Source: Acidobacteriota bacterium (GTDB lineage Bacteria; Acidobacteriota; Vicinamibacteria; Vicinamibacterales; CAVVIG01). From it: DNA of 64,000 nt. Numbering within the stretch: position 1 is the first letter of the stretch; each line of letters opens with the position of its first letter. Shown here in pieces: positions 1-64,000 of the stretch. Position numbers and translations under genes: made by a program. The stretch covers positions 318,524-382,523 of the forward strand of contig JADZED010000080.1 in NCBI GenBank assembly GCA_020850715.1. The letters run 5' to 3'. A model generated the notes under the pieces. It had not been told where the DNA came from, made no database searches, and was given only the letters and a program-made list of their open reading frames with translations.

Positions 1-351
1 CACGACCGCATCGGCGCCTTCAGGCATCGGGGCGCCGGTCGCGATCTCGGCGCACGTGCCGGGCACGATCGCGATTCGCGGCGGCACGCCCGTGTAGAGG
101 CGATCGGTGACGTGCAGCCGCACCGGCGACGAGGCCGACGCGCCTGCGGTATCGGCCGCGACAACCGCGTAGCCGTCCATGGCGGCGCGCGCGAACGGCG
201 GCACGTCGAGCGGCGAGGTCACCTCGTGAGCCACGACGCGGCCGGCCGCCTCCTCGAGGGCAACCGCTTCTGTGCGCGCGACCGGGCGCACCGCCGCCTC
301 CAGGCGCCGGCGGGCTTCATCGAGCGGAATGGTGGAGGCGAACGGGCGCAT
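1..351 (-). CDS. moeA: Molybdopterin molybdenumtransferase MoeA, N-terminal part (truncated by window edge)
   Basis: Reverse-strand translation MRPFASTIPLDEARRRLEAAVRPVARTEAVALEEAAGRVVAHEVTSPLDVPPFARAAMDGYAVVA... with the MoeA 'D.PPF.RAAMDGYAV' motif; not in the ORF track because it has no stop in the window. Confidence 0.9.
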   Translation of the reverse strand, partial: MRPFASTIPLDEARRRLEAAVRPVARTEAVALEEAAGRVVAHEVTSPLDVPPFARAAMDGYAVVAADTAGASASSPVRLHVTDRLYTGVPPRIAIVPGTCAEIATGAPMPEGADAVV

Positions 352-438
352 CGCGGAACAGGTGTCGGGGCGCCAGGGTGCCACGGTGTCTGGTGCCCCG
401 GTGCGAGGGTGCCAGAGTGCCGGGCGCCCGGCGATCGA

Positions 439-972
439 ATGCTAATACAATCGGCGGAGGTGAGCCCCAGACCCGACCTCGAGCACAAGGCGGCGGCGCC
501 GATCTCGGTCGGCTGCTTCGTCGTCACGGTCAGCGATACGCGCACTGCCGCCACCGACTCCAGCGGCCGTGCGATCGCCGGCCTGCTCGCGGACGCGGGA
601 CACCAGGTCGTCGGCCGCACCCTCGTGCGGGATGATGTCGCGCTGATCCGCAGCGTGGTGGGGCGGTATCTCGCCGATGCCGGCGTGCAGGCGATCATCA
701 CGTCCGGCGGCACCGGCATCACCTCGCGCGACAGCACGTATGAAGTCGTCACGGCGATGATGCAGAAGCGGCTCGATGGCTTCGGCGAGCTGTTCCGCAT
801 GCTCAGCTATCCGCTGATCGGCCCGGCCGCGATGATGAGCCGCGCCTGTGCGGGTCTGGTCGCCGGGCGCGTCGTGATCTCGCTGCCCGGCTCGGAGGCG
901 GCCGTGCGCCTCGCGATGGAGAAGCTCGTCGTGCCTGAGCTGGGACACATGGTCCAGCAGGCCATGAAATAG
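439..972 (+). CDS. moaB: MoaB/Mog-family molybdenum cofactor biosynthesis protein (start may be GTG 460)
   Basis: VTVSDTRTAATDSSG...IITSGGTGITSRDSTYEVV...FGELFRMLSY..IGPAAMMSRACAG...VISLPGSEAAV: MoaB signature. Confidence 0.9.
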   Translation: MLIQSAEVSPRPDLEHKAAAPISVGCFVVTVSDTRTAATDSSGRAIAGLLADAGHQVVGRTLVRDDVALIRSVVGRYLADAGVQAIITSGGTGITSRDSTYEVVTAMMQKRLDGFGELFRMLSYPLIGPAAMMSRACAGLVAGRVVISLPGSEAAVRLAMEKLVVPELGHMVQQAMK

Positions 973-1030
973 ACAGGCGCCGGAGCATCGGCTCGAGCCT
1001 CGCCGATCTCCGACTTCCGGCCCCGCAGAC

Positions 1031-1864
1031 ATGCTGCTGAGAGATCGCCTGCTCGCCAGACTGGCTGAATCCCGCGGTGCGCCCGACTACGCGCACCTGG
1101 CCGCCGACGTGCTCGGCATCCGCGGCGCGCCGCCGGCGCTCGCCCGGCGGCTGGTCGAGCAGGCGCTGGTGATGGAAGACCGGCGCGACGCGTGGCGGGC
1201 GCACGGCGCGCGCATCTGCGCGCAGGCGCCGCCGTCCCCGGGGGTCTACGTGCTGCGGGACGCGGCGGCCCGCGCCGTCTACGTCGGCAAGGCCGTGAAC
1301 CTGCGCCGCCGGCTCCGCGCGCACTTCGCCAATCGCACGTGGCGCCGGCTGAAGATCGAGATGTCTCGAGTCGTGAGCGCCGAGTGGGAAGAGGTCGGCT
1401 CGGAGCTCGAGGCGTTGCTGCGCGAAGCGGCGGCAATCGCCGCGCTGCGGCCGGCCGCCAACGTCCAGACCGGCTCGCCGGCGCTCGCCTCGCGCGCCGT
1501 ACCGCCGGCGCTGGCCCGCGACGTGCTCGTCGTCGTGCCGTCGCGCGAGCCGGATTCGGTGGAGCTCGTCGCCGCGCGCGCCGACGGCGGATGGCTGATT
1601 CAGCGCACGCGCCGCAGCGGCGGCGATCTCGCCGTCCACGCCGCGCGCGTGTTCCGCTTCTTCAACGCGCTGCTGCGCCGTGGGGCGGACGAGCGGCCGC
1701 TGGCGCCGATCGTCTTCTCGTGGCTCGCCGGCCGCGGCGTGGATGCGACGCGCCTGGATCCGCACGACGTGCGCTCGCCGCGCGAGTTGCGCGCCAGGCT
1801 CATCGCCGTCCTCGGTGACGATCGATTGTTCATCGAGCGGATCGATCAGCGCCGGGTCGGCTGA
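1031..1864 (+). CDS. GIY-YIG nuclease domain protein (UvrC N-terminal-like)
   Basis: PPSPGVYVLRDAAARAVYVGKAVNLRRRLRAHF: GIY-YIG motif as in UvrC. Confidence 0.75.
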   Translation: MLLRDRLLARLAESRGAPDYAHLAADVLGIRGAPPALARRLVEQALVMEDRRDAWRAHGARICAQAPPSPGVYVLRDAAARAVYVGKAVNLRRRLRAHFANRTWRRLKIEMSRVVSAEWEEVGSELEALLREAAAIAALRPAANVQTGSPALASRAVPPALARDVLVVVPSREPDSVELVAARADGGWLIQRTRRSGGDLAVHAARVFRFFNALLRRGADERPLAPIVFSWLAGRGVDATRLDPHDVRSPRELRARLIAVLGDDRLFIERIDQRRVG

Positions 1865-2054
1865 CGCCGGCCGCTGCCGGCCGGCCGGCACCTGGAGCGG
1901 CGTGGCGCCGCCGGCTCGCGTCTTCTTGACGATTCGCCGGCACCATCCGCGAGCCCATCCGCGCTCTCCGGCGATCGACCACGCGCCGAGCTCGAGCCCT
2001 CGAGTCGCCGCATCGCGCAATTCCACCTCTACCAGCGACGGCATTTCGATCCGC

Positions 2055-2068
2055 ATGACAGCCGTCAT
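2055..2068. promoter_or_regulatory. Perfect 5-4-5 inverted repeat ATGAC-AGCC-GTCAT, candidate Crp/Fnr-family operator upstream of the nar operon
   Basis: Direct reading; geometry matches FNR-type 5-N4-5 sites. Confidence 0.4.
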
Positions 2069-2149
2069 ATGCGCGCATCGAGCACGTCGATATCGTACGC
2101 ATGCGTCGGGTGACTTCAGGCTCTCCCGCCGGAACTCGAAACGGATCCC

Positions 2150-3004
2150 ATGCGCCTACAACCTCCAACCCGTCTCGGCCTCGGGCTCGCGCTCGGCCTG
2201 CTGATCGCCGCGCCCACGGCGGCGTCGGCCCAGGACGCGGCCGCCTTCTTCAAGCAGAACTGCACGAGCTGCCACACGATCGGCGGCGGCCGTCTGACCG
2301 GTCCGGATCTGAAGGACGTCACCAAGAGCCGCGACCGCGCGTGGCTGACCGACTTCGTCCTGGCGCCGCAGGCGGCGCTCGATCGGGGCGACCCCTACGC
2401 GCTGCAACTGCAGCAGGAGGCGCGCGGCGTGGTCATGCCGCAGGTGGCCGGCATCAACCGCGATCTGGTCTCCGCGCTGCTCGATCTGATCGAGGCCGAG
2501 TCGGCGCTGCCCAAGTCGCAGTTCGCCGGCGTGCAGGTGAGCGACCGCCCGTTCACCGCCGCCGACGTGCAGCTCGGCACCGAGCTGTTCCGCGGCCAGC
2601 GGCGGCTCGGGGGCGGCGGTCCCTCCTGCGTTTCGTGCCACACGGTGCGCGGCACCGGCGGTCTGGGCGGCGGTCAGCTCGGACCGGACCTGACCAAGGT
2701 CTACGAGCGGCTGCAGTGGCGCAAGGCGCTTGCGACCTGGCTGAACGCGCCGCCGACGGCGACGATGCAGACGGTGTTTGCGAAGACGCCGATCGCCGAG
2801 ACCGAGGTGCTGCCGCTGGTGGCGTACTTCGAGGCGGCGGCCAGGAACGGCGGCGAGGACGACCGCGCCGGCCTGATTCAGTTCGTGCTGCTGGGGCTCG
2901 GCGCCGCCGCGCTCGGGCTCGGCGTCATGGATTCCGCGTGGAAAACGCGCTTCCGCAGCGTGCGGCGGGCGCTCGTCGAGCGCCGGCGCGGCGCGAGGTC
3001 ATAG
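2150..3004 (+). CDS. narC: Diheme cytochrome c with N-terminal signal and C-terminal TM (NarC-like)
   Basis: Two CxxCH motifs (CTSCH, CVSCH); directly precedes narG, as narC does in Thermus narCGHJI. Confidence 0.75.
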   Translation: MRLQPPTRLGLGLALGLLIAAPTAASAQDAAAFFKQNCTSCHTIGGGRLTGPDLKDVTKSRDRAWLTDFVLAPQAALDRGDPYALQLQQEARGVVMPQVAGINRDLVSALLDLIEAESALPKSQFAGVQVSDRPFTAADVQLGTELFRGQRRLGGGGPSCVSCHTVRGTGGLGGGQLGPDLTKVYERLQWRKALATWLNAPPTATMQTVFAKTPIAETEVLPLVAYFEAAARNGGEDDRAGLIQFVLLGLGAAALGLGVMDSAWKTRFRSVRRALVERRRGARS

Positions 3005-6000
3005 ATGGCTGCTCACCCGATCCGCTGGATTCGCGACGACGAGAAGGCCGAGCTTAGGAGCTGGGAGCAGTTCTACCGCAACCGGTGGCAGCACGACAAG
3101 ATCGTGCGCAGCACGCACGGCGTCAACTGCACCGGCGGCTGCACCTGGCAGATCTACGTCAAGGACGGCATCGTCACCTGGGAGATGCAGGGGCTCGACT
3201 ACCCGCTGCTGCAGGACGGCATCCCGCCCTACGAGCCGCGCGGGTGCCAGCGCGGCATCTCGTATTCCTGGTATCTCTACAGCCCGATCCGCGTCCGCTA
3301 TCCCTACGTGCGCGGCGCCCTGCTCGATCTCTGGACCGAGGCGCGCGCCCAGCACGAGGATCCCGTCGAGGCCTGGCGCTCGCTGGTCGAGGATCCCGCC
3401 AAGCGCGCGCGGTGGCAGGTCGCCCGCGGCAAGGGCGGGCTCCGCCGGTTCGACTGGGACACGGCGCTCGAACTGATTGCCGCGGCCAATCTCTACACGG
3501 CCCGGAAGTACGGGCCCGACCGCATCGCCGGCTTCTCGCCGATTCCCGCGATGTCGATGATCAGCTACGCCGCGGGCGCGCGGTTCCTGCAGCTGATTGG
3601 CGGCGTCGCGCTCTCCTTCTACGACTGGTACTGCGACCTGCCGCCGGCCTCGCCGGAGGCGTGGGGCGAGCAGACCGACGTGCAGGAATCGGCCGACTGG
3701 TACAACGCCAAGCTGCTCGCGGTGATGGGGTCGAACCTGAACATGACCCGCACGCCCGACTGCCACTTCGCCGCCGAGGCGCGCCACAACGGCAGCAAGA
3801 TGTGGGTCTTCGCGCCAGACTTCAACCAGGTCGCCAAGTACGCCGACGAGTGGATGTCGATCAACGCCGGGCAGGACGGTGCCTGGTGGATGGCGGTCAA
3901 CCACGTGCTGCTCAAGGAGTTCCATCACGAGCGGCAGGTGCCCTACTTCCTCGACTACACCAAGCGCTACACCGATGCGCCGCTGCTCGTCGAGCTCCAC
4001 GACCATGGCGGCGCGTGGCGGGCCGGCCAGATGCTGCGGGCCAACCGCCTGGCCAGCTACGGCGGCGTCGAGAACGGCGACTGGCAGTTCCTGATGTGGG
4101 ACGAGGCGGCGGCCGAGCCGCGGATGCCGGTGGGCAGCGTCGGCTTCCGCTGGAGCCGCGAGAAGGGCAAGTGGAATCTCACGCTGAAGGACGGCCTGAC
4201 GGGCGCCGCGATTCAGCCGGCGCTCACGTTCCTCGAGACCGGCGACGCGGTGCCGGTCTCGTTCGACGATTTCGGCGAAGGGCGGTCGGTGCTGCGCCAC
4301 GTGCCGGTGCGGCGTCTCGCGCTCGCCGACGGCACGAGCGCGGTCGTCACCACCGTGTACGACCTGATGATGGCGCAGTACGGCGTCGGCCGCGGGCTCG
4401 CGGGCGAGTACCCGGCGGACTACGACGACGAGGCGGCGCCCTACACGCCGGCCTGGACGGAGCGCTACACCGGGCTCGGCCGCGACACGCTCATCCGGTT
4501 CGCCCGCGAATGGGGCGAGACGGCGCGCCTGACCGGCGGCAAGTGCACGATCATCATCGGCGCCGGCATCAACCACTGGTACCACAACAACCTGATGTAC
4601 CGCGCCGCGATGCACTCGCTCATGTTCTGCGGGTGCGTCGGCGTCAACGGCGGCGGCCTCGCGCACTACGTCGGCCAGGAGAAGCTCGCGCCGGCCGAGC
4701 CGTGGTCGGCGATCGCCTTCGGCCGCGACTGGCATCCGGCGGCGCGGCTGCAGAACGCGCCGAGCTGGCACTACATGCACACCGACCAGTGGCGGTACGA
4801 GCGCGACTTCACCGACTACCACTCGGTGCCGCCGTCCAACGGCGCGCCGACGATCGCGAAGGGGCACACGGCGGATCTGCAGGCGCGCGCGGTGCGCAGC
4901 GGCTGGCTGCCGTTCTACCCGCAGTTCGATCGCAACCCGCTGGACGTGGTGGCCGAGGCGGAAGCGGCGGGCGCGACGACGCCCGACGAGATCGCCGCCG
5001 ACGTCGTGTCGCGGCTGAAGCGCCGCGAGCTGAAGTTCGCCGTGAACGATCCCGACGCGCCCGAGAACTGGCCGCGCGTGTGGTTCATCTGGCGCGGCAA
5101 CGCGCTGATGTCGAGCGCCAAGGGGCACGAGTACTTCCTGCACCATTACCTCGGGACGCACACCAACAAGCTCGCGGAGGACGTGGCGGGCGACTCGGTG
5201 CGCGAGGTCGTCTGGCACGAACAGGCGCCGTCGGGAAAGATGGACCTGGTCGTCGACCTCAACTTCCGCATGGACACGTCGGCGCTCTACTCCGACATCG
5301 TGCTGCCGGCGGCCACCTTCTACGAGAAGGCGGACCTGAACTCCACCGACATGCACAGCTTCATCCACCCGCTCTCGCCGGCGGTGCCGCCGTCGTGGGA
5401 ATCGAAGAGCGACTGGCAGATCTTCCGCGCCATCGCGCAGAAGTTCTCCGAGCTGGCGCCGCGCTACTTCCCCGAGCCGGTGAAGGATCTCGTCGCGACG
5501 CCGCTCGCCCACGACACCGAGGCCGAGATCGCGCAGCCGGCGATGCTCGACTGGATGGCCGGCGAGGTCGAGGCGGTGCCCGGCAAGACGATGCCGGGGC
5601 TCAAGGTGGTGACGCGCGACTACGCCAACGTCTACAACCAGTACATCTCGTTTGGTCCGCTGGTGCGATCCGGCGGGCTGGGCGCGCACGGCACGCGCTA
5701 CCCCGTCGAGGATCTCTACGACGAGGCGGTCGAGCGGGGCCCGAAGCGGACCTGGGGCGGCGCCTCGTACCCGTCGATTCACGACGACGAGCAGGTCTGC
5801 AACACGATCCTGCGCTTCGCGACGGTGACCAACGGCGAACTGGCGTACCGGTCGTACAAGGCGATGGAGGCGCGCGTCGGCCTGCCGCTCGTGCACCTCG
5901 CCGAGAAGGCGCGGAGCGTGCGCGTCGACTACAAGGGGATCCAGGCGCGGCCGCACCGCTTCGTGAACAGCCCGATGTGGTCGGGGCTGGTGGACAACGG

Positions 6001-6643
6001 CCGGCCCTACTCGCCGTTCACCTACAACGTCGAGTGCCTGGTGCCCTGGCGGACGCTGACCGGGCGGCAGCACTTCTACCTCGACCATCCCGGCTACATC
6101 GATTTCGGCGAGCACCTGCCGACCTACAAGCCGAAGCCGCAGCCGAAGGACTACGCCGACCTGCGCTTGAGCCGCGCCGACGGTCCGACGCTCACGCTGA
6201 ACTACCTGACGCCGCACGGCAAGTGGCACATCCACTCGACCTACGGCGACACGCTCCGCATGATGACGCTGTCGCGCGGTATCGAGCCGCTCTGGATGAA
6301 CGACCACGACGCGGCGGCGATCGGCATCGACGACAACGACTGGCTCGAGGTGCACAACGACCACGGCGTGGTGGTCACGCGCGCCGTGGTGAGCGCGCGC
6401 ATTCCGCGGGGCGTCTGCATCCAGTACCACGCGCCGGAGCGGACGCTCGGCGTGCCGAAGTCGCCGCTGCGGCAGAACCGGCGCGCCGGCGGGCACAACA
6501 GCCTCACGCGGACGCGGCTGAAACCGAACCTGATGGTGGGCGGGTACGGCCAGTTCACCTTCCACTTCAACTACTGGGGACCGACCGGCGCGAACCGCGA
6601 CACGCACGTGCTGGTGCGCAAGCTCCCGGCGCTCGTCTGGTGA
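3005..6643 (+). CDS. narG: Respiratory nitrate reductase alpha subunit
   Basis: [25 protein letters not shown]...[18 protein letters not shown] matches NarG FS0 (His/Cys3); full length about 1212 aa. Confidence 0.95.
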
Positions 6644-6656
6644 GGAGAGGCCAGCC

Positions 6657-8147
6657 ATGAACGTCCGTTCGCAGATCGCGATGGTGTTCCACCTCGACAA
6701 GTGCATCGGGTGCCACACCTGCAGCATCGCCTGCAAGAACATCTGGACCGACCGCAAGGGCACCGAGTACATGTGGTGGAACAACGTCGAGACCAAGCCG
6801 GGCACCGGCTATCCGACCGCCTGGGAGGATCAGGAGAAGTACAACGGCGGCTGGGAAGTCGTCGACGGGAAGCTCCGGCTCCGCTCGCAGAGCAAGACCA
6901 AGAGCGTCCTCAACATCTTCCATCACCCGAACCAGCCGACCATCGACGACTACTATCACCCGTGGACCTACGACTACCAGAACCTGTTCAACGCGCCTGA
7001 AGGTCCGGACCAGCCGATCGCGCGGCCGATCTCGATGATCACGGGGCAGCCGGTCTCCATCGAGGCCGGCCCCAACTGGGACGACGATCTGGGCGGCTCG
7101 CCGGTCTACGCCGAGAACGATCCGAACCTGAAGGGGCTGAGCGAGGAGCAGCGCCAGCAGCTCTCCGCGGTCGAGCGGCTCGTCTTCTTCTACTTCCCGC
7201 GGATCTGCAACCACTGCCTGAACCCGTCGTGCGTCGCCGCGTGCCCCTCGGGCGCGCTCTACAAGAGGGGCGAGGACGGGATCGTCCTGGTGGACCAGAC
7301 GCGGTGCCGCGCCTGGCGCGCGTGCATCGCGGCCTGCCCGTACAAGAAGGTGTACTTCAACTGGAGCACCGGGAAGTCGGAGAAGTGCGTGCTCTGCTAC
7401 CCGCGCCTCGAGAGCGGGCAGGCGCCGGCCTGCTTCCACTCCTGCGTGGGACGCATCCGCTATCTCGGCGTGCTGCTGTACGACGCGGACCGGATCGAGG
7501 AGGTCGCGTCGATGCCGGCCGAGGAGCTGGTCGAGGCGCAGCGGTCGCTCGTGCTCGACCCCAACGACCCGGAGGTCATCGCGGCGGCGCGCGCCAACGG
7601 CGTCCATGATTCGGTGATCGAAGCCGCGCAGCGCTCGCCGGTCTACAAGTTCGTCAAGATCTGGAAGATCGCGCTGCCGCCGCACATCGAGTACCGCACG
7701 CTGCCGATGCTGTTCTACGTGCCGCCGATGTCGCCGGTCATGTCGAACCGCGGCGATCACACCGTCGACAGCGCGACCGACGATCTCTTCTCCGACATCG
7801 AGTCGGCCCGCATCCCGATGAAGTTCCTCGGCAACCTGTTTGGCGCCGGCCACGACGGGAAGGTGCGCTACGCCCTTCGCAAACAGAAGGCGGTGCGCTG
7901 GTACCGCCGTGCGCTGACGGTCGGCGACGTGGACATGGCGACGGTCGACCGGATGCTCCGCGAGGCCGACACGACGGCCGAGGAGGCGGAGGCGATCTAC
8001 CAGCTCACCTCGCTCTGCACCTTCGACGAGCGGTTCGTGATTCCGCCCATGCACCGCGAAGAAGCGCTGCAGATGCTCGACGACCCGATGGAGCACAAGC
8101 AGGCGGCCGGCTTCGGCTTCATCGCGGCGCCGAAGCGGGGGGTCTGA
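6657..8147 (+). CDS. narH: Respiratory nitrate reductase beta subunit
   Basis: CIGCHTCSIACKN, CNHCLNPSCVAACPSGALYKR, CRAWRACIAACPYKKVYFNW, KCVLCYPR: NarH Fe-S pattern including the Trp at the [3Fe-4S] site. Confidence 0.95.
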   Translation: MNVRSQIAMVFHLDKCIGCHTCSIACKNIWTDRKGTEYMWWNNVETKPGTGYPTAWEDQEKYNGGWEVVDGKLRLRSQSKTKSVLNIFHHPNQPTIDDYYHPWTYDYQNLFNAPEGPDQPIARPISMITGQPVSIEAGPNWDDDLGGSPVYAENDPNLKGLSEEQRQQLSAVERLVFFYFPRICNHCLNPSCVAACPSGALYKRGEDGIVLVDQTRCRAWRACIAACPYKKVYFNWSTGKSEKCVLCYPRLESGQAPACFHSCVGRIRYLGVLLYDADRIEEVASMPAEELVEAQRSLVLDPNDPEVIAAARANGVHDSVIEAAQRSPVYKFVKIWKIALPPHIEYRTLPMLFYVPPMSPVMSNRGDHTVDSATDDLFSDIESARIPMKFLGNLFGAGHDGKVRYALRKQKAVRWYRRALTVGDVDMATVDRMLREADTTAEEAEAIYQLTSLCTFDERFVIPPMHREEALQMLDDPMEHKQAAGFGFIAAPKRGV

Positions 8148-8689
8148 TGGAGCGCCTGGCCGCCTTCGCCCCGCTGTTCGCCTATCCCGGCCCGGACTAC
8201 GGGCAGCACGTGCGTGCCTGCCTCGAGCAGTCGACGGCGCCGGATCTGCAGCGCTTCGCCGAGGCGATCGGGCCGCTGTCGCTCGGCGAGCGGCAGGAGC
8301 AGTTCGTCCGGATCTTCGATCTGAGCCCGGCCTGCACGCTCGAGATCGGCTGGCACCTGTTCGGGGAACAGTACGAGCGGGGCGAATTCCTCGTCGAACT
8401 CCGCCAGCACCTGAGGAGCGCCGGCATCGCCGAGCAGGGGGAGCTGCCCGACCATCTCGTGCACGTGCTGCAACTGCTGGCCCGCATGGTCGGGGAGGAT
8501 GCCGAGGCGTTCATCGGCACGAAGCTCGCCCCGGCGCTCGACAAGATGATCGGCGCCGCGCCGGTCGACAACCCGTACGGGTGGCTGCTGCGCGCCCTGC
8601 GTGACGACGCCGCGGGCCTGCGCCCCCGCGCCGCCGCGCCCGCCGATGCCGCCATGGGCGCCGAAGCGCCAGGAGCTCCACATGTCTAA
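8147..8689 (+). CDS. narJ: Nitrate reductase chaperone NarJ
   Basis: Between narH and narI; NarJ/TorD-like helical protein (FAYPGPDYGQHV...). Confidence 0.85.
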   Translation: MERLAAFAPLFAYPGPDYGQHVRACLEQSTAPDLQRFAEAIGPLSLGERQEQFVRIFDLSPACTLEIGWHLFGEQYERGEFLVELRQHLRSAGIAEQGELPDHLVHVLQLLARMVGEDAEAFIGTKLAPALDKMIGAAPVDNPYGWLLRALRDDAAGLRPRAAAPADAAMGAEAPGAPHV

Positions 8690-9386
8690 CGCCTTCACGC
8701 TCGACACGTTCCTGTTCGCCGTCGCGCCCTACCTCGCGATCGGCATCTTCCTGCTCGCCTCGATCCGGGGCTACCGGAACCGGCGCTTCGTCTTCTCGAG
8801 CCTCTCGTCGCAGTTCCTCGAGAACCGGCAGCACTTCTGGGGCCTCGTCCCGCTGCACTACGGCATCATCGTCGTGCTGCTCGGGCACCTGGTGGCATTC
8901 CTGATCCCGCGCGAGATCATCGCGTGGAACAGCCGTCCGCTGCGCCTCTACGTGCTCGAGGTGAGCGCGCTCGCCTTCGGCATCCTCACCGTGATCGGTC
9001 TGACGGCCGCGATGATGCGCCGCGCCAACGTCTCGACGGTGCGCGCCGTCACGACGGGGCGCGACCGGATCATCCTGGGCATGCTCCTGGTGCAGGCGGT
9101 TTCGGGCGTGGGCACCGCGATCCTCTATCCGTGGGGATCGACCTGGTATGCGGCCACCGCGGTGCCCTACCTGCGCTCGCTGCTGCTGCTCGCGCCCGAC
9201 GTCCGCGCGGTCGCGCTGATGCCGTGGCTCGTGAAGCTGCACATCCTGACCGCGTTCGCGATCATCGGCTACGCGCCGTTCACGCGCCTGGTGCACGTGC
9301 TCGTCGCCCCGATGCCCTACCTGTGGCGCAAGCCGCAGATGGTGCGCTGGTACCGCCGGCCGGAGGGTGCGCTCCGCGCGCAGTGA
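8682..9386 (+). CDS. narI: Respiratory nitrate reductase gamma subunit (cyt b)
   Basis: Start MSNAFTLDTFLF; heme-ligand His pairs in LHYGIIVVLLGHLVAF and LHILTAFAIIGYAPFTRLVHVL. Confidence 0.92.
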   Translation: MSNAFTLDTFLFAVAPYLAIGIFLLASIRGYRNRRFVFSSLSSQFLENRQHFWGLVPLHYGIIVVLLGHLVAFLIPREIIAWNSRPLRLYVLEVSALAFGILTVIGLTAAMMRRANVSTVRAVTTGRDRIILGMLLVQAVSGVGTAILYPWGSTWYAATAVPYLRSLLLLAPDVRAVALMPWLVKLHILTAFAIIGYAPFTRLVHVLVAPMPYLWRKPQMVRWYRRPEGALRAQ

Positions 9387-9387
9387 C

Positions 9388-10044
9388 ATGCGTCATCGAG
9401 TGACCACGATCTTCCTGCTGGTGGCGATCGCGTTCACCGGGTCGCTGCTGCTGGTGCGTGCGAAGGGCACCCACCTGCCCGGCAACCACCAGGGCTACGA
9501 GCCGGTGCAGCCGATCGCGTACTCGCACCGCCTGCACGCCGGCGAGCTGCAGATCCAGTGCCTCTACTGCCACTCGAACGCCGACAAGAGCCGGCACGCC
9601 GGGGTGCCCGCGGCGGCCACCTGCATGAACTGCCATCGCTTCATCACCGCGCCGCTCGGCGCCGTGCGCGCCGAGGAGGAGCTGGCGAAGGCCGAGGGCC
9701 GCCCGGTGCGGCCGGTCGTCTCGCCCGAACTGCGGAAGCTCTACGATGCGCTCGGGCTCGACGCCTCGCTGCAGCGCGACCCGGCGCGCACGCCGCGCGC
9801 GATCGCGTGGACGCGCGTGCACAGCCTGCCCGACTTCGTCTACTTCGACCACCGCGCCCACGTCGGCGGCGGCGTCACGTGCCAGACCTGCCACGGGCCG
9901 GTCGAGACGATGGAGCGGGTGCGGCAGGTGTCGGACCTCAGCATGGGCTGGTGCGTGAACTGCCACCGCGCCGGCGGCGCCAACGTCGCGGCGCCCACGA
10001 GGCCGCTGGCGCCGTCGAGCGACTGCTCGACCTGTCACTACTGA
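9388..10044 (+). CDS. actA: Alternative complex III pentaheme cytochrome subunit ActA
   Basis: Five CxxCH motifs (CLYCH, CMNCH, CQTCH, CVNCH, CSTCH), N-terminal TM, directly upstream of actB. Confidence 0.85.
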   Translation: MRHRVTTIFLLVAIAFTGSLLLVRAKGTHLPGNHQGYEPVQPIAYSHRLHAGELQIQCLYCHSNADKSRHAGVPAAATCMNCHRFITAPLGAVRAEEELAKAEGRPVRPVVSPELRKLYDALGLDASLQRDPARTPRAIAWTRVHSLPDFVYFDHRAHVGGGVTCQTCHGPVETMERVRQVSDLSMGWCVNCHRAGGANVAAPTRPLAPSSDCSTCHY

Positions 10045-10051
10045 GCCGCCC

Positions 10052-13031
10052 ATGTCGAGAGTCTACTGGTTGAGTCTGGAGCAACGGGATCTCGCCGGAT
10101 CGTCCGGCGGCGCACAGCCGGAGTTCCTCGAGGCCGCGGCCGGCGATCCCTCGCGGCGCGATTTCCTGAAGCTCGTCGGCTTCAGCGTGGCCGGCGCCGC
10201 GGCGGCCTCGTGCAGCCCCGCGCCGGTCCGCCAGGAGATCCCCTATGTGGCGCAGCCCGAGGGGATCGTCCCCGGCGACGCCGTGTCCTACGCGACCACC
10301 TGCGGCGGCTGCACCGCCGGTTGCGGGCTGCTGGTGAAGACGCGCGACGGACGGCCGATCAAGGTCGAGGGATGTCCCGACCATCCGATCTCGGCCGGCG
10401 GCGTCTGTTCGGTCGGCCAGGCCGCGCTGCTCGGCCTGTACGACAACCTCCGCTTCCGGAGTCCGTCGCTCGGGGGGGCGCAGACATCCTGGCCGGAGAT
10501 CGATACGGCGCTCATGGCGCGGTTCGACGCGATTCGCCAGGCTGGCGGCGCGGTGCGCGTCCTGACGCCGACCGTCCACAGCCCGACGCTGCGGCGCGGC
10601 ATCGCGGCGTTTCTCGCCTCGTTCGGAGACGGCGAGCACGTGGAGTACGACGCCCTGTCGGCGTCGGCCGTGCTCGACGCGCACGAGGCGACGCACGGGG
10701 TGCGCGCCTTTCCGCGCTACTTCTTCGACCGCGCCGAGGTCGTCGTCAGCTTCGACGCGGATTTTCTGGGCACCTGGGTCTCGCCGGCCGAATACACCAG
10801 GGGCTACGCGCTGCGCCGCCGCCCGGAGGGCGGATCCGCCCGCGGATGGCACGCCCAGATCGAGTCGCGCGTCTCGCTCGCCGGCGGCAAGGCCGACCGG
10901 CGTATCGCGCTGCCGCCGGACGAGATCGCCGCGCTCGCCTTCGATGTCGCGGCGATCGTCGAGCAGGGGAGCGGCGGCAGCGGGCTCGCCTCGGAACTGG
11001 CGCAGCGCCTGATGGCGGCGCCCGGGCGCTCGATCGTGCTCTCGGGCCTGCAGGATCTGCCGGCGCAGGTGGCGTGCAACCGCATCAACGCCGCGCTCGG
11101 CAACTACGGCCGGACGCTCGACATCGCGCAGCCCTCCAACCAGCGCCGCGGCAGCGACCGCGCGGTGGCGCGTCTCCTCGACGATGCGGCGGCGGGGCGC
11201 ATCGCCGCGCTGCTCGTGTGGCACACCAACCCGGTCTTCGACCTGCCCGGCGGGTCGGCGGTGTCGAAGGTGCCGCTGCTCGTGAGCCTTGCCGAGCGAC
11301 CCGACGAGACGAGCGCCGCCGCCCACGCGGTCTGCCCGGATCATCACGCCTTCGAGAGCTGGGCCGACGCCGAGCCGGTGGCGGGCAGCTACGGCCTTAC
11401 TCAACCGCTCGTCCGCCCGCTGGGCGACACCCGGGCCTTCCTCGAGACGCTCGCGGCCTGGAGCGGCGCGCCTCGTCCGGCGCTCGACCAGGTCCGCGAG
11501 ACCTGGCGCGACACGGTGTGCCCGGTGGATCACCGCGGCAGCGACTTCGAGCAGTTCTGGGCGGAGTCGGTGCAGACCGGCTATGCGGCCGGCGATGCGC
11601 TGGCGCCGGCGGAGGTGCGGGCGCGGTCGGCCGCCGAGCTCGATGCCGCGCTGATGGCGCGGCCGGCAGTCTCGGCCGATGCGATCCGCCTGACGCTGTA
11701 CCACAAACCCGCAATCCTCGGCGGGGAGCACGCCTACAACCCGATGCTGCAGGAGCTGCCCGACCCGATCAGCAAGGTCGTCTGGGACAACTACGCATGC
11801 CTGGGGCCGACGCTCGCCGCGCGCCTGCAGCTGGCGACCGGCGGCGTCGCGCGGATCGGAACCGCGGCGGCCTCGCTGGAACTGCCGGTGCTGGTGCAGC
11901 CGGGACAGGACGAGCAGACGGTGGCGATTGCGCTCGGCTACGGCGGCCAGATTACAGAGCGCTTCCAGGGATTCGGCCATCACTGGTTCCGGAGCCGGCC
12001 GACGGTGGGCCCCAACGGCCGAGTGGGCTTGAACGCGGCGCCGCTGATCGTGCCGGATCGGGGGCTGCTGCGCCGCCATGCGGCGGACGTGCAGATCGCG
12101 GCGGCCGGCCGGACGCAGCCGCTCGCCTGCACGCAGGAGCATCACACGCTCAGCGTGCCGGCCAACCTCTCGTTCGGCCCTCCCGCGCCGCGGCCGATCG
12201 TGCAGGAGATCTCGACCGCCGCGCTGGCTGCGGCGGCGCCGGAGGCGGACGGCGGGGAGGCGGGCGCGCACGCCGGCGGCGATCTGTGGGCCGCGCACCC
12301 GATGCCCGGCCACCGATGGGGGATGGCGGTCGACGTCGACGCCTGCACCGGCTGCGGGGCCTGCGTCGTCGGCTGCCAGGTCGAGAACAACATCCCGGTG
12401 GTCGGCAAGGACGAGGTCGGCCGCAACCGGGAGATGCACTGGCTGCGGATCGATCGGTACTACATGGAAGACGAGAGCGGCCTGCACGTCGCCAATCAGC
12501 CGATGTTCTGCCAGCACTGCGAGCACGCCCCGTGCGAGACGGTGTGCCCGGTGCTGGCGACGGTCCACAGCTCGGAAGGGCTCAACCAGCAGATCTACAA
12601 CCGCTGCGTCGGCACGCGGTACTGCGCGAACAACTGCCCGTACAAGGTGCGCCGCTTCAACTGGTTCGCGTACGACCACGGTGAGGGCACCGAGCAGCTG
12701 GCGTCCAATCCCGACGTGACCATCCGGAGCCGCGGCGTGATGGAGAAGTGCACGATGTGCGTGCAGCGGATCCAGGAAGGGAAGATCGCGGCGAAGCGGC
12801 GCGGCGAGCCGCTGCGGGACGGCGAGATCCAGACCGCCTGCCAGCAGTCGTGCCCCGCGCACGCGATCGTGTTCGGCGATCTGAACGATCCGTCGAGCGA
12901 GGTGTCGCGCCTCTCCGGCGGCCGGCGCGCCTACAAGGTGCTGGAGGAGCTGCAGGTGAAGCCGGCGGTGTCGTACCTGAAGATCGTCCGCGACGCGCGG
13001 CCCGCGGCGACGGCGACGGAGATTGCTCATC

Positions 13032-13039
<8 letters not shown>
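10052..13039 (+). CDS. actB: Alternative complex III iron-sulfur/molybdopterin-oxidoreductase-like subunit ActB
   Basis: Tat-like [38 protein letters not shown]-terminal ferredoxin-type Cys clusters ([27 protein letters not shown]). Confidence 0.92.
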
Positions 13040-14428
<1,389 letters not shown>

Positions 14429-14432
<4 letters not shown>

Positions 14433-14962
14433 GCCGCCATCTGAGCGTCGGCCTGTTCGACAGCGATCACGACGTGCTCGCCGCGGCGCGTGCGGCGCGC
14501 AGCGCGGGCTGGCCGATTGTCGACGTGTACTCGCCGCACCCGATCCACGGCATTGACGAGGCGATGGGGCTGCCGCGCTCGCGCCTGTCGCTCGCGTGCC
14601 TGGTGGGCGGGATCTTCGGCGCGGCGTTCATCCTCTGGTTCGAGATCTGGACGGCCGCCGTGGACTGGCCGCTGAACGTCGGCGGCAAGCCGTTCAACTC
14701 GCTGCCGGCCTTCATTCCGATCACCTTCGAGATGATGGTGCTGTTCGGCGGCCTGTCGGCGGTGGTGGCGCTGCTGGTCGTCGCGCGGCTGCGGCCGGGC
14801 AAGGCGCCGCCGTTCTCGGCGGCGGGCGTGACCGACGACCGCTTCGCCCTGGTGCTCGAACGCACGAGCGCGCCGATGACCGCGGCGCGGGTGCGGGCGT
14901 TCCTCGAGGCGCACCGGGCCGTCGGGATCGAGGAGCGCGTGGTCGGAGGAGAGGATCTGTGA
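14429..14962 (+). CDS. actD: Alternative complex III ActD (DUF3341)
   Basis: [22 protein letters not shown]...two TMs, DUF3341 signature. Confidence 0.9.
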
Positions 14963-15531
14963 GAGCGCTGAACATCGGCCTTGCCATCGTGCTGGCCGCC
15001 GTGTGCGCGGCGAACCTGTTTGTCGCACCGGCGCCCGACCGGCCGCCGACCGACATCGTGATCGTCGGGCGGAACATGCAGTATTCCCGTGCGGCCGAAT
15101 CGTACGCGGCGTCCGACCTGCTGCCCGGCGGCACCGTCCTGCAGGTGCCGCCGTCGGGCACGATTCCGCGCGGCGTGCGCCTCGCCCGGTTCGATGCGAC
15201 GCCCGAGGGGGCGATCAAGGCCGGCGCGGAGCTGAAGGCGCCGCCGACCGCCGACGGCGACCGCGACCGCGGCGCGGTGGTCTTCTCCACCTTCTGTACG
15301 CCGTGCCACGGCGGCAAGGGGCTCGGCGACGGCACGGTGGTGGCGCGCGGCTTCCCGGCGCCGCCGTCGCTGCTGGCGCCGCACGCGGCGCAGATGCCCG
15401 ACGGCCAGATCTTCCATGTGATCGCCTACGGCCAGGGCAACATGCCCGGCTATGCCAGCCAGATTCCCGACGAGGACCGCTGGCGTGCGATCGCGTACGT
15501 GCGCCAGCTCCAGAGGAGCGCCACGCCATGA
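14959..15531 (+). CDS. actE: Alternative complex III monoheme cytochrome c ActE
   Basis: GTG start, N-terminal hydrophobic segment, one CTPCH heme motif; act gene order. Confidence 0.85.
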   Translation: MRALNIGLAIVLAAVCAANLFVAPAPDRPPTDIVIVGRNMQYSRAAESYAASDLLPGGTVLQVPPSGTIPRGVRLARFDATPEGAIKAGAELKAPPTADGDRDRGAVVFSTFCTPCHGGKGLGDGTVVARGFPAPPSLLAPHAAQMPDGQIFHVIAYGQGNMPGYASQIPDEDRWRAIAYVRQLQRSATP

Positions 15532-16661
15532 CCCTCGGAAGGATGCGGCACTGGGGCGTGCGGCTCGCGGCCGCCGGCGCCGTCGGCATCGGCCTCGGCC
15601 TGCTGCGTACGCCCGATCGGACGTGGGCCGGCCTGCTCATTGCCAGCTTCGGCCTGGCGGCGGCCGGCGTCGGCGGCGTCGTGTTCATTGCGCTCTGCAC
15701 GGTGAGCGGAGCCACCTGGCCGGTCGCGTTCCGCCGCATTCCCGAGGCGCTCGCGGCGGCGCTGCCGGCGGGCGCCCTGGGACTGGCGGCAGTCTTCCTG
15801 CTGCGGCCGACGCTCTACCCCTGGCTTGCCGGCGAAACGCTGCACGGGTTCAAGGGCGCGTGGCTCTCGCCGGCGTTCTTCTTCACGCGGGCGGCGATCT
15901 ACCTCGGGCTCTGGGCGTTGTTTGCCTGGCTGATCGTCCGCACCTCCCGCGCGCAGGATCACGACGGCTCGGCACGCCACACTGCGCGCAGGATCAAGCT
16001 CTCGGCCGCCTTCGTTGTCATCTTCGCCCTGAGCTTCTGGCTGGCGAGCTACGACTGGATCATGTCGCTCGAGCCGCACTGGTACAGCACGATCTTCGGC
16101 GTCTACAATTTCGCCGGCCTCTTCTCGTGCGTGGTGGCGATCGTCGTGCTGCTGGCAATGGGGCTGCGCCGGGCGGGTCTGCTGCAGCCGGCGCTCAGGG
16201 ACGAGCACCTGCACGATCTCGGCAAGCTGCTGTTCGCATTCAGCTCGTTCTGGATGTACATCTGGTTCTGCCAGGCCATGCTGATCTGGTACACGAACAT
16301 CCCCGAGGAGTCGGTGTACTACGTGCGCCGCCTGGAAGGATCGTGGGCGACGCTCTTCTATCTCAACGTGGCGCTGAACTGGGTGGTGCCGTTCGTGCTG
16401 CTGCTGACGCGGCAGGCGAAGCGGACGCGGATGATCGCGTATGCCGCCGGCGTGGTGCTCCTCGGACGATGGCTCGATCTCTACCTGATGATCTGGCCGG
16501 CGGCAATCGCGGGCGCGCCGCACGTCGGCATCGGCGAGATCGCGCCCGCCGTAGCGGCGGCGGGGCTGCTGCTGCTGGCGTTCGCCCGCTCGTTTGCGAG
16601 CGCGCCGCCGGTGCCGCTGCGCGATCCGGCGCTGTCGGCGAGCCTGCACTATCACAGTTGA
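15528..16661 (+). CDS. actF: Alternative complex III quinone-binding membrane subunit ActF
   Basis: Polytopic; SYDWIMSLEPHWYSTIFGVYNFAGLF...SSFWMYIWFCQAMLIWYTNIPEE typical of ActF. Confidence 0.9.
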   Translation: MTLGRMRHWGVRLAAAGAVGIGLGLLRTPDRTWAGLLIASFGLAAAGVGGVVFIALCTVSGATWPVAFRRIPEALAAALPAGALGLAAVFLLRPTLYPWLAGETLHGFKGAWLSPAFFFTRAAIYLGLWALFAWLIVRTSRAQDHDGSARHTARRIKLSAAFVVIFALSFWLASYDWIMSLEPHWYSTIFGVYNFAGLFSCVVAIVVLLAMGLRRAGLLQPALRDEHLHDLGKLLFAFSSFWMYIWFCQAMLIWYTNIPEESVYYVRRLEGSWATLFYLNVALNWVVPFVLLLTRQAKRTRMIAYAAGVVLLGRWLDLYLMIWPAAIAGAPHVGIGEIAPAVAAAGLLLLAFARSFASAPPVPLRDPALSASLHYHS

Positions 16662-16820
16662 GGCGGGAGCCCTCGCCATCGACCTGGAGGCGGCGTGCAG
16701 TTCCAGCCGATCGCCGGAGAGCTGGAGACGGGCCTCGGGGCCTCCACCGCCCCGGCGTTGCGGTCCGGCTGGCGCGTCCGACCATGTTCGCCGTGGCGTC
16801 AACCTCGAAAGGTGTGAGAC

Positions 16821-17198
16821 ATGCCCGACCACGCTGAGGCGCCCCTGCAGGCCGAGACGCCAGCTCCCGACACGACGACGATGCCGGCGAGCTGGCGCAG
16901 GCTGGAAGCGCGGTATCCCGGCGTCGTGTCGGCCTACGATGCGCTGCGGCAGGCGTGCGACGAGGCGGGGCGTCTCGACGCGGGCACGGTCGCCCTCGTC
17001 AAGCTTGCGGTCTCGGTCGGCGCCGGCGCGCCGCGGACCGTGCACGCGCACAGCAAGAAGGCGCTGCGTCGCGGCGTGGCGCCCTCCGATCTGCGGCAGG
17101 TGGCGCTGGCGGCGCTGCCGACCATCGGCCTGCCGAGGATGCTCGACGCGCTCGCCTGGATAGACGAATCGATCGCGGAGCACGAACAGGCACCGTAG
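16821..17198 (+). CDS. Carboxymuconolactone decarboxylase/AhpD-like protein lacking the CxxC
   Basis: LDAGTVALVKLAVSVGAGAPRTVHAHSKKALRRGV; CMD fold signature without cysteines. Confidence 0.7.
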   Translation: MPDHAEAPLQAETPAPDTTTMPASWRRLEARYPGVVSAYDALRQACDEAGRLDAGTVALVKLAVSVGAGAPRTVHAHSKKALRRGVAPSDLRQVALAALPTIGLPRMLDALAWIDESIAEHEQAP

Positions 17199-17253
17199 TC
17201 GTGGCGCGGCCGCACCCGACCGGCGCCGGCCTGCTGCCGGTCGGCGGCGCACC

Positions 17254-17283
17254 TTGACCCGTCTCGACATCAGCGTCTACACT
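17254..17283 (+). promoter_or_regulatory. Sigma70-type promoter for tRNA-Arg (TTGACC-18 nt-TACACT)
   Basis: Direct reading 25 nt upstream of the tRNA. Confidence 0.55.
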
Positions 17284-17307
17284 CAGGGTTTCGTCCGGCC
17301 TCAATAC

Positions 17308-17381
17308 GCGCCTTTAGCTCAGTTGGATAGAGCGTCTGGCTACGAACCAGGAGGTCGCAGGTTCGAGTCCTGCAAGGCGCA
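17308..17381 (+). tRNA. tRNA-Arg (anticodon ACG)
   Basis: GCGCCTT...AAGGCGC acceptor stem, anticodon loop CTACGAA, TTCGAGTCC T-loop; CCA not encoded. Confidence 0.95.
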
Positions 17382-17587
17382 AATCAATCCCCGTCGCGCT
17401 CCCTGAAGTTGCCCGGCCACGTCGACAGTCCCCGCGATCGCTCCATGCGGGGCCGGGATGTTGTTGGTCCGTCGCCCCCGGCCTGGCGGCCAAGGGCCGG
17501 GAGCCGTCCGGGCGGCCCGCGGCAGCGGCGGGCCTGCCGTGCGCATTGTCGGCACCGGGTGCCGCGTGGTAGTTTCACCATGAAACA

Positions 17588-18640
17588 ATGCGAAACAGGT
17601 CTGCCCAGGCGTCGTGCGTCGCGCCGTTCGATGCGGGCGGCCGGTTGTGCGCCGTGTGCCGGCTCGTGCCCGAAGCCCAGGGCCTCCGGCGCTGCTCCCG
17701 CCTGATCGCCGAGAGCGCGTCGATGCGGGCCCTGATGCTCAGGGCGGCGCCCGTGGCCGCGAGCGAGGCGCCGGTCGTGATCGCCGGCGAGAGCGGGACG
17801 GGCAAGGAGGTGCTGGCGCGCGCGCTGCACGCCAACAGCCCGCGCCGGAGCAAGCCGTTCCTGGCGGTGAACGTGGCCGCGCTGCCGGGAGAGCTGCTCG
17901 AATCCGAGCTCTTCGGGCGCCTCGATGGCGCGCGGGCGGGCGCGGCAACCGCCCGGGGCGGCCTGTTCGAGGCCGCCGACGGCGGCACGCTGCTCCTCGA
18001 CGAGATCAGCGAGATGCCGTTCGCGCTGCAGGCGAAGCTCCTGCGCGTGCTCCAGGACGGCGAAGTCCGCCGGGTCGGCCAGACGCGCCCGTTCCCGGTG
18101 GACGTCCGCCTGCTCTGCGCGACCACGCAGGACCTGCGGGCCAGCGTCGCGCAGCGGCGCTTTCGCGAGGACCTGTATTACCGGCTGCGGGTGTTCACGC
18201 TGGTGGTGCCCCCTCTGCGCGAGCGGCGCGAGGACATCCTGCCGCTGGCCGGCCTCTTCCTGGAGCAGGAGGGCCATGCGACGCGCCGGTTCACGGCCCG
18301 CGCGCGGGAGGTGTTCGAGCGTTGTCGATGGCCCGGCAACGTGCGCGAACTGGCGAACGCGGTGAAGCACGGCGCCGTGCTGTCGGGCCGGCACGACGTC
18401 GACGTCACGCACCTTCCCGACGAGATCCTGCGGCCGCGGTCCGCGCCTCCGCCGGCAGCGCTCGGCACGCTCGCGGAGGTGGAACGCGAGCACGTGCTGC
18501 GCGTGCTCGACGCCTGCAGCGGCCGGCAGACCGACGCCGCCCGGATTCTTGGCGTCGGGCGCACGACCTTGTGGCGCAAGCTCAGGGCGCTCGGCATCGA
18601 GGCGGGCGTGGACCCTCGCTCGGGAATGCCGTCCATATGA
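17588..18640 (+). CDS. AAA+ bacterial enhancer-binding-protein-like regulator with Fis-type HTH (GAFTGA loop degenerate)
   Basis: Walker A GESGTGKE, Walker [33 protein letters not shown]-terminal [27 protein letters not shown]. Confidence 0.85.
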
Positions 18641-18679
18641 CGCCGTGCGGAAGACGCCCGGCGACCAAGAACGGGCAGG

Positions 18680-18695
18680 TGGCACGCGGCGTGCG
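18680..18695 (+). promoter_or_regulatory. Possible sigma54 -24/-12 element TGGCACGCGGCGTGCG
   Basis: GG and GC separated by exactly 10 nt; 45 nt upstream of the hemerythrin ORF. Confidence 0.3.
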
Positions 18696-18740
18696 CCAGC
18701 GCGCGGCATGCCGGACACGCCCGGTAGGAGAATTCGTCCG

Positions 18741-19421
18741 ATGTCAGATATTCGAGAGCTCGACGTCCGCCAGATGCCTCCGGCGAAACGCCATCCGCAG
18801 ATCTTCGAGACCTTCGATGCGCTGAGCGCCGAGGAATCGTTCGTCCTGGTCAACGACCACGACCCGAAGCCGCTCCTCTACCAGTTCCAGGCGGAGCGCG
18901 CCGGCCGCTTCGACTGGTCGGTGCTCGAGGCGGGCCCCGAGCGTTTCCGCGTGGAGATCCGGCGGCGCGGGAGCGACGGCCCGCGCAGCGTCACCGAATT
19001 TCTCGAGGAGGATCACCGGCATATCGACGCCGTCTTTCCAGAGGTGGAACGCCTCATGGCCGCGAGCGCATTTCCGGAGAGCGCCGATCGCTTCGAGGAA
19101 GGCGCGTGCGGTCTCCTCCATCACATCGAGGCCGAGGAGCGCCTCCTGTTTCCGGCCTTCGAGCAGGCGACCGGCATCCACAACGGCCCGACCTCTGTCA
19201 TGCGTGCGGAGCATGCGGAGATTCGGCGGATCATCGATGCCGTCCGCGCGGCGCTTGGTCAGCCGGACGCCGATGCAGCGAAGACCGCCCTCGGACGGCT
19301 GGTCGAGCTTCTCGCGACGCACAACGCGAAGGAGGAGCAGATCCTCTATCCGATGACCGATCGCGTGATCGGCGGCGCGGGGGAGCGCGCCGAACTCATC
19401 AGGCGTATGCAGGCGGTGTAA
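18741..19421 (+). CDS. DUF2249-hemerythrin domain protein
   Basis: LDVRQMPPAKRHPQIFETFDAL (DUF2249) then EDHRHID...HHIEAEERLLFP...HAEI...HNAKEEQILYP (hemerythrin). Confidence 0.85.
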   Translation: MSDIRELDVRQMPPAKRHPQIFETFDALSAEESFVLVNDHDPKPLLYQFQAERAGRFDWSVLEAGPERFRVEIRRRGSDGPRSVTEFLEEDHRHIDAVFPEVERLMAASAFPESADRFEEGACGLLHHIEAEERLLFPAFEQATGIHNGPTSVMRAEHAEIRRIIDAVRAALGQPDADAAKTALGRLVELLATHNAKEEQILYPMTDRVIGGAGERAELIRRMQAV

Positions 19422-19446
19422 CGCGCCGATCGGACGGCAGGGCGCG

Positions 19447-19467
19447 GCGTGCCCCGCCGGGGCACGC
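19447..19467. terminator. Perfect 9-bp hairpin GCGTGCCCC-gcc-GGGGCACGC between convergent genes
   Basis: Direct reading; no clear U-tract. Confidence 0.45.
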
Positions 19468-19525
19468 GCGTCAGGAGCGCTCGAGCGGACGGGCGCGCCG
19501 ATGGAGCTCCCCGTCGATACCGATC

Positions 19526-19864
19526 TCAGAGCGTGATGATCTGATCGGGCATGTTGCCCGCGAGCGCCTTGTACAGGTCCGGGAAGCAGCCGATCGGCAC
19601 GCCGTCGAGCAGCCGGTCGGCGATCTCGCGTTCGTAGCAGCACTGGTCGCATCCCATCAGCAGCATTCCGGTCCTCTTCGCCGTCGCGAGCAGGCGCTCG
19701 CCGATCGGATTGCCCTTCACGAGCACGTAGTTGTTGTCCTCGAAGAAGAACATGCCGACCACGTCGGCGCCGTGCCGGTTCTCCTCGAGCTGGGGCAGGA
19801 TCATCCGTCCCAGGACGTAAGACACGGTGTGGCGCTGGCTCGAGAAGATGTAGGCGACTTTCAT
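19526..19864 (-). CDS. DsrE-like family protein
   Basis: MKVAYIFSSQRHTVSYVLGRMILPQLEENRHGADVVGMFFFEDNNYVLVKG...MGCDQCC. Confidence 0.6.
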   Translation of the reverse strand: MKVAYIFSSQRHTVSYVLGRMILPQLEENRHGADVVGMFFFEDNNYVLVKGNPIGERLLATAKRTGMLLMGCDQCCYEREIADRLLDGVPIGCFPDLYKALAGNMPDQIITL

Positions 19865-20250
19865 CAACGGGCTCCTTGGCTGGCGCGGTCGAGCGCCGAT
19901 TGCAGGGCCCGTGCCGCGAATGTCGACAGGTAATGCCTGTCCGGCGGCACCTGCGGCAGCTGCGCCAGCGGCACGGCGGATCTGGCGTGATCGAGCGAGC
20001 GGCCGGTCACCGTCTCGGCCAGTTGTTCGCAGCACGCGACGAGCGTGGCGCAGGTCGTCGCCTCGAACGCCACCGCGCTGATGGTGTCGCCGTCGACGGC
20101 CAGCGTGAAGCGTGCATGGCGTCCGCCGGCGTCGTGCTGGACGTCGCCGGCAATCGGCAGCGGCGGCCGGCGCCGCCGGCGAAGTCCGCGTTCGATGTAA
20201 TCGATGATGGATGGAACCCGGGGAGACGCTGAGCAGCAGGCGGACGGCAT
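19864..20250 (-). CDS. NifU/IscU N-terminal-like iron-sulfur scaffold homolog
   Basis: IIDYIERGL...GDVQHDAGG..FTLAVDGDTISAVAFEATTCATLVACCEQLAETVTGRS; stop/start overlap (TGATG) with the DsrE gene. Confidence 0.5.
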   Translation of the reverse strand: MPSACCSASPRVPSIIDYIERGLRRRRRPPLPIAGDVQHDAGGRHARFTLAVDGDTISAVAFEATTCATLVACCEQLAETVTGRSLDHARSAVPLAQLPQVPPDRHYLSTFAARALQSALDRASQGAR

Positions 20251-20444
20251 GGGCGCGGGACGCGCGGGTCCCGCCACGATCCTATCGGACGCCGCCTGGG
20301 CCCGCAAGACGCCTCGCCTTTCATTCTGCAAGGACCGTTTCGGATCGAACGGCCGACGATCGCCGCACCGGGCGCGAAACGCGCCACCGGCGCGGTCCGG
20401 CGTCGCGGTGTGCGCTGGCCCGGGACTTGCCGCCTGAGGCAGGC

Positions 20445-21233
20445 GTGCAATCCCACACCAGCCCCCGCGCGCGTGCCGCGAAGGAAGCCGTCGGTCGCCT
20501 GCCCGGGCGAGCGGTCGGCGCCAGAGTCCCCGGGTCGACGGAATTCATCCTCCAGCAGCACGATCCTCGCCTGCGCGGCTGTCCTGCGCCGCGGCCTGGT
20601 TCGCTGCTCGAGGACCGTGTGTGCGCGGCGCTCACCTGGAACGTCTTTCAGACGCTCGCGCTCATCGCGCCTTCCTTCTGGCTGCGCCGCCTGAAAGCCC
20701 GTCTGGTCGGCCTCGATGCGATCGACCAGGCGCCTCTTGAAGCCGCGGCGCTCTTCTGGGAACCTCTCGGAACGCGGCCTGCCGCCGCGGGGGGCCACCC
20801 CTCGCGCGCCGATGTGCTGATCGAGACCGAGCACGCGGTGTTCGGACTCATGGCGCTCTTCGGCCGCGACCTGTCGTGGGACGCATCGGCCGAGCCGGCC
20901 GCCGATCCGGTGCTGCAGTTGATCGACGGCGTGTCGTTCCGAGCCGGCGTGCGCGGCTGTTACGTCGGCCTCGTCGCTTCGGACGCCCAGGCGCCGGTGG
21001 CCGCCTCGCTCTTCGATCGGTACGCCGGTTCGCGCGACGGGCTCGCCCGCCGCCTGCCCGCGCGGCGGGACGGTCTCGCGAACATCTGCGGCATCGGCCG
21101 CACCACGTGGACGAACATGCACACCATCCTGCGCGACTGCGCCGGCGCCGACGTCCTCGACGACCTGGAGCGGTACGCCGCCTCTCGCACCGTCCGCTGG
21201 CTCGCCGCGGCCGGCATTGCGCCGGCCGAATAG
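20445..21233 (+). CDS. Uncharacterized protein (possible degenerate PD-(D/E)XK nuclease fold)
   Basis: Long ORF with natural composition; ALTWNVFQTL...ADVLIETEHAVF region; assignment weak. Confidence 0.4.
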   Translation: MQSHTSPRARAAKEAVGRLPGRAVGARVPGSTEFILQQHDPRLRGCPAPRPGSLLEDRVCAALTWNVFQTLALIAPSFWLRRLKARLVGLDAIDQAPLEAAALFWEPLGTRPAAAGGHPSRADVLIETEHAVFGLMALFGRDLSWDASAEPAADPVLQLIDGVSFRAGVRGCYVGLVASDAQAPVAASLFDRYAGSRDGLARRLPARRDGLANICGIGRTTWTNMHTILRDCAGADVLDDLERYAASRTVRWLAAAGIAPAE

Positions 21234-21292
21234 CTCGGGCCGGCGGCCGCGGACTGCCGACTGCGACCTGCCGGCCGAGACGGGCGACTGCG

Positions 21293-24049
21293 TCACACCG
21301 CCATCTCCTCCCACCGCCGCACCGAGTAGTGCAGCGGCTTGCTCCACAGGCTCTCGAGCCCCTCGAGGATGTCCGACGCCCAGCCGAAGACGTTGCGCCC
21401 CGCGACCACGCGCCGCATCGCGCGCATCCGTGCACGACGCTCCGCCGGCGGCATGTCGATCGCCGCCAGCAGCGCCGCGGCAAACCCCTCGACGTCGTAC
21501 GGGTTGATGATCAGCGCGTCGCGCAGCTCCTGAGCCGCCCCGGCGAGCGCGCTCAGCACCAGCACGCCGTCCTCGTCCTCCCGCGCGGCGACGAACTCCT
21601 TGGCCACCAGGTTCATCCCGTCGTGCAGCGAGCTGACGATGCAGAAGCGCGCCATCCGATAGAGCGCGACGAGGCTGCCGATGGTCAGCGGCGTCTTGTA
21701 GTAGCAGATGAGCGGCGCGCCGCCCGGCACCGCGTGCCGCCGGTTGAGCGCCTCGATCTGGCTGTCGATCTCCGCCTCGAGCGCGGCGTAGCTGCTCACC
21801 TCCGACCGCGACGGCACCCCGATCTGGATGAAGGTGAGCTGCCCGCGCAGGGCCGGCCGCCGCGACACGACCAGGTCGAGCGCGGCCAGCCGCTCGGGGA
21901 TCCCCTTGGTATAGTCCAGCCGATCGACGCCGATGCCGATGAGCGGCGCCCGCAGATCGAGCAGTGAGGTGAGCCGCGCCTGCTCCAGCGCGAGCGCCTC
22001 GGCGCTCGTGATGTCCTGGATGCGATCGTAGTCGACGCCAATCGGCACCGAGACCACCGTCGTGTCGTGCCCGGCGAACTGGACCTCCGACGACTCCGGC
22101 TCGATCGCGGCGCCGAGCTCCTCCCGCGCCGCCTGCAGGAAGTTGCGCCGGTCGCGCTCGAGCTGGAACGCGAGGAGGTCGTTCGCCAGCAGCCCCGCCA
22201 GCAGCTCGCGGCTCCACGGACAGATGCGCAGCCGATCGGGCGACGGCCACGGGATGTGCCAGAACAGCGCCGTGCGCACGTTCGGCCGCCGCCGCCGCAG
22301 CGCCGACGCGACCAGCGCAAGGTGGTAGTCCTGGATGAACACCGGCGTGTCCGCCGACCGCAGCTCCTTCGCCGCCGCCTCGGCAAACCGATCGTTGATC
22401 TCCTGGTAGGCCGCCCAGTCGTCGGCGCGGAACTGCGGCCGCACGTCGACGACGTGGCAGAGCGGCCAGAGGCCCTCGTTGGCGAAGCCCTTGTAATAGG
22501 CGGCGAAGGTCGGCTCGTCGAACCAGAGGCGGCGCAGCGCGTACGAGGGGCTGTCGGGCGGCACCATCACGGTGTCGTGCGCGTCGACCACCAGCCGATC
22601 GGCCGGCCCGGCGCCGTGGGCGATCCAGACGCCGCCGCGCTCGCGCATCAGCGCGTCGAGCGCGACCGCCACGCCGCCGGTCGACGGCGACGCGCGCAGC
22701 GTGCCGTCGGGCAGCGCGCTGTGCATGTAGGGCTCGCGGTTCGACAGCACCACGAGCGGCCGCCGCTGCTGCGCGCCGCGCTCGCCCGCGCGCAGCAGCG
22801 CGCGGCGGAACAGCAGCGGGCCGGCGAGCTCGTGGATGCCGATCAGCGCGACGACCAGCGCCTGCAGGTTCATGCCCCAGCCGCCGAACTCGCGGGCGAC
22901 GACGGCGGCGAAGCCGAGCGTGATTCCGGCCTGCGACACCAGCCCCGTCCACATGTAACGCCGGCTGTCGTCGTCCAGGACGACGCGTCGCGCGCCGGCG
23001 GCGACGCCCGCTCGAATCAGCAGGAGCCGCACGACAGAGACGGCGACCGCCGCCAGGCCGATGACGGCCGGGGCGTCGATGCGCAGCGACGCGCCGACCG
23101 CCACGAAGAAGATCACGAGCACCGGCGGCGCCGCGCGCTGCACGGCGCTCTTGAGCGCGTCGCCCGAGGCGCTCGACAGGTTCTCGATCACGAGGCCGGC
23201 GGCGACTGCGGCGAGCAGCGGCTCGAACTGCTGCGTGCTCCCGACCTGGCTGAGAAGCGCGCACGCCGCGAGGATGATCAGCGTCGTCTCGCGGCCGACG
23301 TATTTCAGGTACAGGCCGACCAGCGCGCCGACCAGGACGCCGAAGGCCACGGCGCCGCCAATCTCCCACGCGAACCTGGTGAGGACGTCGGCCCCGCCGG
23401 CCTCCGCCCCCATCGCACCGCGCGCGAACTGCATCGACAGCGAGAAGACCACCAGCGCCGCGAGATCGGCCAGCACGACGACGGCGAGCACCGTCTCGCT
23501 CAGCCGCCCCCGGGCGCCCGTCTCGGTCGTCACGGCCGCGGTCATCGTCGGCGAGAAGCTGATCACGATGATGATCGTCAGCAGCACCATGGCGAGCTTG
23601 GGCAGGCCGGCCGCGTCCGGCGCGATCGGGAGCCACGGCCAGACCACCCAGGCGACGGCCCCGGCGCCCGCCATCGCGACCGCCAGGATGATGCCCGTGA
23701 GCCGCACGATGTCGTGGAGGCGGCGGCCGAGGCGCTCCAGGTTGAGCGTCAGCCCCGCGATGAGCGCGATGAACGTCGTCGCGACGCCCGAGATGACCTG
23801 GAGCTGCGACGCCATCGGCGCCGTGATCACGTTGCCGAGATACGGGCCGGACAGGAGGCCGAAGACCAGATACCCGGTGAGCCGCGGCAGGTGAATCCGC
23901 CGCAGCAGGGCGCCGGCAATCGACGCGCCCAGCAGCGTGAACCCGAGCGCCAGAGCCGTTCCGGAGCGCGGCAGGCCGCCGGGTTCGGCCAGCCGCTGGA
24001 CCCACAGAATGCCGGCGACCGCGAGCGCGAGCGCGGCAATCCGCTTCAT
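21293..24049 (-). CDS. Fusion: CPA2-type cation:proton antiporter domain + GT20 trehalose-6-phosphate synthase-like domain (918 aa)
   Basis: N-terminal antiporter (SFSPTMTAAVTTETGARGRLSETVLAVVVLADLAALV); C-terminal GT20 (VFIQDYHLALV, GVDRLDYTKGIPERL, IQIGVPSRSEVSSY, SSLHDGMNLVAKEFVAAR) in one uninterrupted frame. Confidence 0.88.
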   Translation of the reverse strand: MKRIAALALAVAGILWVQRLAEPGGLPRSGTALALGFTLLGASIAGALLRRIHLPRLTGYLVFGLLSGPYLGNVITAPMASQLQVISGVATTFIALIAGLTLNLERLGRRLHDIVRLTGIILAVAMAGAGAVAWVVWPWLPIAPDAAGLPKLAMVLLTIIIVISFSPTMTAAVTTETGARGRLSETVLAVVVLADLAALVVFSLSMQFARGAMGAEAGGADVLTRFAWEIGGAVAFGVLVGALVGLYLKYVGRETTLIILAACALLSQVGSTQQFEPLLAAVAAGLVIENLSSASGDALKSAVQRAAPPVLVIFFVAVGASLRIDAPAVIGLAAVAVSVVRLLLIRAGVAAGARRVVLDDDSRRYMWTGLVSQAGITLGFAAVVAREFGGWGMNLQALVVALIGIHELAGPLLFRRALLRAGERGAQQRRPLVVLSNREPYMHSALPDGTLRASPSTGGVAVALDALMRERGGVWIAHGAGPADRLVVDAHDTVMVPPDSPSYALRRLWFDEPTFAAYYKGFANEGLWPLCHVVDVRPQFRADDWAAYQEINDRFAEAAAKELRSADTPVFIQDYHLALVASALRRRRPNVRTALFWHIPWPSPDRLRICPWSRELLAGLLANDLLAFQLERDRRNFLQAAREELGAAIEPESSEVQFAGHDTTVVSVPIGVDYDRIQDITSAEALALEQARLTSLLDLRAPLIGIGVDRLDYTKGIPERLAALDLVVSRRPALRGQLTFIQIGVPSRSEVSSYAALEAEIDSQIEALNRRHAVPGGAPLICYYKTPLTIGSLVALYRMARFCIVSSLHDGMNLVAKEFVAAREDEDGVLVLSALAGAAQELRDALIINPYDVEGFAAALLAAIDMPPAERRARMRAMRRVVAGRNVFGWASDILEGLESLWSKPLHYSVRRWEEMAV

Positions 24050-24966
24050 CGATCCGGGCTCCGGGCGGCATGGAACGTGTCGGCAATCGCCGAGGTGAGC
24101 ACGAGCACCGAGAGCAGGCTTGCGACCGCCGCCGATCCGCCGCGGGCCCCATCCATCGCGACCACGATGGCGAAGCCGAGCGGCGCCAGCGGCCACGCGT
24201 CGCTGTCGCCCGCCCGCACGGTCCAGCGGCCCCACGTCAACCGCGAGAGCAGCGCCGTGAGACAGATGAGGGCCGCGGCCGCGGCCGCGACACGCCACGA
24301 CACGTGGGCCGTGGCGCCCGCGATGACGAGCAGCAGCGCGACGATCGGATGCTGGAAGTGCACCGCCTCGGCGGCGATGCCCTGCATCCGCCGCCTGCGC
24401 AGCAGCGTCCAGGTGCCGGCCGCGATCCAGCCGACCAGCAGGCCCGAGACGGTGAGATACTCCGCCACGCCGCCGAGCAGCAGCAGCGTGGCGATCCAGA
24501 ACACCCGCCGCGACTCTTCGGCATCATCGTCGCCAGCGGTCAGGATCCAGCCGGCGCCGGCGACGACGATCGCGATCGCGCAGGCCTGGCCGGTGAGGAC
24601 GAGCGCGCGCGAGGGCGGATGCTGCTGGAACGACAGCGCGAGGCCGACGAGCACGATCGCCGCCGACGGCACCACGCCCGGCCGCGCGTCGAACGGCGCG
24701 GCGTCGTCGCGGCGGCCGAAGATCGTCAGCGCGCCGATCAGCGCCAGCGCCACCGGCACCGCCGGCTTCAGCAGCGCGAGCACGTCTGGAGTGAGCAGGG
24801 CGAGCCCTTGCGGACCGAGCGCGATCCCTGCCGCCAGCAGCAGCGACGCCTGCGAGGAGACGCTCGTCCAGCCGTTCGATTGCGTGCCGATCTGCTGGAT
24901 GTGCAGATCCAGCGGATCGGGTTCGCCCGTGGCGAGCGGCGAGCGGTAAGGAGCGAGAATGTTCAT
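24046..24966 (-). CDS. Polytopic membrane protein of unknown function, coupled to the antiporter-GT20 gene
   Basis: Multiple hydrophobic helices; ATGA overlaps at both ends. Confidence 0.75.
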   Translation of the reverse strand: MNILAPYRSPLATGEPDPLDLHIQQIGTQSNGWTSVSSQASLLLAAGIALGPQGLALLTPDVLALLKPAVPVALALIGALTIFGRRDDAAPFDARPGVVPSAAIVLVGLALSFQQHPPSRALVLTGQACAIAIVVAGAGWILTAGDDDAEESRRVFWIATLLLLGGVAEYLTVSGLLVGWIAAGTWTLLRRRRMQGIAAEAVHFQHPIVALLLVIAGATAHVSWRVAAAAAALICLTALLSRLTWGRWTVRAGDSDAWPLAPLGFAIVVAMDGARGGSAAVASLLSVLVLTSAIADTFHAARSPDR

Positions 24967-26234
24967 CGGGAGAGCGTCACCAGCAGATGTTCCGCGCCGC
25001 GCACGACGACCAGGAGCGTCGTGCCGCCTCCGCCCGCGGCCTCGATCTGGCGGCGGACCTGCTCGGGAGTCGGCGCCGCGTCCGCGCCCGCGCGGACGAT
25101 CACGTCGTTCGCCCGCAGCCCGGCGCGGTCGGCGGCACTGCCGGCTGTCACGCGTACGACGCGCGAGCCGACGCGCGCGGCGCGCGCGAGCCGCAGGCCG
25201 GGATCGCCCGACTCCGCGGCCGGCGCCGGGGCGGCCGGCTCGGGCGGCGGCGACGCGATCACCGTGACGTCGAGCACCTCGCCGCCCCGGCGCACGCGCA
25301 GGACGGCGGCCGCGCCCGCGGCGAGACGTTCCGCGCGGACGCGCCACTCGAACGTCGTCGCCACGCTCTGTCCGTCCACCATTTCGACGACGTCGCCGAT
25401 CGACACCACGCCCGCAGCCGGGCCGTCGACGCCGTCCACGACGACGCCCCCCGGCGATCCGGTCGCCGCGGCGAGCGCCGGCGTCAGCGCCCGCACCGAC
25501 ATGCCGAGAGAGCCAGGCGCCGCGCCAGGCGCATCGAGCATCCGCTGCGCGCGATCGCGCAGCGCCCGTGCGGGGACGATCAGCGATTGCCCTTCTTCGT
25601 CCAGCGCCATGCCGAGCCACTCGCCCGCGGCGTTGAAGACGAAGCTGCCGCCCGCCAGCCGGATGCCATCGGGTGCGCGCCACACGGCGGTGGACCAGGC
25701 CGGGCTGCGGACCGCGTTGAGGCCGTCGACATAGAACGGCGCGATCGTCAGCCGGCCGGTCGGGGCGGAGGCGAACAGATAGGTCGGGGCATCGATGGCG
25801 GCCGGCTCCCAGGTGCGCCGCGGCGCAGGATTCGACCCCGCGCGTATCACGCCAAGCCCGGTCGGCCGGTCGACGGCGAGCACCGAATCGTCGCGGGCCG
25901 CCTCGTCAGGCAGGCGCAGCAGCGCCACGTCGTCTCGGAGCGGCCAGGCCCAGGCGGCCAACCCCTCGTCTGACGACCCGCCTCGGGCGCTGCGCGGTAC
26001 CGGGACGAGGGACGCCGCGATGCGCCCCTTCACCTCTTCGAGCTGATCGGCCAGATCGGCGAAGGTTGCCGGCCGGCTGATCTGTGTGAGCACCGGCGCC
26101 ACCGGGCTCTGGAGCGGCGCGTCGGGGAAGCGGAGCCTCGCGAGAACCCACAGACACACCAGCGCCAGCGCCGCGGCCGTGATGAGCCGCCTGGTGTCGC
26201 GCGAGACCCTCGGTCTCGAATCTCCGTCCAGCAT
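24963..26234 (-). CDS. Membrane-anchored HtrA-like protein with two PDZ domains, predicted protease-inactive
   Basis: N-terminal TM; trypsin-like remnant RLAGGSFVFNAAGEWLGM (GNSGG Ser replaced); two PDZ domains (LGMSVRALTPAL..., GLRLARAARVGSRVVRVTAGSAADRAGLRANDVIV). Confidence 0.75.
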   Translation of the reverse strand: MLDGDSRPRVSRDTRRLITAAALALVCLWVLARLRFPDAPLQSPVAPVLTQISRPATFADLADQLEEVKGRIAASLVPVPRSARGGSSDEGLAAWAWPLRDDVALLRLPDEAARDDSVLAVDRPTGLGVIRAGSNPAPRRTWEPAAIDAPTYLFASAPTGRLTIAPFYVDGLNAVRSPAWSTAVWRAPDGIRLAGGSFVFNAAGEWLGMALDEEGQSLIVPARALRDRAQRMLDAPGAAPGSLGMSVRALTPALAAATGSPGGVVVDGVDGPAAGVVSIGDVVEMVDGQSVATTFEWRVRAERLAAGAAAVLRVRRGGEVLDVTVIASPPPEPAAPAPAAESGDPGLRLARAARVGSRVVRVTAGSAADRAGLRANDVIVRAGADAAPTPEQVRRQIEAAGGGGTTLLVVVRGAEHLLVTLSR

Positions 26235-26477
26235 CGTCTGTGGATCCCTGCCCCGCTGCCATCGCCACTCGATCGCCCATGGTCACTTCATGCCTGAGCT
26301 CGGTCGGTTGTTCTCTGCCCAGTATAGCGGCGTCGATCCGCCGTACGGCTGACCTTCGGGCCCATCAGCTGCCTCACGGATCGACCCGGCGCTGCCGCGC
26401 CGACGCGCGGTGATATGCTTCGCCGATTCGACGGCCGGACGTCTGTGGCGCGAGGCTTCGCGCCGAGGAGGATGGCG

Positions 26478-27494
26478 ATGCGGATCCTGACGGCGGTCCT
26501 GGTTCTCGCGGCGGCGCCGTTCACGACGGCTGCTCCGGCGGCGGCGCAGACGGGCGCCGCGGCACAGTTCGCCGGCACGTACTCGCTCGTCACGATCGAG
26601 GCGAAGGATCCGGCGACCGGGCGATGGTCGGCGCGGCCGGATTTCAACTCGAACGGTTACATCATCTATGCGCCGACCGGCCAGATGGCGGTGCACATCC
26701 AGCCGAAGGTGCGCTCGAAGTACGCGGGCGCCACGCCGACGGCGGAAGAAGCGGCGGCGGCGATGCGCGGGTACACGATGTACTTCGGCGGCTACACGGT
26801 GAACGGGAATGAGCAGTTCGTCGTGCACCATCGGGTCGGCAACGTCAATCCGGGCGCCGTCGTCGACGCGAAGCGCTATTTCGAGTTCGTGACGACGCCG
26901 CAGGGGCGCGAGCGCCTGATCCTGACGCCGGCGCCCGGCAACACGGGGCCGAAGGCGCAGGCGACCACGCGGCTGATCTGGGAGCGCCAGGATGCGGCAC
27001 CGCTGAGCGCCGAGCAGGAGAAGTTCGTCGGCTTCTACAAGCTGCTCTATACCGATCGCTACCGCACCAAGGACGGCAGGATGGTGTTCCACGGCGATCC
27101 GTCCGGCAAGGCAGGCGGGCGCGTGACGACGCAGGCGGGGACGTCGTACATCATCTACACCGACACCGGCCACATGATGGTGATCCAGATGAACAACTCC
27201 GGCCGCGTGAAGTACGCGGCGGCGCAGCCGACGCCGGCCGAAGCGCTGGCGGCGTGGCGGAGCATCGGCGGCTATTTCGGCCGCTTCGTCACCTTCGAGA
27301 ACCAGAACCCGCCCTATGTGATCCACAGCCAGCAGGGGACGTCGACCCCGGGCGCGTACAGCGACCAGCAGCGGTTCTATCAGTTCACCGGCGACGTCCT
27401 GCGGCTCGGCGGCCCGCCGCGCTACGACGCGGAGACCGGCGAGCTCGAGGGCGGCCACCTCTACTGGCAGCGGATGAAGGCCGGCGAGAAGTAG
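26478..27494 (+). CDS. Secreted protein with tandem lipocalin-like domains
   Basis: Signal peptide MRILTAVLVLAAAPFTTAAPAAAQ; two repeats (FAGTYSLVTIE...YIIYAPTGQMAVHI; FVGFYKLLYTDRY...YIIYTDTGHMMVIQM). Confidence 0.8.
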   Translation: MRILTAVLVLAAAPFTTAAPAAAQTGAAAQFAGTYSLVTIEAKDPATGRWSARPDFNSNGYIIYAPTGQMAVHIQPKVRSKYAGATPTAEEAAAAMRGYTMYFGGYTVNGNEQFVVHHRVGNVNPGAVVDAKRYFEFVTTPQGRERLILTPAPGNTGPKAQATTRLIWERQDAAPLSAEQEKFVGFYKLLYTDRYRTKDGRMVFHGDPSGKAGGRVTTQAGTSYIIYTDTGHMMVIQMNNSGRVKYAAAQPTPAEALAAWRSIGGYFGRFVTFENQNPPYVIHSQQGTSTPGAYSDQQRFYQFTGDVLRLGGPPRYDAETGELEGGHLYWQRMKAGEK

Positions 27495-27519
27495 CGCAGG
27501 GCATCGCACCGGGTGGGTT

Positions 27520-27966
27520 GTGCCGCAGCCGCAGGCGAACCCGGATCCTCGCGCGTTGAACGGCGTGGCGGGCGTCTACACGGCGCTCGGCAGGATGGGC
27601 ACGCTCACCCCGTCGTACGACCCGGTGAGAGGGGAGTTGAACTTCAGCTTCTCGACCGATCCGGACGGCCATCTCGCGATGGGAACGGCCGGCAATGACG
27701 GCGTGATGCAGTTCTCGATCGTCGCGCTGGGCGAGCGTCCCTCGGTGCTCCTCAGCCAGCGCATGGAACTGAACGGCGACGGCAGCGAGAAGCACGTCGA
27801 TGCCGCGAGCCAGGCGCAGCTGCGCGAGCTCACGCGGCGCTTCAACGACGCGCGCGGCATTCTCACCACGCTGGTCATCACCGTCGACGAGCGGCGCGTT
27901 CTCGCCTACGAGTTCCTGACGGGTGCGCAGGAGAGGACGGCCGGGTCGATCGATCCGGAACGATGA
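27520..27966 (+). CDS. Hypothetical protein
   Basis: ORF with plausible composition downstream of the lipocalin-like gene. Confidence 0.45.
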   Translation: MPQPQANPDPRALNGVAGVYTALGRMGTLTPSYDPVRGELNFSFSTDPDGHLAMGTAGNDGVMQFSIVALGERPSVLLSQRMELNGDGSEKHVDAASQAQLRELTRRFNDARGILTTLVITVDERRVLAYEFLTGAQERTAGSIDPER

Positions 27967-28089
27967 ACACGAGATCAGGGGTTCAGGAGAACTCTCACAG
28001 GAGCTCAGGAGGGGAGGAGATCCGTCGTCCCGGGGTCTCCCGTGCTCCCGATCCCTCCTGTGGCGATCCGCCGGCCGTCTGTTCGAGCC

Positions 28090-30447
28090 CTAGCGCAGCG
28101 CCGACGAGGGGACGGCCGACGGCTTCAGCACCAGCGTGTGTTCCTTCTGCGCGTCGACCGCGCCGCGCGTGAACGCCATCGGGAAGTACTCCTGGCGGTC
28201 CCACAGCGGCAGCAGATTGCCGTAGTAGGGGCTCTCGGGCTGACCCGACTGCCCCGGCACGTTGGTGGCGACCGAGCGATCCCAGTTGCCCGTGTCCATG
28301 ATCTCGCGATAGCTGGCGCCGCCGGCGAACGGCGTGCCGGTGCCGCCGCTCCGCTCGAGCGTCGGCAGGTCGTACGCGCTGACGAACGGATGCGCAAACG
28401 ACTGCGTGTGCATCCGGCCCCAGCGCCACTGATTCCAATCGGGCCCCTGCGTCTCGGTGAGCTCCTGGATCGCCTTTGCGAGCCCCGGCTCGACCAGCGG
28501 CCGCCGTTCCTCGAGCGGCCGCCAGAAGTCGTAGGCCTTCGGATCCGACATCGCCTGCCGCCACGTCTGATAGATCGCCGCCGCCGCGCTGGTCTTGTCG
28601 AGCACGGCGTTCCAGCCGGCGACCATCGCGCGCGCCTTCTCGACGTCGGGCGTTCTCCCGGTCCAGCCGCGGAACAGGTCCTGGTCGAAGGAGGCCTGGA
28701 GCATGTACGCGTCGTGCTGCAGCAGCTTCGAGTCGTCGATGGTGAACTTCGTCCGCCGGTTCTGGATGATGTCGTTGATCACCTGTTCGACGCGCGTCAC
28801 GCGCTCGGTCGGGATGCTGGCGAGCGACTTGAACGCGACCGGCGGCCAGTAGCCGGTGACGTTGATGTTGTTGTTCGCCGTCGCGATGTAGCCGGAGACC
28901 GGGTTCCAGCGCCGGGGCAGATCCTGCCGGAAGCCGGTCCACTCGTACTCGCCGGTGCCAGGCACCGGCATCCGGCCATCCCAGCCGCGCCGCACCGGCG
29001 TGAGCGCGGAGCTCTGCTCGCCGATGTTGCCGTCGACGTCGCCGCAAATCAGGTTCTCGGTCGGCGCCTTCCAGTACATCGCGCGATCGAGGAAGTCCCT
29101 GCAGTCGGCGGCCTGGCTGAGACGAAGGCCGGCGAGATAGGGCGCCGTCCCCGGCTCGTGCGACGCGGTGCGCACGGCGTAGGCGCGATGGTTCTTCGCG
29201 TCTTCGAACACGATCGGGCCGTGGCGGCCCACCTTGAACTCGATCGTCCGGGGCGCGGCCTCGCCTTTCACCCTGATCGAGTCCTTGACGATCTGGAACT
29301 GCTCCCAGCGCCCTAGATACAGCATCTGGTTCGCGTTCGCCGGGTTGGTCTCCTCGACGAACACGTCGGCCTGGTCGTTGCCGGCGATGGTGAGCCCCCA
29401 CGCGACGCGCTCGTTGTGTCCCAGCCCGACGCCGACAAACGGCGCCTCCTGCGCACCGATCACGTTCCAGCCGGGCGAGACGAGATGGAAGATGTAGCGT
29501 AGCGACGGCGTTCCTACCTGCCGGTGCGGGTCGTTGGCAACCTGCGGGCGGCCGCCGTTGGCGTACTTGGTCCCGATGACCCAGTTGTTGCTGCCCGGAT
29601 CGGGATTGAAGTCCATCACCATGTCGCCGACGTACTCGCCGGAGCCGAAGAGCGCCCGGTAGGGCGCGGCGATCTCGGGCTTCGGCAGCGGACTGCCGCC
29701 CCGGCCGCCCCACTGCACGTCGTCGCCGATCCTGGAGAGATCGAGCCCGATCGGGACCTCGATCTCGGCCCAGGGGTCGGGCATGCGCTGGCGCGTGGCC
29801 TCCTTCGCGCCAACCCTCGCGACCAGACGCGCGAGGTTGATCTCGTCCATGCCGCCGAGGCCGGCCGAACGGAGCAGCGGCGTTTCCGGCTTCCAGGGCT
29901 CCGGCTTCAGGCCGGTGAGCTTGAATTCGACCGGGAGGTTGCTCATCGCCTGCTCGATGTAGGCGTTGAGGCCGTCGGTCCAGGCGGTGAAGATCCGTTT
30001 GCCGTCGGGGTGGTAGCTCGTCCACTCCTCGTCGTCGATCGGGCGGCGATACATCGCCATCCGCTTCGCGCGATCCTCGTCGACAGCCGCCGGGCCGAGG
30101 ATCTCGGCGAGCCGCCCTTCGTTGGTCATGCGCCACATGTAGAGCTGCCAGAGCCGATCCTGGCCGGCCACGTACCCCTGCGCGTAGAACATGTCGTCCT
30201 GGTTCTTCGCGTAGATGTGGGTGATGCCCCACTTGTCGCGGATCACCTCGACCGGTTCCTTCACGCCGGGCACGCTGATCTCGCCGTCGATCTTCGACAG
30301 CGACTGCTTCGCCAGGGCCTTCAGATCGGCCGCGCCGGCGGGCGCCTGCGCGTAGCCGGCTGCCGTCGTCGCCAGGACGATGCCGGCAGCGATGAGGACC
30401 ACGGCCGCAACGCGATGACCTGTCGGCAGCCACTGACGGACACGCAT
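28090..30447 (-). CDS. Penicillin acylase family protein (Ntn hydrolase)
   Basis: GSNNWVIGTKYANGGRPQVANDPHRQV nucleophile region; IRDKWGITHIYAKNQDDMFYAQGYVAGQDRLWQL. Confidence 0.92.
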   Translation of the reverse strand: MRVRQWLPTGHRVAAVVLIAAGIVLATTAAGYAQAPAGAADLKALAKQSLSKIDGEISVPGVKEPVEVIRDKWGITHIYAKNQDDMFYAQGYVAGQDRLWQLYMWRMTNEGRLAEILGPAAVDEDRAKRMAMYRRPIDDEEWTSYHPDGKRIFTAWTDGLNAYIEQAMSNLPVEFKLTGLKPEPWKPETPLLRSAGLGGMDEINLARLVARVGAKEATRQRMPDPWAEIEVPIGLDLSRIGDDVQWGGRGGSPLPKPEIAAPYRALFGSGEYVGDMVMDFNPDPGSNNWVIGTKYANGGRPQVANDPHRQVGTPSLRYIFHLVSPGWNVIGAQEAPFVGVGLGHNERVAWGLTIAGNDQADVFVEETNPANANQMLYLGRWEQFQIVKDSIRVKGEAAPRTIEFKVGRHGPIVFEDAKNHRAYAVRTASHEPGTAPYLAGLRLSQAADCRDFLDRAMYWKAPTENLICGDVDGNIGEQSSALTPVRRGWDGRMPVPGTGEYEWTGFRQDLPRRWNPVSGYIATANNNINVTGYWPPVAFKSLASIPTERVTRVEQVINDIIQNRRTKFTIDDSKLLQHDAYMLQASFDQDLFRGWTGRTPDVEKARAMVAGWNAVLDKTSAAAAIYQTWRQAMSDPKAYDFWRPLEERRPLVEPGLAKAIQELTETQGPDWNQWRWGRMHTQSFAHPFVSAYDLPTLERSGGTGTPFAGGASYREIMDTGNWDRSVATNVPGQSGQPESPYYGNLLPLWDRQEYFPMAFTRGAVDAQKEHTLVLKPSAVPSSALR

Positions 30448-30510
30448 GGATCCTCCTCTGGCCCGCAGCCCGGAAGGCGAGCGGCCCTTTCATATCACAA
30501 ATCGCCTGTT

Positions 30511-31017
30511 ATGATGCCGGCGGTGGCAAATTTCGACGGTCTGATGCAGGAGGCGCTCGCGGAGGCGCGCCGCGCCCTGGAGCGCGGCGAAGTGCCGGTC
30601 GGCGCGGTGGTCGCGCTGGATGGCGCGATCGTGGGACGCGGGTTCAATCAGCCGATTCTGTCGGGAGACCCGACGGCGCATGCCGAAATCGTCGCAATCC
30701 GAGACGCCGCGCAGCGCGCCAGCAACTACCGGCTGACCGGCGCGGTCCTTTGCGTCACCCTCGAGCCGTGCCTGATGTGCGTCGGCGCGCTGGTGCACGC
30801 GCGCATCGGCACGATCGTATACGGCGCCGACGAGCCGAAATCGGGCGCGATCGTCTCGACGGTGGCGGCGCCGGCGTTGCCCGGCCTGAATCATCGATGC
30901 GCGGCGGTCGGCGGGGTGCGCGCGGCGGAATGCCGGGACCTGCTGCAGAGATTCTTCCGGGAGCGTCGCCGCAGGGGAATCGACCCGCTGCCCAGCGAGC
31001 GCGAAATGCCCGGGTAG
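30511..31017 (+). CDS. tadA: tRNA-specific adenosine deaminase TadA (start may be GTG 30523)
   Basis: HAEIVAIRDA...LEPCLMCVGALVHARI zinc/catalytic motifs. Confidence 0.93.
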   Translation: MMPAVANFDGLMQEALAEARRALERGEVPVGAVVALDGAIVGRGFNQPILSGDPTAHAEIVAIRDAAQRASNYRLTGAVLCVTLEPCLMCVGALVHARIGTIVYGADEPKSGAIVSTVAAPALPGLNHRCAAVGGVRAAECRDLLQRFFRERRRRGIDPLPSEREMPG

Positions 31018-31163
31018 CGCCCAGGCAGCCGCGCCTCGTTGCGGAACTGGACTGCAGCAGCGAGGCATGGCGGCGGGTTCCTCTTCGGCCGGGCCGCGGG
31101 CGGTTGACGAAGGGCACGTCCGTTGCTCGATGCCGTGCGTCGCCCGTCTTCCCTGGAGGAATC

Positions 31164-32309
31164 ATGACACTGGCCGCGGCACCGGAAGAGGAGGCCGACG
31201 GATCGACCGACCGGCCGTCCGAACGTTCGCGGTCGGGATTGGCGTCCGAATCCCTGCGCCTGCTGCGAGGGCCCACCGACCTGGCGGCCTGGGCATTCGA
31301 TGCGATGAGCTCGAAGAGTCCCATGCAGCATCCAGCGTGGGTGACCGCCTGTGCAGAAACCTTCGTGCCGCCAGATCGGCTGCGTCTCTTCGTCTTCGGC
31401 TGCCTTCCGCAGCCGGCCGCCGTCGCGCCTTTCGTCGAGCGAAGGAGCTTCGGCAGACGGCTGGAGCTCCTGGGACCCGGCGAGGTGCACGAGCCGATGG
31501 ATCTGATCTTCCAGAACGAGACGGTGTTGAACGAGCTGCTTCGGGCGCTGCTCGAGCGGCGGCTGCCGATCGTGCTGCGCCGTGTGCCTGCCGATTCGGA
31601 GACGCTGCCTGCGCTTCGACGAGCCTGGCGCGGCGGCGGGCTCGTCGTGAGCCGGCCGGCACGGAGCTACCCGTTTCTCGAGCTGGACTCGCGATGGACC
31701 GGGCAGGATCCGCCCTTGGGCAGCAGCAAGCGGCGATCGGATCTCAGGCGTGCGCGGCGCCGGGCGCAGGAGATCGGTCCGATCGCCTGCGAGGTGACGA
31801 CCCCAGCTCCCGAGGATCTGCCGCCGCTGTTCGACGAGATGGTCCGCGTCGAGGCGTCCGGCTGGAAGCACGCGGCGGGAACCTCGCTCGCCGCCGATCG
31901 CCCGCGCGCTGCGTTCTTCCGCCGCTTTGCCGCGGCGGCCTGCCGCGCCGGAATCCTCCGCTTGTGCTTCCTCCGGATCGGAGGGCGCCCGGCCGCCGTC
32001 CAGCTCGCCGTCGAGCTGGACCGCCGCTTCTGGCTGCTCAAAGTCGGATACGACGACCGGTTTCAGCGCTGTTCGCCCGGGTCCCTTCTCCTCGCCGAGA
32101 CGGTGCGGCACGCCGCGCAGCGCGGGCTGCGCTCGTATGAGTTCCTTGGTGTCGGCGAGCCATGGACCGAGGCCTGGACCGATCGCGTGCGCCCGCACGT
32201 GGATATCTACGCGTACCCGTGGTCGCGCCGCGGCGGTACGGCGCTCGCCGCAGACACGTTGAGCAGCGTCCGGCAGAAGATCTCGCGCGCCGCACAGGGG
32301 CCGGCATGA
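31164..32309 (+). CDS. GNAT/FemAB-like acetyltransferase (BcsL/CelD-type)
   Basis: KRRSDLRRARRRA...GWKHAAGTSLAADRPRAAFFRRFA...SPGSLLLAETVRHAAQRGLRSYEFLG. Confidence 0.75.
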   Translation: MTLAAAPEEEADGSTDRPSERSRSGLASESLRLLRGPTDLAAWAFDAMSSKSPMQHPAWVTACAETFVPPDRLRLFVFGCLPQPAAVAPFVERRSFGRRLELLGPGEVHEPMDLIFQNETVLNELLRALLERRLPIVLRRVPADSETLPALRRAWRGGGLVVSRPARSYPFLELDSRWTGQDPPLGSSKRRSDLRRARRRAQEIGPIACEVTTPAPEDLPPLFDEMVRVEASGWKHAAGTSLAADRPRAAFFRRFAAAACRAGILRLCFLRIGGRPAAVQLAVELDRRFWLLKVGYDDRFQRCSPGSLLLAETVRHAAQRGLRSYEFLGVGEPWTEAWTDRVRPHVDIYAYPWSRRGGTALAADTLSSVRQKISRAAQGPA

Positions 32310-33187
32310 CCCGCGCCCTGCGACGTTTGATGTGGGCGGCGTGGGAGCCGGCCGCGCGCCGGGCGGCGCGCGCCTATGTGGCCGGTCCGGAGCTGCACGA
32401 TGCGCTCCGGGTGTGCGACGAGCTTGCGGGCAAGGGCTTCCGCACGGCGATTTGCCCGTGGCACTCGGAGCAGACGAGCCGGACGGTCGCCGACTCCTAC
32501 CTCCGTGCCCTCCGGGCGCTCGACGGAGCGGGGCGCGACTGCTATCTCTCGATCAAAGCGCCCGATCTCGAGTACTCCAGCGCATTGATGGACGAAATCC
32601 TGGAAGCCGCACGTTCGAGCTCGACGACGATCCACTTCGATGCGCTCGGCCCCGAAGCAGCCGACCGCACGTGGCAGCTCATCGAAGCGAGTGCGGGGCG
32701 AGGGGTGACAATCGGCTGCACCTTGCCGGCCCGATGGAGGCGAAGCGTCTCGGACGTCGATCGGGTTCTGGCACTGGACCTTCGCGTCCGCATCGTAAAG
32801 GGGCAGTGGGAGGATCCGGAAGGTGCCGTGCGCGACGTCGAGGCGGCGTACCTTTCGCTGATCGACCGGCTGGCAGGGCGTGGGCGGCAGGTCGCCGTGG
32901 CGACGCACGTTCCGAGGCTCGCGCGGCGTGCCGTTGATTCGCTCCATCGGGCGGGTTCGACCTGCGAGCTCGAGCTCCTCTTCGGTCTTCCAACCCGCGG
33001 AACGGTCGACGTGGCACGGCGGGGTGGCGTCCCGATCCGGTTCTACGTTCCCTATGGCCACGCGTGGCTGCCTTACTCGCTTTCCCAGCTCCGGCGCCAC
33101 CCCGGGATCCTCTATTGGACCTTCCGCGACTGGCTGAAGGGGTCGCGCCGGACGCTGAGATCTCACGCAATGGTCATCGATCGCTGA
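32306..33187 (+). CDS. Proline dehydrogenase (PRODH)-like TIM-barrel protein
   Basis: VRIVKGQWEDP, CELELLFGLP, IRFYVPYGHAWLPYSLSQLRRHP; ATGA overlap with the upstream GNAT gene. Confidence 0.6.
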   Translation: MTRALRRLMWAAWEPAARRAARAYVAGPELHDALRVCDELAGKGFRTAICPWHSEQTSRTVADSYLRALRALDGAGRDCYLSIKAPDLEYSSALMDEILEAARSSSTTIHFDALGPEAADRTWQLIEASAGRGVTIGCTLPARWRRSVSDVDRVLALDLRVRIVKGQWEDPEGAVRDVEAAYLSLIDRLAGRGRQVAVATHVPRLARRAVDSLHRAGSTCELELLFGLPTRGTVDVARRGGVPIRFYVPYGHAWLPYSLSQLRRHPGILYWTFRDWLKGSRRTLRSHAMVIDR

Positions 33188-33230
33188 AACCCCGACCGTC
33201 CAGACCCCAACGTTGAGGCGGACCCGCTCG

Positions 33231-33689
33231 TCATTTCGTGCGGGTGTAGGTGCCCGTCAGGCGCGCCGTCTGGAGCACGTGGCCCTGCAGCGCGGTCTCC
33301 ACGTCCTTCCGCGAAGATCGCGCGGGAACGCCGAGCTCGGTGTCGAGCGCGTACAGCGTGAAGCGATATCGGTGGGTGCCGGTCGGCGGACAGGGACCGC
33401 CGTACCCGATCCTGCCGAAGTCGTTGGTGCCCTGGCGGCTCCCGCCGGGCAGCTCCTGGTCGGCCGCGAGGTGTTCCGCCAGCGCGCCGTCGGCCGGGGG
33501 CATGTTGAACACGATCCAGTGCGAGAAGGTCTTCTTCGGAGCATCCGGATCGTCGCAGATGAGCGCCAGGCTCTTCGCGCCGGAAGGCACGTCGCTCCAT
33601 TCGACCGGCGGAGACACGTCGTCTCCGTCGCACGTGTACTTCGAAGGGATGTTGCCGTCGTGCCGGAATACGGGGCTCGTGAGCTTCAT
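33231..33689 (-). CDS. YbhB/YbcL family Raf kinase inhibitor-like protein
   Basis: YTCDGDDVSPPVEWSDVPSGAKSLALICDDPDAP...HWIVFNMP...GYGGPCPPTGTHRY. Confidence 0.92.
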   Translation of the reverse strand: MKLTSPVFRHDGNIPSKYTCDGDDVSPPVEWSDVPSGAKSLALICDDPDAPKKTFSHWIVFNMPPADGALAEHLAADQELPGGSRQGTNDFGRIGYGGPCPPTGTHRYRFTLYALDTELGVPARSSRKDVETALQGHVLQTARLTGTYTRTK

Positions 33690-33871
33690 GCCGCTCCTTT
33701 CCGCTTGCGCGCTCTGCCGAAACGAGCCACCTCGCGCGACCGTCGCCGCGGCCGCGCGAGGCAGGCGGTCGCCGTCCGGCGCCGTTCCGGCGTCTTCCAC
33801 CTCTTCGTTCGGCGCCCCGACCGGAGCCCGGTCGTCGATCTGCAAGCGTCGAACCACGAGGCGGCGGGCGG

Positions 33872-34357
33872 CTACGGCCGCTCGCGCTCCTCGAGCAGCG
33901 CTTCGAGCTCGGCGAGGATCTCGCGATCCTTGCCGCGGCCTGCCGCGCGCTTGAGATCGATCAGCTTCGGCAGCGACACGACGAGGCATTGGAATCCTTC
34001 GAGCGCGACCACCTCGGCGGACGGCTTCAAGGCTTCGTAGCCGCCGCCTCCCACGATCTCGCCGATCAGGTCGAGGTCGCCGAGCGCCGTGGTGAGCGTG
34101 AAGTTCAGTCCGCGAGACACGGTTTCCCCATCGAGCCGGAAGGGCAGTCCGGGCGGCGCGCCGCGCAGATAAGGCTGAAACGGTTCGAGCGCGGAAACGA
34201 GGCGGCCGACGTTGGCGCGATCTCTGGCGTACACGACATCGAGATCCAACGTGGTCCTCAAGGCGCCGTGGATGCCGGCGGCAACGCCGCCGACGATGAT
34301 GTAATCGACGCCGCCGCCCGAGAGCACCCGCACGAAGCCGAGCAGGTCGGGCGTCAT
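33872..34357 (-). CDS. Nucleotidyltransferase-like protein
   Basis: DYIIVGGVAAGIHGALRTTLDLDVVYARD nucleotidyltransferase motif. Confidence 0.7.
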   Translation of the reverse strand: MTPDLLGFVRVLSGGGVDYIIVGGVAAGIHGALRTTLDLDVVYARDRANVGRLVSALEPFQPYLRGAPPGLPFRLDGETVSRGLNFTLTTALGDLDLIGEIVGGGGYEALKPSAEVVALEGFQCLVVSLPKLIDLKRAAGRGKDREILAELEALLEERERP

Positions 34358-34533
34358 CGCGGGCGTCGCGCGGCACGGAGCGTCTCGAGCGATCGCATGA
34401 ACGCGACCAGCCGCTCGAGCCGCTGCTGCGGCGTCAGCCTGAGGTGCTCGCGCAGCAGGGTCCGATCGACGTCCTTCTTGTAGTACTCCGTCACCGGATC
34501 GACCGGCCGTCGACCGCCAGCGCGGGCGTCCAT
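34354..34533 (-). CDS. Small 59-aa protein coupled to the nucleotidyltransferase (absent from ORF track)
   Basis: Reverse translation MDARAGGRRPVDPVTEYYKKDVDRTLLREHLRLTPQQRLERLVAFMRSLETLRAARRPR*; ATGA overlap with next gene. Confidence 0.7.
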   Translation of the reverse strand: MDARAGGRRPVDPVTEYYKKDVDRTLLREHLRLTPQQRLERLVAFMRSLETLRAARRPR

Positions 34534-34693
34534 GCGTCCAGTCTAGTGTCCGGGGCCGGTGATTCGCGACACAATTCGCGGGCGGCGCATCGCGGGCGGC
34601 GCGGCTCGCCGCTCGGAGATGCCCGATATCCTCGCTCGTCGCGCCTTGCCGTTCCGACGCGGCGCTCCGGCGCACGGGCCGGGACGCCACGCG

Positions 34694-35569
34694 TCATCGA
34701 ACGACGAGCACCGGCACCGGGCTGCGATCGAGCGCGCCCTGGGCGACGCTGCCCAGCAGCAGATGGCGCACGGGGCTCGCGCCGCGCGCTCCGACGACGA
34801 GCAGCGACGACCGCGAGCCTGTGACGACCGCAAGCAACTCCCGCAGCGGTTCGCCGCTCGCCAGGACGGTGCGGACCTGCCATCCGGCGCGTCGAAGCCG
34901 CGACGCGGCGCGACCGAGCCGCTGCAGGGCTTCCCGCTCTCGCCGGGCATTCAGGCGCTTCACGTCGCGCGCAACGGCCCGTGCCCCCGGGACCATGCCT
35001 TGGGAGGGCACGGCCAGCGGTTCGACCGCCGTGACGAGGACGACGCGTCCGCCCGCAGGCGGGGCGAGGCGGCTCGCCAGCGCCAGGGCGCGCGCGGCCA
35101 TCGGGGATCGATCGAGCCCGATCACCAGGCGGCGCACGCGCGCCGAACGCCTCACGACGAGGACCGCGCATGGCGCGGCGCGGACAATCGCCCTGGACGT
35201 GCTCCCCATGAGCAGGCGGCGCACCGCGCCGTGGCCGCGCCACCCGAGCACGATCACGTCGGCGCCGAAGCGCCCGGCCTCCTCGAGGATTCCCTCGGCG
35301 GGGGGCCTGTCGACGACGACGGCCTCGATCTCGGGCCATCGGCGCGACAGCGCGCGTCGCGCGCGTCCCGCCGCGGCATCTGCGCTGCGATCGAGCGCGG
35401 CCAGCAGAATGGACCGCCGGTATTCCGCCCGCGTTCTCCGCGCCGCAACCACCCGAACGTGGGCGTCGACCGGCCAGGGGAAGGCGAGGGTTGTTGCGAT
35501 GGCGGCCCTCGCTTGACGGGAACCGTCCGTTGCAATCAGGATTCGGAATCTGCCTGCCTGGTTGGCCAT
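34694..35569 (-). CDS. Tandem universal stress protein
   Basis: Two USP domains, GADVIVLGWRGHGAVRRLLMGS and SSLLVVGARGASPVRHLLLGSVAQGAL. Confidence 0.88.
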   Translation of the reverse strand: MANQAGRFRILIATDGSRQARAAIATTLAFPWPVDAHVRVVAARRTRAEYRRSILLAALDRSADAAAGRARRALSRRWPEIEAVVVDRPPAEGILEEAGRFGADVIVLGWRGHGAVRRLLMGSTSRAIVRAAPCAVLVVRRSARVRRLVIGLDRSPMAARALALASRLAPPAGGRVVLVTAVEPLAVPSQGMVPGARAVARDVKRLNARREREALQRLGRAASRLRRAGWQVRTVLASGEPLRELLAVVTGSRSSLLVVGARGASPVRHLLLGSVAQGALDRSPVPVLVVR

Positions 35570-35743
35570 CTCATCTGCTCTCGTTGGTCGGGAGCTGGCA
35601 AGCAACAATCGAGCCACCGATTGCGCGCCGCACCGCCAGGAAGATCCACCAGGGCGGCGCTGCCTTCACGCGGGCCGCCATCGGGCTGGCGTGCCGATCC
35701 GCGCGGCGGCGTGAGGAGCGCCGGCACGGTGGCGCGTCCGGGC

Positions 35744-37210
35744 CTACTGGAGCGCCTGGAGCAGCCGGACGCCTGCGCGGACCGGATCGCAATCGATCGC
35801 CAGCGGAATCTTCCGGACGTGCGCGGTCGCCTCGCCCTTGAGGAACGCGATGCCCTTGTCGCCGCAGGTCGCGGCGATGAACAGATGCTCGTCGGTCGCC
35901 GGCAGGCGCGCCGCCTGCAGCTTCCGCCGTGCGCCCGCGAGGCCGGCGTCCGGATTCGCCTCGGCGATCTCGATCGGGCTCTCGGTGGTCGGCTGCAGCC
36001 CGAGCTGCTGCGAGGCGATGCGGATCACCTCGGGATCCGGCGGCGCCGGCGTGCGTCCGAAGTAGCCGAGCACCATCTTCCCATAGCCTTCGGCGATCCG
36101 CGTCCAGGGACCGCAGAACACGTTGTTGTACGCCTGCTGGAAGTAGAACTGCGACAGCGGCGTCACCGAGGTGCCGTAGCCGCCGCGGCCAACGACCTCC
36201 GCCATGGCGTCGATCACCTCGCGGAACCGATCGAGCGTCCCATGATCGCGCATCATCTGCGTGTTGGCCGTCAGCGCGCCGCCCGGCATCGGCGACCACG
36301 GGATCGCCGGTTCGACCGCCACCGATTCGGGCGGCACGAAGTAGTCGGCCAGGCACGCGCGCAGCACCTGCTCGGCCTCGCGCACCTTGTCGATGTCCAC
36401 GTCGAGCTCGTAGCCGGTCCCCCGCAGCGCGTGCCACATCACGACGATGTCGGGCTGGCAGGTGCCGCCGGACACCGGCGCCATGGACAGATCGATCCGA
36501 TCGGCACCGGCGTCGAGCGCGGCGCGGTAGGCCGACACCGACACGCCGGCGGTCTCGTGGGTGTGAAAGCCGATGTCGGTCCCTTCCGGCAGCAGCGCGC
36601 GCGCCTGCCGGATCGTCTCGTGCACTTTCGCGGGCACCGCCGTGCCCGACGCGTCCTTGAAGCAGACCGAATGGTACGGGATGCCGGCATCCAGGATCTC
36701 GCGCAGCGTCCGCATGTAGAACGCCGGCGTGTGCGCGTCGCCGGTCGCGCCCGGCGGCAGCTCCATCATCGTGATTGCCACCTCGTGCCGGAGCCCGGCG
36801 TCCACGATCGCCCGGCCGCTGTCGATGAGGTTGCGCACGTCGTTCAGGCAGTCGAAGTTGCGGATCGTGGTCATCCCGTGCTTCCTGAAGAGCCGCGCGT
36901 GCAGATCGATCACGTCGCGGCCGTACGACTGGAGGCCGACGACGTTGATGCCGCGCGAGAGCGTCTGCAGGTTGGCGTCCGGTCCGGCGGCCCGGCGGAA
37001 CGCGTCCATCATGTCGAACGCGTCCTCGTTGCAGTAGAAGAAGAGCGCCTGGAACCGCGCGCCGCCGCCCGCCTCGAAATGGGTGAGTCCGGCGTCCCGG
37101 CACGCCTCGACGGCCGGGAGGAAGTCCTTCGTGAACACGCGGGCGCCGTACACCGACTGGAAGCCGTCGCGGAATGCCGTGTTCATCACCTTGACGAGTC
37201 GTTTGCCCAC
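35744..37210 (-). CDS. HMGL-like carboxyltransferase (pyruvate carboxylase subunit B / oxaloacetate decarboxylase alpha-like)
   Basis: NTAFRDGFQSVYGARV...HFEAGGGARFQALFFYCNEDAF...VCFKDASGT...GFHTHETAGV. Confidence 0.8.
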   Translation of the reverse strand: MGKRLVKVMNTAFRDGFQSVYGARVFTKDFLPAVEACRDAGLTHFEAGGGARFQALFFYCNEDAFDMMDAFRRAAGPDANLQTLSRGINVVGLQSYGRDVIDLHARLFRKHGMTTIRNFDCLNDVRNLIDSGRAIVDAGLRHEVAITMMELPPGATGDAHTPAFYMRTLREILDAGIPYHSVCFKDASGTAVPAKVHETIRQARALLPEGTDIGFHTHETAGVSVSAYRAALDAGADRIDLSMAPVSGGTCQPDIVVMWHALRGTGYELDVDIDKVREAEQVLRACLADYFVPPESVAVEPAIPWSPMPGGALTANTQMMRDHGTLDRFREVIDAMAEVVGRGGYGTSVTPLSQFYFQQAYNNVFCGPWTRIAEGYGKMVLGYFGRTPAPPDPEVIRIASQQLGLQPTTESPIEIAEANPDAGLAGARRKLQAARLPATDEHLFIAATCGDKGIAFLKGEATAHVRKIPLAIDCDPVRAGVRLLQALQ

Positions 37211-37549
37211 TGACGCACCTCCGAGGCTACGAGCGAAGGGCCCGAGTCGACGTCCCGGCGGAGGCGGCGCTCGCGCCGGCCCATCGGGCGCGGTTCGCGC
37301 CTCCGCACCGGGCCATCATATGCCCCACCGCCGCGCCGGAAGCTCATGTATTCGATGGCCTCCGGTCAGGAGCGCCTGGAACGCGCGTTTGCACTGAGCT
37401 CGAATCGATCCCGGCGATTCGGCCCCGGCCCGCCGCCGTCCCGCCGCGCCGGGCGGGTAGCGATGCGATCGCCGCCGGCCAGCGCCACTGCGTCTGGTCG
37501 GGCGGGGACGACAGTCGCAGGCCGGACGACGGGGCCTGCGGCGCGGCGC

Positions 37550-38236
37550 TCACGCCGGACCGGGCGGGCAGACGAAGTCGGTGAACACGAATCCGTCTCT
37601 GTCCACCGTCATCCCCGGTTGAATCGCGAGCGGCCGCGCGAACATCGGTCCCGCGTACGCGCACGTATGGAACTCGCCGCGTTCGCCGCACGGATCGACC
37701 ATCGCCGGCAGATCGGCGAGCAGCGCCGCGTCGAACTCGCGCCCGGCGAACCGGCGATCGAGGACCTTCGGGTCGACGCACGTGAGTCGAGCACGCAGGC
37801 CGCCGGCGATCATCTCGCGGGCGAGCGCCGCGGTATCGGCGCCGAAGAGCGGAAACAGCGGCGTCAGCCCGCTGCCGGCCAGCCGGTCCTCGCGATATCG
37901 CCGCAGGTCTTCGAGGAACAGATCGCCGAACGCCATGTGCGTGAAGCCCTCCCGCACTGCGCTCGCAACCGCCTGGGCCATCGCCTCCTCGTAGCGCGCG
38001 TTGGAGCAGGGCGCCGGGATCGGGATCCGGCGGAGCGGCAGACCCAGGGCGTCGGCCTGGGCCTGGAGCACGTCGACACGGACCCCGTGCATCGCCACGC
38101 GCTGCGCCGTCTCGTTGACCGTCGTCAACGCGCCGGCCAGCGCGACGTCGGGCCGCTGCCGCAGCACGTGCACCATCCAGGCGCTGTCCTTCCCGCTCGA
38201 CCACGAGACGAGCGTCTTCTTCATCATCAGGAGCAT
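37550..38236 (-). CDS. DUF71/COG2102 ATP-pyrophosphatase, paralog 2
   Basis: SWSSGKDSAWMVHVL PP-loop; FTHMAFGDLFLEDLRRYRE; DPCGERGEFHT. Confidence 0.88.
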   Translation of the reverse strand: MLLMMKKTLVSWSSGKDSAWMVHVLRQRPDVALAGALTTVNETAQRVAMHGVRVDVLQAQADALGLPLRRIPIPAPCSNARYEEAMAQAVASAVREGFTHMAFGDLFLEDLRRYREDRLAGSGLTPLFPLFGADTAALAREMIAGGLRARLTCVDPKVLDRRFAGREFDAALLADLPAMVDPCGERGEFHTCAYAGPMFARPLAIQPGMTVDRDGFVFTDFVCPPGPA

Positions 38237-38390
38237 CCCGTCCCCGCCGATCGAGGACGACGCCGCGGCGGGAAATCCCGGCTGGCGGCGCCGCCCGGCG
38301 CCCGGACATGCCCGACGTTGTCGCGCTTCCTGCCCGGCCGTCCGCGCGGGGTGTGCCGCGATCCGGTCCTCGTTGAGCGCGGGCGAACCA

Positions 38391-39278
38391 TCAGAACGCG
38401 TCAGGATGGAGCGCGCGCGCCAGTTGCTCGAGCGCGTCCACGACGCGCGGCCCGGGCACGACGAACTGCTGTCCGCTGAGCAGGTACACACGGCCGTTCC
38501 GGACGGCCGCCACCGACGGTAGCGCGTCCCAGACGTGCCGCTCCGCCGCGAGGTCGTCGCCCCGCGTCTCGCCGTAGTGCAGCTCGACGATCGCCTCGGG
38601 CGCCCGCGCCAGGATCATCTCCGTGCTCACGTCCACGGACTGGCGCCGCACGTCGGCGAGCACGTCCGACCCGCCCGCCATCTCCAGGAGATCGTGCAGG
38701 AAGCCGTAGCCGCCGCTCGCGGAGATGTGGCGGAGCGCGCCCGGGTCGCGTCCGAACACGAGCAGCGTCTTCGGACGCGGCCGTCCCGCCACGCGGCCGG
38801 CGATCGCGGCGAGCCGCTGCTCGACGTGCGCGGCGGCCGCGTCGGCGGCCTCGGCCATGCCGACACGTGCGCCCAGGGCCCGCATCGTCGCGGTGACGTC
38901 GGGGAGGCCGCGGTGCTCGTAGAGGAACATCGGAATCTGCGCGCGCTCGAGCTGCTGCCGCAGTTCCGACTGTGTGGCGTAGACGATCGCCAGGTCCGGC
39001 TTCAGCGACAGGATCTGCTCGACGTTCGGATCGAGCAGGCCGCCGACCCTGGGAAGCCGGCCGACCCCGGGCGGGAAGGTGTCGAAGCTGCTGACGCCGG
39101 CGATCCGGTCGCCGGCGCCGATGGCGAACAACATCTCGGTCGTGGCCGGGATGAGCGAGACAATCCGGCGCGCCCCTCCGCCGCCGGCCGGGCGCGGTGC
39201 CTGGGCGGCCTCGACGCCGGCGAGCAGACAGACGGCGAGCGAGGCCGCGCAGGTCAGGCGCGTCGAAACAGCAGCCAT
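38391..39278 (-). CDS. btuF: Cobalamin ABC transporter substrate-binding protein
   Basis: RRIVSLIPATTEMLFAIGAGDRIAGVSSFDTFPP...; downstream of btuC/D. Confidence 0.85.
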   Translation of the reverse strand: MAAVSTRLTCAASLAVCLLAGVEAAQAPRPAGGGGARRIVSLIPATTEMLFAIGAGDRIAGVSSFDTFPPGVGRLPRVGGLLDPNVEQILSLKPDLAIVYATQSELRQQLERAQIPMFLYEHRGLPDVTATMRALGARVGMAEAADAAAAHVEQRLAAIAGRVAGRPRPKTLLVFGRDPGALRHISASGGYGFLHDLLEMAGGSDVLADVRRQSVDVSTEMILARAPEAIVELHYGETRGDDLAAERHVWDALPSVAAVRNGRVYLLSGQQFVVPGPRVVDALEQLARALHPDAF

Positions 39279-40300
39279 AGGAAGATCGGGCCTCCGATGA
39301 TGGCGGTGACGATGCCGACCGGCAGTTCGAGCGGCGCGGCGATCGTGCGCGCCAGCAGGTCGCAGGCGATGAGGAAGGCGGCGCCGAACAGGGCCGACGC
39401 CGGCATCACGAGCCGGTGGTCGGCGCCGACGAGGAGCCGCACGAGGTGCGGCACGATGATGCCGATGAACGACACGGGACCGGCGAGCGAGACGGCCGCG
39501 CCGGTCGCGATCGACGCGCTGACGAGCGCGACGCGCTCGCTCCGCTCGACGGCGACGCCGCGCGCGGCGGCCGATTCGGCGCCCACGCTGAGGAGGTTCA
39601 GCGCGTGCGGCAGCGTCGCGAAGCCGACGGCGGCCGCGAGCATCGGCACCAACGAGGCCGCAATCGGCGCAAACGACGCCACGTCGAGCGATCCCATGAG
39701 CCAGCGGACGTTCCTGAAGGTCTGCGTGAAGTCGGCCAGGAACTGGATGCAGGCGATCGCCGCGCCGAGCAGCACCTGGAGCGTCACCCCGCCGAGCAGC
39801 AGGACCATCGCTGACGTGCCGCGCCGTCTGGCGACCGACAGGCCGTAGACGACGGCGAGCGCACCTGCCGCGCCGGCGAACGTGGCGAGCGGCACCGCGG
39901 AGAGGCCGAGCAGCGAGAAATCGAGGCCGAAGGTGATCGCGATCATCGCTCCGAGCGACGCGCCCGCCGAGACGCCGAGCGTGTCGGGGGAGGCGAGCGG
40001 ATTGCGGAGCAGGGCCTGGAAGACGACGCCCGAGACGGCGAGCGCGGCGCCGACCAGCGCGGCCGCGAGCACGCGCGGCAGCCGCGCGACAAAGAAGATC
40101 TGCGCGTCGATGTTGTCCGCGTAGGGGATCGACGGGTTGAAGACCGCCCGCAGCCGGATGGGCGTGCTGCCCGCCAGCGGCGCGAGCACGCAGGCGGCGC
40201 CGGCCAGGGCGCCGAACGCGATCAGGGTCCACCCCAGCCGCGCCCGGATCGACCGGCGCAGCACGGCCGGCGCCGGCGCGGCGTCAGCGTGCGCGGGCAA
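39254..40300 (-). CDS. btuC: FecCD-type ABC transporter permease
   Basis: Polytopic; LRNPLASPDTLGVSAGASLGA and LSLAGPVSFIGIIVPHLVRLLVG. Confidence 0.9.
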   Translation of the reverse strand: MPAHADAAPAPAVLRRSIRARLGWTLIAFGALAGAACVLAPLAGSTPIRLRAVFNPSIPYADNIDAQIFFVARLPRVLAAALVGAALAVSGVVFQALLRNPLASPDTLGVSAGASLGAMIAITFGLDFSLLGLSAVPLATFAGAAGALAVVYGLSVARRRGTSAMVLLLGGVTLQVLLGAAIACIQFLADFTQTFRNVRWLMGSLDVASFAPIAASLVPMLAAAVGFATLPHALNLLSVGAESAAARGVAVERSERVALVSASIATGAAVSLAGPVSFIGIIVPHLVRLLVGADHRLVMPASALFGAAFLIACDLLARTIAAPLELPVGIVTAIIGGPIFLWLLFRRA

Positions 40301-41078
40301 CGGGCACCACCGTCAGATGGCCGGCCTGCGGATGGAAGCGCACGTCCGCGTCGACGCCGTACAGCCCCCTGACGTTGTCGGCCGTCAGCGTGTCGGAGGT
40401 GGCCCCGCTGGCGATCACGCGCCCGTCCCGCAGCAGCACGACACGCCCGCACAGCGCGGCGGCCAGGTTCAGATCGTGCGTCGACAGCACCATCGTCGTT
40501 CCACCTCTCGCGTTGAGCCCGCGCAGCAGATCGGCGATCTCGAACTGGTACCGCAGATCGAGCGCGGCGGTCGGCTCGTCGAGCAGCAGCAGGTCCGCCT
40601 GCTGCGCCAGCGCCGCGGCGACGACGACCCGCTGCTTCTCGCCGCCGCTGAGCGAGCCGAACGCGCGCGCGGCGAGCGACGTGGTGCCGGTGGCTGCGAG
40701 GGCCTCGCGTGCGATCTGCCGGTCGCGGGCGCCTTCGAGCTCGAACGGGCCCAGGTGCGGGTACCGGCCCATGAGCACGATGTCCATCACGCTGAAGTCG
40801 AAGGCGGACTGCGTTTCCTGCGGCACCATGGCCACGCGGCGGGCGATCGCGCGCCGCGGCAGCGCGTGAATCGGCGTGCCGTCGATGACCACGCGACCGG
40901 CGCGCGCCGGCAGCACGCCGGCCAGGATCCGCAGCAGCGTCGTCTTGCCGGATCCGTTCGGGCCGAGCAGCCCGACAATGGCGCCGCGTGCAACGTCGAG
41001 CGACACGCCGTCGATTGCGTTCGGGCTCCCGTCGCCGGGCCGGCCGTACGAGAACGACAGATCACGCGCCTGCAGCAT
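40284..41078 (-). CDS. btuD: ABC transporter ATP-binding protein
   Basis: GPNGSGKTTLLRIL, LSGGEKQRVVVAAALAQQADLLLLDEP. Confidence 0.92.
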   Translation of the reverse strand: MLQARDLSFSYGRPGDGSPNAIDGVSLDVARGAIVGLLGPNGSGKTTLLRILAGVLPARAGRVVIDGTPIHALPRRAIARRVAMVPQETQSAFDFSVMDIVLMGRYPHLGPFELEGARDRQIAREALAATGTTSLAARAFGSLSGGEKQRVVVAAALAQQADLLLLDEPTAALDLRYQFEIADLLRGLNARGGTTMVLSTHDLNLAAALCGRVVLLRDGRVIASGATSDTLTADNVRGLYGVDADVRFHPQAGHLTVVPVARAR

Positions 41079-41745
41079 CGTCCACCGCCACGTCCAGCGC
41101 CCAGCAGCCCGCGCGCCGGACCTGCGCGCCCGCCTTCAGCGGGAGCGGCTGCCGGAAGAGCGGGCTGTCGGTCACGACCGTGTGATATTCGCCGCGCTCG
41201 CCGCAGGGGTCGACGCCGAGGCGCGCGAACGCCTCCAGCATGCCGCGTTCGAGCGGCCGGCCGAGCCAGCTTCGATCGAGCCGATCGGCGCGCGCGGCGA
41301 CGATGATCGCTTCGGCACCCGACGCCGTCCACTCTTCGAACAGCGCGAGCGTCGAGCGCCCGAACAGCGGCTCCACGGCCGTCAGCCCCGCCGCGGCGCA
41401 CATCCGCTCCGCCCATCGTCGATGCTCGTCGAACAGGATGTCGCCGAAGATCATGTGCGTCACCCCGTCGGCGGCGAGCTCCTCGAGCGCGGCCGCGAAC
41501 GCCGTGTCGTAGGTCGGCCACGTGCAGCGGCGCGTGAGCCGGCGGAGGCCGAGGCGGCCGGCCTGACCGTCGAGCACCTCCGGCCGCAGACCGTGCGACC
41601 GGCTGCGCCCCGCCTCTTCATCCACCATCGTCAGCATGGCGACGACGTCGTGCGATGCGACGGTGCGGTGGAGCGCCGCGCACCCGTCCTTCCCGCCGCT
41701 CCAGGAGATCGCGGATCGCGGCTTCAGGGAGACCGGGCCGCTCAC
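41062..41745 (-). CDS. DUF71/COG2102 ATP-pyrophosphatase, paralog 1
   Basis: SWSGGKDGCAALHR PP-loop; VTHMIFGDILFDEHRRW; DPCGERGEYHT. Confidence 0.88.
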   Translation of the reverse strand: MSGPVSLKPRSAISWSGGKDGCAALHRTVASHDVVAMLTMVDEEAGRSRSHGLRPEVLDGQAGRLGLRRLTRRCTWPTYDTAFAAALEELAADGVTHMIFGDILFDEHRRWAERMCAAAGLTAVEPLFGRSTLALFEEWTASGAEAIIVAARADRLDRSWLGRPLERGMLEAFARLGVDPCGERGEYHTVVTDSPLFRQPLPLKAGAQVRRAGCWALDVAVDDAAGA

Positions 41746-41746
41746 C

Positions 41747-43951
41747 TCAGAACCCGAGACGGACGCCGGCCCTGACCGCGCGCAGCAGCGGCTGATAGCC
41801 GAGCGGCTCCGAGTAGTCGCGGCCGGTCAGGTTGTCGACGTTCATGATTGCCGTGAGCCGCGGCGTCAGCGTCAGCGACAGGCGCGCGTCCCAGAGCGCG
41901 TGGCCGGGGTTGCGCGTGAGCGGCGGATCGAACAGCCCGAAGTCGCTGTCGACGAAGCTGCCGACGAAGGTACCCAGGAGGCCGGCACCCAGTCGGCCTG
42001 CGGCCAGCGACGCATCCACGAACCCCGAATGGCGCGGCCGGCGGAACGCCTCGCGGCCGAGGCCGAAGAGCGCATCGTCGGGCCGCTCGCTCCTGACGAT
42101 CCGCGAATCGAGCCACGTGTAGCCGGCCCGCAGGCGGAGCGCGTCGACCGGGCGGGTCTCGAACCCCAGCTCGATGCCGCGCGCGCGCGTCTCGCCGACG
42201 TTGCTGAACTGCGCCGCGAACGTGGACGGATCGGTCGTCACCAGCGTGATGACGTCGCGATACCGGTTGTGGAACCAGGTCAGCTCCACGCTCGCGCGAT
42301 CCCGGGCGAACCGCTGCCGGATGCCGATCTCGACGCTGCGCGAGCGCTCCGGCTCGAGGTCGGGGTTGCCGAGAAAGAACGGCGAGGCGCTGAACGACTC
42401 GAGCATCGTCGGCTCCTTGATGCCGCTGCCGATGCTCGCCTCGAGCTGCGTGCTGCCGAGCGAGGGCCCCGACTCGCGCGCGACGTAGACGATCGAGGCG
42501 CGCGGCACCGCCGCCACGCCGAAGCTGGCGTTGCGCTCGAGGCGGCCGCCGAAGGCGACCGAGACGCGCCGCCAGAGCATCTGCTGCTGCGCCGCGACAC
42601 CGAAGTTGCCGCGGGTGTTGATCGTTCGCGTGCCGAACATCCGATCCGCGACGTCGGCGCGCTCGCCATCCCAGTCGGCGAGCAGCGTCAGCAGGTGCCG
42701 GCTGCCGGCGTCGGCGTCGCCGAGCTGGATGTCGGCCTGGTAGCTCGCATGGCGGCGGCGCAGCCGCGTGAGGCTGTCATAGGTGAAGTCGCTCGAGGGA
42801 AACCTCGCCGTGCGGCCCGCATAGGCGGCACGGAATGGCGGGTCGGCCGCCAGATCGGTCGATTGCTGGCTCGAGGCGGCGATCGAGTAGGTGGCGCGCT
42901 GGCGCAGCCGGCCGATCTGCTGATCGACGCTGACGCTCCCGATCGAATCGTGCCGCTCGAAGAACGCGTCGAGATCGGGCCGGCCGAACGCCGTCTGGCC
43001 GGGCGTGCCCACGCGTCCCCGATCGCCGCGTGCGACGACGCGCAGCGTCGCATCGGCACCCAGAGGGACGCCGACATTGGCGTTGAACGTCGTGTTCTCG
43101 AACCGGCTGTTCGGCACGCGGCTGTCGCCGCGCCACCTCGCGCCGCCCAGGCTGTAGTCCGCACGGCCCGCGGCGCCGGAGAGGTTCCCGCTGGCATGCA
43201 GGGTGCCGTAGGTGCCGCCGTCGATCTGCGCAGCGACCGCCGGCCGGCGGGTCGCGCCGCGCCGGGTGAAGAGCTGGACGACGCTGCCCATCGCGTCGGA
43301 GCCGAAGAGCGAGGAATAGGCGCCGCGCACGACTTCGACGCGGTCGAGGTTTTCGGTCGTGAGATTGCTCAGGTAGTAGGTGCCGCCCGGCTCGTTCAGC
43401 GGCACGCCGTCGATCAGGATCTTGTTGTAGTCGCTCTCGCCGCCGCGCACGAAGAGCGAGGCGACCGTGCCCGGCCCGCCGCTGCGCACGACCATCGCCC
43501 CCGGCGTCGCTGCGAGCAGATCGGCGACGAGCGGCTTCTGCGCCCGAACCAGATCCGCGGCGGTGAAGACCGTGGCGCTCGCGCCCGTCTGGCTGGCCGG
43601 CGCCTCGGTTCTCGTCGCCGAGACGAGGACGCTCGCCTCGAGGGGCGCCACCGCGAGGGTGATCTGGATGGGGGCGCCCGCCGCGCACGGCGCGGTCGCC
43701 GGCTCGAAACCGGTCAGCGACGCTTCGACGCGGCAGGCCGTCGTGTCGTGCGCCAGCGCGAAGCGGCCCGCTTCGTCGGCGAAGCCGCTCGACGCCTCGG
43801 TTCCGTCCGCCTCGACGATGCGCACGCGGGCGCGCGGCACGGCGCGGCCCGACTGATCGACGACGATGCCGGCGAGCGGCACGGGGGCGGCGACGGCTCC
43901 GCCGTGAACGCAAAGGGCGACAAGCACGATGAATGGAAGACGGACGGACAT
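41747..43951 (-). CDS. btuB: TonB-dependent cobalamin receptor
   Basis: Carboxypeptidase-like N-domain, TonB plug (PGAMVVRSGGPGTVASLFVRGGESDYNKILIDGVPLNEPGG), beta-barrel; preceded by a cobalamin riboswitch. Confidence 0.88.
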   Translation of the reverse strand: MSVRLPFIVLVALCVHGGAVAAPVPLAGIVVDQSGRAVPRARVRIVEADGTEASSGFADEAGRFALAHDTTACRVEASLTGFEPATAPCAAGAPIQITLAVAPLEASVLVSATRTEAPASQTGASATVFTAADLVRAQKPLVADLLAATPGAMVVRSGGPGTVASLFVRGGESDYNKILIDGVPLNEPGGTYYLSNLTTENLDRVEVVRGAYSSLFGSDAMGSVVQLFTRRGATRRPAVAAQIDGGTYGTLHASGNLSGAAGRADYSLGGARWRGDSRVPNSRFENTTFNANVGVPLGADATLRVVARGDRGRVGTPGQTAFGRPDLDAFFERHDSIGSVSVDQQIGRLRQRATYSIAASSQQSTDLAADPPFRAAYAGRTARFPSSDFTYDSLTRLRRRHASYQADIQLGDADAGSRHLLTLLADWDGERADVADRMFGTRTINTRGNFGVAAQQQMLWRRVSVAFGGRLERNASFGVAAVPRASIVYVARESGPSLGSTQLEASIGSGIKEPTMLESFSASPFFLGNPDLEPERSRSVEIGIRQRFARDRASVELTWFHNRYRDVITLVTTDPSTFAAQFSNVGETRARGIELGFETRPVDALRLRAGYTWLDSRIVRSERPDDALFGLGREAFRRPRHSGFVDASLAAGRLGAGLLGTFVGSFVDSDFGLFDPPLTRNPGHALWDARLSLTLTPRLTAIMNVDNLTGRDYSEPLGYQPLLRAVRAGVRLGF

Positions 43952-43989
43952 GCGGGCTCCTCCCGGCGTCTCTCGCGCCGTGGAATGGA

Positions 43990-44211
43990 CGCCCCCGGGA
44001 GGCCAGGTTTCCTGACTTGCGGATCGACGCAGCCGCCTCGTCTTCCCGAACGCCCTGGCCGGCGGTCTTGCCGCCAGCGTCGGCGCCTCAGTGACATCGG
44101 CAGACGGCCGCTCCCCGCTTACAGTGGCGGGACCGTGTGGGCTTTGCACCCACTTCGCGTGGCCCCGGGGCGAGCGTCGGATTGTCGGGCGGCCCCGGCG
44201 GATCGGGGCCG
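43990..44211 (-). ncRNA. Cobalamin riboswitch
   Basis: Reverse strand contains CGGTCCCGCCACTGTAAGCGGGGAGC (B12 box) ... GCAAGTCAGGAAACCTGGCC; upstream of btuB. Confidence 0.92.
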
Positions 44212-44217
44212 CGCCGG

Positions 44218-44223
44218 AGTATA
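44218..44223 (-). promoter_or_regulatory. -10 element (TGC-TATACT) for riboswitch-btuB
   Basis: Reverse strand GTGCTATACTCC, about 7 nt before the riboswitch leader. Confidence 0.5.
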
Positions 44224-44413
44224 GCACGCGGCAAACGGCGCCGGATGCGACCGGTGCGGCCGCGGCGCGGATGCCCGGGTGCGCGGAGGGCGTCTTGCGA
44301 CGCGCGCATCATTATTTGGTAAGATACGCTGTTCGCGTCCACTCGACGCGCGTCGGTGCGTCGGCGCCCGGCGAGGGTGGGACCGCGCGGCATCTACTAT
44401 TCCAGAGGAGCGC

Positions 44414-44920
44414 ATGAGCAAGAGCTCGACCGTCACCGTCCGCGAGCGGCCCGTCGAAGACGTGTCGACCGCGACGACCGGCGGCCTTACCATTCATGGT
44501 GAAACCTTCGTCGTCCAGACCGATCAGCGGATCGAACTGGTGGATCTCACCAACCGCGTGATGGAGTACGTGCGCAGGTTCAACATCGGCGAGGGCCTGG
44601 TGAGCCTGTGGTCGATGCACACGACCTGCACGCTCTTCATCAACGAGTTCCAGACGGCGCTGCTCACCGACATCAAGCGCTTCCTCGAGCACATGGTCGC
44701 CCGCGACGGCGAGTACCTGCACAACGACCCGCAGCACTCCGACTGCGATCGGATGAACGCCGATTCGCACCTCCGCGCGATGCTGCTCGGCCACAGCCTC
44801 GCGCTGCAGATCAGCGGCGGAGAGGTCGTGCTCGGCCAATGGCAGCGCATCCTGATGGCGGAGCTCGACGGGCCGCGCGCGCGCTCGCTGCGCGTCCAGA
44901 TCTTCGGCGTCTCTTCCTGA
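44414..44920 (+). CDS. YjbQ/UPF0047 family protein
   Basis: VSLWSMHTTCTLFINE...HNDPQHSDCDRMNADSHLRAMLLGHSLALQISGGEVVLGQWQRILMAELDGPR. Confidence 0.92.
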   Translation: MSKSSTVTVRERPVEDVSTATTGGLTIHGETFVVQTDQRIELVDLTNRVMEYVRRFNIGEGLVSLWSMHTTCTLFINEFQTALLTDIKRFLEHMVARDGEYLHNDPQHSDCDRMNADSHLRAMLLGHSLALQISGGEVVLGQWQRILMAELDGPRARSLRVQIFGVSS

Positions 44921-45002
44921 CGCGCGTCCCGGCTCCACCCGCCTGGCTGTCCGGAGGTCCGAGCGGACGCCGGCAGGATGAGCGGATGGACCGGATAGTC
45001 AG

Positions 45003-46109
45003 ATGTCCCTGTCTCGCGTCGCCGCCGCCGGTCTCTCCGACATCGAAGCAAAGCTCGCCGCCGGGATCCGGCTGGATCCCGGTGACGGCGTCCGGCTCTT
45101 CGCCGCGGATCTGCTCGCCGTGGCCTGGCTCGCCAACCGCGAGCGCGAGAAGCGCCACGCCGGACGCACCTTCTACAACCTGAACATCCGCCTGGAGGCC
45201 ACCAACGTCTGCGTGGCCAGTTGTCTGTTCTGCTCCTTCGCGCGCCTGAAGCCGGGCGATCCCGGCGCCTACACGATGTCGCTCGAGCAGGTCTGGGACA
45301 AGCTGCGGCAGCGCCGGGACCAGCCGCTCACCGAGGTGCACGTGGTGAACGGCCTGCACCCGGATCTGCCGTTCGCCTACTACACGGACATGCTGCGCGG
45401 CTTCAAGCGGATCCGGCCGGGCATCTTCCTGAAGTGTTTCACGGCGGTCGAGATCGCCTTCTTCGCCGATCTCTACGGCATGTCCGACGAGCAGGTGCTC
45501 CGCGAGCTGATGGCGGCCGGCCTCGACTCGCTGCCGGGCGGCGGCGCCGAGATCTTCGCCGAGCGCGTGCGCAGGAAGATCGCGCGCGACAAGTGCGGCA
45601 CCGAGCGGTACCTGGCCATCCACCGGCTGGCGCACCGGCTCGGCATGCGCACCAACGTCACGATGCTGTACGGGCACATCGAGACGCCCGCCGATCGGAT
45701 CGACCACATGCTCCGCGCGCGCGCGCTGCAGGACGAGACGGGCGGCTTCCAGGCCTTCATCCCGCTGGCGTTCCATCCCGACAACAACCAGATGCGCAGG
45801 CTGCCGGCGCCGAGCGCCGCCGAGACGCTCCGCGTGCACGCGGTCGCGCGCCTGATGTGCGACAACATCGATCACGTGAAGGCGTTCTGGATCGCCACCG
45901 GCGTCGAGGTGGCGCAGACCTCGCTCTGGTTCGGCGTGGACGATCTGGACGGCACCGTGCAGGAAGAGCGGATCTACCACATGGCCGGCGCCAGGACGCC
46001 CGAGGCGTTGTCGACGCGGCAGATCGCGCGCTTGATCCTGGCGGCGGGGCGCGAGCCGGTCGAGCGCGACACGCTGTACAACGTCGTGCCGCGCCCGGCG
46101 GCGCGCTAG
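45003..46109 (+). CDS. mqnE: Aminofutalosine synthase MqnE (radical SAM, menaquinone futalosine pathway)
   Basis: LEATNVCVASCLFCSFARLKPGD; TNVTMLYGHIETPADRIDHM; FWIATGVEVAQTSLWFGVDDLDGTVQEERIYHMAGA. Confidence 0.9.
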   Translation: MSLSRVAAAGLSDIEAKLAAGIRLDPGDGVRLFAADLLAVAWLANREREKRHAGRTFYNLNIRLEATNVCVASCLFCSFARLKPGDPGAYTMSLEQVWDKLRQRRDQPLTEVHVVNGLHPDLPFAYYTDMLRGFKRIRPGIFLKCFTAVEIAFFADLYGMSDEQVLRELMAAGLDSLPGGGAEIFAERVRRKIARDKCGTERYLAIHRLAHRLGMRTNVTMLYGHIETPADRIDHMLRARALQDETGGFQAFIPLAFHPDNNQMRRLPAPSAAETLRVHAVARLMCDNIDHVKAFWIATGVEVAQTSLWFGVDDLDGTVQEERIYHMAGARTPEALSTRQIARLILAAGREPVERDTLYNVVPRPAAR

Positions 46110-46166
46110 CGTCACCGGGACGGATCGCCGGCGTTCGCGCACGAGCGCTCTGTGGCGGAGGCGCGG

Positions 46167-46219
46167 TATACTGATCGCGGGCCAAGCCGGCCAGCCCGAC
46201 CACGGCGGCTTGGCTTTTT
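46167..46219 (+). promoter_or_regulatory. -10 TATACT followed directly by an intrinsic-terminator-like hairpin (GCCAAGCC...GGCTTGGC-TTTTT) in the nadA leader
   Basis: Direct reading; stem 46181-46188/46207-46214, T-run 46215-46219. Confidence 0.6.
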
Positions 46220-46270
46220 CGCAGGGCGCTTTGCGAAATGTTTCACAAAGCCTCCGCGAACCCGAGGAAA

Positions 46271-47419
46271 ATGTCGACCTCGCTGCCGGTGCTCACCGCC
46301 TACGAGAAAGCCCACCTCGCCGATCGCCAGCCCCTCCCCGATCGCTATGTGGGGCTGGCGGACCAGGAGATGGATCGCCGGATTGCGGCCGCCAAGGCCG
46401 CGCTGGGCCGCCGCGCCGTCATCCTCGGCCATCACTACCAGCGCGACGAGGTGATCAAGTTCGCCGACCACACCGGCGACTCCTACAAGCTCGCCCAGCA
46501 GGTGTCCAGGCACCCGGACGCCGAATTCATCGTCTTCTGCGGCGTCCACTTCATGGCCGAGAGCGCCGACGTGCTCAGCGCCGATCATCAGCAGGTGATC
46601 CTGCCCGACCTCGCCGCCGGCTGCTCGATGTCGGACATGGTCGCTCCCGATCAGCTCGCGATGTGCTGGGCCGACCTCGGCCAGATGGGATTCGCGAACG
46701 ACGCGTCGCCGGTCGTGCCGGTCACCTACATCAACTCCGCCGCGGCCATCAAGGCGTTCTGCGGCGAGCGCGGCGGCGTCGTCTGCACGTCGTCGAATGC
46801 GAAGGCGACGCTGACCTGGGCCTGGGCGCGCGGCGAGCGGGTGCTGTTCCTCCCCGATCAGCACCTCGGGCGCAATGCCGCCTACGCGCTCGGTGTCCCG
46901 CTCGACCGGATGGTCGTGTGGGATCCCGACGAGGTCTGGGGCGGGCTCGATCCCGATCGGCTCGCGCGCGCGCGCATCGTGCTCTGGAAGGGGCACTGTT
47001 CCGTCCACACCCGCTTCAGCGCGCGGCAGATCGAGAGCGTGCGCCGCCAGCATCCGGGCGTGCGCGTCATCGTCCATCCGGAGGTGCCGTGGGAAGTCGT
47101 GCAGGCGGCCGACGACGCCGGTTCGACCGAGTACATCATCCGGCAGGTGAAGAACAGCGCGATCGGATCGGTGTGGGCGGTGGGCACCGAGATCCACCTC
47201 GTGAGCCGGCTCGCCAACGACGTCCACCCGGACCGCACGGTGCTGTCGCTCGATCAGTTCGGCTGCCTGTGCTCCACGATGTTCCGCGTCTCGCCCAATC
47301 ACCTGCTCTGGGTTCTCGAGGGGCTGCTCGAGGGCGCGGTGCACAACCGCATTGCGGTGCCGGACGAGCAGAAGAGCTGGACCCGCGTGGCGCTCGACCG
47401 CATGCTCTCCATTTCGTAG
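46271..47419 (+). CDS. nadA: Quinolinate synthase NadA (ORF extends upstream to 46238)
   Basis: [28 protein letters not shown]...[21 protein letters not shown]. Confidence 0.92.
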
Positions 47420-47474
47420 TACATTTCACAGGTTCTGCCCGTCGCAGGACTCCGACTCACAGGAGGAACGTCCG

Positions 47475-48074
47475 ATGGCTTACTCCCTGCCCCCCCTTCC
47501 GTATCCCCCCGACGCGCTCGAGCCGCACATCGACAGACAGACGATGGAGATTCATCACGGCAAGCATCACAACGCGTACGTGACGAACCTGAATGCGGCT
47601 CTCGACAAGCACCCCGATCTCCAGTCGAAGAGCCCGGAAGAGCTGATCCGGAACCTGAACGCGCTCCCGGACGCGATCCGGACCGCCGTGCGCAACAACG
47701 GCGGCGGCCACGTGAACCACACGATGTTCTGGCAGATCATGGGCCCGCACGCGGGGGGCGCGCCGACCGGCGCGATCGCCGACGCGATCGGCGGCGCATT
47801 CGGCAGCTTCGACGCGTTCAAGGAGCAGTTTGCCAAGGCGGCGGCCGGCCGTTTCGGGAGCGGCTGGGCGTGGCTCGTCGACCAGGGCGGGACGCTGTCG
47901 GTCGAAAGCACGGCGAACCAGGACAATCCGCTGATGGAGGGCAAGAAGCCGATTTTCGGCATCGACGTGTGGGAACACGCGTACTATCTGAAGTACCAGA
48001 ACCGCCGCCCGGACTACGTCGCCGCGTGGTGGAACGTCGTCAACTGGGCCGAGATCAACAAGAGACTGAGATGA
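47475..48074 (+). CDS. Fe/Mn superoxide dismutase
   Basis: [30 protein letters not shown]...[28 protein letters not shown]. Confidence 0.95.
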
Positions 48075-48153
48075 CGGCTGGACCGGCAGGACGGGCGGGA
48101 GGGCGCAGGTCTCCCCAGCCGCTCCGGCTCCTCCTGCCGCTCCTGCCCCGATC

Positions 48154-48975
48154 ATGTCGCTGACGACCATCCTCTTCTTCTTTCTCTCGCACCTCGGCAT
48201 CGGCATCATCTTCACGCTCGTGTTCGTCGCGCGCGCGGCGGGCGTCAAGTTCTTCAGGTTCAACGCCGGTCTCGCCGCGATGCTCCTGGTCGTCGCGCTC
48301 GCGTTCCGCTACGGCGTGCCCGACGCGCCCGGCGCCGGATCCGGCGGCGCGGCGCGCGGCGGTCTGCTCGCGCTGGAGGCGGCGATGGCCGCCGCCGTCG
48401 TCTACTGGGCGACCGTCGGCCGCATGCTCGCGTCGATTCGACCGCTCCTGGCCGGCACGGCCGCGGGCGCGGGGCTGCTCGCGCTGGTGCTGCAGGCGCT
48501 CGCGATCGCCGCCGGCCATTCCTGGGCCGTGCAGGTGATGACGGCCGCCAGCTTCGTGTCGTCGGCGGCGCTGCTCGGCGGCGCCTGCACGGCCATGGTG
48601 CTCGGACACTGGTACCTGGTCATCCCGTCGATGGACGTGAGGCACCTGCAGTCGATGGTCATGTGGCACATGGTCTCCATGGCGGTGCGCCTCGTGGTGG
48701 TCGCGGCGGCGGTCGCGCTGGCCTTCGCGGCGTGGCAGCCGGGCGCGGGCCCCAGCTTCCGCCGCTACGTCCTGTCGATCGACGGCATCTTCTTCTGGCA
48801 GCGGGTCCTGTTCGGCCTCGCGGGCCCGGCGGTGCTCTCCTATCTCACCTGGGAGACGGCCAAGATCCGATCGACGCAGTCGGCGACCGGCATCCTCTAC
48901 GTGGACCTGTTCACGGTGATCGTCGGCGAGATTCTCGCGAAGTACATCCTCCTCGCGACGCACGTGCCCGTGTAG
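48154..48975 (+). CDS. Multi-pass membrane protein, unknown function
   Basis: Many hydrophobic segments, MSLTTILFFFLSHLGIGIIFTLVFVARAAG. Confidence 0.7.
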   Translation: MSLTTILFFFLSHLGIGIIFTLVFVARAAGVKFFRFNAGLAAMLLVVALAFRYGVPDAPGAGSGGAARGGLLALEAAMAAAVVYWATVGRMLASIRPLLAGTAAGAGLLALVLQALAIAAGHSWAVQVMTAASFVSSAALLGGACTAMVLGHWYLVIPSMDVRHLQSMVMWHMVSMAVRLVVVAAAVALAFAAWQPGAGPSFRRYVLSIDGIFFWQRVLFGLAGPAVLSYLTWETAKIRSTQSATGILYVDLFTVIVGEILAKYILLATHVPV

Positions 48976-48989
48976 TAGGATCGAAGGCT

Positions 48990-49095
48990 CGTGGATTGCA
49001 CCGCGGTCCGGAACCTGTGCAATTTCAGACTACGAACCGCGTCAGGGCCGGAAGGCAGCAGCGCTAAGTAGATCCTGACATGTGCCGCAGTCATT
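48990..49095 (+). ncRNA. ffs: Signal recognition particle RNA (small bacterial type)
   Basis: GTCAGGGCCGGAAGGCAGCAGCGCTAAGTAGATCCTGAC SRP core; immediately upstream of dnaX. Confidence 0.9.
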
Positions 49096-49154
49096 CCGGA
49101 TCGCGGTGGAGTCCGCCCGCTCCTGTCCGCCTCGATCCCGACCGCCGTCCGTAA

Positions 49155-50840
49155 ATGGCCTATCAAGTCATCGCGCGCAAATGGCGCCCGCAGCGGTTCG
49201 CCGACGTCGTCGGCCAGCAGGCGGTGACGCGCACGCTGGCCAACGCGCTCGGGAGCGGCCGCCTCGCCCAGTCGTTCGTCTTCGCCGGCCCGCGCGGCGT
49301 GGGCAAGACGACGACGGCGCGCATCCTGGCGAGGGCGCTGAACTGCGAGAAGGGGCCCACCGCCGAGCCGTGCGGCGTGTGCGACGCCTGCCGCGAGATC
49401 GCCGAAGGGCGCGACATGGACGTCCTCGAGATCGACGCGGCCACCCACACGGGCATCGACAACGTCCGCGAGGTGATCGTCTCCGGCCTCGCCATCCGCC
49501 CCGCCCGCGATCCCTACAAGGTCTTCATCATCGACGAGGTGCACCAGCTCTCGGCCTCGTCGTTCAACGCGCTGCTGAAGTCGATCGAAGAGCCGCCGCC
49601 GCACGTGGTCTTCATGATGGCGACGACCGAGCTCGACAAGATCCCCGAGACCGTGCTGTCGCGGTCGCAGGTCTACGAGTTCCGGACCATCGCCACTCGA
49701 GCCATCGCCGACAAGCTGCGCGAGATCGTCGATGCCGAGGGCATCGAGGCCGCCGACGATGCGCTGCAGCTGATCGCGCGGGACGCCGACGGCAGCATGC
49801 GCGACGCGGAGAGCAAGCTGGACCAGGTCATCGCCTTCACGGGCCGCCGGTTCGCCGCCGCCGACGCGGCGGCCGTTCTCGGCCTGGTCGGGCGGGATCT
49901 GCTGCTGGACGCGGCGCAGGCCGTCGCCGACGAGCAGGCGCCGCAGGCGTTCACCCTTGTCGCGCGTGCGGTCGAGATGGGGTACGACCTGCGCGCGGTC
50001 TGCCGCGAACTGGCGCGCGTGGTCCGCGATCTCCTCGTGCTCTCGGTCGACCCGGGCCGCATCGCGGACCCTGAAATCGCCGGAGAAGCCGAGCGCGAGC
50101 GCCTGGCGGCGCTCGCGGACCGCTTCTCGCGCGAGGATCTGCTGCGCGCCTTCGATCTGCTCACGAAAGCCGAGGCCGACAGGCGCGGCGCCGCTCAGCC
50201 GCGCCATCACCTCGAGATGGCGCTGCTGCGGTGGATCTACCTGCGGAAGCTCGTGCCCGTCGAGGAGTTGATTCTCGAGACGAAGGGCTCAGGGGGTTCA
50301 CGCGGCTCCGGGGGGGCACGGGGTTCAGAGGGTTCAGGGGGGGCGAAGGGTTCCGCCGGCGCGAGAGGGTCGGGAGGGACGGCGGGATCGAAGAGCTCGC
50401 CTGCCGTGCCGGACGGCGCTGCGGCCGCGCCGGCCGGCGATCCGCAGCCGGCCCCGCCGGCGCGGGGCGGCGAAGAGGGAGCCGACGCCTTCCTGGCCGC
50501 GGTGCGCGGCGCGAAGGCGGTCTTCTACAATACGGTGATTGCGCAGGCGCAGCGGGTCGAGTCGGCCGGCGATCGGCTGGTCTTCACCTATGCGCCGGCT
50601 CAGCGCGCCATGCGCGAGATGCTCGAACAGAACCGCGGGTGGCTCGAATCGCTGGCGCAGGGCGTCTGCCGCCGCCGCGTGACGATTGCCGCGGTGTTGG
50701 GCGAGGCGCCCCCGGGCGGGGCCGCGCCGCCGGCAGCCGACCGGAAGGCGGCGCTGCGCGAGCAGGCGCTGGCCGATCCCGGCGTGCGCCACATGCTCGA
50801 AGTGTTCGCGGCCGAGATCAGGGACGTGGAGGAGAGGTAG
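49155..50840 (+). CDS. dnaX: DNA polymerase III subunit gamma/tau
   Basis: [19 protein letters not shown]...[20 protein letters not shown]...[24 protein letters not shown]. Confidence 0.95.
50281..50400 (+). repeat. G-rich imperfect repeat tract inside dnaX, encoding a Gly/Ser/Lys linker
   Basis: GGGGGTTCACG.../GGGGTTCAGAGGGTTCAGGGGGGG; two G7 runs at 50310-50316 and 50337-50343. Confidence 0.7.
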
Positions 50841-50854
50841 GTGCCGGGACGGCC

Positions 50855-51145
50855 ATGAACATCCAGCAGATGATGAAGCAGGCCCAGCAGATGCAGGAGC
50901 GGCTGCAGAAGCAGATGGCCGAGCTGAAGGTCGAAGGCAATGCCGGCGGCGGCATGGTCACCGTGACGATCAACGGCGCCAAGCAGGTGCAGTCGATCGC
51001 GATCGATCCCGAGGTCGTCAACAAGGACGACGTCGTGATGCTGCAGGATCTGATCGTCGCCGCGATCAACGATGCGCAGCGCAAGGCCGACGAAGAGATG
51101 GCCCGCAACATGGGCGGCATGCTGCCGCCGGGATTCAAGCTATAA
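50855..51145 (+). CDS. ybaB: YbaB/EbfC nucleoid-associated protein
   Basis: [54 protein letters not shown]. Confidence 0.95.
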
Positions 51146-51738
51146 GCGCGCTTCCCGATCCCCTCGTCCGCCTGATCGAGGAGCTGCAGCGGCTGCCGGG
51201 CGTCGGCCCCAGGACCGCGCAGCGGCTGGCGTTCCACGTCCTGCGGAGCCCGCGCGCGCAGACCGACGCGCTCGCGGCGGCAATCCGCGACGTGCGGGAT
51301 CGCCTGCAGCCCTGCTCGGTGTGCCACAACATCACCGACGTCGACCCCTGCGCGATCTGCAGCAGCGCGTCGCGCGATCAGCGCGTGATCTGCGTCGTCG
51401 AGGAACCGCAGAACGTGGCGGCCATCGAGCGGATGCGCGAGTTCAACGGCGTGTTTCACGTCCTCATGGGCGCGCTCTCGCCGCTCCAGGGGATCGGCCC
51501 CGACGACCTCAAGATCAAGGGGCTGCTCGATCGCGTGGCCGCCGGCGCGGGGGAGGTGATCCTCGCGACCAACCCGACCGTCGACGGCGAGGCCACGGCC
51601 ATCTATCTGGCGCGGCTGCTGAAGCCGCTCGGCGTGAAGGTGACGCGCATCGCGATGGGCCTGCCCGTGGGCAGCGATCTCGAGTACGCCGACGCCGTCA
51701 CCATGACCAAGGCGATCGAAGGCCGGCGCGAGGTCTGA
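51142..51738 (+). CDS. recR: Recombination protein RecR (start codon unusual)
   Basis: [24 protein letters not shown]; zinc finger [28 protein letters not shown]. Confidence 0.92.
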
Positions 51739-51748
51739 GCCCCAGGTG

Positions 51749-52354
51749 ATGCTCCCGCACTCCTACGAGGTGCCCGCGGCCATGCTGCTCGTGGCCGGCG
51801 GTGCGCTCTCATGCTTCGCCGGCTACCGTCTCTTCCGTCTCGTGCTCGGCATCTACGGCTTCGTCATCGGGGCGATGCTCGCGAGCTCCATCGTGGCGCC
51901 CACGAGCACGGCCGGCATGGCGGCCGCCGCGATCGCCGGCGGCCTGCTCGGCGCCGCGACGCTGATCCTGGCCTGCTTTGTCGGCGTCGCGATCGTCGGC
52001 GCGGGTCTCGGGGCGCTGGTTGCGCACCTGTCGTGGCAGTTTGCCCGGACTTCGGCCGAGCCGCCCGTGGTGCTGGTCGTCCTGCTCGCCGTTGCCGGCG
52101 CCGTCGCCGCCCTGTTCCTGCAGCGCTACGTCATCATCGTCGCGACCGCCTTCGCCGGCGCGTGGATGTTTCTCGTCGGCGTGTTCGAGATTGCCGCCGC
52201 CCGCCCGGGACCGAAGCCATCGCCCGCACCCGTGTGGATCCTGTACCCGCTCAATCCGGGCAGCGGGGAGCGCTGGATTCCGATCGTGTGGGCCGCGCTC
52301 GGGCTGGCGGGGGTGGCCGTCCAGCTGGCGACCAGCATGGGGAAGAAGAAGTAG
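51749..52354 (+). CDS. DUF4203-like multi-pass membrane protein
   Basis: SCFAGYRLFRLVLGIYGFVIGAMLASS... glycine-rich TM repeats. Confidence 0.65.
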   Translation: MLPHSYEVPAAMLLVAGGALSCFAGYRLFRLVLGIYGFVIGAMLASSIVAPTSTAGMAAAAIAGGLLGAATLILACFVGVAIVGAGLGALVAHLSWQFARTSAEPPVVLVVLLAVAGAVAALFLQRYVIIVATAFAGAWMFLVGVFEIAAARPGPKPSPAPVWILYPLNPGSGERWIPIVWAALGLAGVAVQLATSMGKKK

Positions 52355-52397
52355 CTGCCGGCGGCGGTAAGATCAGGGTTTCTTCCGAGGAGGGACG

Positions 52398-52841
52398 ATG
52401 GCGACCTTCGAACGCAGCGTCGAGGTGGATTGGCAGGGATCGTTGATGGAGGGGAAGGGCACCGCGAAGGCCGGGACCGGCGCGTTCACGCTGCCGGTGG
52501 CGTTTCCGGCGCGCATCGGCGAGCCCGGAGGCAAGACGAGCCCCGAGGAGCTGATGGCGGCGGCGCACGCAGCCTGCTACGCGATGGCGCTCAACGGCGC
52601 GATCGGCCGGGCCGGCGGCGTCTCGGTCGGCCGGACCGTGGTCAGCGCGACGGTGACGGCCGACAAGAGCGATGCCGGGATCAAGATCCTCGCCTCGAAG
52701 CTCACCGTGATCGCGCACGGACTCGAAGGTGCGGACGCGGCCAGGTTCAGGGAGATCGCCCAGGCGGCCGAAGGACGGTGTCCCGTGTCGAACGCCTATC
52801 GGGGGACGATGCAGATTACGGTCGATGCCAGGGTCGCCTGA
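52398..52841 (+). CDS. OsmC family peroxiredoxin
   Basis: KTSPEELMAAAHAACYAMAL...GRCPVSNAYRGTMQITVDA. Confidence 0.92.
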   Translation: MATFERSVEVDWQGSLMEGKGTAKAGTGAFTLPVAFPARIGEPGGKTSPEELMAAAHAACYAMALNGAIGRAGGVSVGRTVVSATVTADKSDAGIKILASKLTVIAHGLEGADAARFREIAQAAEGRCPVSNAYRGTMQITVDARVA

Positions 52842-52930
52842 TCGATCTGTCGTTGCGCCAGGGCGTGTGGGACTGCCGGAGGCCGCGCCGGGCGCGAACG
52901 CCCGGATGGCTCACGCCGCCCGAATCTTGC

Positions 52931-52972
52931 GCTGAAAGCGAGCCAGACGGTAAGATGGGGCTCGCTTTCAGC
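52931..52972. repeat. Perfect 14-nt inverted repeat GCTGAAAGCGAGCC/GGCTCGCTTTCAGC upstream of tRNA-Asn
   Basis: Arms 52931-52944 and 52959-52972, 14-nt loop containing TAAGAT. Confidence 0.8.
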
Positions 52973-52985
52973 CCCGCCTTCGCGT

Positions 52986-53060
52986 TCCTCAGTAGCTCAA
53001 TGGCAGAGCATCCGGCTGTTAACCGGAGGGTTGCTGGTTCGAATCCAGCCTGAGGAGCCA
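52986..53060 (+). tRNA. tRNA-Asn (anticodon GTT), CCA encoded
   Basis: TCCTCAG...CTGAGGA acceptor, anticodon loop CTGTTAA, TTCGAATCC T-loop. Confidence 0.95.
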
Positions 53061-53100
53061 TTCTCCAGTTCTTCCGCCATTCGCCAGTACGTCGAACGGC

Positions 53101-53412
53101 TTAATGTAAGTCGGCGAAAGACTTCCGCGATCGAACGTCGAGTTCGATACAAGGGCTTTTACGAGACGCGCCTGTTCTCGCGGATTTTTTCGCAACATAC
53201 GATGAATAGGCGGTTTGCGCGAGTTCTGATATGGAGCCCCGCGGCTTCGTACGCCTCGCTCGCGACTTCGTGACGTTCCATTTCAGTTCGAGCGCGTCGA
53301 AGCTCCTCCTGGCTACCTTGCTGATGTCTCTGTCGCTGATCATCTTGGGCAGCTCGGGCTCGCCGTCTTCGTCGAAATCGATTTCGACGCCTTCGAGCAC
53401 CTCCAGAATCAC
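53101..53412 (-). CDS. Hypothetical protein
   Basis: ORF with plausible composition, overlaps the upstream ORF by 4 nt. Confidence 0.55.
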   Translation of the reverse strand: MILEVLEGVEIDFDEDGEPELPKMISDRDISKVARRSFDALELKWNVTKSRARRTKPRGSISELAQTAYSSYVAKKSARTGASRKSPCIELDVRSRKSFADLH

Positions 53413-53804
53413 AGGCCACCCAAATCGTCTGCCTTGCCGGCAACGGCATTGCCCATCGCCTCACTGATCGTGCCGCTGTACTTCAGCAGCTGGCGCATCG
53501 TCTGTTCCCCGTACTCCCGACCCGAGGCCTCCGCCGAGGCGGTGAAGGCATCGATATTCCCGGACACCATGTCCGAGAGGTTGAAACGAAATGCAACCTT
53601 CATCTCAAACGGTTCGTTGGTCAGCGCCTCGCCTGACGGCAAGGTGACCTGTGACGTGTGGATGGCTGGGCGTGGCTCTGTCGGGATTTCCTTGAGCAGC
53701 GGGAAAGCTTCTTCGCCGCGAAGGCGGATCACCCGCGAGAAGGCGTCGCGAAACGCCTCGTCATACTCTCTCAAGTAAAACAGCTTCTTTCGCTCGCCGG
53801 CCAT
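53409..53804 (-). CDS. Hypothetical protein
   Basis: MAGERKKLFYLREYDEAFRDAFSRVIRL...; same strand as mazEF. Confidence 0.6.
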   Translation of the reverse strand: MAGERKKLFYLREYDEAFRDAFSRVIRLRGEEAFPLLKEIPTEPRPAIHTSQVTLPSGEALTNEPFEMKVAFRFNLSDMVSGNIDAFTASAEASGREYGEQTMRQLLKYSGTISEAMGNAVAGKADDLGGL

Positions 53805-53813
53805 GTTCGGTAG

Positions 53814-54158
53814 TCACAGCCCGAGAAGCACTCGGAGACGTTCCCTCACGTCGGTGAGGATTTCGACGGGAGCGGTTGCAGCGAACTCCACGCGTCGAGC
53901 GTTCCAGTCCAGATTCTTGACGTGATCGGCTAAGACGACGCCTGTTACTTTGCTGCCGGCGGGTAGAGCAACCTCGAACGGGTAACCCTTCGCGTGACTC
54001 GTGATCGGGCACGCGATCGCGAGACGGGCCTTCGCGTTGTACGCTCGAGGCGACAGAACTAGAGCGGGTCGGCGCCCACGCTGCTCGTGGCCGGCTCGAG
54101 GGTCGAACGTCAGCCAGACGAGATCCCCCGCCTCGGGGACGTAGCTGCGGACTACCAC
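53814..54158 (-). CDS. mazF: MazF/PemK family endoribonuclease toxin
   Basis: YVPEAGDLVWLTFDPRAGHEQRGRRPALVLSPRAYN...ACPITSHAKGYPFEVAL...GVVLADHVKNLDW. Confidence 0.92.
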   Translation of the reverse strand: MVVRSYVPEAGDLVWLTFDPRAGHEQRGRRPALVLSPRAYNAKARLAIACPITSHAKGYPFEVALPAGSKVTGVVLADHVKNLDWNARRVEFAATAPVEILTDVRERLRVLLGL

Positions 54159-54397
54159 GCCTCATCCCCGAGCGGACCGCCCCAGTCGCTCTCGTCGTGG
54201 CGGTTCTTCGGAGTGATGCGACGGACGAGTTCGTCCAGGGAATAACGCGGGCGACTCGGCCGGATCACGATGGTGCCGTTGTCCACCGACACTTGGACCG
54301 TGTCGCCTTCACCGAGTTGCACCTCGCGTGCAACCGACTTGGGAAGCCGCAAGCCGAGACTGTTGCCCCACTTCGAGAGTTGCGTGGTCGCTGCCAT
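54152..54397 (-). CDS. mazE: MazE family antitoxin
   Basis: TTQLSKWGNSLGLRLPKSVAREVQLGEGDTVQVSV AbrB-type domain; overlaps mazF. Confidence 0.9.
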   Translation of the reverse strand: MAATTQLSKWGNSLGLRLPKSVAREVQLGEGDTVQVSVDNGTIVIRPSRPRYSLDELVRRITPKNRHDESDWGGPLGDEAW

Positions 54398-54463
54398 GTA
54401 TCTACATTGAATATACACGAACGGCGAACCGTTGTCTACGAGTCGCAAACGGAGTCGAAGCGC

Positions 54464-55110
54464 TCACCATTCGCAAAGTCGTCGATCGTGGGCCGCCATC
54501 CGGGATGGAAGTGCATTTTCTGCGCTGCGTGCTTGGGCTTCGCGATCCGCGCCGGCGGTCGACCGGCCGCTCGTGTACGCCGACGTAGTAGTCGTCGCGG
54601 TGGTCGGCAGCGGGCCACGCGGACAAGGCCCTGGGCGCTCGCCGTGCTTCTGCTTCCGCGTCGAGACGTACGCGTCGATCGTAGTCTCGGCCAGGGCGGC
54701 CAGGTTCTCCTCCGAGCAATACCCCGCGTCGGCGAGCACGTGGGTCGGCGTGATGTCCGACTGCTGGGCGATCGTGGTGATCATCGGCAGCGGCTGCTTC
54801 TTATCGTTCGTGTCCTGGGTCACGCCTTGGCCCACGATCAGTTGCCGCTCATCGGCCGCGACCTGCACGTTGTAGCCCTGCACGAAGCCGTCGGGTCCCT
54901 TCATGATCCGCGACTCCGGATCGGTGAAGTTGTATCGGGCTTCGGATCAGGCTTGGCCGACTCGACGGGTTCGCCCTTGGCCGGCTTCGTCTTTGGCGCG
55001 AGCCTTCAGCGCGCGTGTGGCCTCGCGAATCCGCTCCAGCCGACTCTCCCGCCGTTGCAGCTCCGCCGGCAGCTCGTCGCCACGCCCGCCATGAACGGAC
55101 GTATTCGTCG
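54464..55110 (-). pseudogene. Truncated, frameshifted IS1182-type transposase remnant
   Basis: YNFTDPESRIMKGPDGFVQGYNVQVAADERQLIVGQGVTQDTNDKKQPLPMI...HVLADAGYCSEENL and, in another frame, ELPAELQRRESRLERIREATRALKARAKDEA. Confidence 0.75.
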
Positions 55111-55145
55111 CTCCGCTCTCCTCAGGGGCGCCCCCGTCTTCCAGC

Positions 55146-56084
55146 ATGCTCGCCCCCGCCTTCCGGCATACTGCTGCAGTGACCGCCATCGAAGAATCGT
55201 ACCGAACCGCGCGCCGCGTCGCGCTGCTCGGCGTCGCCGTCAGCGCCGTGCTCGCGTGCACCAACATCGTCGTCGGATTGCTGGTCCGATCGACGTCGGT
55301 CGTCGCGACAGGGTTCGAGTTCGCCGGCGATGTGCTCGCATCGAGCATCGTCCTCATCGGGATGGGCGTCGCCGCACGACCGGCCGATCGGAACCATCCC
55401 TACGGGCACGGCCGGTTCGAAACCTTGTCCGCGTTCGTGGTCGGCCTGATCCTCGCGGCGGCCGGCGCGACGATCTGCTACCGGTCGCTGCAGGCCGTCG
55501 GCGCGACGCATCCGCCGCCTGGCGCCCTCGCCGCCGCAGCACTGGTGGGCGCCATCGTGCTGCGCGGAATCATGTCGTCGGTGAAATTCCGTGTCGGCCG
55601 CCGCCTCCGGAGCTCGGCGCTGATTGCCGACGCCTGGAACGACGCCGTCGATATCCTGTCCGCCCTCGCCGCCCTCGTGGCCGTCGCCCTTGCGACCTAC
55701 GACCCGGTTCACTTCCTGGCCGCCGATCACTACGGCGGGTTCGTCGTCGGCATCGTGGTCGTCATCACCGGCCTGCGAGTTCTACGGGACGCGTCGCTCG
55801 AGCTCGCCGACACGATGCCCGATCCGGAACTGACCGAGGAGATCGCGAGGATATCGAAATCGGTCGCGGGGGTGCAGGGCGTCGACAAGGTGTTCGCGCG
55901 AAAGACGGGGCTGCAGTACCACATCGACCTGCACATCGAGGTCGATCCGGATGAGACGATCGCGGCGTCTCACGCCATTGGCGGGCACGTACGAGCGACC
56001 CTCAAGCGCGAGCTGCCGTGGGTGGCCGACGTCCTGGTCCACCTCGAACCCTCGGACCGTCCGAAAACGACGTCTGCACCCTGA
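55146..56084 (+). CDS. Cation diffusion facilitator family transporter
   Basis: HPYGHGRFETLSAF, DAWNDAVDILSALAAL, cytoplasmic HxDLHIEVDP domain. Confidence 0.9.
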   Translation: MLAPAFRHTAAVTAIEESYRTARRVALLGVAVSAVLACTNIVVGLLVRSTSVVATGFEFAGDVLASSIVLIGMGVAARPADRNHPYGHGRFETLSAFVVGLILAAAGATICYRSLQAVGATHPPPGALAAAALVGAIVLRGIMSSVKFRVGRRLRSSALIADAWNDAVDILSALAALVAVALATYDPVHFLAADHYGGFVVGIVVVITGLRVLRDASLELADTMPDPELTEEIARISKSVAGVQGVDKVFARKTGLQYHIDLHIEVDPDETIAASHAIGGHVRATLKRELPWVADVLVHLEPSDRPKTTSAP

Positions 56085-56260
56085 GCGCCATCGATTGTGC
56101 CGTCGCGCACATCGGACCGCCTGGCCGATGGAGACGCGAGGGTGGATCCAACCGCTCGGCCGCAAGAGGGGATGCCGGCTCGAGGTCGTTTCCGGCACGG
56201 CGCGCAGCCAGAGGCGGCGATGCGACGACATCGCCCGGAGCGGTCGGTGCGAGGCGATTG

Positions 56261-57184
56261 TCAAGCGGCTGATTGGGGCCGAGGCCGTCTTCGGTGTCGA
56301 GGCTTCAGCCGCCGCCGTTGAACGCTTCGTCGAATGGCCTGCGCGATCGCATCCAGGGACGCGTTGACGGCACGCTGGAGTGCGGCATCCCGACGCTCCA
56401 CGACCACGCTGGGAAGACCGCTCAGAACGGCCTTGATCAGACACCGGTGATCGACGCCGCCCTTCGGTCCGTTGACGTCGGACAGGCGCACGGTGACGCG
56501 TTCGATCGAGGACGCGAACTTCCCGAGCCTCATCCCGAGCTTTCGTGCGATGTCGGCTCGCTCCCCGCTGTCGAGGGCCGCGCCCAGCACTCGTATGTGT
56601 CCCGGCGGCTGGATTTCGAGAGTCCGCCCTCGCACGTGCTTGGCCGCGCGCGGCATGGTCGACGGGAGCGCCGATCGCTCTGCGCTCGTCCGCCGGTGGC
56701 GTCGACCTCTCCGCGGTCCGGTCGCCGCGCGCGGCGCCTTCCTTCCACGGGCGATCCCGCTGCCCGGCGGGCGCCGCAGCGGCGGCGGTTCGGTTCGCAC
56801 GGTCGGGCGCATGCCGCCCCGGCCAAGCTGGTCGAGCAGGTCGGTCGTCGTCACGATACCGACCAGGTGCCCATCGTCGACGACCAGGAGGGAGCCGAGG
56901 CTTTGTCCCCTCATCAGGTTGGCCGCCTGCCGCAGCGTGGTGGCCGGACTGGCAGTCACCGGATCGGGCGTCATCAAGTCGCGAACGGCGCGGTCGGGCC
57001 CGCTCCCTTCCGCGCCTCTCGCGCCTCCGAGGTCGCGCTCCGAGACGATGCCGGCGAGGCGTCCATTCTCAACCACGACGAGATGGCGAATGCGGTGCTG
57101 GCGCATCGTCGCCAGTGCAGCATCCGCCGGATCTCCAGATTCGACTGTCATCACGTCGACGCTCATCACGTCCCGGAGGCGCAT
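56261..57184 (-). CDS. Fusion: tandem CBS domains + HPF/RaiA-like ribosome-associated domain
   Basis: CBS: LRDVMSVDVMTVESGDPADAALATMRQHRIRHLVVVENGRLAGIVSERDL and a second copy; C-term: IRVLGAALDSGERADIARKLGMRLGKFASSIERVTVRLSDVNGPKGGVDHRCLIKAVLSGLPSVVVERRDAALQRAVNASLDAI. Confidence 0.8.
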   Translation of the reverse strand: MRLRDVMSVDVMTVESGDPADAALATMRQHRIRHLVVVENGRLAGIVSERDLGGARGAEGSGPDRAVRDLMTPDPVTASPATTLRQAANLMRGQSLGSLLVVDDGHLVGIVTTTDLLDQLGRGGMRPTVRTEPPPLRRPPGSGIARGRKAPRAATGPRRGRRHRRTSAERSALPSTMPRAAKHVRGRTLEIQPPGHIRVLGAALDSGERADIARKLGMRLGKFASSIERVTVRLSDVNGPKGGVDHRCLIKAVLSGLPSVVVERRDAALQRAVNASLDAIAQAIRRSVQRRRLKPRHRRRPRPQSAA

Positions 57185-57629
57185 GGCCGCGCCCCGTGCA
57201 AACGCCGCGCCGGCCTCGCCGTGAGCCCGGCGAGACGAATCGACGACGCGCCGGCCGCGGCTGCGCACCCGGGCCTGGATGCTGCCAGCGATCGCGATCG
57301 GGACACCTATCGAGGCGCGAACTCTTTCATGACGAAATGCGGCCCTTCAATCCGAAAAGCAGCAGCCCAGCCGTCAATCGAAGCCTGCTGTCCAGCCTGC
57401 GGTCCATCGCCTGTCCGGCGGTCCGCTGGTGCGAGACGTGCCTCAACGACAGGACGCTTCGCGCGTCCACGAGGTGTCTCGCACGGGCCTCCGGCGCGCC
57501 CCCCGTGCCCGGGCGCGACGTGCGACCGACCGGCCGGCTCGGTGGAGGCCGGCCCTCGCACGATGGTTCGTTCGTTGCTTCGAGGATCGAACACTTCGCC
57601 GATTTCGGAGAATCGTGGATGGAACTGCC

Positions 57630-58502
57630 GTGAGAAGACTCAATCTGCGACACATCCTCTGCCCGATCGACTTCTCGTCTCTCGCGCCGGGCGCCCTGGC
57701 GGTGGCGAGCGCGATGGCCCGTGCGCGCAAGTCCGAGTTGAGGGCCCTGCACGTCTCGCCCTCAGACGGGGCGGCCGTGCCTCGGGAGCTTGGCTCGACG
57801 GAGCGGCAGGCCCTCATGTCGCGATTGCGCACGAGCCTGGCCGAAGCGGCGCCGTCCTACGACCTGATCGGGGGCGCCGTGCGCCAGGGGGACCCCGGCA
57901 CGCAGATTCTCCACTTTGCTCGAACGATGCGCGCCGATGTGATTGTCATGGGCGCCCCTGGCGCCGACCGTCCGGAACGTCCCATGGGGCCTGTGGCGTC
58001 GGTCGTGATCGCGCGTGCGGACTGTCCCGTCCTCGCCGTGCCGGCGCGCCGCGCGGCCTGGTCGAACGCGTCCGGACTCTTCGGCCGCATCGTGTGCGCG
58101 GTCGACCTTGCGCCGTCGTCCCTGAGCGTCATTCGCCAGGCGCTGTCGCTGGCGTGGGAGACTTCCGGGCACCTGACATATGTATGCGTGCTGCCCGAAG
58201 GCGATTCAAACCGATCCGCAGCGGCCCGCGACCGCCTGCTCGACGCGATCCCGGCCGAGGTGGGCAATTGGTGCGAAATCGACGTCACGATCCTGCGCGG
58301 ACCGCCGGCGGCCGAGATCGCCAGGATTGCCTGGGCGCAGGAGGCCGACCTGGTTGTCATCGGGGCGCCGCGCCGCTGGACTTCGACCACCCACGCGGTC
58401 CTCGGCCGATCGCTCTGTCCCGTGCTCGTCACGCACGACGCGCGGCCCCTCCCGCGGCCGGCATCGAGCCGCAGGGACGAGACGATGCACGCCGCGGTGT
58501 GA
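57630..58502 (+). CDS. Tandem universal stress protein (GTG start)
   Basis: LRHILCPIDFSSLAPGALAVA...DVIVMGAPGADR; second half DLVVIGAPRRW. Confidence 0.85.
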   Translation: MRRLNLRHILCPIDFSSLAPGALAVASAMARARKSELRALHVSPSDGAAVPRELGSTERQALMSRLRTSLAEAAPSYDLIGGAVRQGDPGTQILHFARTMRADVIVMGAPGADRPERPMGPVASVVIARADCPVLAVPARRAAWSNASGLFGRIVCAVDLAPSSLSVIRQALSLAWETSGHLTYVCVLPEGDSNRSAAARDRLLDAIPAEVGNWCEIDVTILRGPPAAEIARIAWAQEADLVVIGAPRRWTSTTHAVLGRSLCPVLVTHDARPLPRPASSRRDETMHAAV

Positions 58503-58533
58503 ACGAGCCGCGGCCAGGGAAACGGAGCGAGTC

Positions 58534-59442
58534 GTGGTCGAATTCAGACGCATTCTCTGCCCGGTCGATTTCAGCGCGGCATCGGTGCGTGCGTTCGCGC
58601 ACGCCGCCGCCCTCGCACGCTGGTACGACGCGCAGATGACCGTGTTGCACGTCGTGCCGACGTTCGATTCGATGTCGGTACGAGGCGGTCTCGGCGATCC
58701 CGTGCACGTCGTGACGCCGACGTCGCGCGAACAGGTGCTCGCGGAGATGAACCGATCCCTGAACATGGCCGCGGCACCGCCTCGTGCGACTTCCGTTGCC
58801 GAAGCGGGCGATCCGCAGACGACGATCATCGATCAGGCCGTCTCGAAGGGGGCCGATCTGATTGTGATGGGAACCCACGGCCGGCGGGGGTTCAAGCGAC
58901 TCGTCCTCGGGTCGGTGACCGAAGCGGTCTTGCGCGAGGCGCCCTGTCCGGTCCTGACGGTGCCGCAGCAGGCGCCCGCGGATATCGCCGAGGCGGTGAC
59001 ATTCAAACGCATCCTCTGCCCGATGGACTTCTCGCCGTCGTCGCTTCAGGCGCTGGGATTTGCGCTGGATCTCGCCCGGCAGGCCGATGGGCTCGTCACG
59101 CTCCTGCACGTTGTCGAGTGGCTCGCGGAAGAAGAGCCGCAGGCAGCAGTCCACTTCGACTTCCTCGGGTATCGCCGCCGCATGGTCGAAGAGGCTCAGC
59201 AGCGGCTACGGGCCCTGGTGGCCGGCGAATCGCGCACCTGGATCGGGATCGACGACATGGTCGTCAGCGGGCGCGCGCATCGCGAGGTCCTTCGCGCCGC
59301 AGAGGCGACATCCGCAGACCTCATCGTCATGGGCGCTCAGGGAAGAGGCGGCATTGGCCTCGCGCTGTTTGGATCGACGACGCAGCAGGTCGTCCGCGGT
59401 GCCACGTGTCCTGTGCTCACCGTGCGCGGGCTGCGGCAGTAG
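58534..59442 (+). CDS. Tandem universal stress protein (GTG start)
   Basis: FRRILCPVDFSAASVRAFAHAAAL...DLIVMGTHGRRGFKRLVLGSVTEAVLREAPCPVLTV twice. Confidence 0.9.
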   Translation: MVEFRRILCPVDFSAASVRAFAHAAALARWYDAQMTVLHVVPTFDSMSVRGGLGDPVHVVTPTSREQVLAEMNRSLNMAAAPPRATSVAEAGDPQTTIIDQAVSKGADLIVMGTHGRRGFKRLVLGSVTEAVLREAPCPVLTVPQQAPADIAEAVTFKRILCPMDFSPSSLQALGFALDLARQADGLVTLLHVVEWLAEEEPQAAVHFDFLGYRRRMVEEAQQRLRALVAGESRTWIGIDDMVVSGRAHREVLRAAEATSADLIVMGAQGRGGIGLALFGSTTQQVVRGATCPVLTVRGLRQ

Positions 59443-59463
59443 GCCATGTCGTTCGTCGTTTCG

Positions 59464-59485
59464 GCGACGCGCGTCCGCGCGTCGC
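59464..59485 (+). terminator. GC-rich perfect 9-bp hairpin downstream of the USP pair
   Basis: GCGACGCGC-GTCC-GCGCGTCGC; no U-tract. Confidence 0.35.
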
Positions 59486-59773
59486 ACTGAATCTGGAACG
59501 TCGAGCCTGGGTGGTCCGTCCGCCGGCCAACGCCGGCTGCAGCATGCGCGCAGGAAGCTCGGCAGGCCCTGTCGAGGCATTGGGACGGATGTTGCATCGG
59601 TGCGGACGCGAGCTTCATTGTCCGCACGCCGCCAGACGCGTGACGATTGGCCGCTGCCCCGGGCGAACGATCGCCGGGGCGCCAACCGCCTGGCCGAGCT
59701 TGGCGGCACGGATTCAACGGCCGGGGCCCGGCGGCCGGCCGCATCTTCGTCGACCTTCAATCGGAGGCCAGAG

Positions 59774-62719
59774 GTGAAGGGCAAGACAGGGAATTCCAGG
59801 ACCCACGAAGCGGCATCCAGCGCGGCCGTCCAGGAGCATGCCCGGCGCGCGAACGCGCTCCTGGCGCTGCAGACGTTCGGCCAGTCGGTCTGGCTCGACT
59901 ATCTGCGGCGCAGCCTCTTCACGAGCGGCGAGTTCAGGCGGCTGGTCGCCGACGACGGCGTTCGCGGCGTCACGTCGAATCCCTCGATCTTCGAGAAGGC
60001 GATCGCGGGCAGCACCGACTACCTCGCCGCGATCGAGGAGCTCGAGGCGCACCGCGACCTCGAGCCGATGGCGCTGTACGAGGCGATCGCGATTCGCGAC
60101 ATCCGCGACGCGGCCGACCTCCTGCGCCCGGTCTACGATGCGACCGGGCGCGCCGACGGATACGCGAGCCTGGAAGTCTCGCCGTATCTCGCCCACGACA
60201 CCGCGGCGACCATTGCCGATGCGCATCGCCTGTGGAGCGCCGTCAACCGCGAGAACGTGATGATCAAAGTGCCGGCCACCGCCGAGGGCATCCCGGCGAT
60301 TCGCCGGCTGATCGGCGACGGCGTCAACGTCAACATCACGCTGCTCTTCAGCGTCCGCCGCTACGAGGAGGTGGCCCGCGCCTTTCTCGACGGCCTCTCG
60401 GCGTTCGTGGAGCGGGGCGGGGATCCCGCCAAGGTGGCCAGCGTTGCCAGCTTCTTCGTCAGTCGCATCGACACGGCAGTCGACGCGCTGCTGGCCAGGC
60501 GGCTGGACGCCGCCGCCGATCCTTCCGAGCGGGCATCCCTCGAGAAGCTCATGGGCCAGGTCGCGATCGCCAACGCCCGCCTCGCCTACCAGCAGTATCT
60601 GGCCGTGGGCCGCTCCGATGCGTGGCAGCGCCTGTCGCTGGGAGGCGCTCATCCCCAGCGTCTCCTGTGGGCGAGCACGAGCACGAAGAATCCGCGCTAC
60701 AGCGATGTCCGCTATGTCGAGGAGCTGATCGGACGCGACACGGTCAACACCATCACCCCCGCGACGCTGGACGCGTTTCGCGACCACGGCCGGCCGCGCG
60801 CCAGCCTCGAGGAGGGTGTCGAGGAGGCCCATCGGGTGCTGGCGGCGCTCGATCGCGCCGGCATTTCGCTCGATCAGGTGACCGGCACGCTGCTGGACGA
60901 AGGCGTCCGGCAGTTCAGCGAGGCATTCGACCGGCTGCTCACGGCCGTCGACCAGGGACGGCGGGGCGAGTTGCGATCCACGCTCGATCGCCAGCAGCAT
61001 CGCCTCCCGCACGATCTCGATGTGTCCGTGCGCGACGCCATCGCCGAGTGGCAGCAATCCGGCAGGATCCGGCGCCTCTGGGCCCGCGATGCGACGCTGT
61101 GGACCGGCCAGGGCGAGGATCGCTGGCTCGGATGGCTCGGGATCGCCGACGACCAGCGCGCCGATCTGGGCCCGCTGAAGGCGTTCGCCGAGGAGGTGAC
61201 CGCCGGCGGCTTCTCGCAGGCGGTGCTGCTCGGCATGGGCGGCTCGAGCCTCTGTCCGGAAGTGCTGCGCGCGACGTTCGGCACCACGCCTGGCTTCCTC
61301 GACCTGCGCGTCCTGGACTCGACCGACCCGGCGCAGATTGCCGAGGTCGAGCAGGCGGTGGATCTGGCGCACACCCTGTTCATCGTGTCGAGCAAGTCGG
61401 GTACGACCCTCGAGCCCGACATCCTGCTGCAGCACTTCCTCGCGCGCGTGAAGGGCGTGACGCGCGAGGGACAGGCGGGCGCGCACTTCGTCGCGATCAC
61501 CGATCCCGACTCCCCGCTCCAGCATCTGGCCGGGCGGGAGAAGTTCCGGCGGGTGTTCCCCGGGGTGCCCTCGATCGGCGGGCGCTATTCGGCGCTCTCG
61601 AACTTCGGCCTGGTCCCGGCGGCCTTGATGGGCATCGACGTCGCCCGGCTGTTGGATCGCGCCGAGCTGATGGTGCACTCCTGCGCGGCGAGCGTTCCTG
61701 CGGCCGAGAATCCGGCGGTCGTCCTCGGCGTCCTCCTCGGCACCCTGGCGGCCGCTGGACGGGACAAGATCACATTTGTCGCCTCTCCCGGCATCGCCGA
61801 TCTCGGCGCCTGGCTCGAACAGCTGATCGCCGAATCCACGGGGAAGCACGGCAAGGGGATCATCCCCGTCGATGGCGAACCGCTCGGCGCGCCGGACGAC
61901 TACGGCGGGGATCGCCTCTTCGTCCATCTCCGGCTCGAGTCAGGGCCCGAACCCGCCCAGGACGCGGCGATCGACGCGCTCGAGCGCGCGGGACATCCGG
62001 TGGTGCGGATCGCCATCGCCGAAATCGGCGATATCGCCCAGGAATTCTTCCGCTGGGAGATGGCCACGGCCGTCGCCGGCGCCATCCTCGGCATCAATCC
62101 CTTCGATCAGCCCGACGTCGAAGCGAGCAAGGTCGCGACGCGCGAGCTCACCGTCGCGTTCGAAAAGAGCGGGCGGCTCCCCGACGAGACGCCGATCTTC
62201 GAAGGGGAGGGGCTTTCACTCTTCGCCGATCCGAGGAATGCGACCGCGCTGACGCAGGCGCTCGGCGGAGACCGCTCGATCGCCGGCTTCCTGCGGGCGC
62301 ACCTCGGCCGGATTCGGTCTGGCGACTACTTCGCGATACTCGCCTATCTGGCGAGGACCGGGCCCTACGCGGAGGTCCTGCAGGCCATGCGCACCGCCGT
62401 GCGCGACCGCACCCGCGCCGCGACCTGCCTGGGCTTCGGCCCGCGCTTTCTCCATTCGACCGGACAAGCCTACAAAGGCGGGCCGAACACGGGCGTCTTT
62501 CTCCAGATCACGTGCGACGACGCCGAGGACATCCCGGTGCCGGGCCGGAAATACTCGTTCGGCATCGTCAAGGCCGCCGAGGCGCGAGGCGACTTCGCTG
62601 TCCTTGCCGAGCGCAACCGCCGGGCGCTCCGAGTGCACATGGGCCGGGATGTCGCCGCCGGGCTGCGCGCGCTGCAGACGGCGCTTGCTGCGGCGCTGCC
62701 GAGCGGCCGGGCCCGCTGA
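59774..62719 (+). CDS. Bifunctional transaldolase / glucose-6-phosphate isomerase
   Basis: N-term transaldolase ([28 protein letters not shown]), C-term phosphoglucose isomerase ([22 protein letters not shown]). Confidence 0.93.
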
Positions 62720-62736
62720 GCGAGGCGAGGGCTTCC

Positions 62737-63783
62737 ATGCAGATGGGCATGATCGGTCTGGGACGGATGGGCGCGAGCATGGTACGGCGACTGATGCGTG
62801 CCGGCCACGAATGCGTCGTCTACGACGTCAACCCCGAGGCAGCCGCTCCGGTGGCTCGAGAAGGCGCAGTCGCGGTCCCGTCACTGGACGGGCTGGCCGC
62901 CGCCTTGAAGAAGCCCAGGGCCGTCTGGATGATGGTGCCGGCCGCGGCCGTCGAGCAGACCGTGGGCGACCTCGCACGAAGGATGGAACGGGGCGACATC
63001 ATCGTCGACGGCGGCAACTCCCACTACATCGACGACATTCGCCGCGCGAAGCAGTTGGCCGCGCAGGGTGTTCACTATGTGGATGCCGGCACGAGCGGCG
63101 GCGTCTGGGGGCTCGACCGCGGCTTCTGCCAGATGATCGGCGGCGAGCCGGACATCGTGCACCACCTCGACCCGCTGTTTGCCGCGCTGGCGCCTGCGAT
63201 CGACGCGGCGCCGCGCACGCCCGGGCGCGCCTCCCGCGGCGGGACCGCAGAGCACGGCTACCTGCACTGCGGCCCGAACGGCGCCGGACACTTCGTGAAG
63301 ATGGTCCACAACGGCATCGAATACGGCATGATGGCGGCCTACGCGGAAGGCCTCAACGTTCTGCGGCACGCCAACGCCGGCACGCGTCCGCATGCTTCGG
63401 ACGCCGAAACGGCGCCGCTGCGAAACCCGGAGCTGTACCAGTACGACCTGAACCTGTCCGACATCACCGAGGTCTGGCGGCGGGGCAGCGTCATCGCCTC
63501 GTGGCTGCTGGATCTCACGGCCGCGGCGCTGGCCGCCGATCCCGCGCTGAAGGGCTTCGCCGGACGGGTGTCCGATTCCGGCGAGGGACGCTGGACGATC
63601 ACAGCGGCGATCGACGAAGGCGTGCCGGCGCACGTGTTGAGCGCGGCGCTCTACGAGCGGTTCAGCTCGCGCGGCCAGGCGGATTTCGCCGACAAGCTAC
63701 TCTCCGCGATGCGGTACGAGTTCGGCGGCCACGTCGAGCGTGGCGCCGCCGCGGGCCCGGCGCGGCAACGGGAAGCGTCGTGA
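62737..63783 (+). CDS. gnd: 6-phosphogluconate dehydrogenase (decarboxylating)
   Basis: [57 protein letters not shown]. Confidence 0.93.
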
Positions 63784-64000
63784 CCGGCCGATCGGCCCCG
63801 CACGCCCCGGAGCCCGTCCGCCTGGTCGTGGCGGATGTCGACGGCGCGCTCGTGACCCCCGACAAGATCCTGACGCCTCGCGCGCGCGCCGCCATTCAGC
63901 GCGTGCTCGACGCAGGGATCCACTTCACGATCACCAGCGGCCGTCCTCCCCGGGGCATGCAGATGCTGATCGACGATCTTCACCTGCAGGATCCCATCAC
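63780..64000 (+). CDS. HAD-superfamily hydrolase (Cof-like), N-terminal part (truncated)
   Basis: GTG start overlapping gnd stop; [46 protein letters not shown]. Confidence 0.8.

Follow-up and report, generated by a model that had tools for sequence, protein, structure and literature searches.

Whether an ion transporter and an osmolyte-synthesizing enzyme are truly joined in one polypeptide, and what such a protein would do for the cell, is the question raised by a single gene in the window, the 64,000-nucleotide stretch of acidobacterial DNA analysed here. The gene lies on the reverse strand at 21293..24049 and encodes 918 residues, with a CPA-type antiporter domain followed by a GT20 domain, in a frame that runs from 24049 to 21293 and is stop-free along its whole translation. 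The antiporter half comprises residues 1-420 (22790..24049, reverse strand), delimited by Pfam and by alignment with KefC, and the GT20 half residues 431-900 (21350..22759, reverse strand), delimited by Pfam, alignment with OtsA, AlphaFold modelling and PDB matches. PF00999 (Na_H_Exchanger) covers residues 40-398 (E 1.9e-28), scoring 99.8 bits against a gathering cut-off of 26.2, and PF00982 (GT20) covers residues 433-899 over positions 4-472 of its 473 (E 2.4e-105), scoring 353 bits (cut-off 32.5), which places the two halves among the CPA antiporters and the GT20 enzymes, respectively. GC3 stays between 0.87 and 1.00 in every 60-codon block, the domain junction included, so that coding is continuous. 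The GT20 half is modelled with AlphaFold at a pLDDT of about 90, and the top PDB matches of this model are trehalose-6-phosphate synthases; the membrane half, for which the input consisted of just five fused sequences, is for that reason modelled poorly (pLDDT below 50).

The same fusion is carried by 28 of the 162 genomes examined from the order of the window, at 50-71% identity, in several families and with no internal stops (one of these copies ends at a contig end). This recurrence rules out a missed stop or frameshift between the domains, which the original prediction had named as a possible objection, and leads to the rejection of an assembly artefact; the uninterrupted fusion with a complete GT20 domain is thus borne out by the open frame, the Pfam matches, GC3 and conservation. 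Four contigs of a second collection also carry it, some of which may represent the same organisms as the 28, and no fusion beyond these four was found among the best 80 loci of that scan, which are also the loci covered outside the phylum; two Elusimicrobia loci (L058 and L060), matching from residue 382, were considered as additional fusions and rejected, as they have no antiporter domain. In a 297-genome sample of the phylum, every full-length match falls in the order of the window. A single fused clade is rejected neither by the antiporter tree (AU p 0.73) nor by the GT20 tree (AU p 0.28), and the trees would allow either one or two fusion events. Two loci are irregular: in L166 (7719-9018, reverse strand; genome G297), pieces of OtsB, antiporter-GT20 and GT20 are found in separate frames and are possibly decayed or misassembled, and in L161 (G365), a run of undetermined residues near the end of the fused frame makes the tail beyond it unreliable.

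Regarding the enzymatic half, R10, Y77, W86, D131, H155, R263, K268, R301, D362 and E370 of Escherichia coli OtsA, which we take from OtsA structures to be catalytic or substrate residues, are all identical in the fusion, and fused and free GT20 copies alike keep the OtsA residue at the catalytic and substrate positions checked; W42 of OtsA corresponds to H478 in the window, and to H or Y across the fused and free copies. The OtsA equivalog model TIGR02400 gives 404 bits and does not reach its cut-off of 564.85, and the protein is therefore filed as an OtsA-like GT20 rather than as an OtsA equivalog; an OtsA/OtsB model gives 440 bits, and the glucosylglycerol-phosphate synthase model TIGR02398 gives 269 bits, short of its cut-off of 569. 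Downstream sequence extends for 800 bp or more in 25 fused loci, and 11 of these have an OtsB-type gene there on the same strand, which mostly overlaps the fusion stop or sits close to it, as judged by alignment ends; it lies about 700 bp away in L115 and is split across two frames in L150. The neighbouring OtsB copies that were scanned score above the TIGR00685 cut-off. PF02358 is present in 24 of the 28 fused genomes (missing from G000, G327, G338 and G175), and no second GT20 match at 1e-60 was found in 19 of them among the candidates scored. The product is most likely trehalose-6-phosphate, since OtsB adjoins the fusion in relatives and the OtsA-type active-site residues are intact. The reading that the GT20 half makes something else, such as glucosylglycerol-phosphate, may draw on the TIGR02398 match, on H478 in the place of W42 and on a window genome in which OtsB is missing, but the scores of TIGR02400 and of the OtsA/OtsB model are far above that of TIGR02398 and the phosphatase neighbouring the fusion in relatives is of the OtsB type, a context that renders such a product very improbable.

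The product had been left open in the original prediction, which saw no OtsB in the window. That observation was right and extends to the rest of the genome sequence, which is 93.6% complete, so that an OtsB could be located in the missing part; the question of the product is largely answered through the relatives, by OtsB context and OtsA residues. An OtsB-less genome leaves trehalose-6-phosphate with no obvious fate and counts against the reading preferred here; a TreS-type gene is present in this genome and could supply trehalose. Directly downstream of the fusion, at the side where relatives often have OtsB, lies a convergent open reading frame of 340 residues (20211-21233), which matches no Pfam model and has no counterpart in the loci examined.

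The conserved operon to which the fusion belongs begins with a PDZ protein and a membrane protein designated memU and has the antiporter as its third gene. In the window, the PDZ protein (24963..26234, reverse strand; 423 residues), which has a membrane anchor at its N-terminus and two PDZ domains recognized by Pfam and by alignment of relatives, is followed by memU (24046..24966, reverse strand; 306 residues) immediately upstream of the fusion, with a 4-nt overlap at both joints; of the 27 loci having memU, 25 show an overlap of 1 or 4 nt between its stop and the start of the fusion. The cassette also exists free of GT20, memU adjoining the antiporter in 17 of the 18 unfused loci examined, and in further lineages of Acidobacteriota, too, a memU-type gene immediately precedes that of the antiporter (L190, L191, L192, L193, L196, L197 and L198). 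The memU and antiporter profiles align colinearly along 277 columns (probability 96, E 3.5e-9), a distant memU matches the antiporter profile with 54.5 bits (E 4e-16), and the model of the memU of a relative, of modest quality (pLDDT 57.5), retrieves NapA and NhaP first and KefC as well; the memU profile found no match among the sequences of solved structures. By these comparisons memU is homologous to the antiporter and would constitute a second antiporter-like subunit of CPA fold. As for the PDZ protein, the alignment across relatives reveals no conserved serine-protease motif before the PDZ domains, and a protease-derived sensor may be guessed. Trehalose genes also occur beside unfused cassettes, OtsA-OtsB in L179 (divergent) and OtsB in L124 and L171, and in L184 a PDZ fragment and OtsA-OtsB are arranged divergently; this proximity points to a functional connection that does not depend on the fusion. 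The remaining neighbours are ordinary, a Lipocalin_5 protein divergent from the operon (26415-27494) and a penicillin-amidase family protein (28090-30447), and no PADLOC match points to an anti-phage role.

The ion site bears on whether the membrane half could still move ions. The fusion was originally labelled CPA2, which is right as to the fold family but is not matched by the diagnostic residues: the DD pair of NapA is absent from the fusion in the alignment. Nor does the fusion carry the KefC signature LSST...QD...K (PMC10224563), showing instead S-F-S-P, A194-D195 in TM5, aligned to Q155-D156 of KefC, and R341 in TM10, aligned to K307. Against the sequences of solved structures, the antiporter profile gives only a weak match to MjNhaP1 and repeat-protein noise. 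The ion-site aspartate itself, D195 in the window (codon 23465..23467, reverse strand), identified by aligning fused and unfused operon antiporters, is retained by 24 of the 28 fused and by all 18 unfused proteins; L118, L119, L164 and L165, all members of family f2, have Q or E at the position. In these proteins, the ratio of membrane-half to GT20-half distances is 2.9, versus 1.4 in the main clade, which fits a relaxed constraint on transport while the membrane domain is still kept, and transport by the antiporter half is, to judge from these four proteins, not universal. Both the substitution and the faster change of the membrane half in f2 would be expected if this half were only a non-transporting anchor or sensor, with memU, or no protein of the operon, moving the ion; as a description of the fusion at large this is unlikely, given that D195 is kept in the 24 others, among them that of the window, whose memU has lost its motif.

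The two putative ion sites are better considered together. Unfused operons keep both, the antiporter aspartate in 18 of 18 and a (L/V)DD motif in every memU copy read. Where the antiporter aspartate is lost, memU keeps LDD (L118, L119 and L164; the contig of L165 has no memU), and in about 14 fused operons the memU motif is altered or deleted and the antiporter aspartate is kept. The window belongs to the latter: its memU has a deletion of about 80 residues relative to relatives, the TM5 LDD motif among them, in a frame that is still open. Around nine fused operons keep both motifs, L150 is ambiguous, and wherever both genes of a fused operon can be read, at least one motif is kept. With few independent events behind it, the pattern is no more than suggestive of reciprocal loss between memU and the antiporter.

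Taken together, these data are best accommodated by a membrane-tethered trehalose-6-phosphate synthase mounted on a probably two-subunit antiporter and coordinating ion movement with trehalose synthesis, a reading to which we give slightly better than even chances. The N-terminal half would be one subunit of a probable cation:proton antiporter, memU its partner, possibly in a heteromer, and the membrane-anchored PDZ protein the third member, with the GT20 domain seated on the antiporter C-terminus, presumably in the cytosol, in the slot that the regulatory RCK domain occupies in KefC. The enzyme would make trehalose-6-phosphate, which OtsB, often encoded next to it, would convert to trehalose; most likely, osmolyte synthesis would respond to the ion or turgor state of the transporter, and ion movement would thereby be kept in step with the accumulation of trehalose in osmotic or desiccation stress. 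Besides the OtsB-less genome with its TreS-type gene, this reading has against it the TIGR02400 score below the cut-off, the poor model of the membrane half and the f2 proteins that lack the aspartate. It is also conceivable, though less likely, that the halves were joined merely for co-expression and a fixed stoichiometry and work independently, with no allosteric coupling: an unfused cassette and OtsA/OtsB already adjoin in L179 and L184, which makes simple gene joining plausible, and the linker is short, with no dedicated coupling element found. The retention of the membrane half in f2 despite the lost aspartate, with the memU motif kept there, would nevertheless be odd if transport were its sole use.

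The coordinating role favoured above may be one instance of a wider arrangement. In two other acidobacterial antiporters of this type (L189, 3994-8472, and L190, 4224-8744, both on the reverse strand), the membrane half is followed by about 1070 residues, which towards the C-terminal end give weak to moderate matches to AAA_16/AAA_22 and nSTAND1-like domains, and another enzyme or signalling domain may therein occupy the slot held by GT20 in the fusion. Tentatively, the two-subunit complex of memU and antiporter could be a general acidobacterial module for ions or turgor, accompanied by the membrane-anchored PDZ protein in Vicinamibacterales, with interchangeable C-terminal outputs, a trehalose-6-phosphate synthase in Vicinamibacterales and AAA/STAND-like extensions elsewhere, and in which either ion site, though never both, could be lost after fusion.

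Several known systems resemble parts of this protein. With the OtsA of E. coli and mycobacteria it shares the GT20 fold, all the catalytic residues checked and, in relatives, the OtsB neighbour, but OtsA is soluble and has no membrane domain, and the fusion stays below the TIGR02400 cut-off. KefC, a K+:H+ antiporter of the CPA2 type with a regulatory RCK domain at its C-terminus (PMC2920069, PMC10224563), likewise has a membrane half of CPA type to whose end a further domain is attached, and conserves the TM5 aspartate and the TM10 basic residue; in the fusion, however, the added domain is an osmolyte-synthesis enzyme instead of RCK, and the SST and Q-D of KefC are FSP and A-D. The msc-gt-tpsp operon of Thermoproteus tenax (PMC3634074) unites genes for trehalose synthesis and for an ion-conducting membrane protein, although as separate proteins, with no covalent fusion and with a mechanosensitive channel in place of an antiporter. 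In Synechocystis, inorganic ions directly control the osmolyte-phosphate synthase GgpS, which they activate by driving its release from nucleic acid (PMC4390839), but this control operates with no attached transporter and the product is glucosylglycerol-phosphate. No description of the antiporter-GT20 architecture was found in the literature searched, which covers few subscription journals, so that an earlier description or database entry may exist; within those bounds the claim that no such protein had been described stands, and both domains belong to known families, their combination being apparently undescribed. The architecture and the link to osmolyte synthesis that were originally proposed are retained, and the control of synthesis by ion sensing is kept as a hypothesis; the operon, the GT20-less cassettes and the loss of the ion site in some fused members had been missed.

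In the usual picture, ion movement and the synthesis of compatible solutes are coordinated by separate proteins that respond to a shared ion signal, and a covalently joined antiporter and synthase would make this coordination testable in a single polypeptide. The natural variants in which either ion site is gone would help in telling transport and sensing apart, and the operon with its paired CPA-fold subunits would represent an unusual, possibly heteromeric, antiporter.

Follow-up and report, generated by a model that had tools for sequence, protein, structure and literature searches.

The bacterial handover from K+ accumulation to trehalose-type osmolytes is usually viewed as a matter of transcription or of free cytosolic signals. 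On the enzyme side the best point of reference is the OtsA/OtsB pair of Escherichia coli; on the transport side it is KefC, the glutathione-gated K+/H+ antiporter of the same organism and a member of the CPA2 family, in which transport is regulated by a C-terminal RCK domain (PMC11150392). In Geobacter sulfurreducens an Mrp antiporter cluster (GSU2338-2344) lies beside OtsB and OtsA (GSU2336-2337) (PMC2700814), so that cation/H+ antiporter genes adjoin those for trehalose-6-phosphate (T6P) synthase and phosphatase, an adjacency that is read from locus numbers only. Among envelope proteins, those most relevant here are DegP, DegQ and DegS of the HtrA family.

Here we describe an operon from a soil bacterium in which an ion exchanger and the putative committed enzyme of trehalose synthesis are kept at one locus and, within one taxonomic order, are covalently joined. 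The arrangement differs from that in G. sulfurreducens, where the antiporter is of the unrelated, multi-subunit Mrp type, the genes are separate, and there is neither a fusion nor a PDZ protein. Like KefC, the exchanger has the CPA2 fold, and its transporter part is immediately followed by a soluble domain at the C-terminus. In contrast to KefC, that domain is a predicted T6P synthase rather than RCK, the motif at the ion-binding site is AD rather than QD, and the operon encodes a pseudo-HtrA and one more antiporter-like subunit where KefC has KefF.

A conserved three-gene operon

The window (the whole stretch of DNA analysed, 64,000 nucleotides) contains three genes on the minus strand, as are all features given below: P0001 (24963..26234), encoding a membrane-anchored pseudo-HtrA of 423 aa; P0002 (24046..24966), encoding a degenerate and divergent CPA2 antiporter paralogue of 306 aa; and P0003 (21293..24049), encoding an antiporter-GT20 fusion of 918 aa. 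Relatives of these genes are referred to as PDZ, MEM and AP, respectively, the last being either fused to GT20 or unfused. The stop of P0001 overlaps the start of P0002 by ATGA (24963..24966), and the stop of P0002 overlaps the start of P0003 in the same way (24046..24049): the three reading frames and both overlaps lie exactly where a preliminary description had put them. That description also took the overlaps to imply fixed stoichiometry, which does not follow from an overlap. Four-nucleotide overlaps are common (58/289 same-strand neighbours in the analysed loci), and a lone ATGA overlap thus tells little. Both junctions are all the same conserved across lineages: leaving the window aside, 21 of the 23 fused loci that were scored have the overlap between MEM and AP, and all 16 scored fused relatives have that between PDZ and MEM.

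The proposal that the genes form one conserved cassette came with a check on co-occurrence, which it passed: the trio is kept in dozens of genomes, and order maintained over so many rules out chance adjacency of unrelated genes. MEM lies directly upstream of AP at all 27 fused loci with sequence and PDZ lies upstream of MEM at 24 of 26, there being two fused loci that have no PDZ gene, while all three genes are present at each of the 18 unfused loci of the class. The MEM-AP pair reaches across Acidobacteriota. The full-length fusion is narrower in distribution (28 of 193 class genomes) and was seen only in the order of the window, Vicinamibacterales: none was found outside that order in a 396-genome sample of the phylum or among the best 80 matches of a GTDB scan. 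Looked for in 31 genomes, the majority of them from other phyla, antiporter relatives were weak and turned up in just 2.

The C-terminal slot of AP is filled, according to lineage, by GT20, RCK-like, ion-channel or AAA/STAND-like modules; the RCK-like C-terminus of one relative (L251) falls just under the Pfam cut-off. In L211 GT20 and AP share this locus as two separate genes, sister lineages (L220-L232) have a free-standing GT20, and in other families the isc-linked locus is held by GT20 alone. Fusions of the f10 family stand apart from the main clade in both the AP and the GT20 trees; AU tests do not reject a single origin of the fusion (p 0.28-0.33).

An antiporter domain joined to a predicted T6P synthase

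P0003 carries both PF00999 and PF00982 and is the antiporter-GT20 fusion it was first taken to be. Its CPA2 domain (22856..23932; residues 40-398) is a full-length Na_H_Exchanger domain within residues 1-425 (PF00999, E 1.9e-28; 99.8 bits against a cut-off of 26.2), and the antiporter half aligns end to end with KefC in global mode (E 3.5e-11). A search of PDB sequences with the antiporter profile gave only chance matches to armadillo repeats. The ion-binding Asp is intact: Asp195 (codon 23465..23467) is the equivalent of Asp156 of KefC, and the basic residue of TM11 is Arg341 (codon 23027..23029), where KefC has Lys307. Asp occupies the first position in 23/27 fused and 41/45 unfused relatives, and Arg the second in 26/27 and 45/45. 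In four fused AP of the f10 family the ion-binding Asp has gone (Q or E) and GT20 is retained, suggesting that in some cases the fused half can do without transport.

The GT20 domain (21353..22753; residues 433-899) matches PF00982 with E 2.4e-105 and solved OtsA/Tps1 structures with a best E of 5e-80. Its donor and acceptor residues are in place: all 11 of the E. coli OtsA residues checked (R9, G22, Y76, W85, D130, H154, R262, K267, R300, D361 and E369) are identical in P0003 and in every scored fused relative, leaving the synthase site intact. P0003 differs from OtsA in being joined to an antiporter and in scoring below the curated OtsA equivalog cut-off (TIGR02400, NCBIfam; 404 against 565 bits); its score for glucosylglycerol-phosphate synthase, 269 bits, is far below 404. 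We infer that P0003 makes T6P from UDP-glucose and glucose-6-phosphate, the acceptor being predicted from the conserved residues and from otsB neighbours only.

A link to osmolyte synthesis, as first suggested, is apparent in the neighbourhood of the fusion: 15 of the 28 fusions have otsB within 5 kb (in 11 of these it is downstream on the same strand), and in two genomes the fusion operon is immediately preceded by treZ-treY. P0003 is the only GT20 gene found in the genome of the window, which has TreY. OtsB was not detected in this genome (a 94% complete MAG), and T6P may for that reason not reach trehalose by the usual route.

A degenerate antiporter paralogue and a pseudoprotease

P0002 was initially regarded as a multi-TM protein of unknown kind; profile-profile comparison identifies it instead as a CPA2 antiporter paralogue. 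MEM matches antiporters with E 8.5e-9, and the phylum-wide MEM family does so with E 6.5e-20 (hhalign), which excludes a novel or orphan family. Homology to Na_H_Exchanger is evident at the level of the family – PF00999 is matched by 5 of the 14 sequences in the phylum-wide alignment – and not from P0002 by itself, which gives no significant Pfam match. The alignment shows why the ion-binding Asp motif is missing: an in-frame internal deletion of ~85 aa takes out the DD helix. Antiporters (NhaP, NapA, KefC) dominate the plausible Foldseek matches of the truncated model, but with E 0.2-0.9, so the fold search alone is no proof. P0002 is best classed, from its sequence, as a divergent relative of CPA2 antiporters that is itself only a putative transporter. 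The MEM profile found no match among PDB sequences. A weak Pfam match to apolipoprotein N-acyltransferase (LNT_N, E 0.009) is shared by no other MEM member, and that relationship was rejected.

All 18 unfused loci of the class have a MEM with the second Asp of the DD motif; at fused loci this Asp is lost in 14/26 and replaced by Glu in one more. Loss of the Asp from AP is seen only where MEM retains DD, so that no scored locus is without both. Few independent events lie behind this pattern.

P0001 consists of an N-terminal TM helix (residues 12-35), a degenerate trypsin-like domain and two PDZ domains, the first at 25260..25514 (residues 241-325, PF13180) and the second at 24984..25175 (residues ~354-417, PF17820 and HtrA-family profiles). 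Pfam, profile and fold searches agree on a trypsin-like fold with PDZ, as expected of an HtrA: the match to the DegP/DegQ profile has E 1.8e-37, and the AlphaFold model (pLDDT 83) finds DegQ in Foldseek with E 5e-18. It thus shares the HtrA fold with DegP, DegQ and DegS, two PDZ domains with DegP and DegQ, and an N-terminal anchor with DegS; it differs from all three in that its gene is linked to an antiporter operon and its catalytic Ser and Asp are replaced, by Gly195 and Gly126. The Ser is absent from all aligned relatives but one (L152). P0001 is, as judged from these residues, a proteolytically dead HtrA – a pseudoprotease with two PDZ domains, in agreement with the initial reading.

A possible exchanger-synthase complex

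Given that relatives keep these genes together, ion balance and the synthesis of a protective sugar may be physically linked. With slightly less than even confidence we propose a single membrane complex: a heteromeric CPA2 exchanger with a working T6P synthase as its cytosolic module, coupling ion exchange to trehalose synthesis. The architecture, in domains and in gene order, is well supported. P0002 would pair with the N-terminal half of P0003 as a heteromer of paralogous subunits, P0002 being non-catalytic and P0003 carrying the single ion-binding Asp. The exchange would be cation/H+, probably K+, and, since the NapA motif lacks its second Asp here, should be electroneutral. The cytosolic C-terminus of P0003, at the position of RCK in KefC, would be a complete T6P synthase, and P0001, anchored in the inner membrane and facing the periplasm, may give an envelope signal or act as a scaffold; osmolarity sensing by it, part of the initial reading, is conjectural. 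Under osmotic or drying stress such a complex would link cation exchange to T6P synthesis, trading ions for trehalose.

In favour of this complex we count the conservation of the trio, the paralogy of MEM, the intact GT20 residues, the otsB and treZ-treY neighbours, the unfused GT20 at the same locus, the Asp patterns, the alternative C-terminal modules and the RCK regulation of KefC, together with one relative in which trkA-trkH sit between MEM and AP, a hint of K+. Against it we count the lack of a detectable OtsB in this genome, in which TrkH was likewise not found, the two fused loci without PDZ, and the Asp loss in f10. A more specific form, in which a heteromer of one working and one degenerate CPA2 subunit directly gates, or is gated by, the attached synthase, the pseudo-HtrA serves as periplasmic sensor, and ion flux switches compatible-solute synthesis, is possible but rather doubtful.

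If the two activities are coupled, then one protein would be enough for studying the switch from ion to osmolyte. The modules found on one antiporter scaffold (GT20, RCK-like, ion channel, AAA/STAND-like) offer a natural series in which to examine the gating of CPA2 exchangers by cytosolic domains, and the family may include examples of CPA2 heteromers in which one of the subunits is degenerate. The literature searched, mostly outside subscription journals, yielded no description of heteromeric CPA2 pairs, of an antiporter-T6P synthase fusion, or of a trehalose/antiporter connection in Vicinamibacter.

Alternative explanations

The fusion might do no more than tether the T6P synthase: the enzyme would be held at the membrane, or close to OtsB and the envelope, and no signals would pass between it and the antiporter. 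The free-standing GT20 of L220-L232 indicates that the enzyme can work without the antiporter, and f10 antiporters that lack the ion-binding Asp still carry GT20; but the partner of GT20 is always the same antiporter family and always accompanied by MEM, and domains of regulatory type fill the same slot in relatives, and on balance we think tethering unlikely. It is improbable that GT20 is mainly a metabolite sensor, with occupancy by UDP-glucose or glucose-6-phosphate setting ion flux as RCK does in KefC and T6P being secondary: GT20 does sit where RCK sits, a place taken in L251 by an RCK-like C-terminus, and OtsB was not found in G000, G019 and G109, but full catalytic conservation in the scored fused relatives and the frequency of otsB neighbours argue that the product matters.

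We consider it very improbable that the antiporter halves transport nothing and act instead as 'transceptors', sensing ions or pH and switching on the synthase, while other antiporters of the genome carry out the bulk exchange. Two further PF00999 genes are indeed present in this genome, and the losses of Asp from MEM at fused loci and from AP in f10 would fit such a role; against it, most fused proteins, that of the window among them, keep Asp195 and Arg341, and every scored locus retains the Asp in at least one of its two subunits.

Organization and conservation of the operon

The three open reading frames lie on the minus strand: P0001 (26234-24963; 423 aa), the pseudo-HtrA gene with two PDZ domains (PDZ); P0002 (24966-24046; 306 aa), the membrane protein gene MEM; and P0003 (24049-21293; 918 aa), an antiporter fused to a GT20 trehalose-6-phosphate (T6P) synthase. 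These coordinates and the two ATGA overlaps, read from the sequence, are exactly those of the preliminary description. A single ATGA overlap is weak evidence, because 58 of 289 same-strand neighbors among the genes of the compared loci (about a fifth) overlap by 4 nt. Conservation of the overlap across relatives is stronger evidence than one overlap alone: with gene starts called by a simple script, 4-nt overlaps were found at the PDZ/MEM junction in 16/16 scored fused relatives and at the MEM/antiporter junction in 21/23.

The window genome (G000) is a 3.6-Mb MAG, 94% complete, whose named close relatives are Acidobacteriota/Vicinamibacterales MAGs. The three-gene cassette proposed earlier recurs beyond it. 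In searches that sampled genomes, the fusion was present in 28 of 193 genomes of the class Vicinamibacteria (plus one fragment, in G091), with MEM directly upstream in all 27 loci having sequence there and PDZ preceding MEM in 24 of 26. The two fused loci that lack PDZ (genomes G031 and G043) carry treZ-treY in its position; elsewhere, each of these genomes has another PDZ-MEM-antiporter locus in which the antiporter is unfused. Outside the class, MEM-like genes also stand immediately before the antiporter in at least 12 of the 20 phylum loci sampled. A survey of 396 genomes from the phylum revealed no GT20 fusion outside Vicinamibacterales. Every part belongs to a known superfamily, and no description of the combination – antiporter, T6P synthase at the regulatory position, degenerate partner antiporter and pseudo-HtrA – turned up in the literature searched, coverage of which was incomplete.

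Properties of the three proteins

P0003 is indeed an antiporter-GT20 fusion: Pfam places Na_H_Exchanger at residues 40-398 and Glyco_transf_20 at 433-899. It is the sole protein of its genome matched by its own sequence, and hence the only GT20 gene found there; Na_H_Exchanger genes number three, P0003 included. End-to-end alignment of E. coli KefC with an antiporter profile built from 72 relatives puts D195 opposite the ion-binding D156 (PMC11150392) and R341 opposite K307. The motif is AD, as against QD in KefC and DD in NapA. The basic residue, being without a charged partner, would fit electroneutral exchange, following the reasoning of PMC11150392. The GT20 half scores closer to OtsA than to glucosylglycerol-phosphate synthase, yet under the OtsA equivalog cut-off. 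Eleven residues with substrate or catalytic roles in OtsA structures were checked, their positions in E. coli OtsA being computed here; all 11 are kept in P0003 and in every fused relative scored.

P0002 itself has no significant Pfam match. The Vicinamibacterial MEM profile nevertheless aligns with the antiporter profile (hhalign E 8.5e-9), as does that of the phylum-wide family (6.5e-20 over 362 columns), of which 5/14 members match PF00999 (best 3.8e-19). Plausible fold matches of the P0002 AlphaFold model (pLDDT 80) are PaNhaP, NapA, KefC and NHA2, all statistically weak. Full-length Vicinamibacterial MEM typically carries a DD motif, the second Asp aligning with the ion-binding Asp of the antiporter; P0002 lacks this stretch, having lost about 85 residues through a deletion that keeps the reading frame.

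P0001 has a helix at residues 12-35, followed by a beta fold resembling that of HtrA and by two PDZ domains; DegP/DegQ are returned by profile as well as fold searches. The equivalents of the catalytic Ser and Asp are both Gly, and the Ser is missing from all aligned relatives but one. The earlier reading of a pseudo-HtrA with two PDZ domains is thus upheld and, judged by these residues, P0001 is a pseudoprotease. In four loci (L159-L162; genomes G044, G033, G034 and G036) a gene from another CPA2-like family, which has Asn in place of the ion-binding Asp, is immediately preceded by a gene for a PDZ or pseudo-HtrA-like protein; the pairing is therefore wider than this family.

Origin of the fusion and variation of the C-terminal slot

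PDZ-MEM-antiporter also occurs without fusion, at 18 loci, many of which adjoin iscR/iscS/iscA. Families f8 and f14 have a stand-alone GT20 in this isc-linked setting, near in sequence to the fused GT20 (64-69% identity where measured), and an unfused PDZ-MEM-antiporter locus in G093 (L211) has otsB and gt next to it in divergent orientation: fusion therefore probably joined genes already at one locus. It may have happened once or twice, since trees suggest two positions but AU tests do not reject a single one.

The antiporter C-terminal slot, GT20 in the window family, varies among lineages. L251 has a TrkA_N/RCK-like domain (22.9 bits, under the cut-off of 23.8). In L219 (G116) the minus-strand ORF 2116-6060, with MEM upstream, ends in an Ion_trans channel (PF00520, E 4e-34), an exchanger-channel fusion that recalls SLC9C1; its close homologue in G117 (L218) has a tail interrupted by masked bases. 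Three loci (L243, L244 and L250; G335, G404 and G432) bear tails of roughly 1000 residues with AAA/STAND-like ATPase motifs. In two further loci (L238 and L252; G523 and G372) the genes directly upstream of MEM have similar C-termini; the L238 gene encodes a PTS EIIA domain (PF00359), which may be a link to regulation.

A model for the system

Sequence, the source of all results here, shows the architecture and its conservation, intact synthase residues, an intact antiporter Asp, a protease predicted to be dead and a degenerate MEM. Both subunits keep the ion-binding Asp in 18/18 unfused class loci. Among fused loci MEM has lost its key acidic residue in 14/26 (window included), and the antiporter has lost its Asp only in four members of family f10, three of which – those with readable MEM – keep DD in MEM; no scored locus has lost both. 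Such asymmetric loss, though seen in few independent events, would be expected of a heteromer in which one site is required. MEM and the antiporter may pair as a heteromer, with the synthase in the RCK position of KefC and coupled to the exchanger, while the pseudo-HtrA would relay or scaffold an envelope signal. The exchanged ion is probably K+, as hinted by one genome, in which trkA and trkH separate MEM from the antiporter (L243). The most likely use would be cation exchange tied to trehalose synthesis in osmotic or drying stress.

Rival readings hold that the fusion is simple tethering, that GT20 acts as a metabolite sensor, or that the antiporter is a non-transporting sensor. Within f10, loss of the antiporter Asp speaks for tethering or for a role as sensor; in the window protein this Asp is kept, and so are the checked OtsA residues of its GT20 half.

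Returning to exchange coupled to trehalose synthesis, a trehalose-phosphatase gene lies within 5 kb of 15/28 fusions (two of these re-checked by Pfam). Across the whole of G000 neither OtsB/trehalose-phosphatase (PF02358) nor TrkH (PF02386) was detected; since OtsB is undetected, T6P may be processed otherwise there. TreY is present. Neighboring genes in the window encode a lipocalin-like protein (PF13924; 26415-27494, divergent) and a penicillin-amidase family protein (PF01804; 28090-30447).
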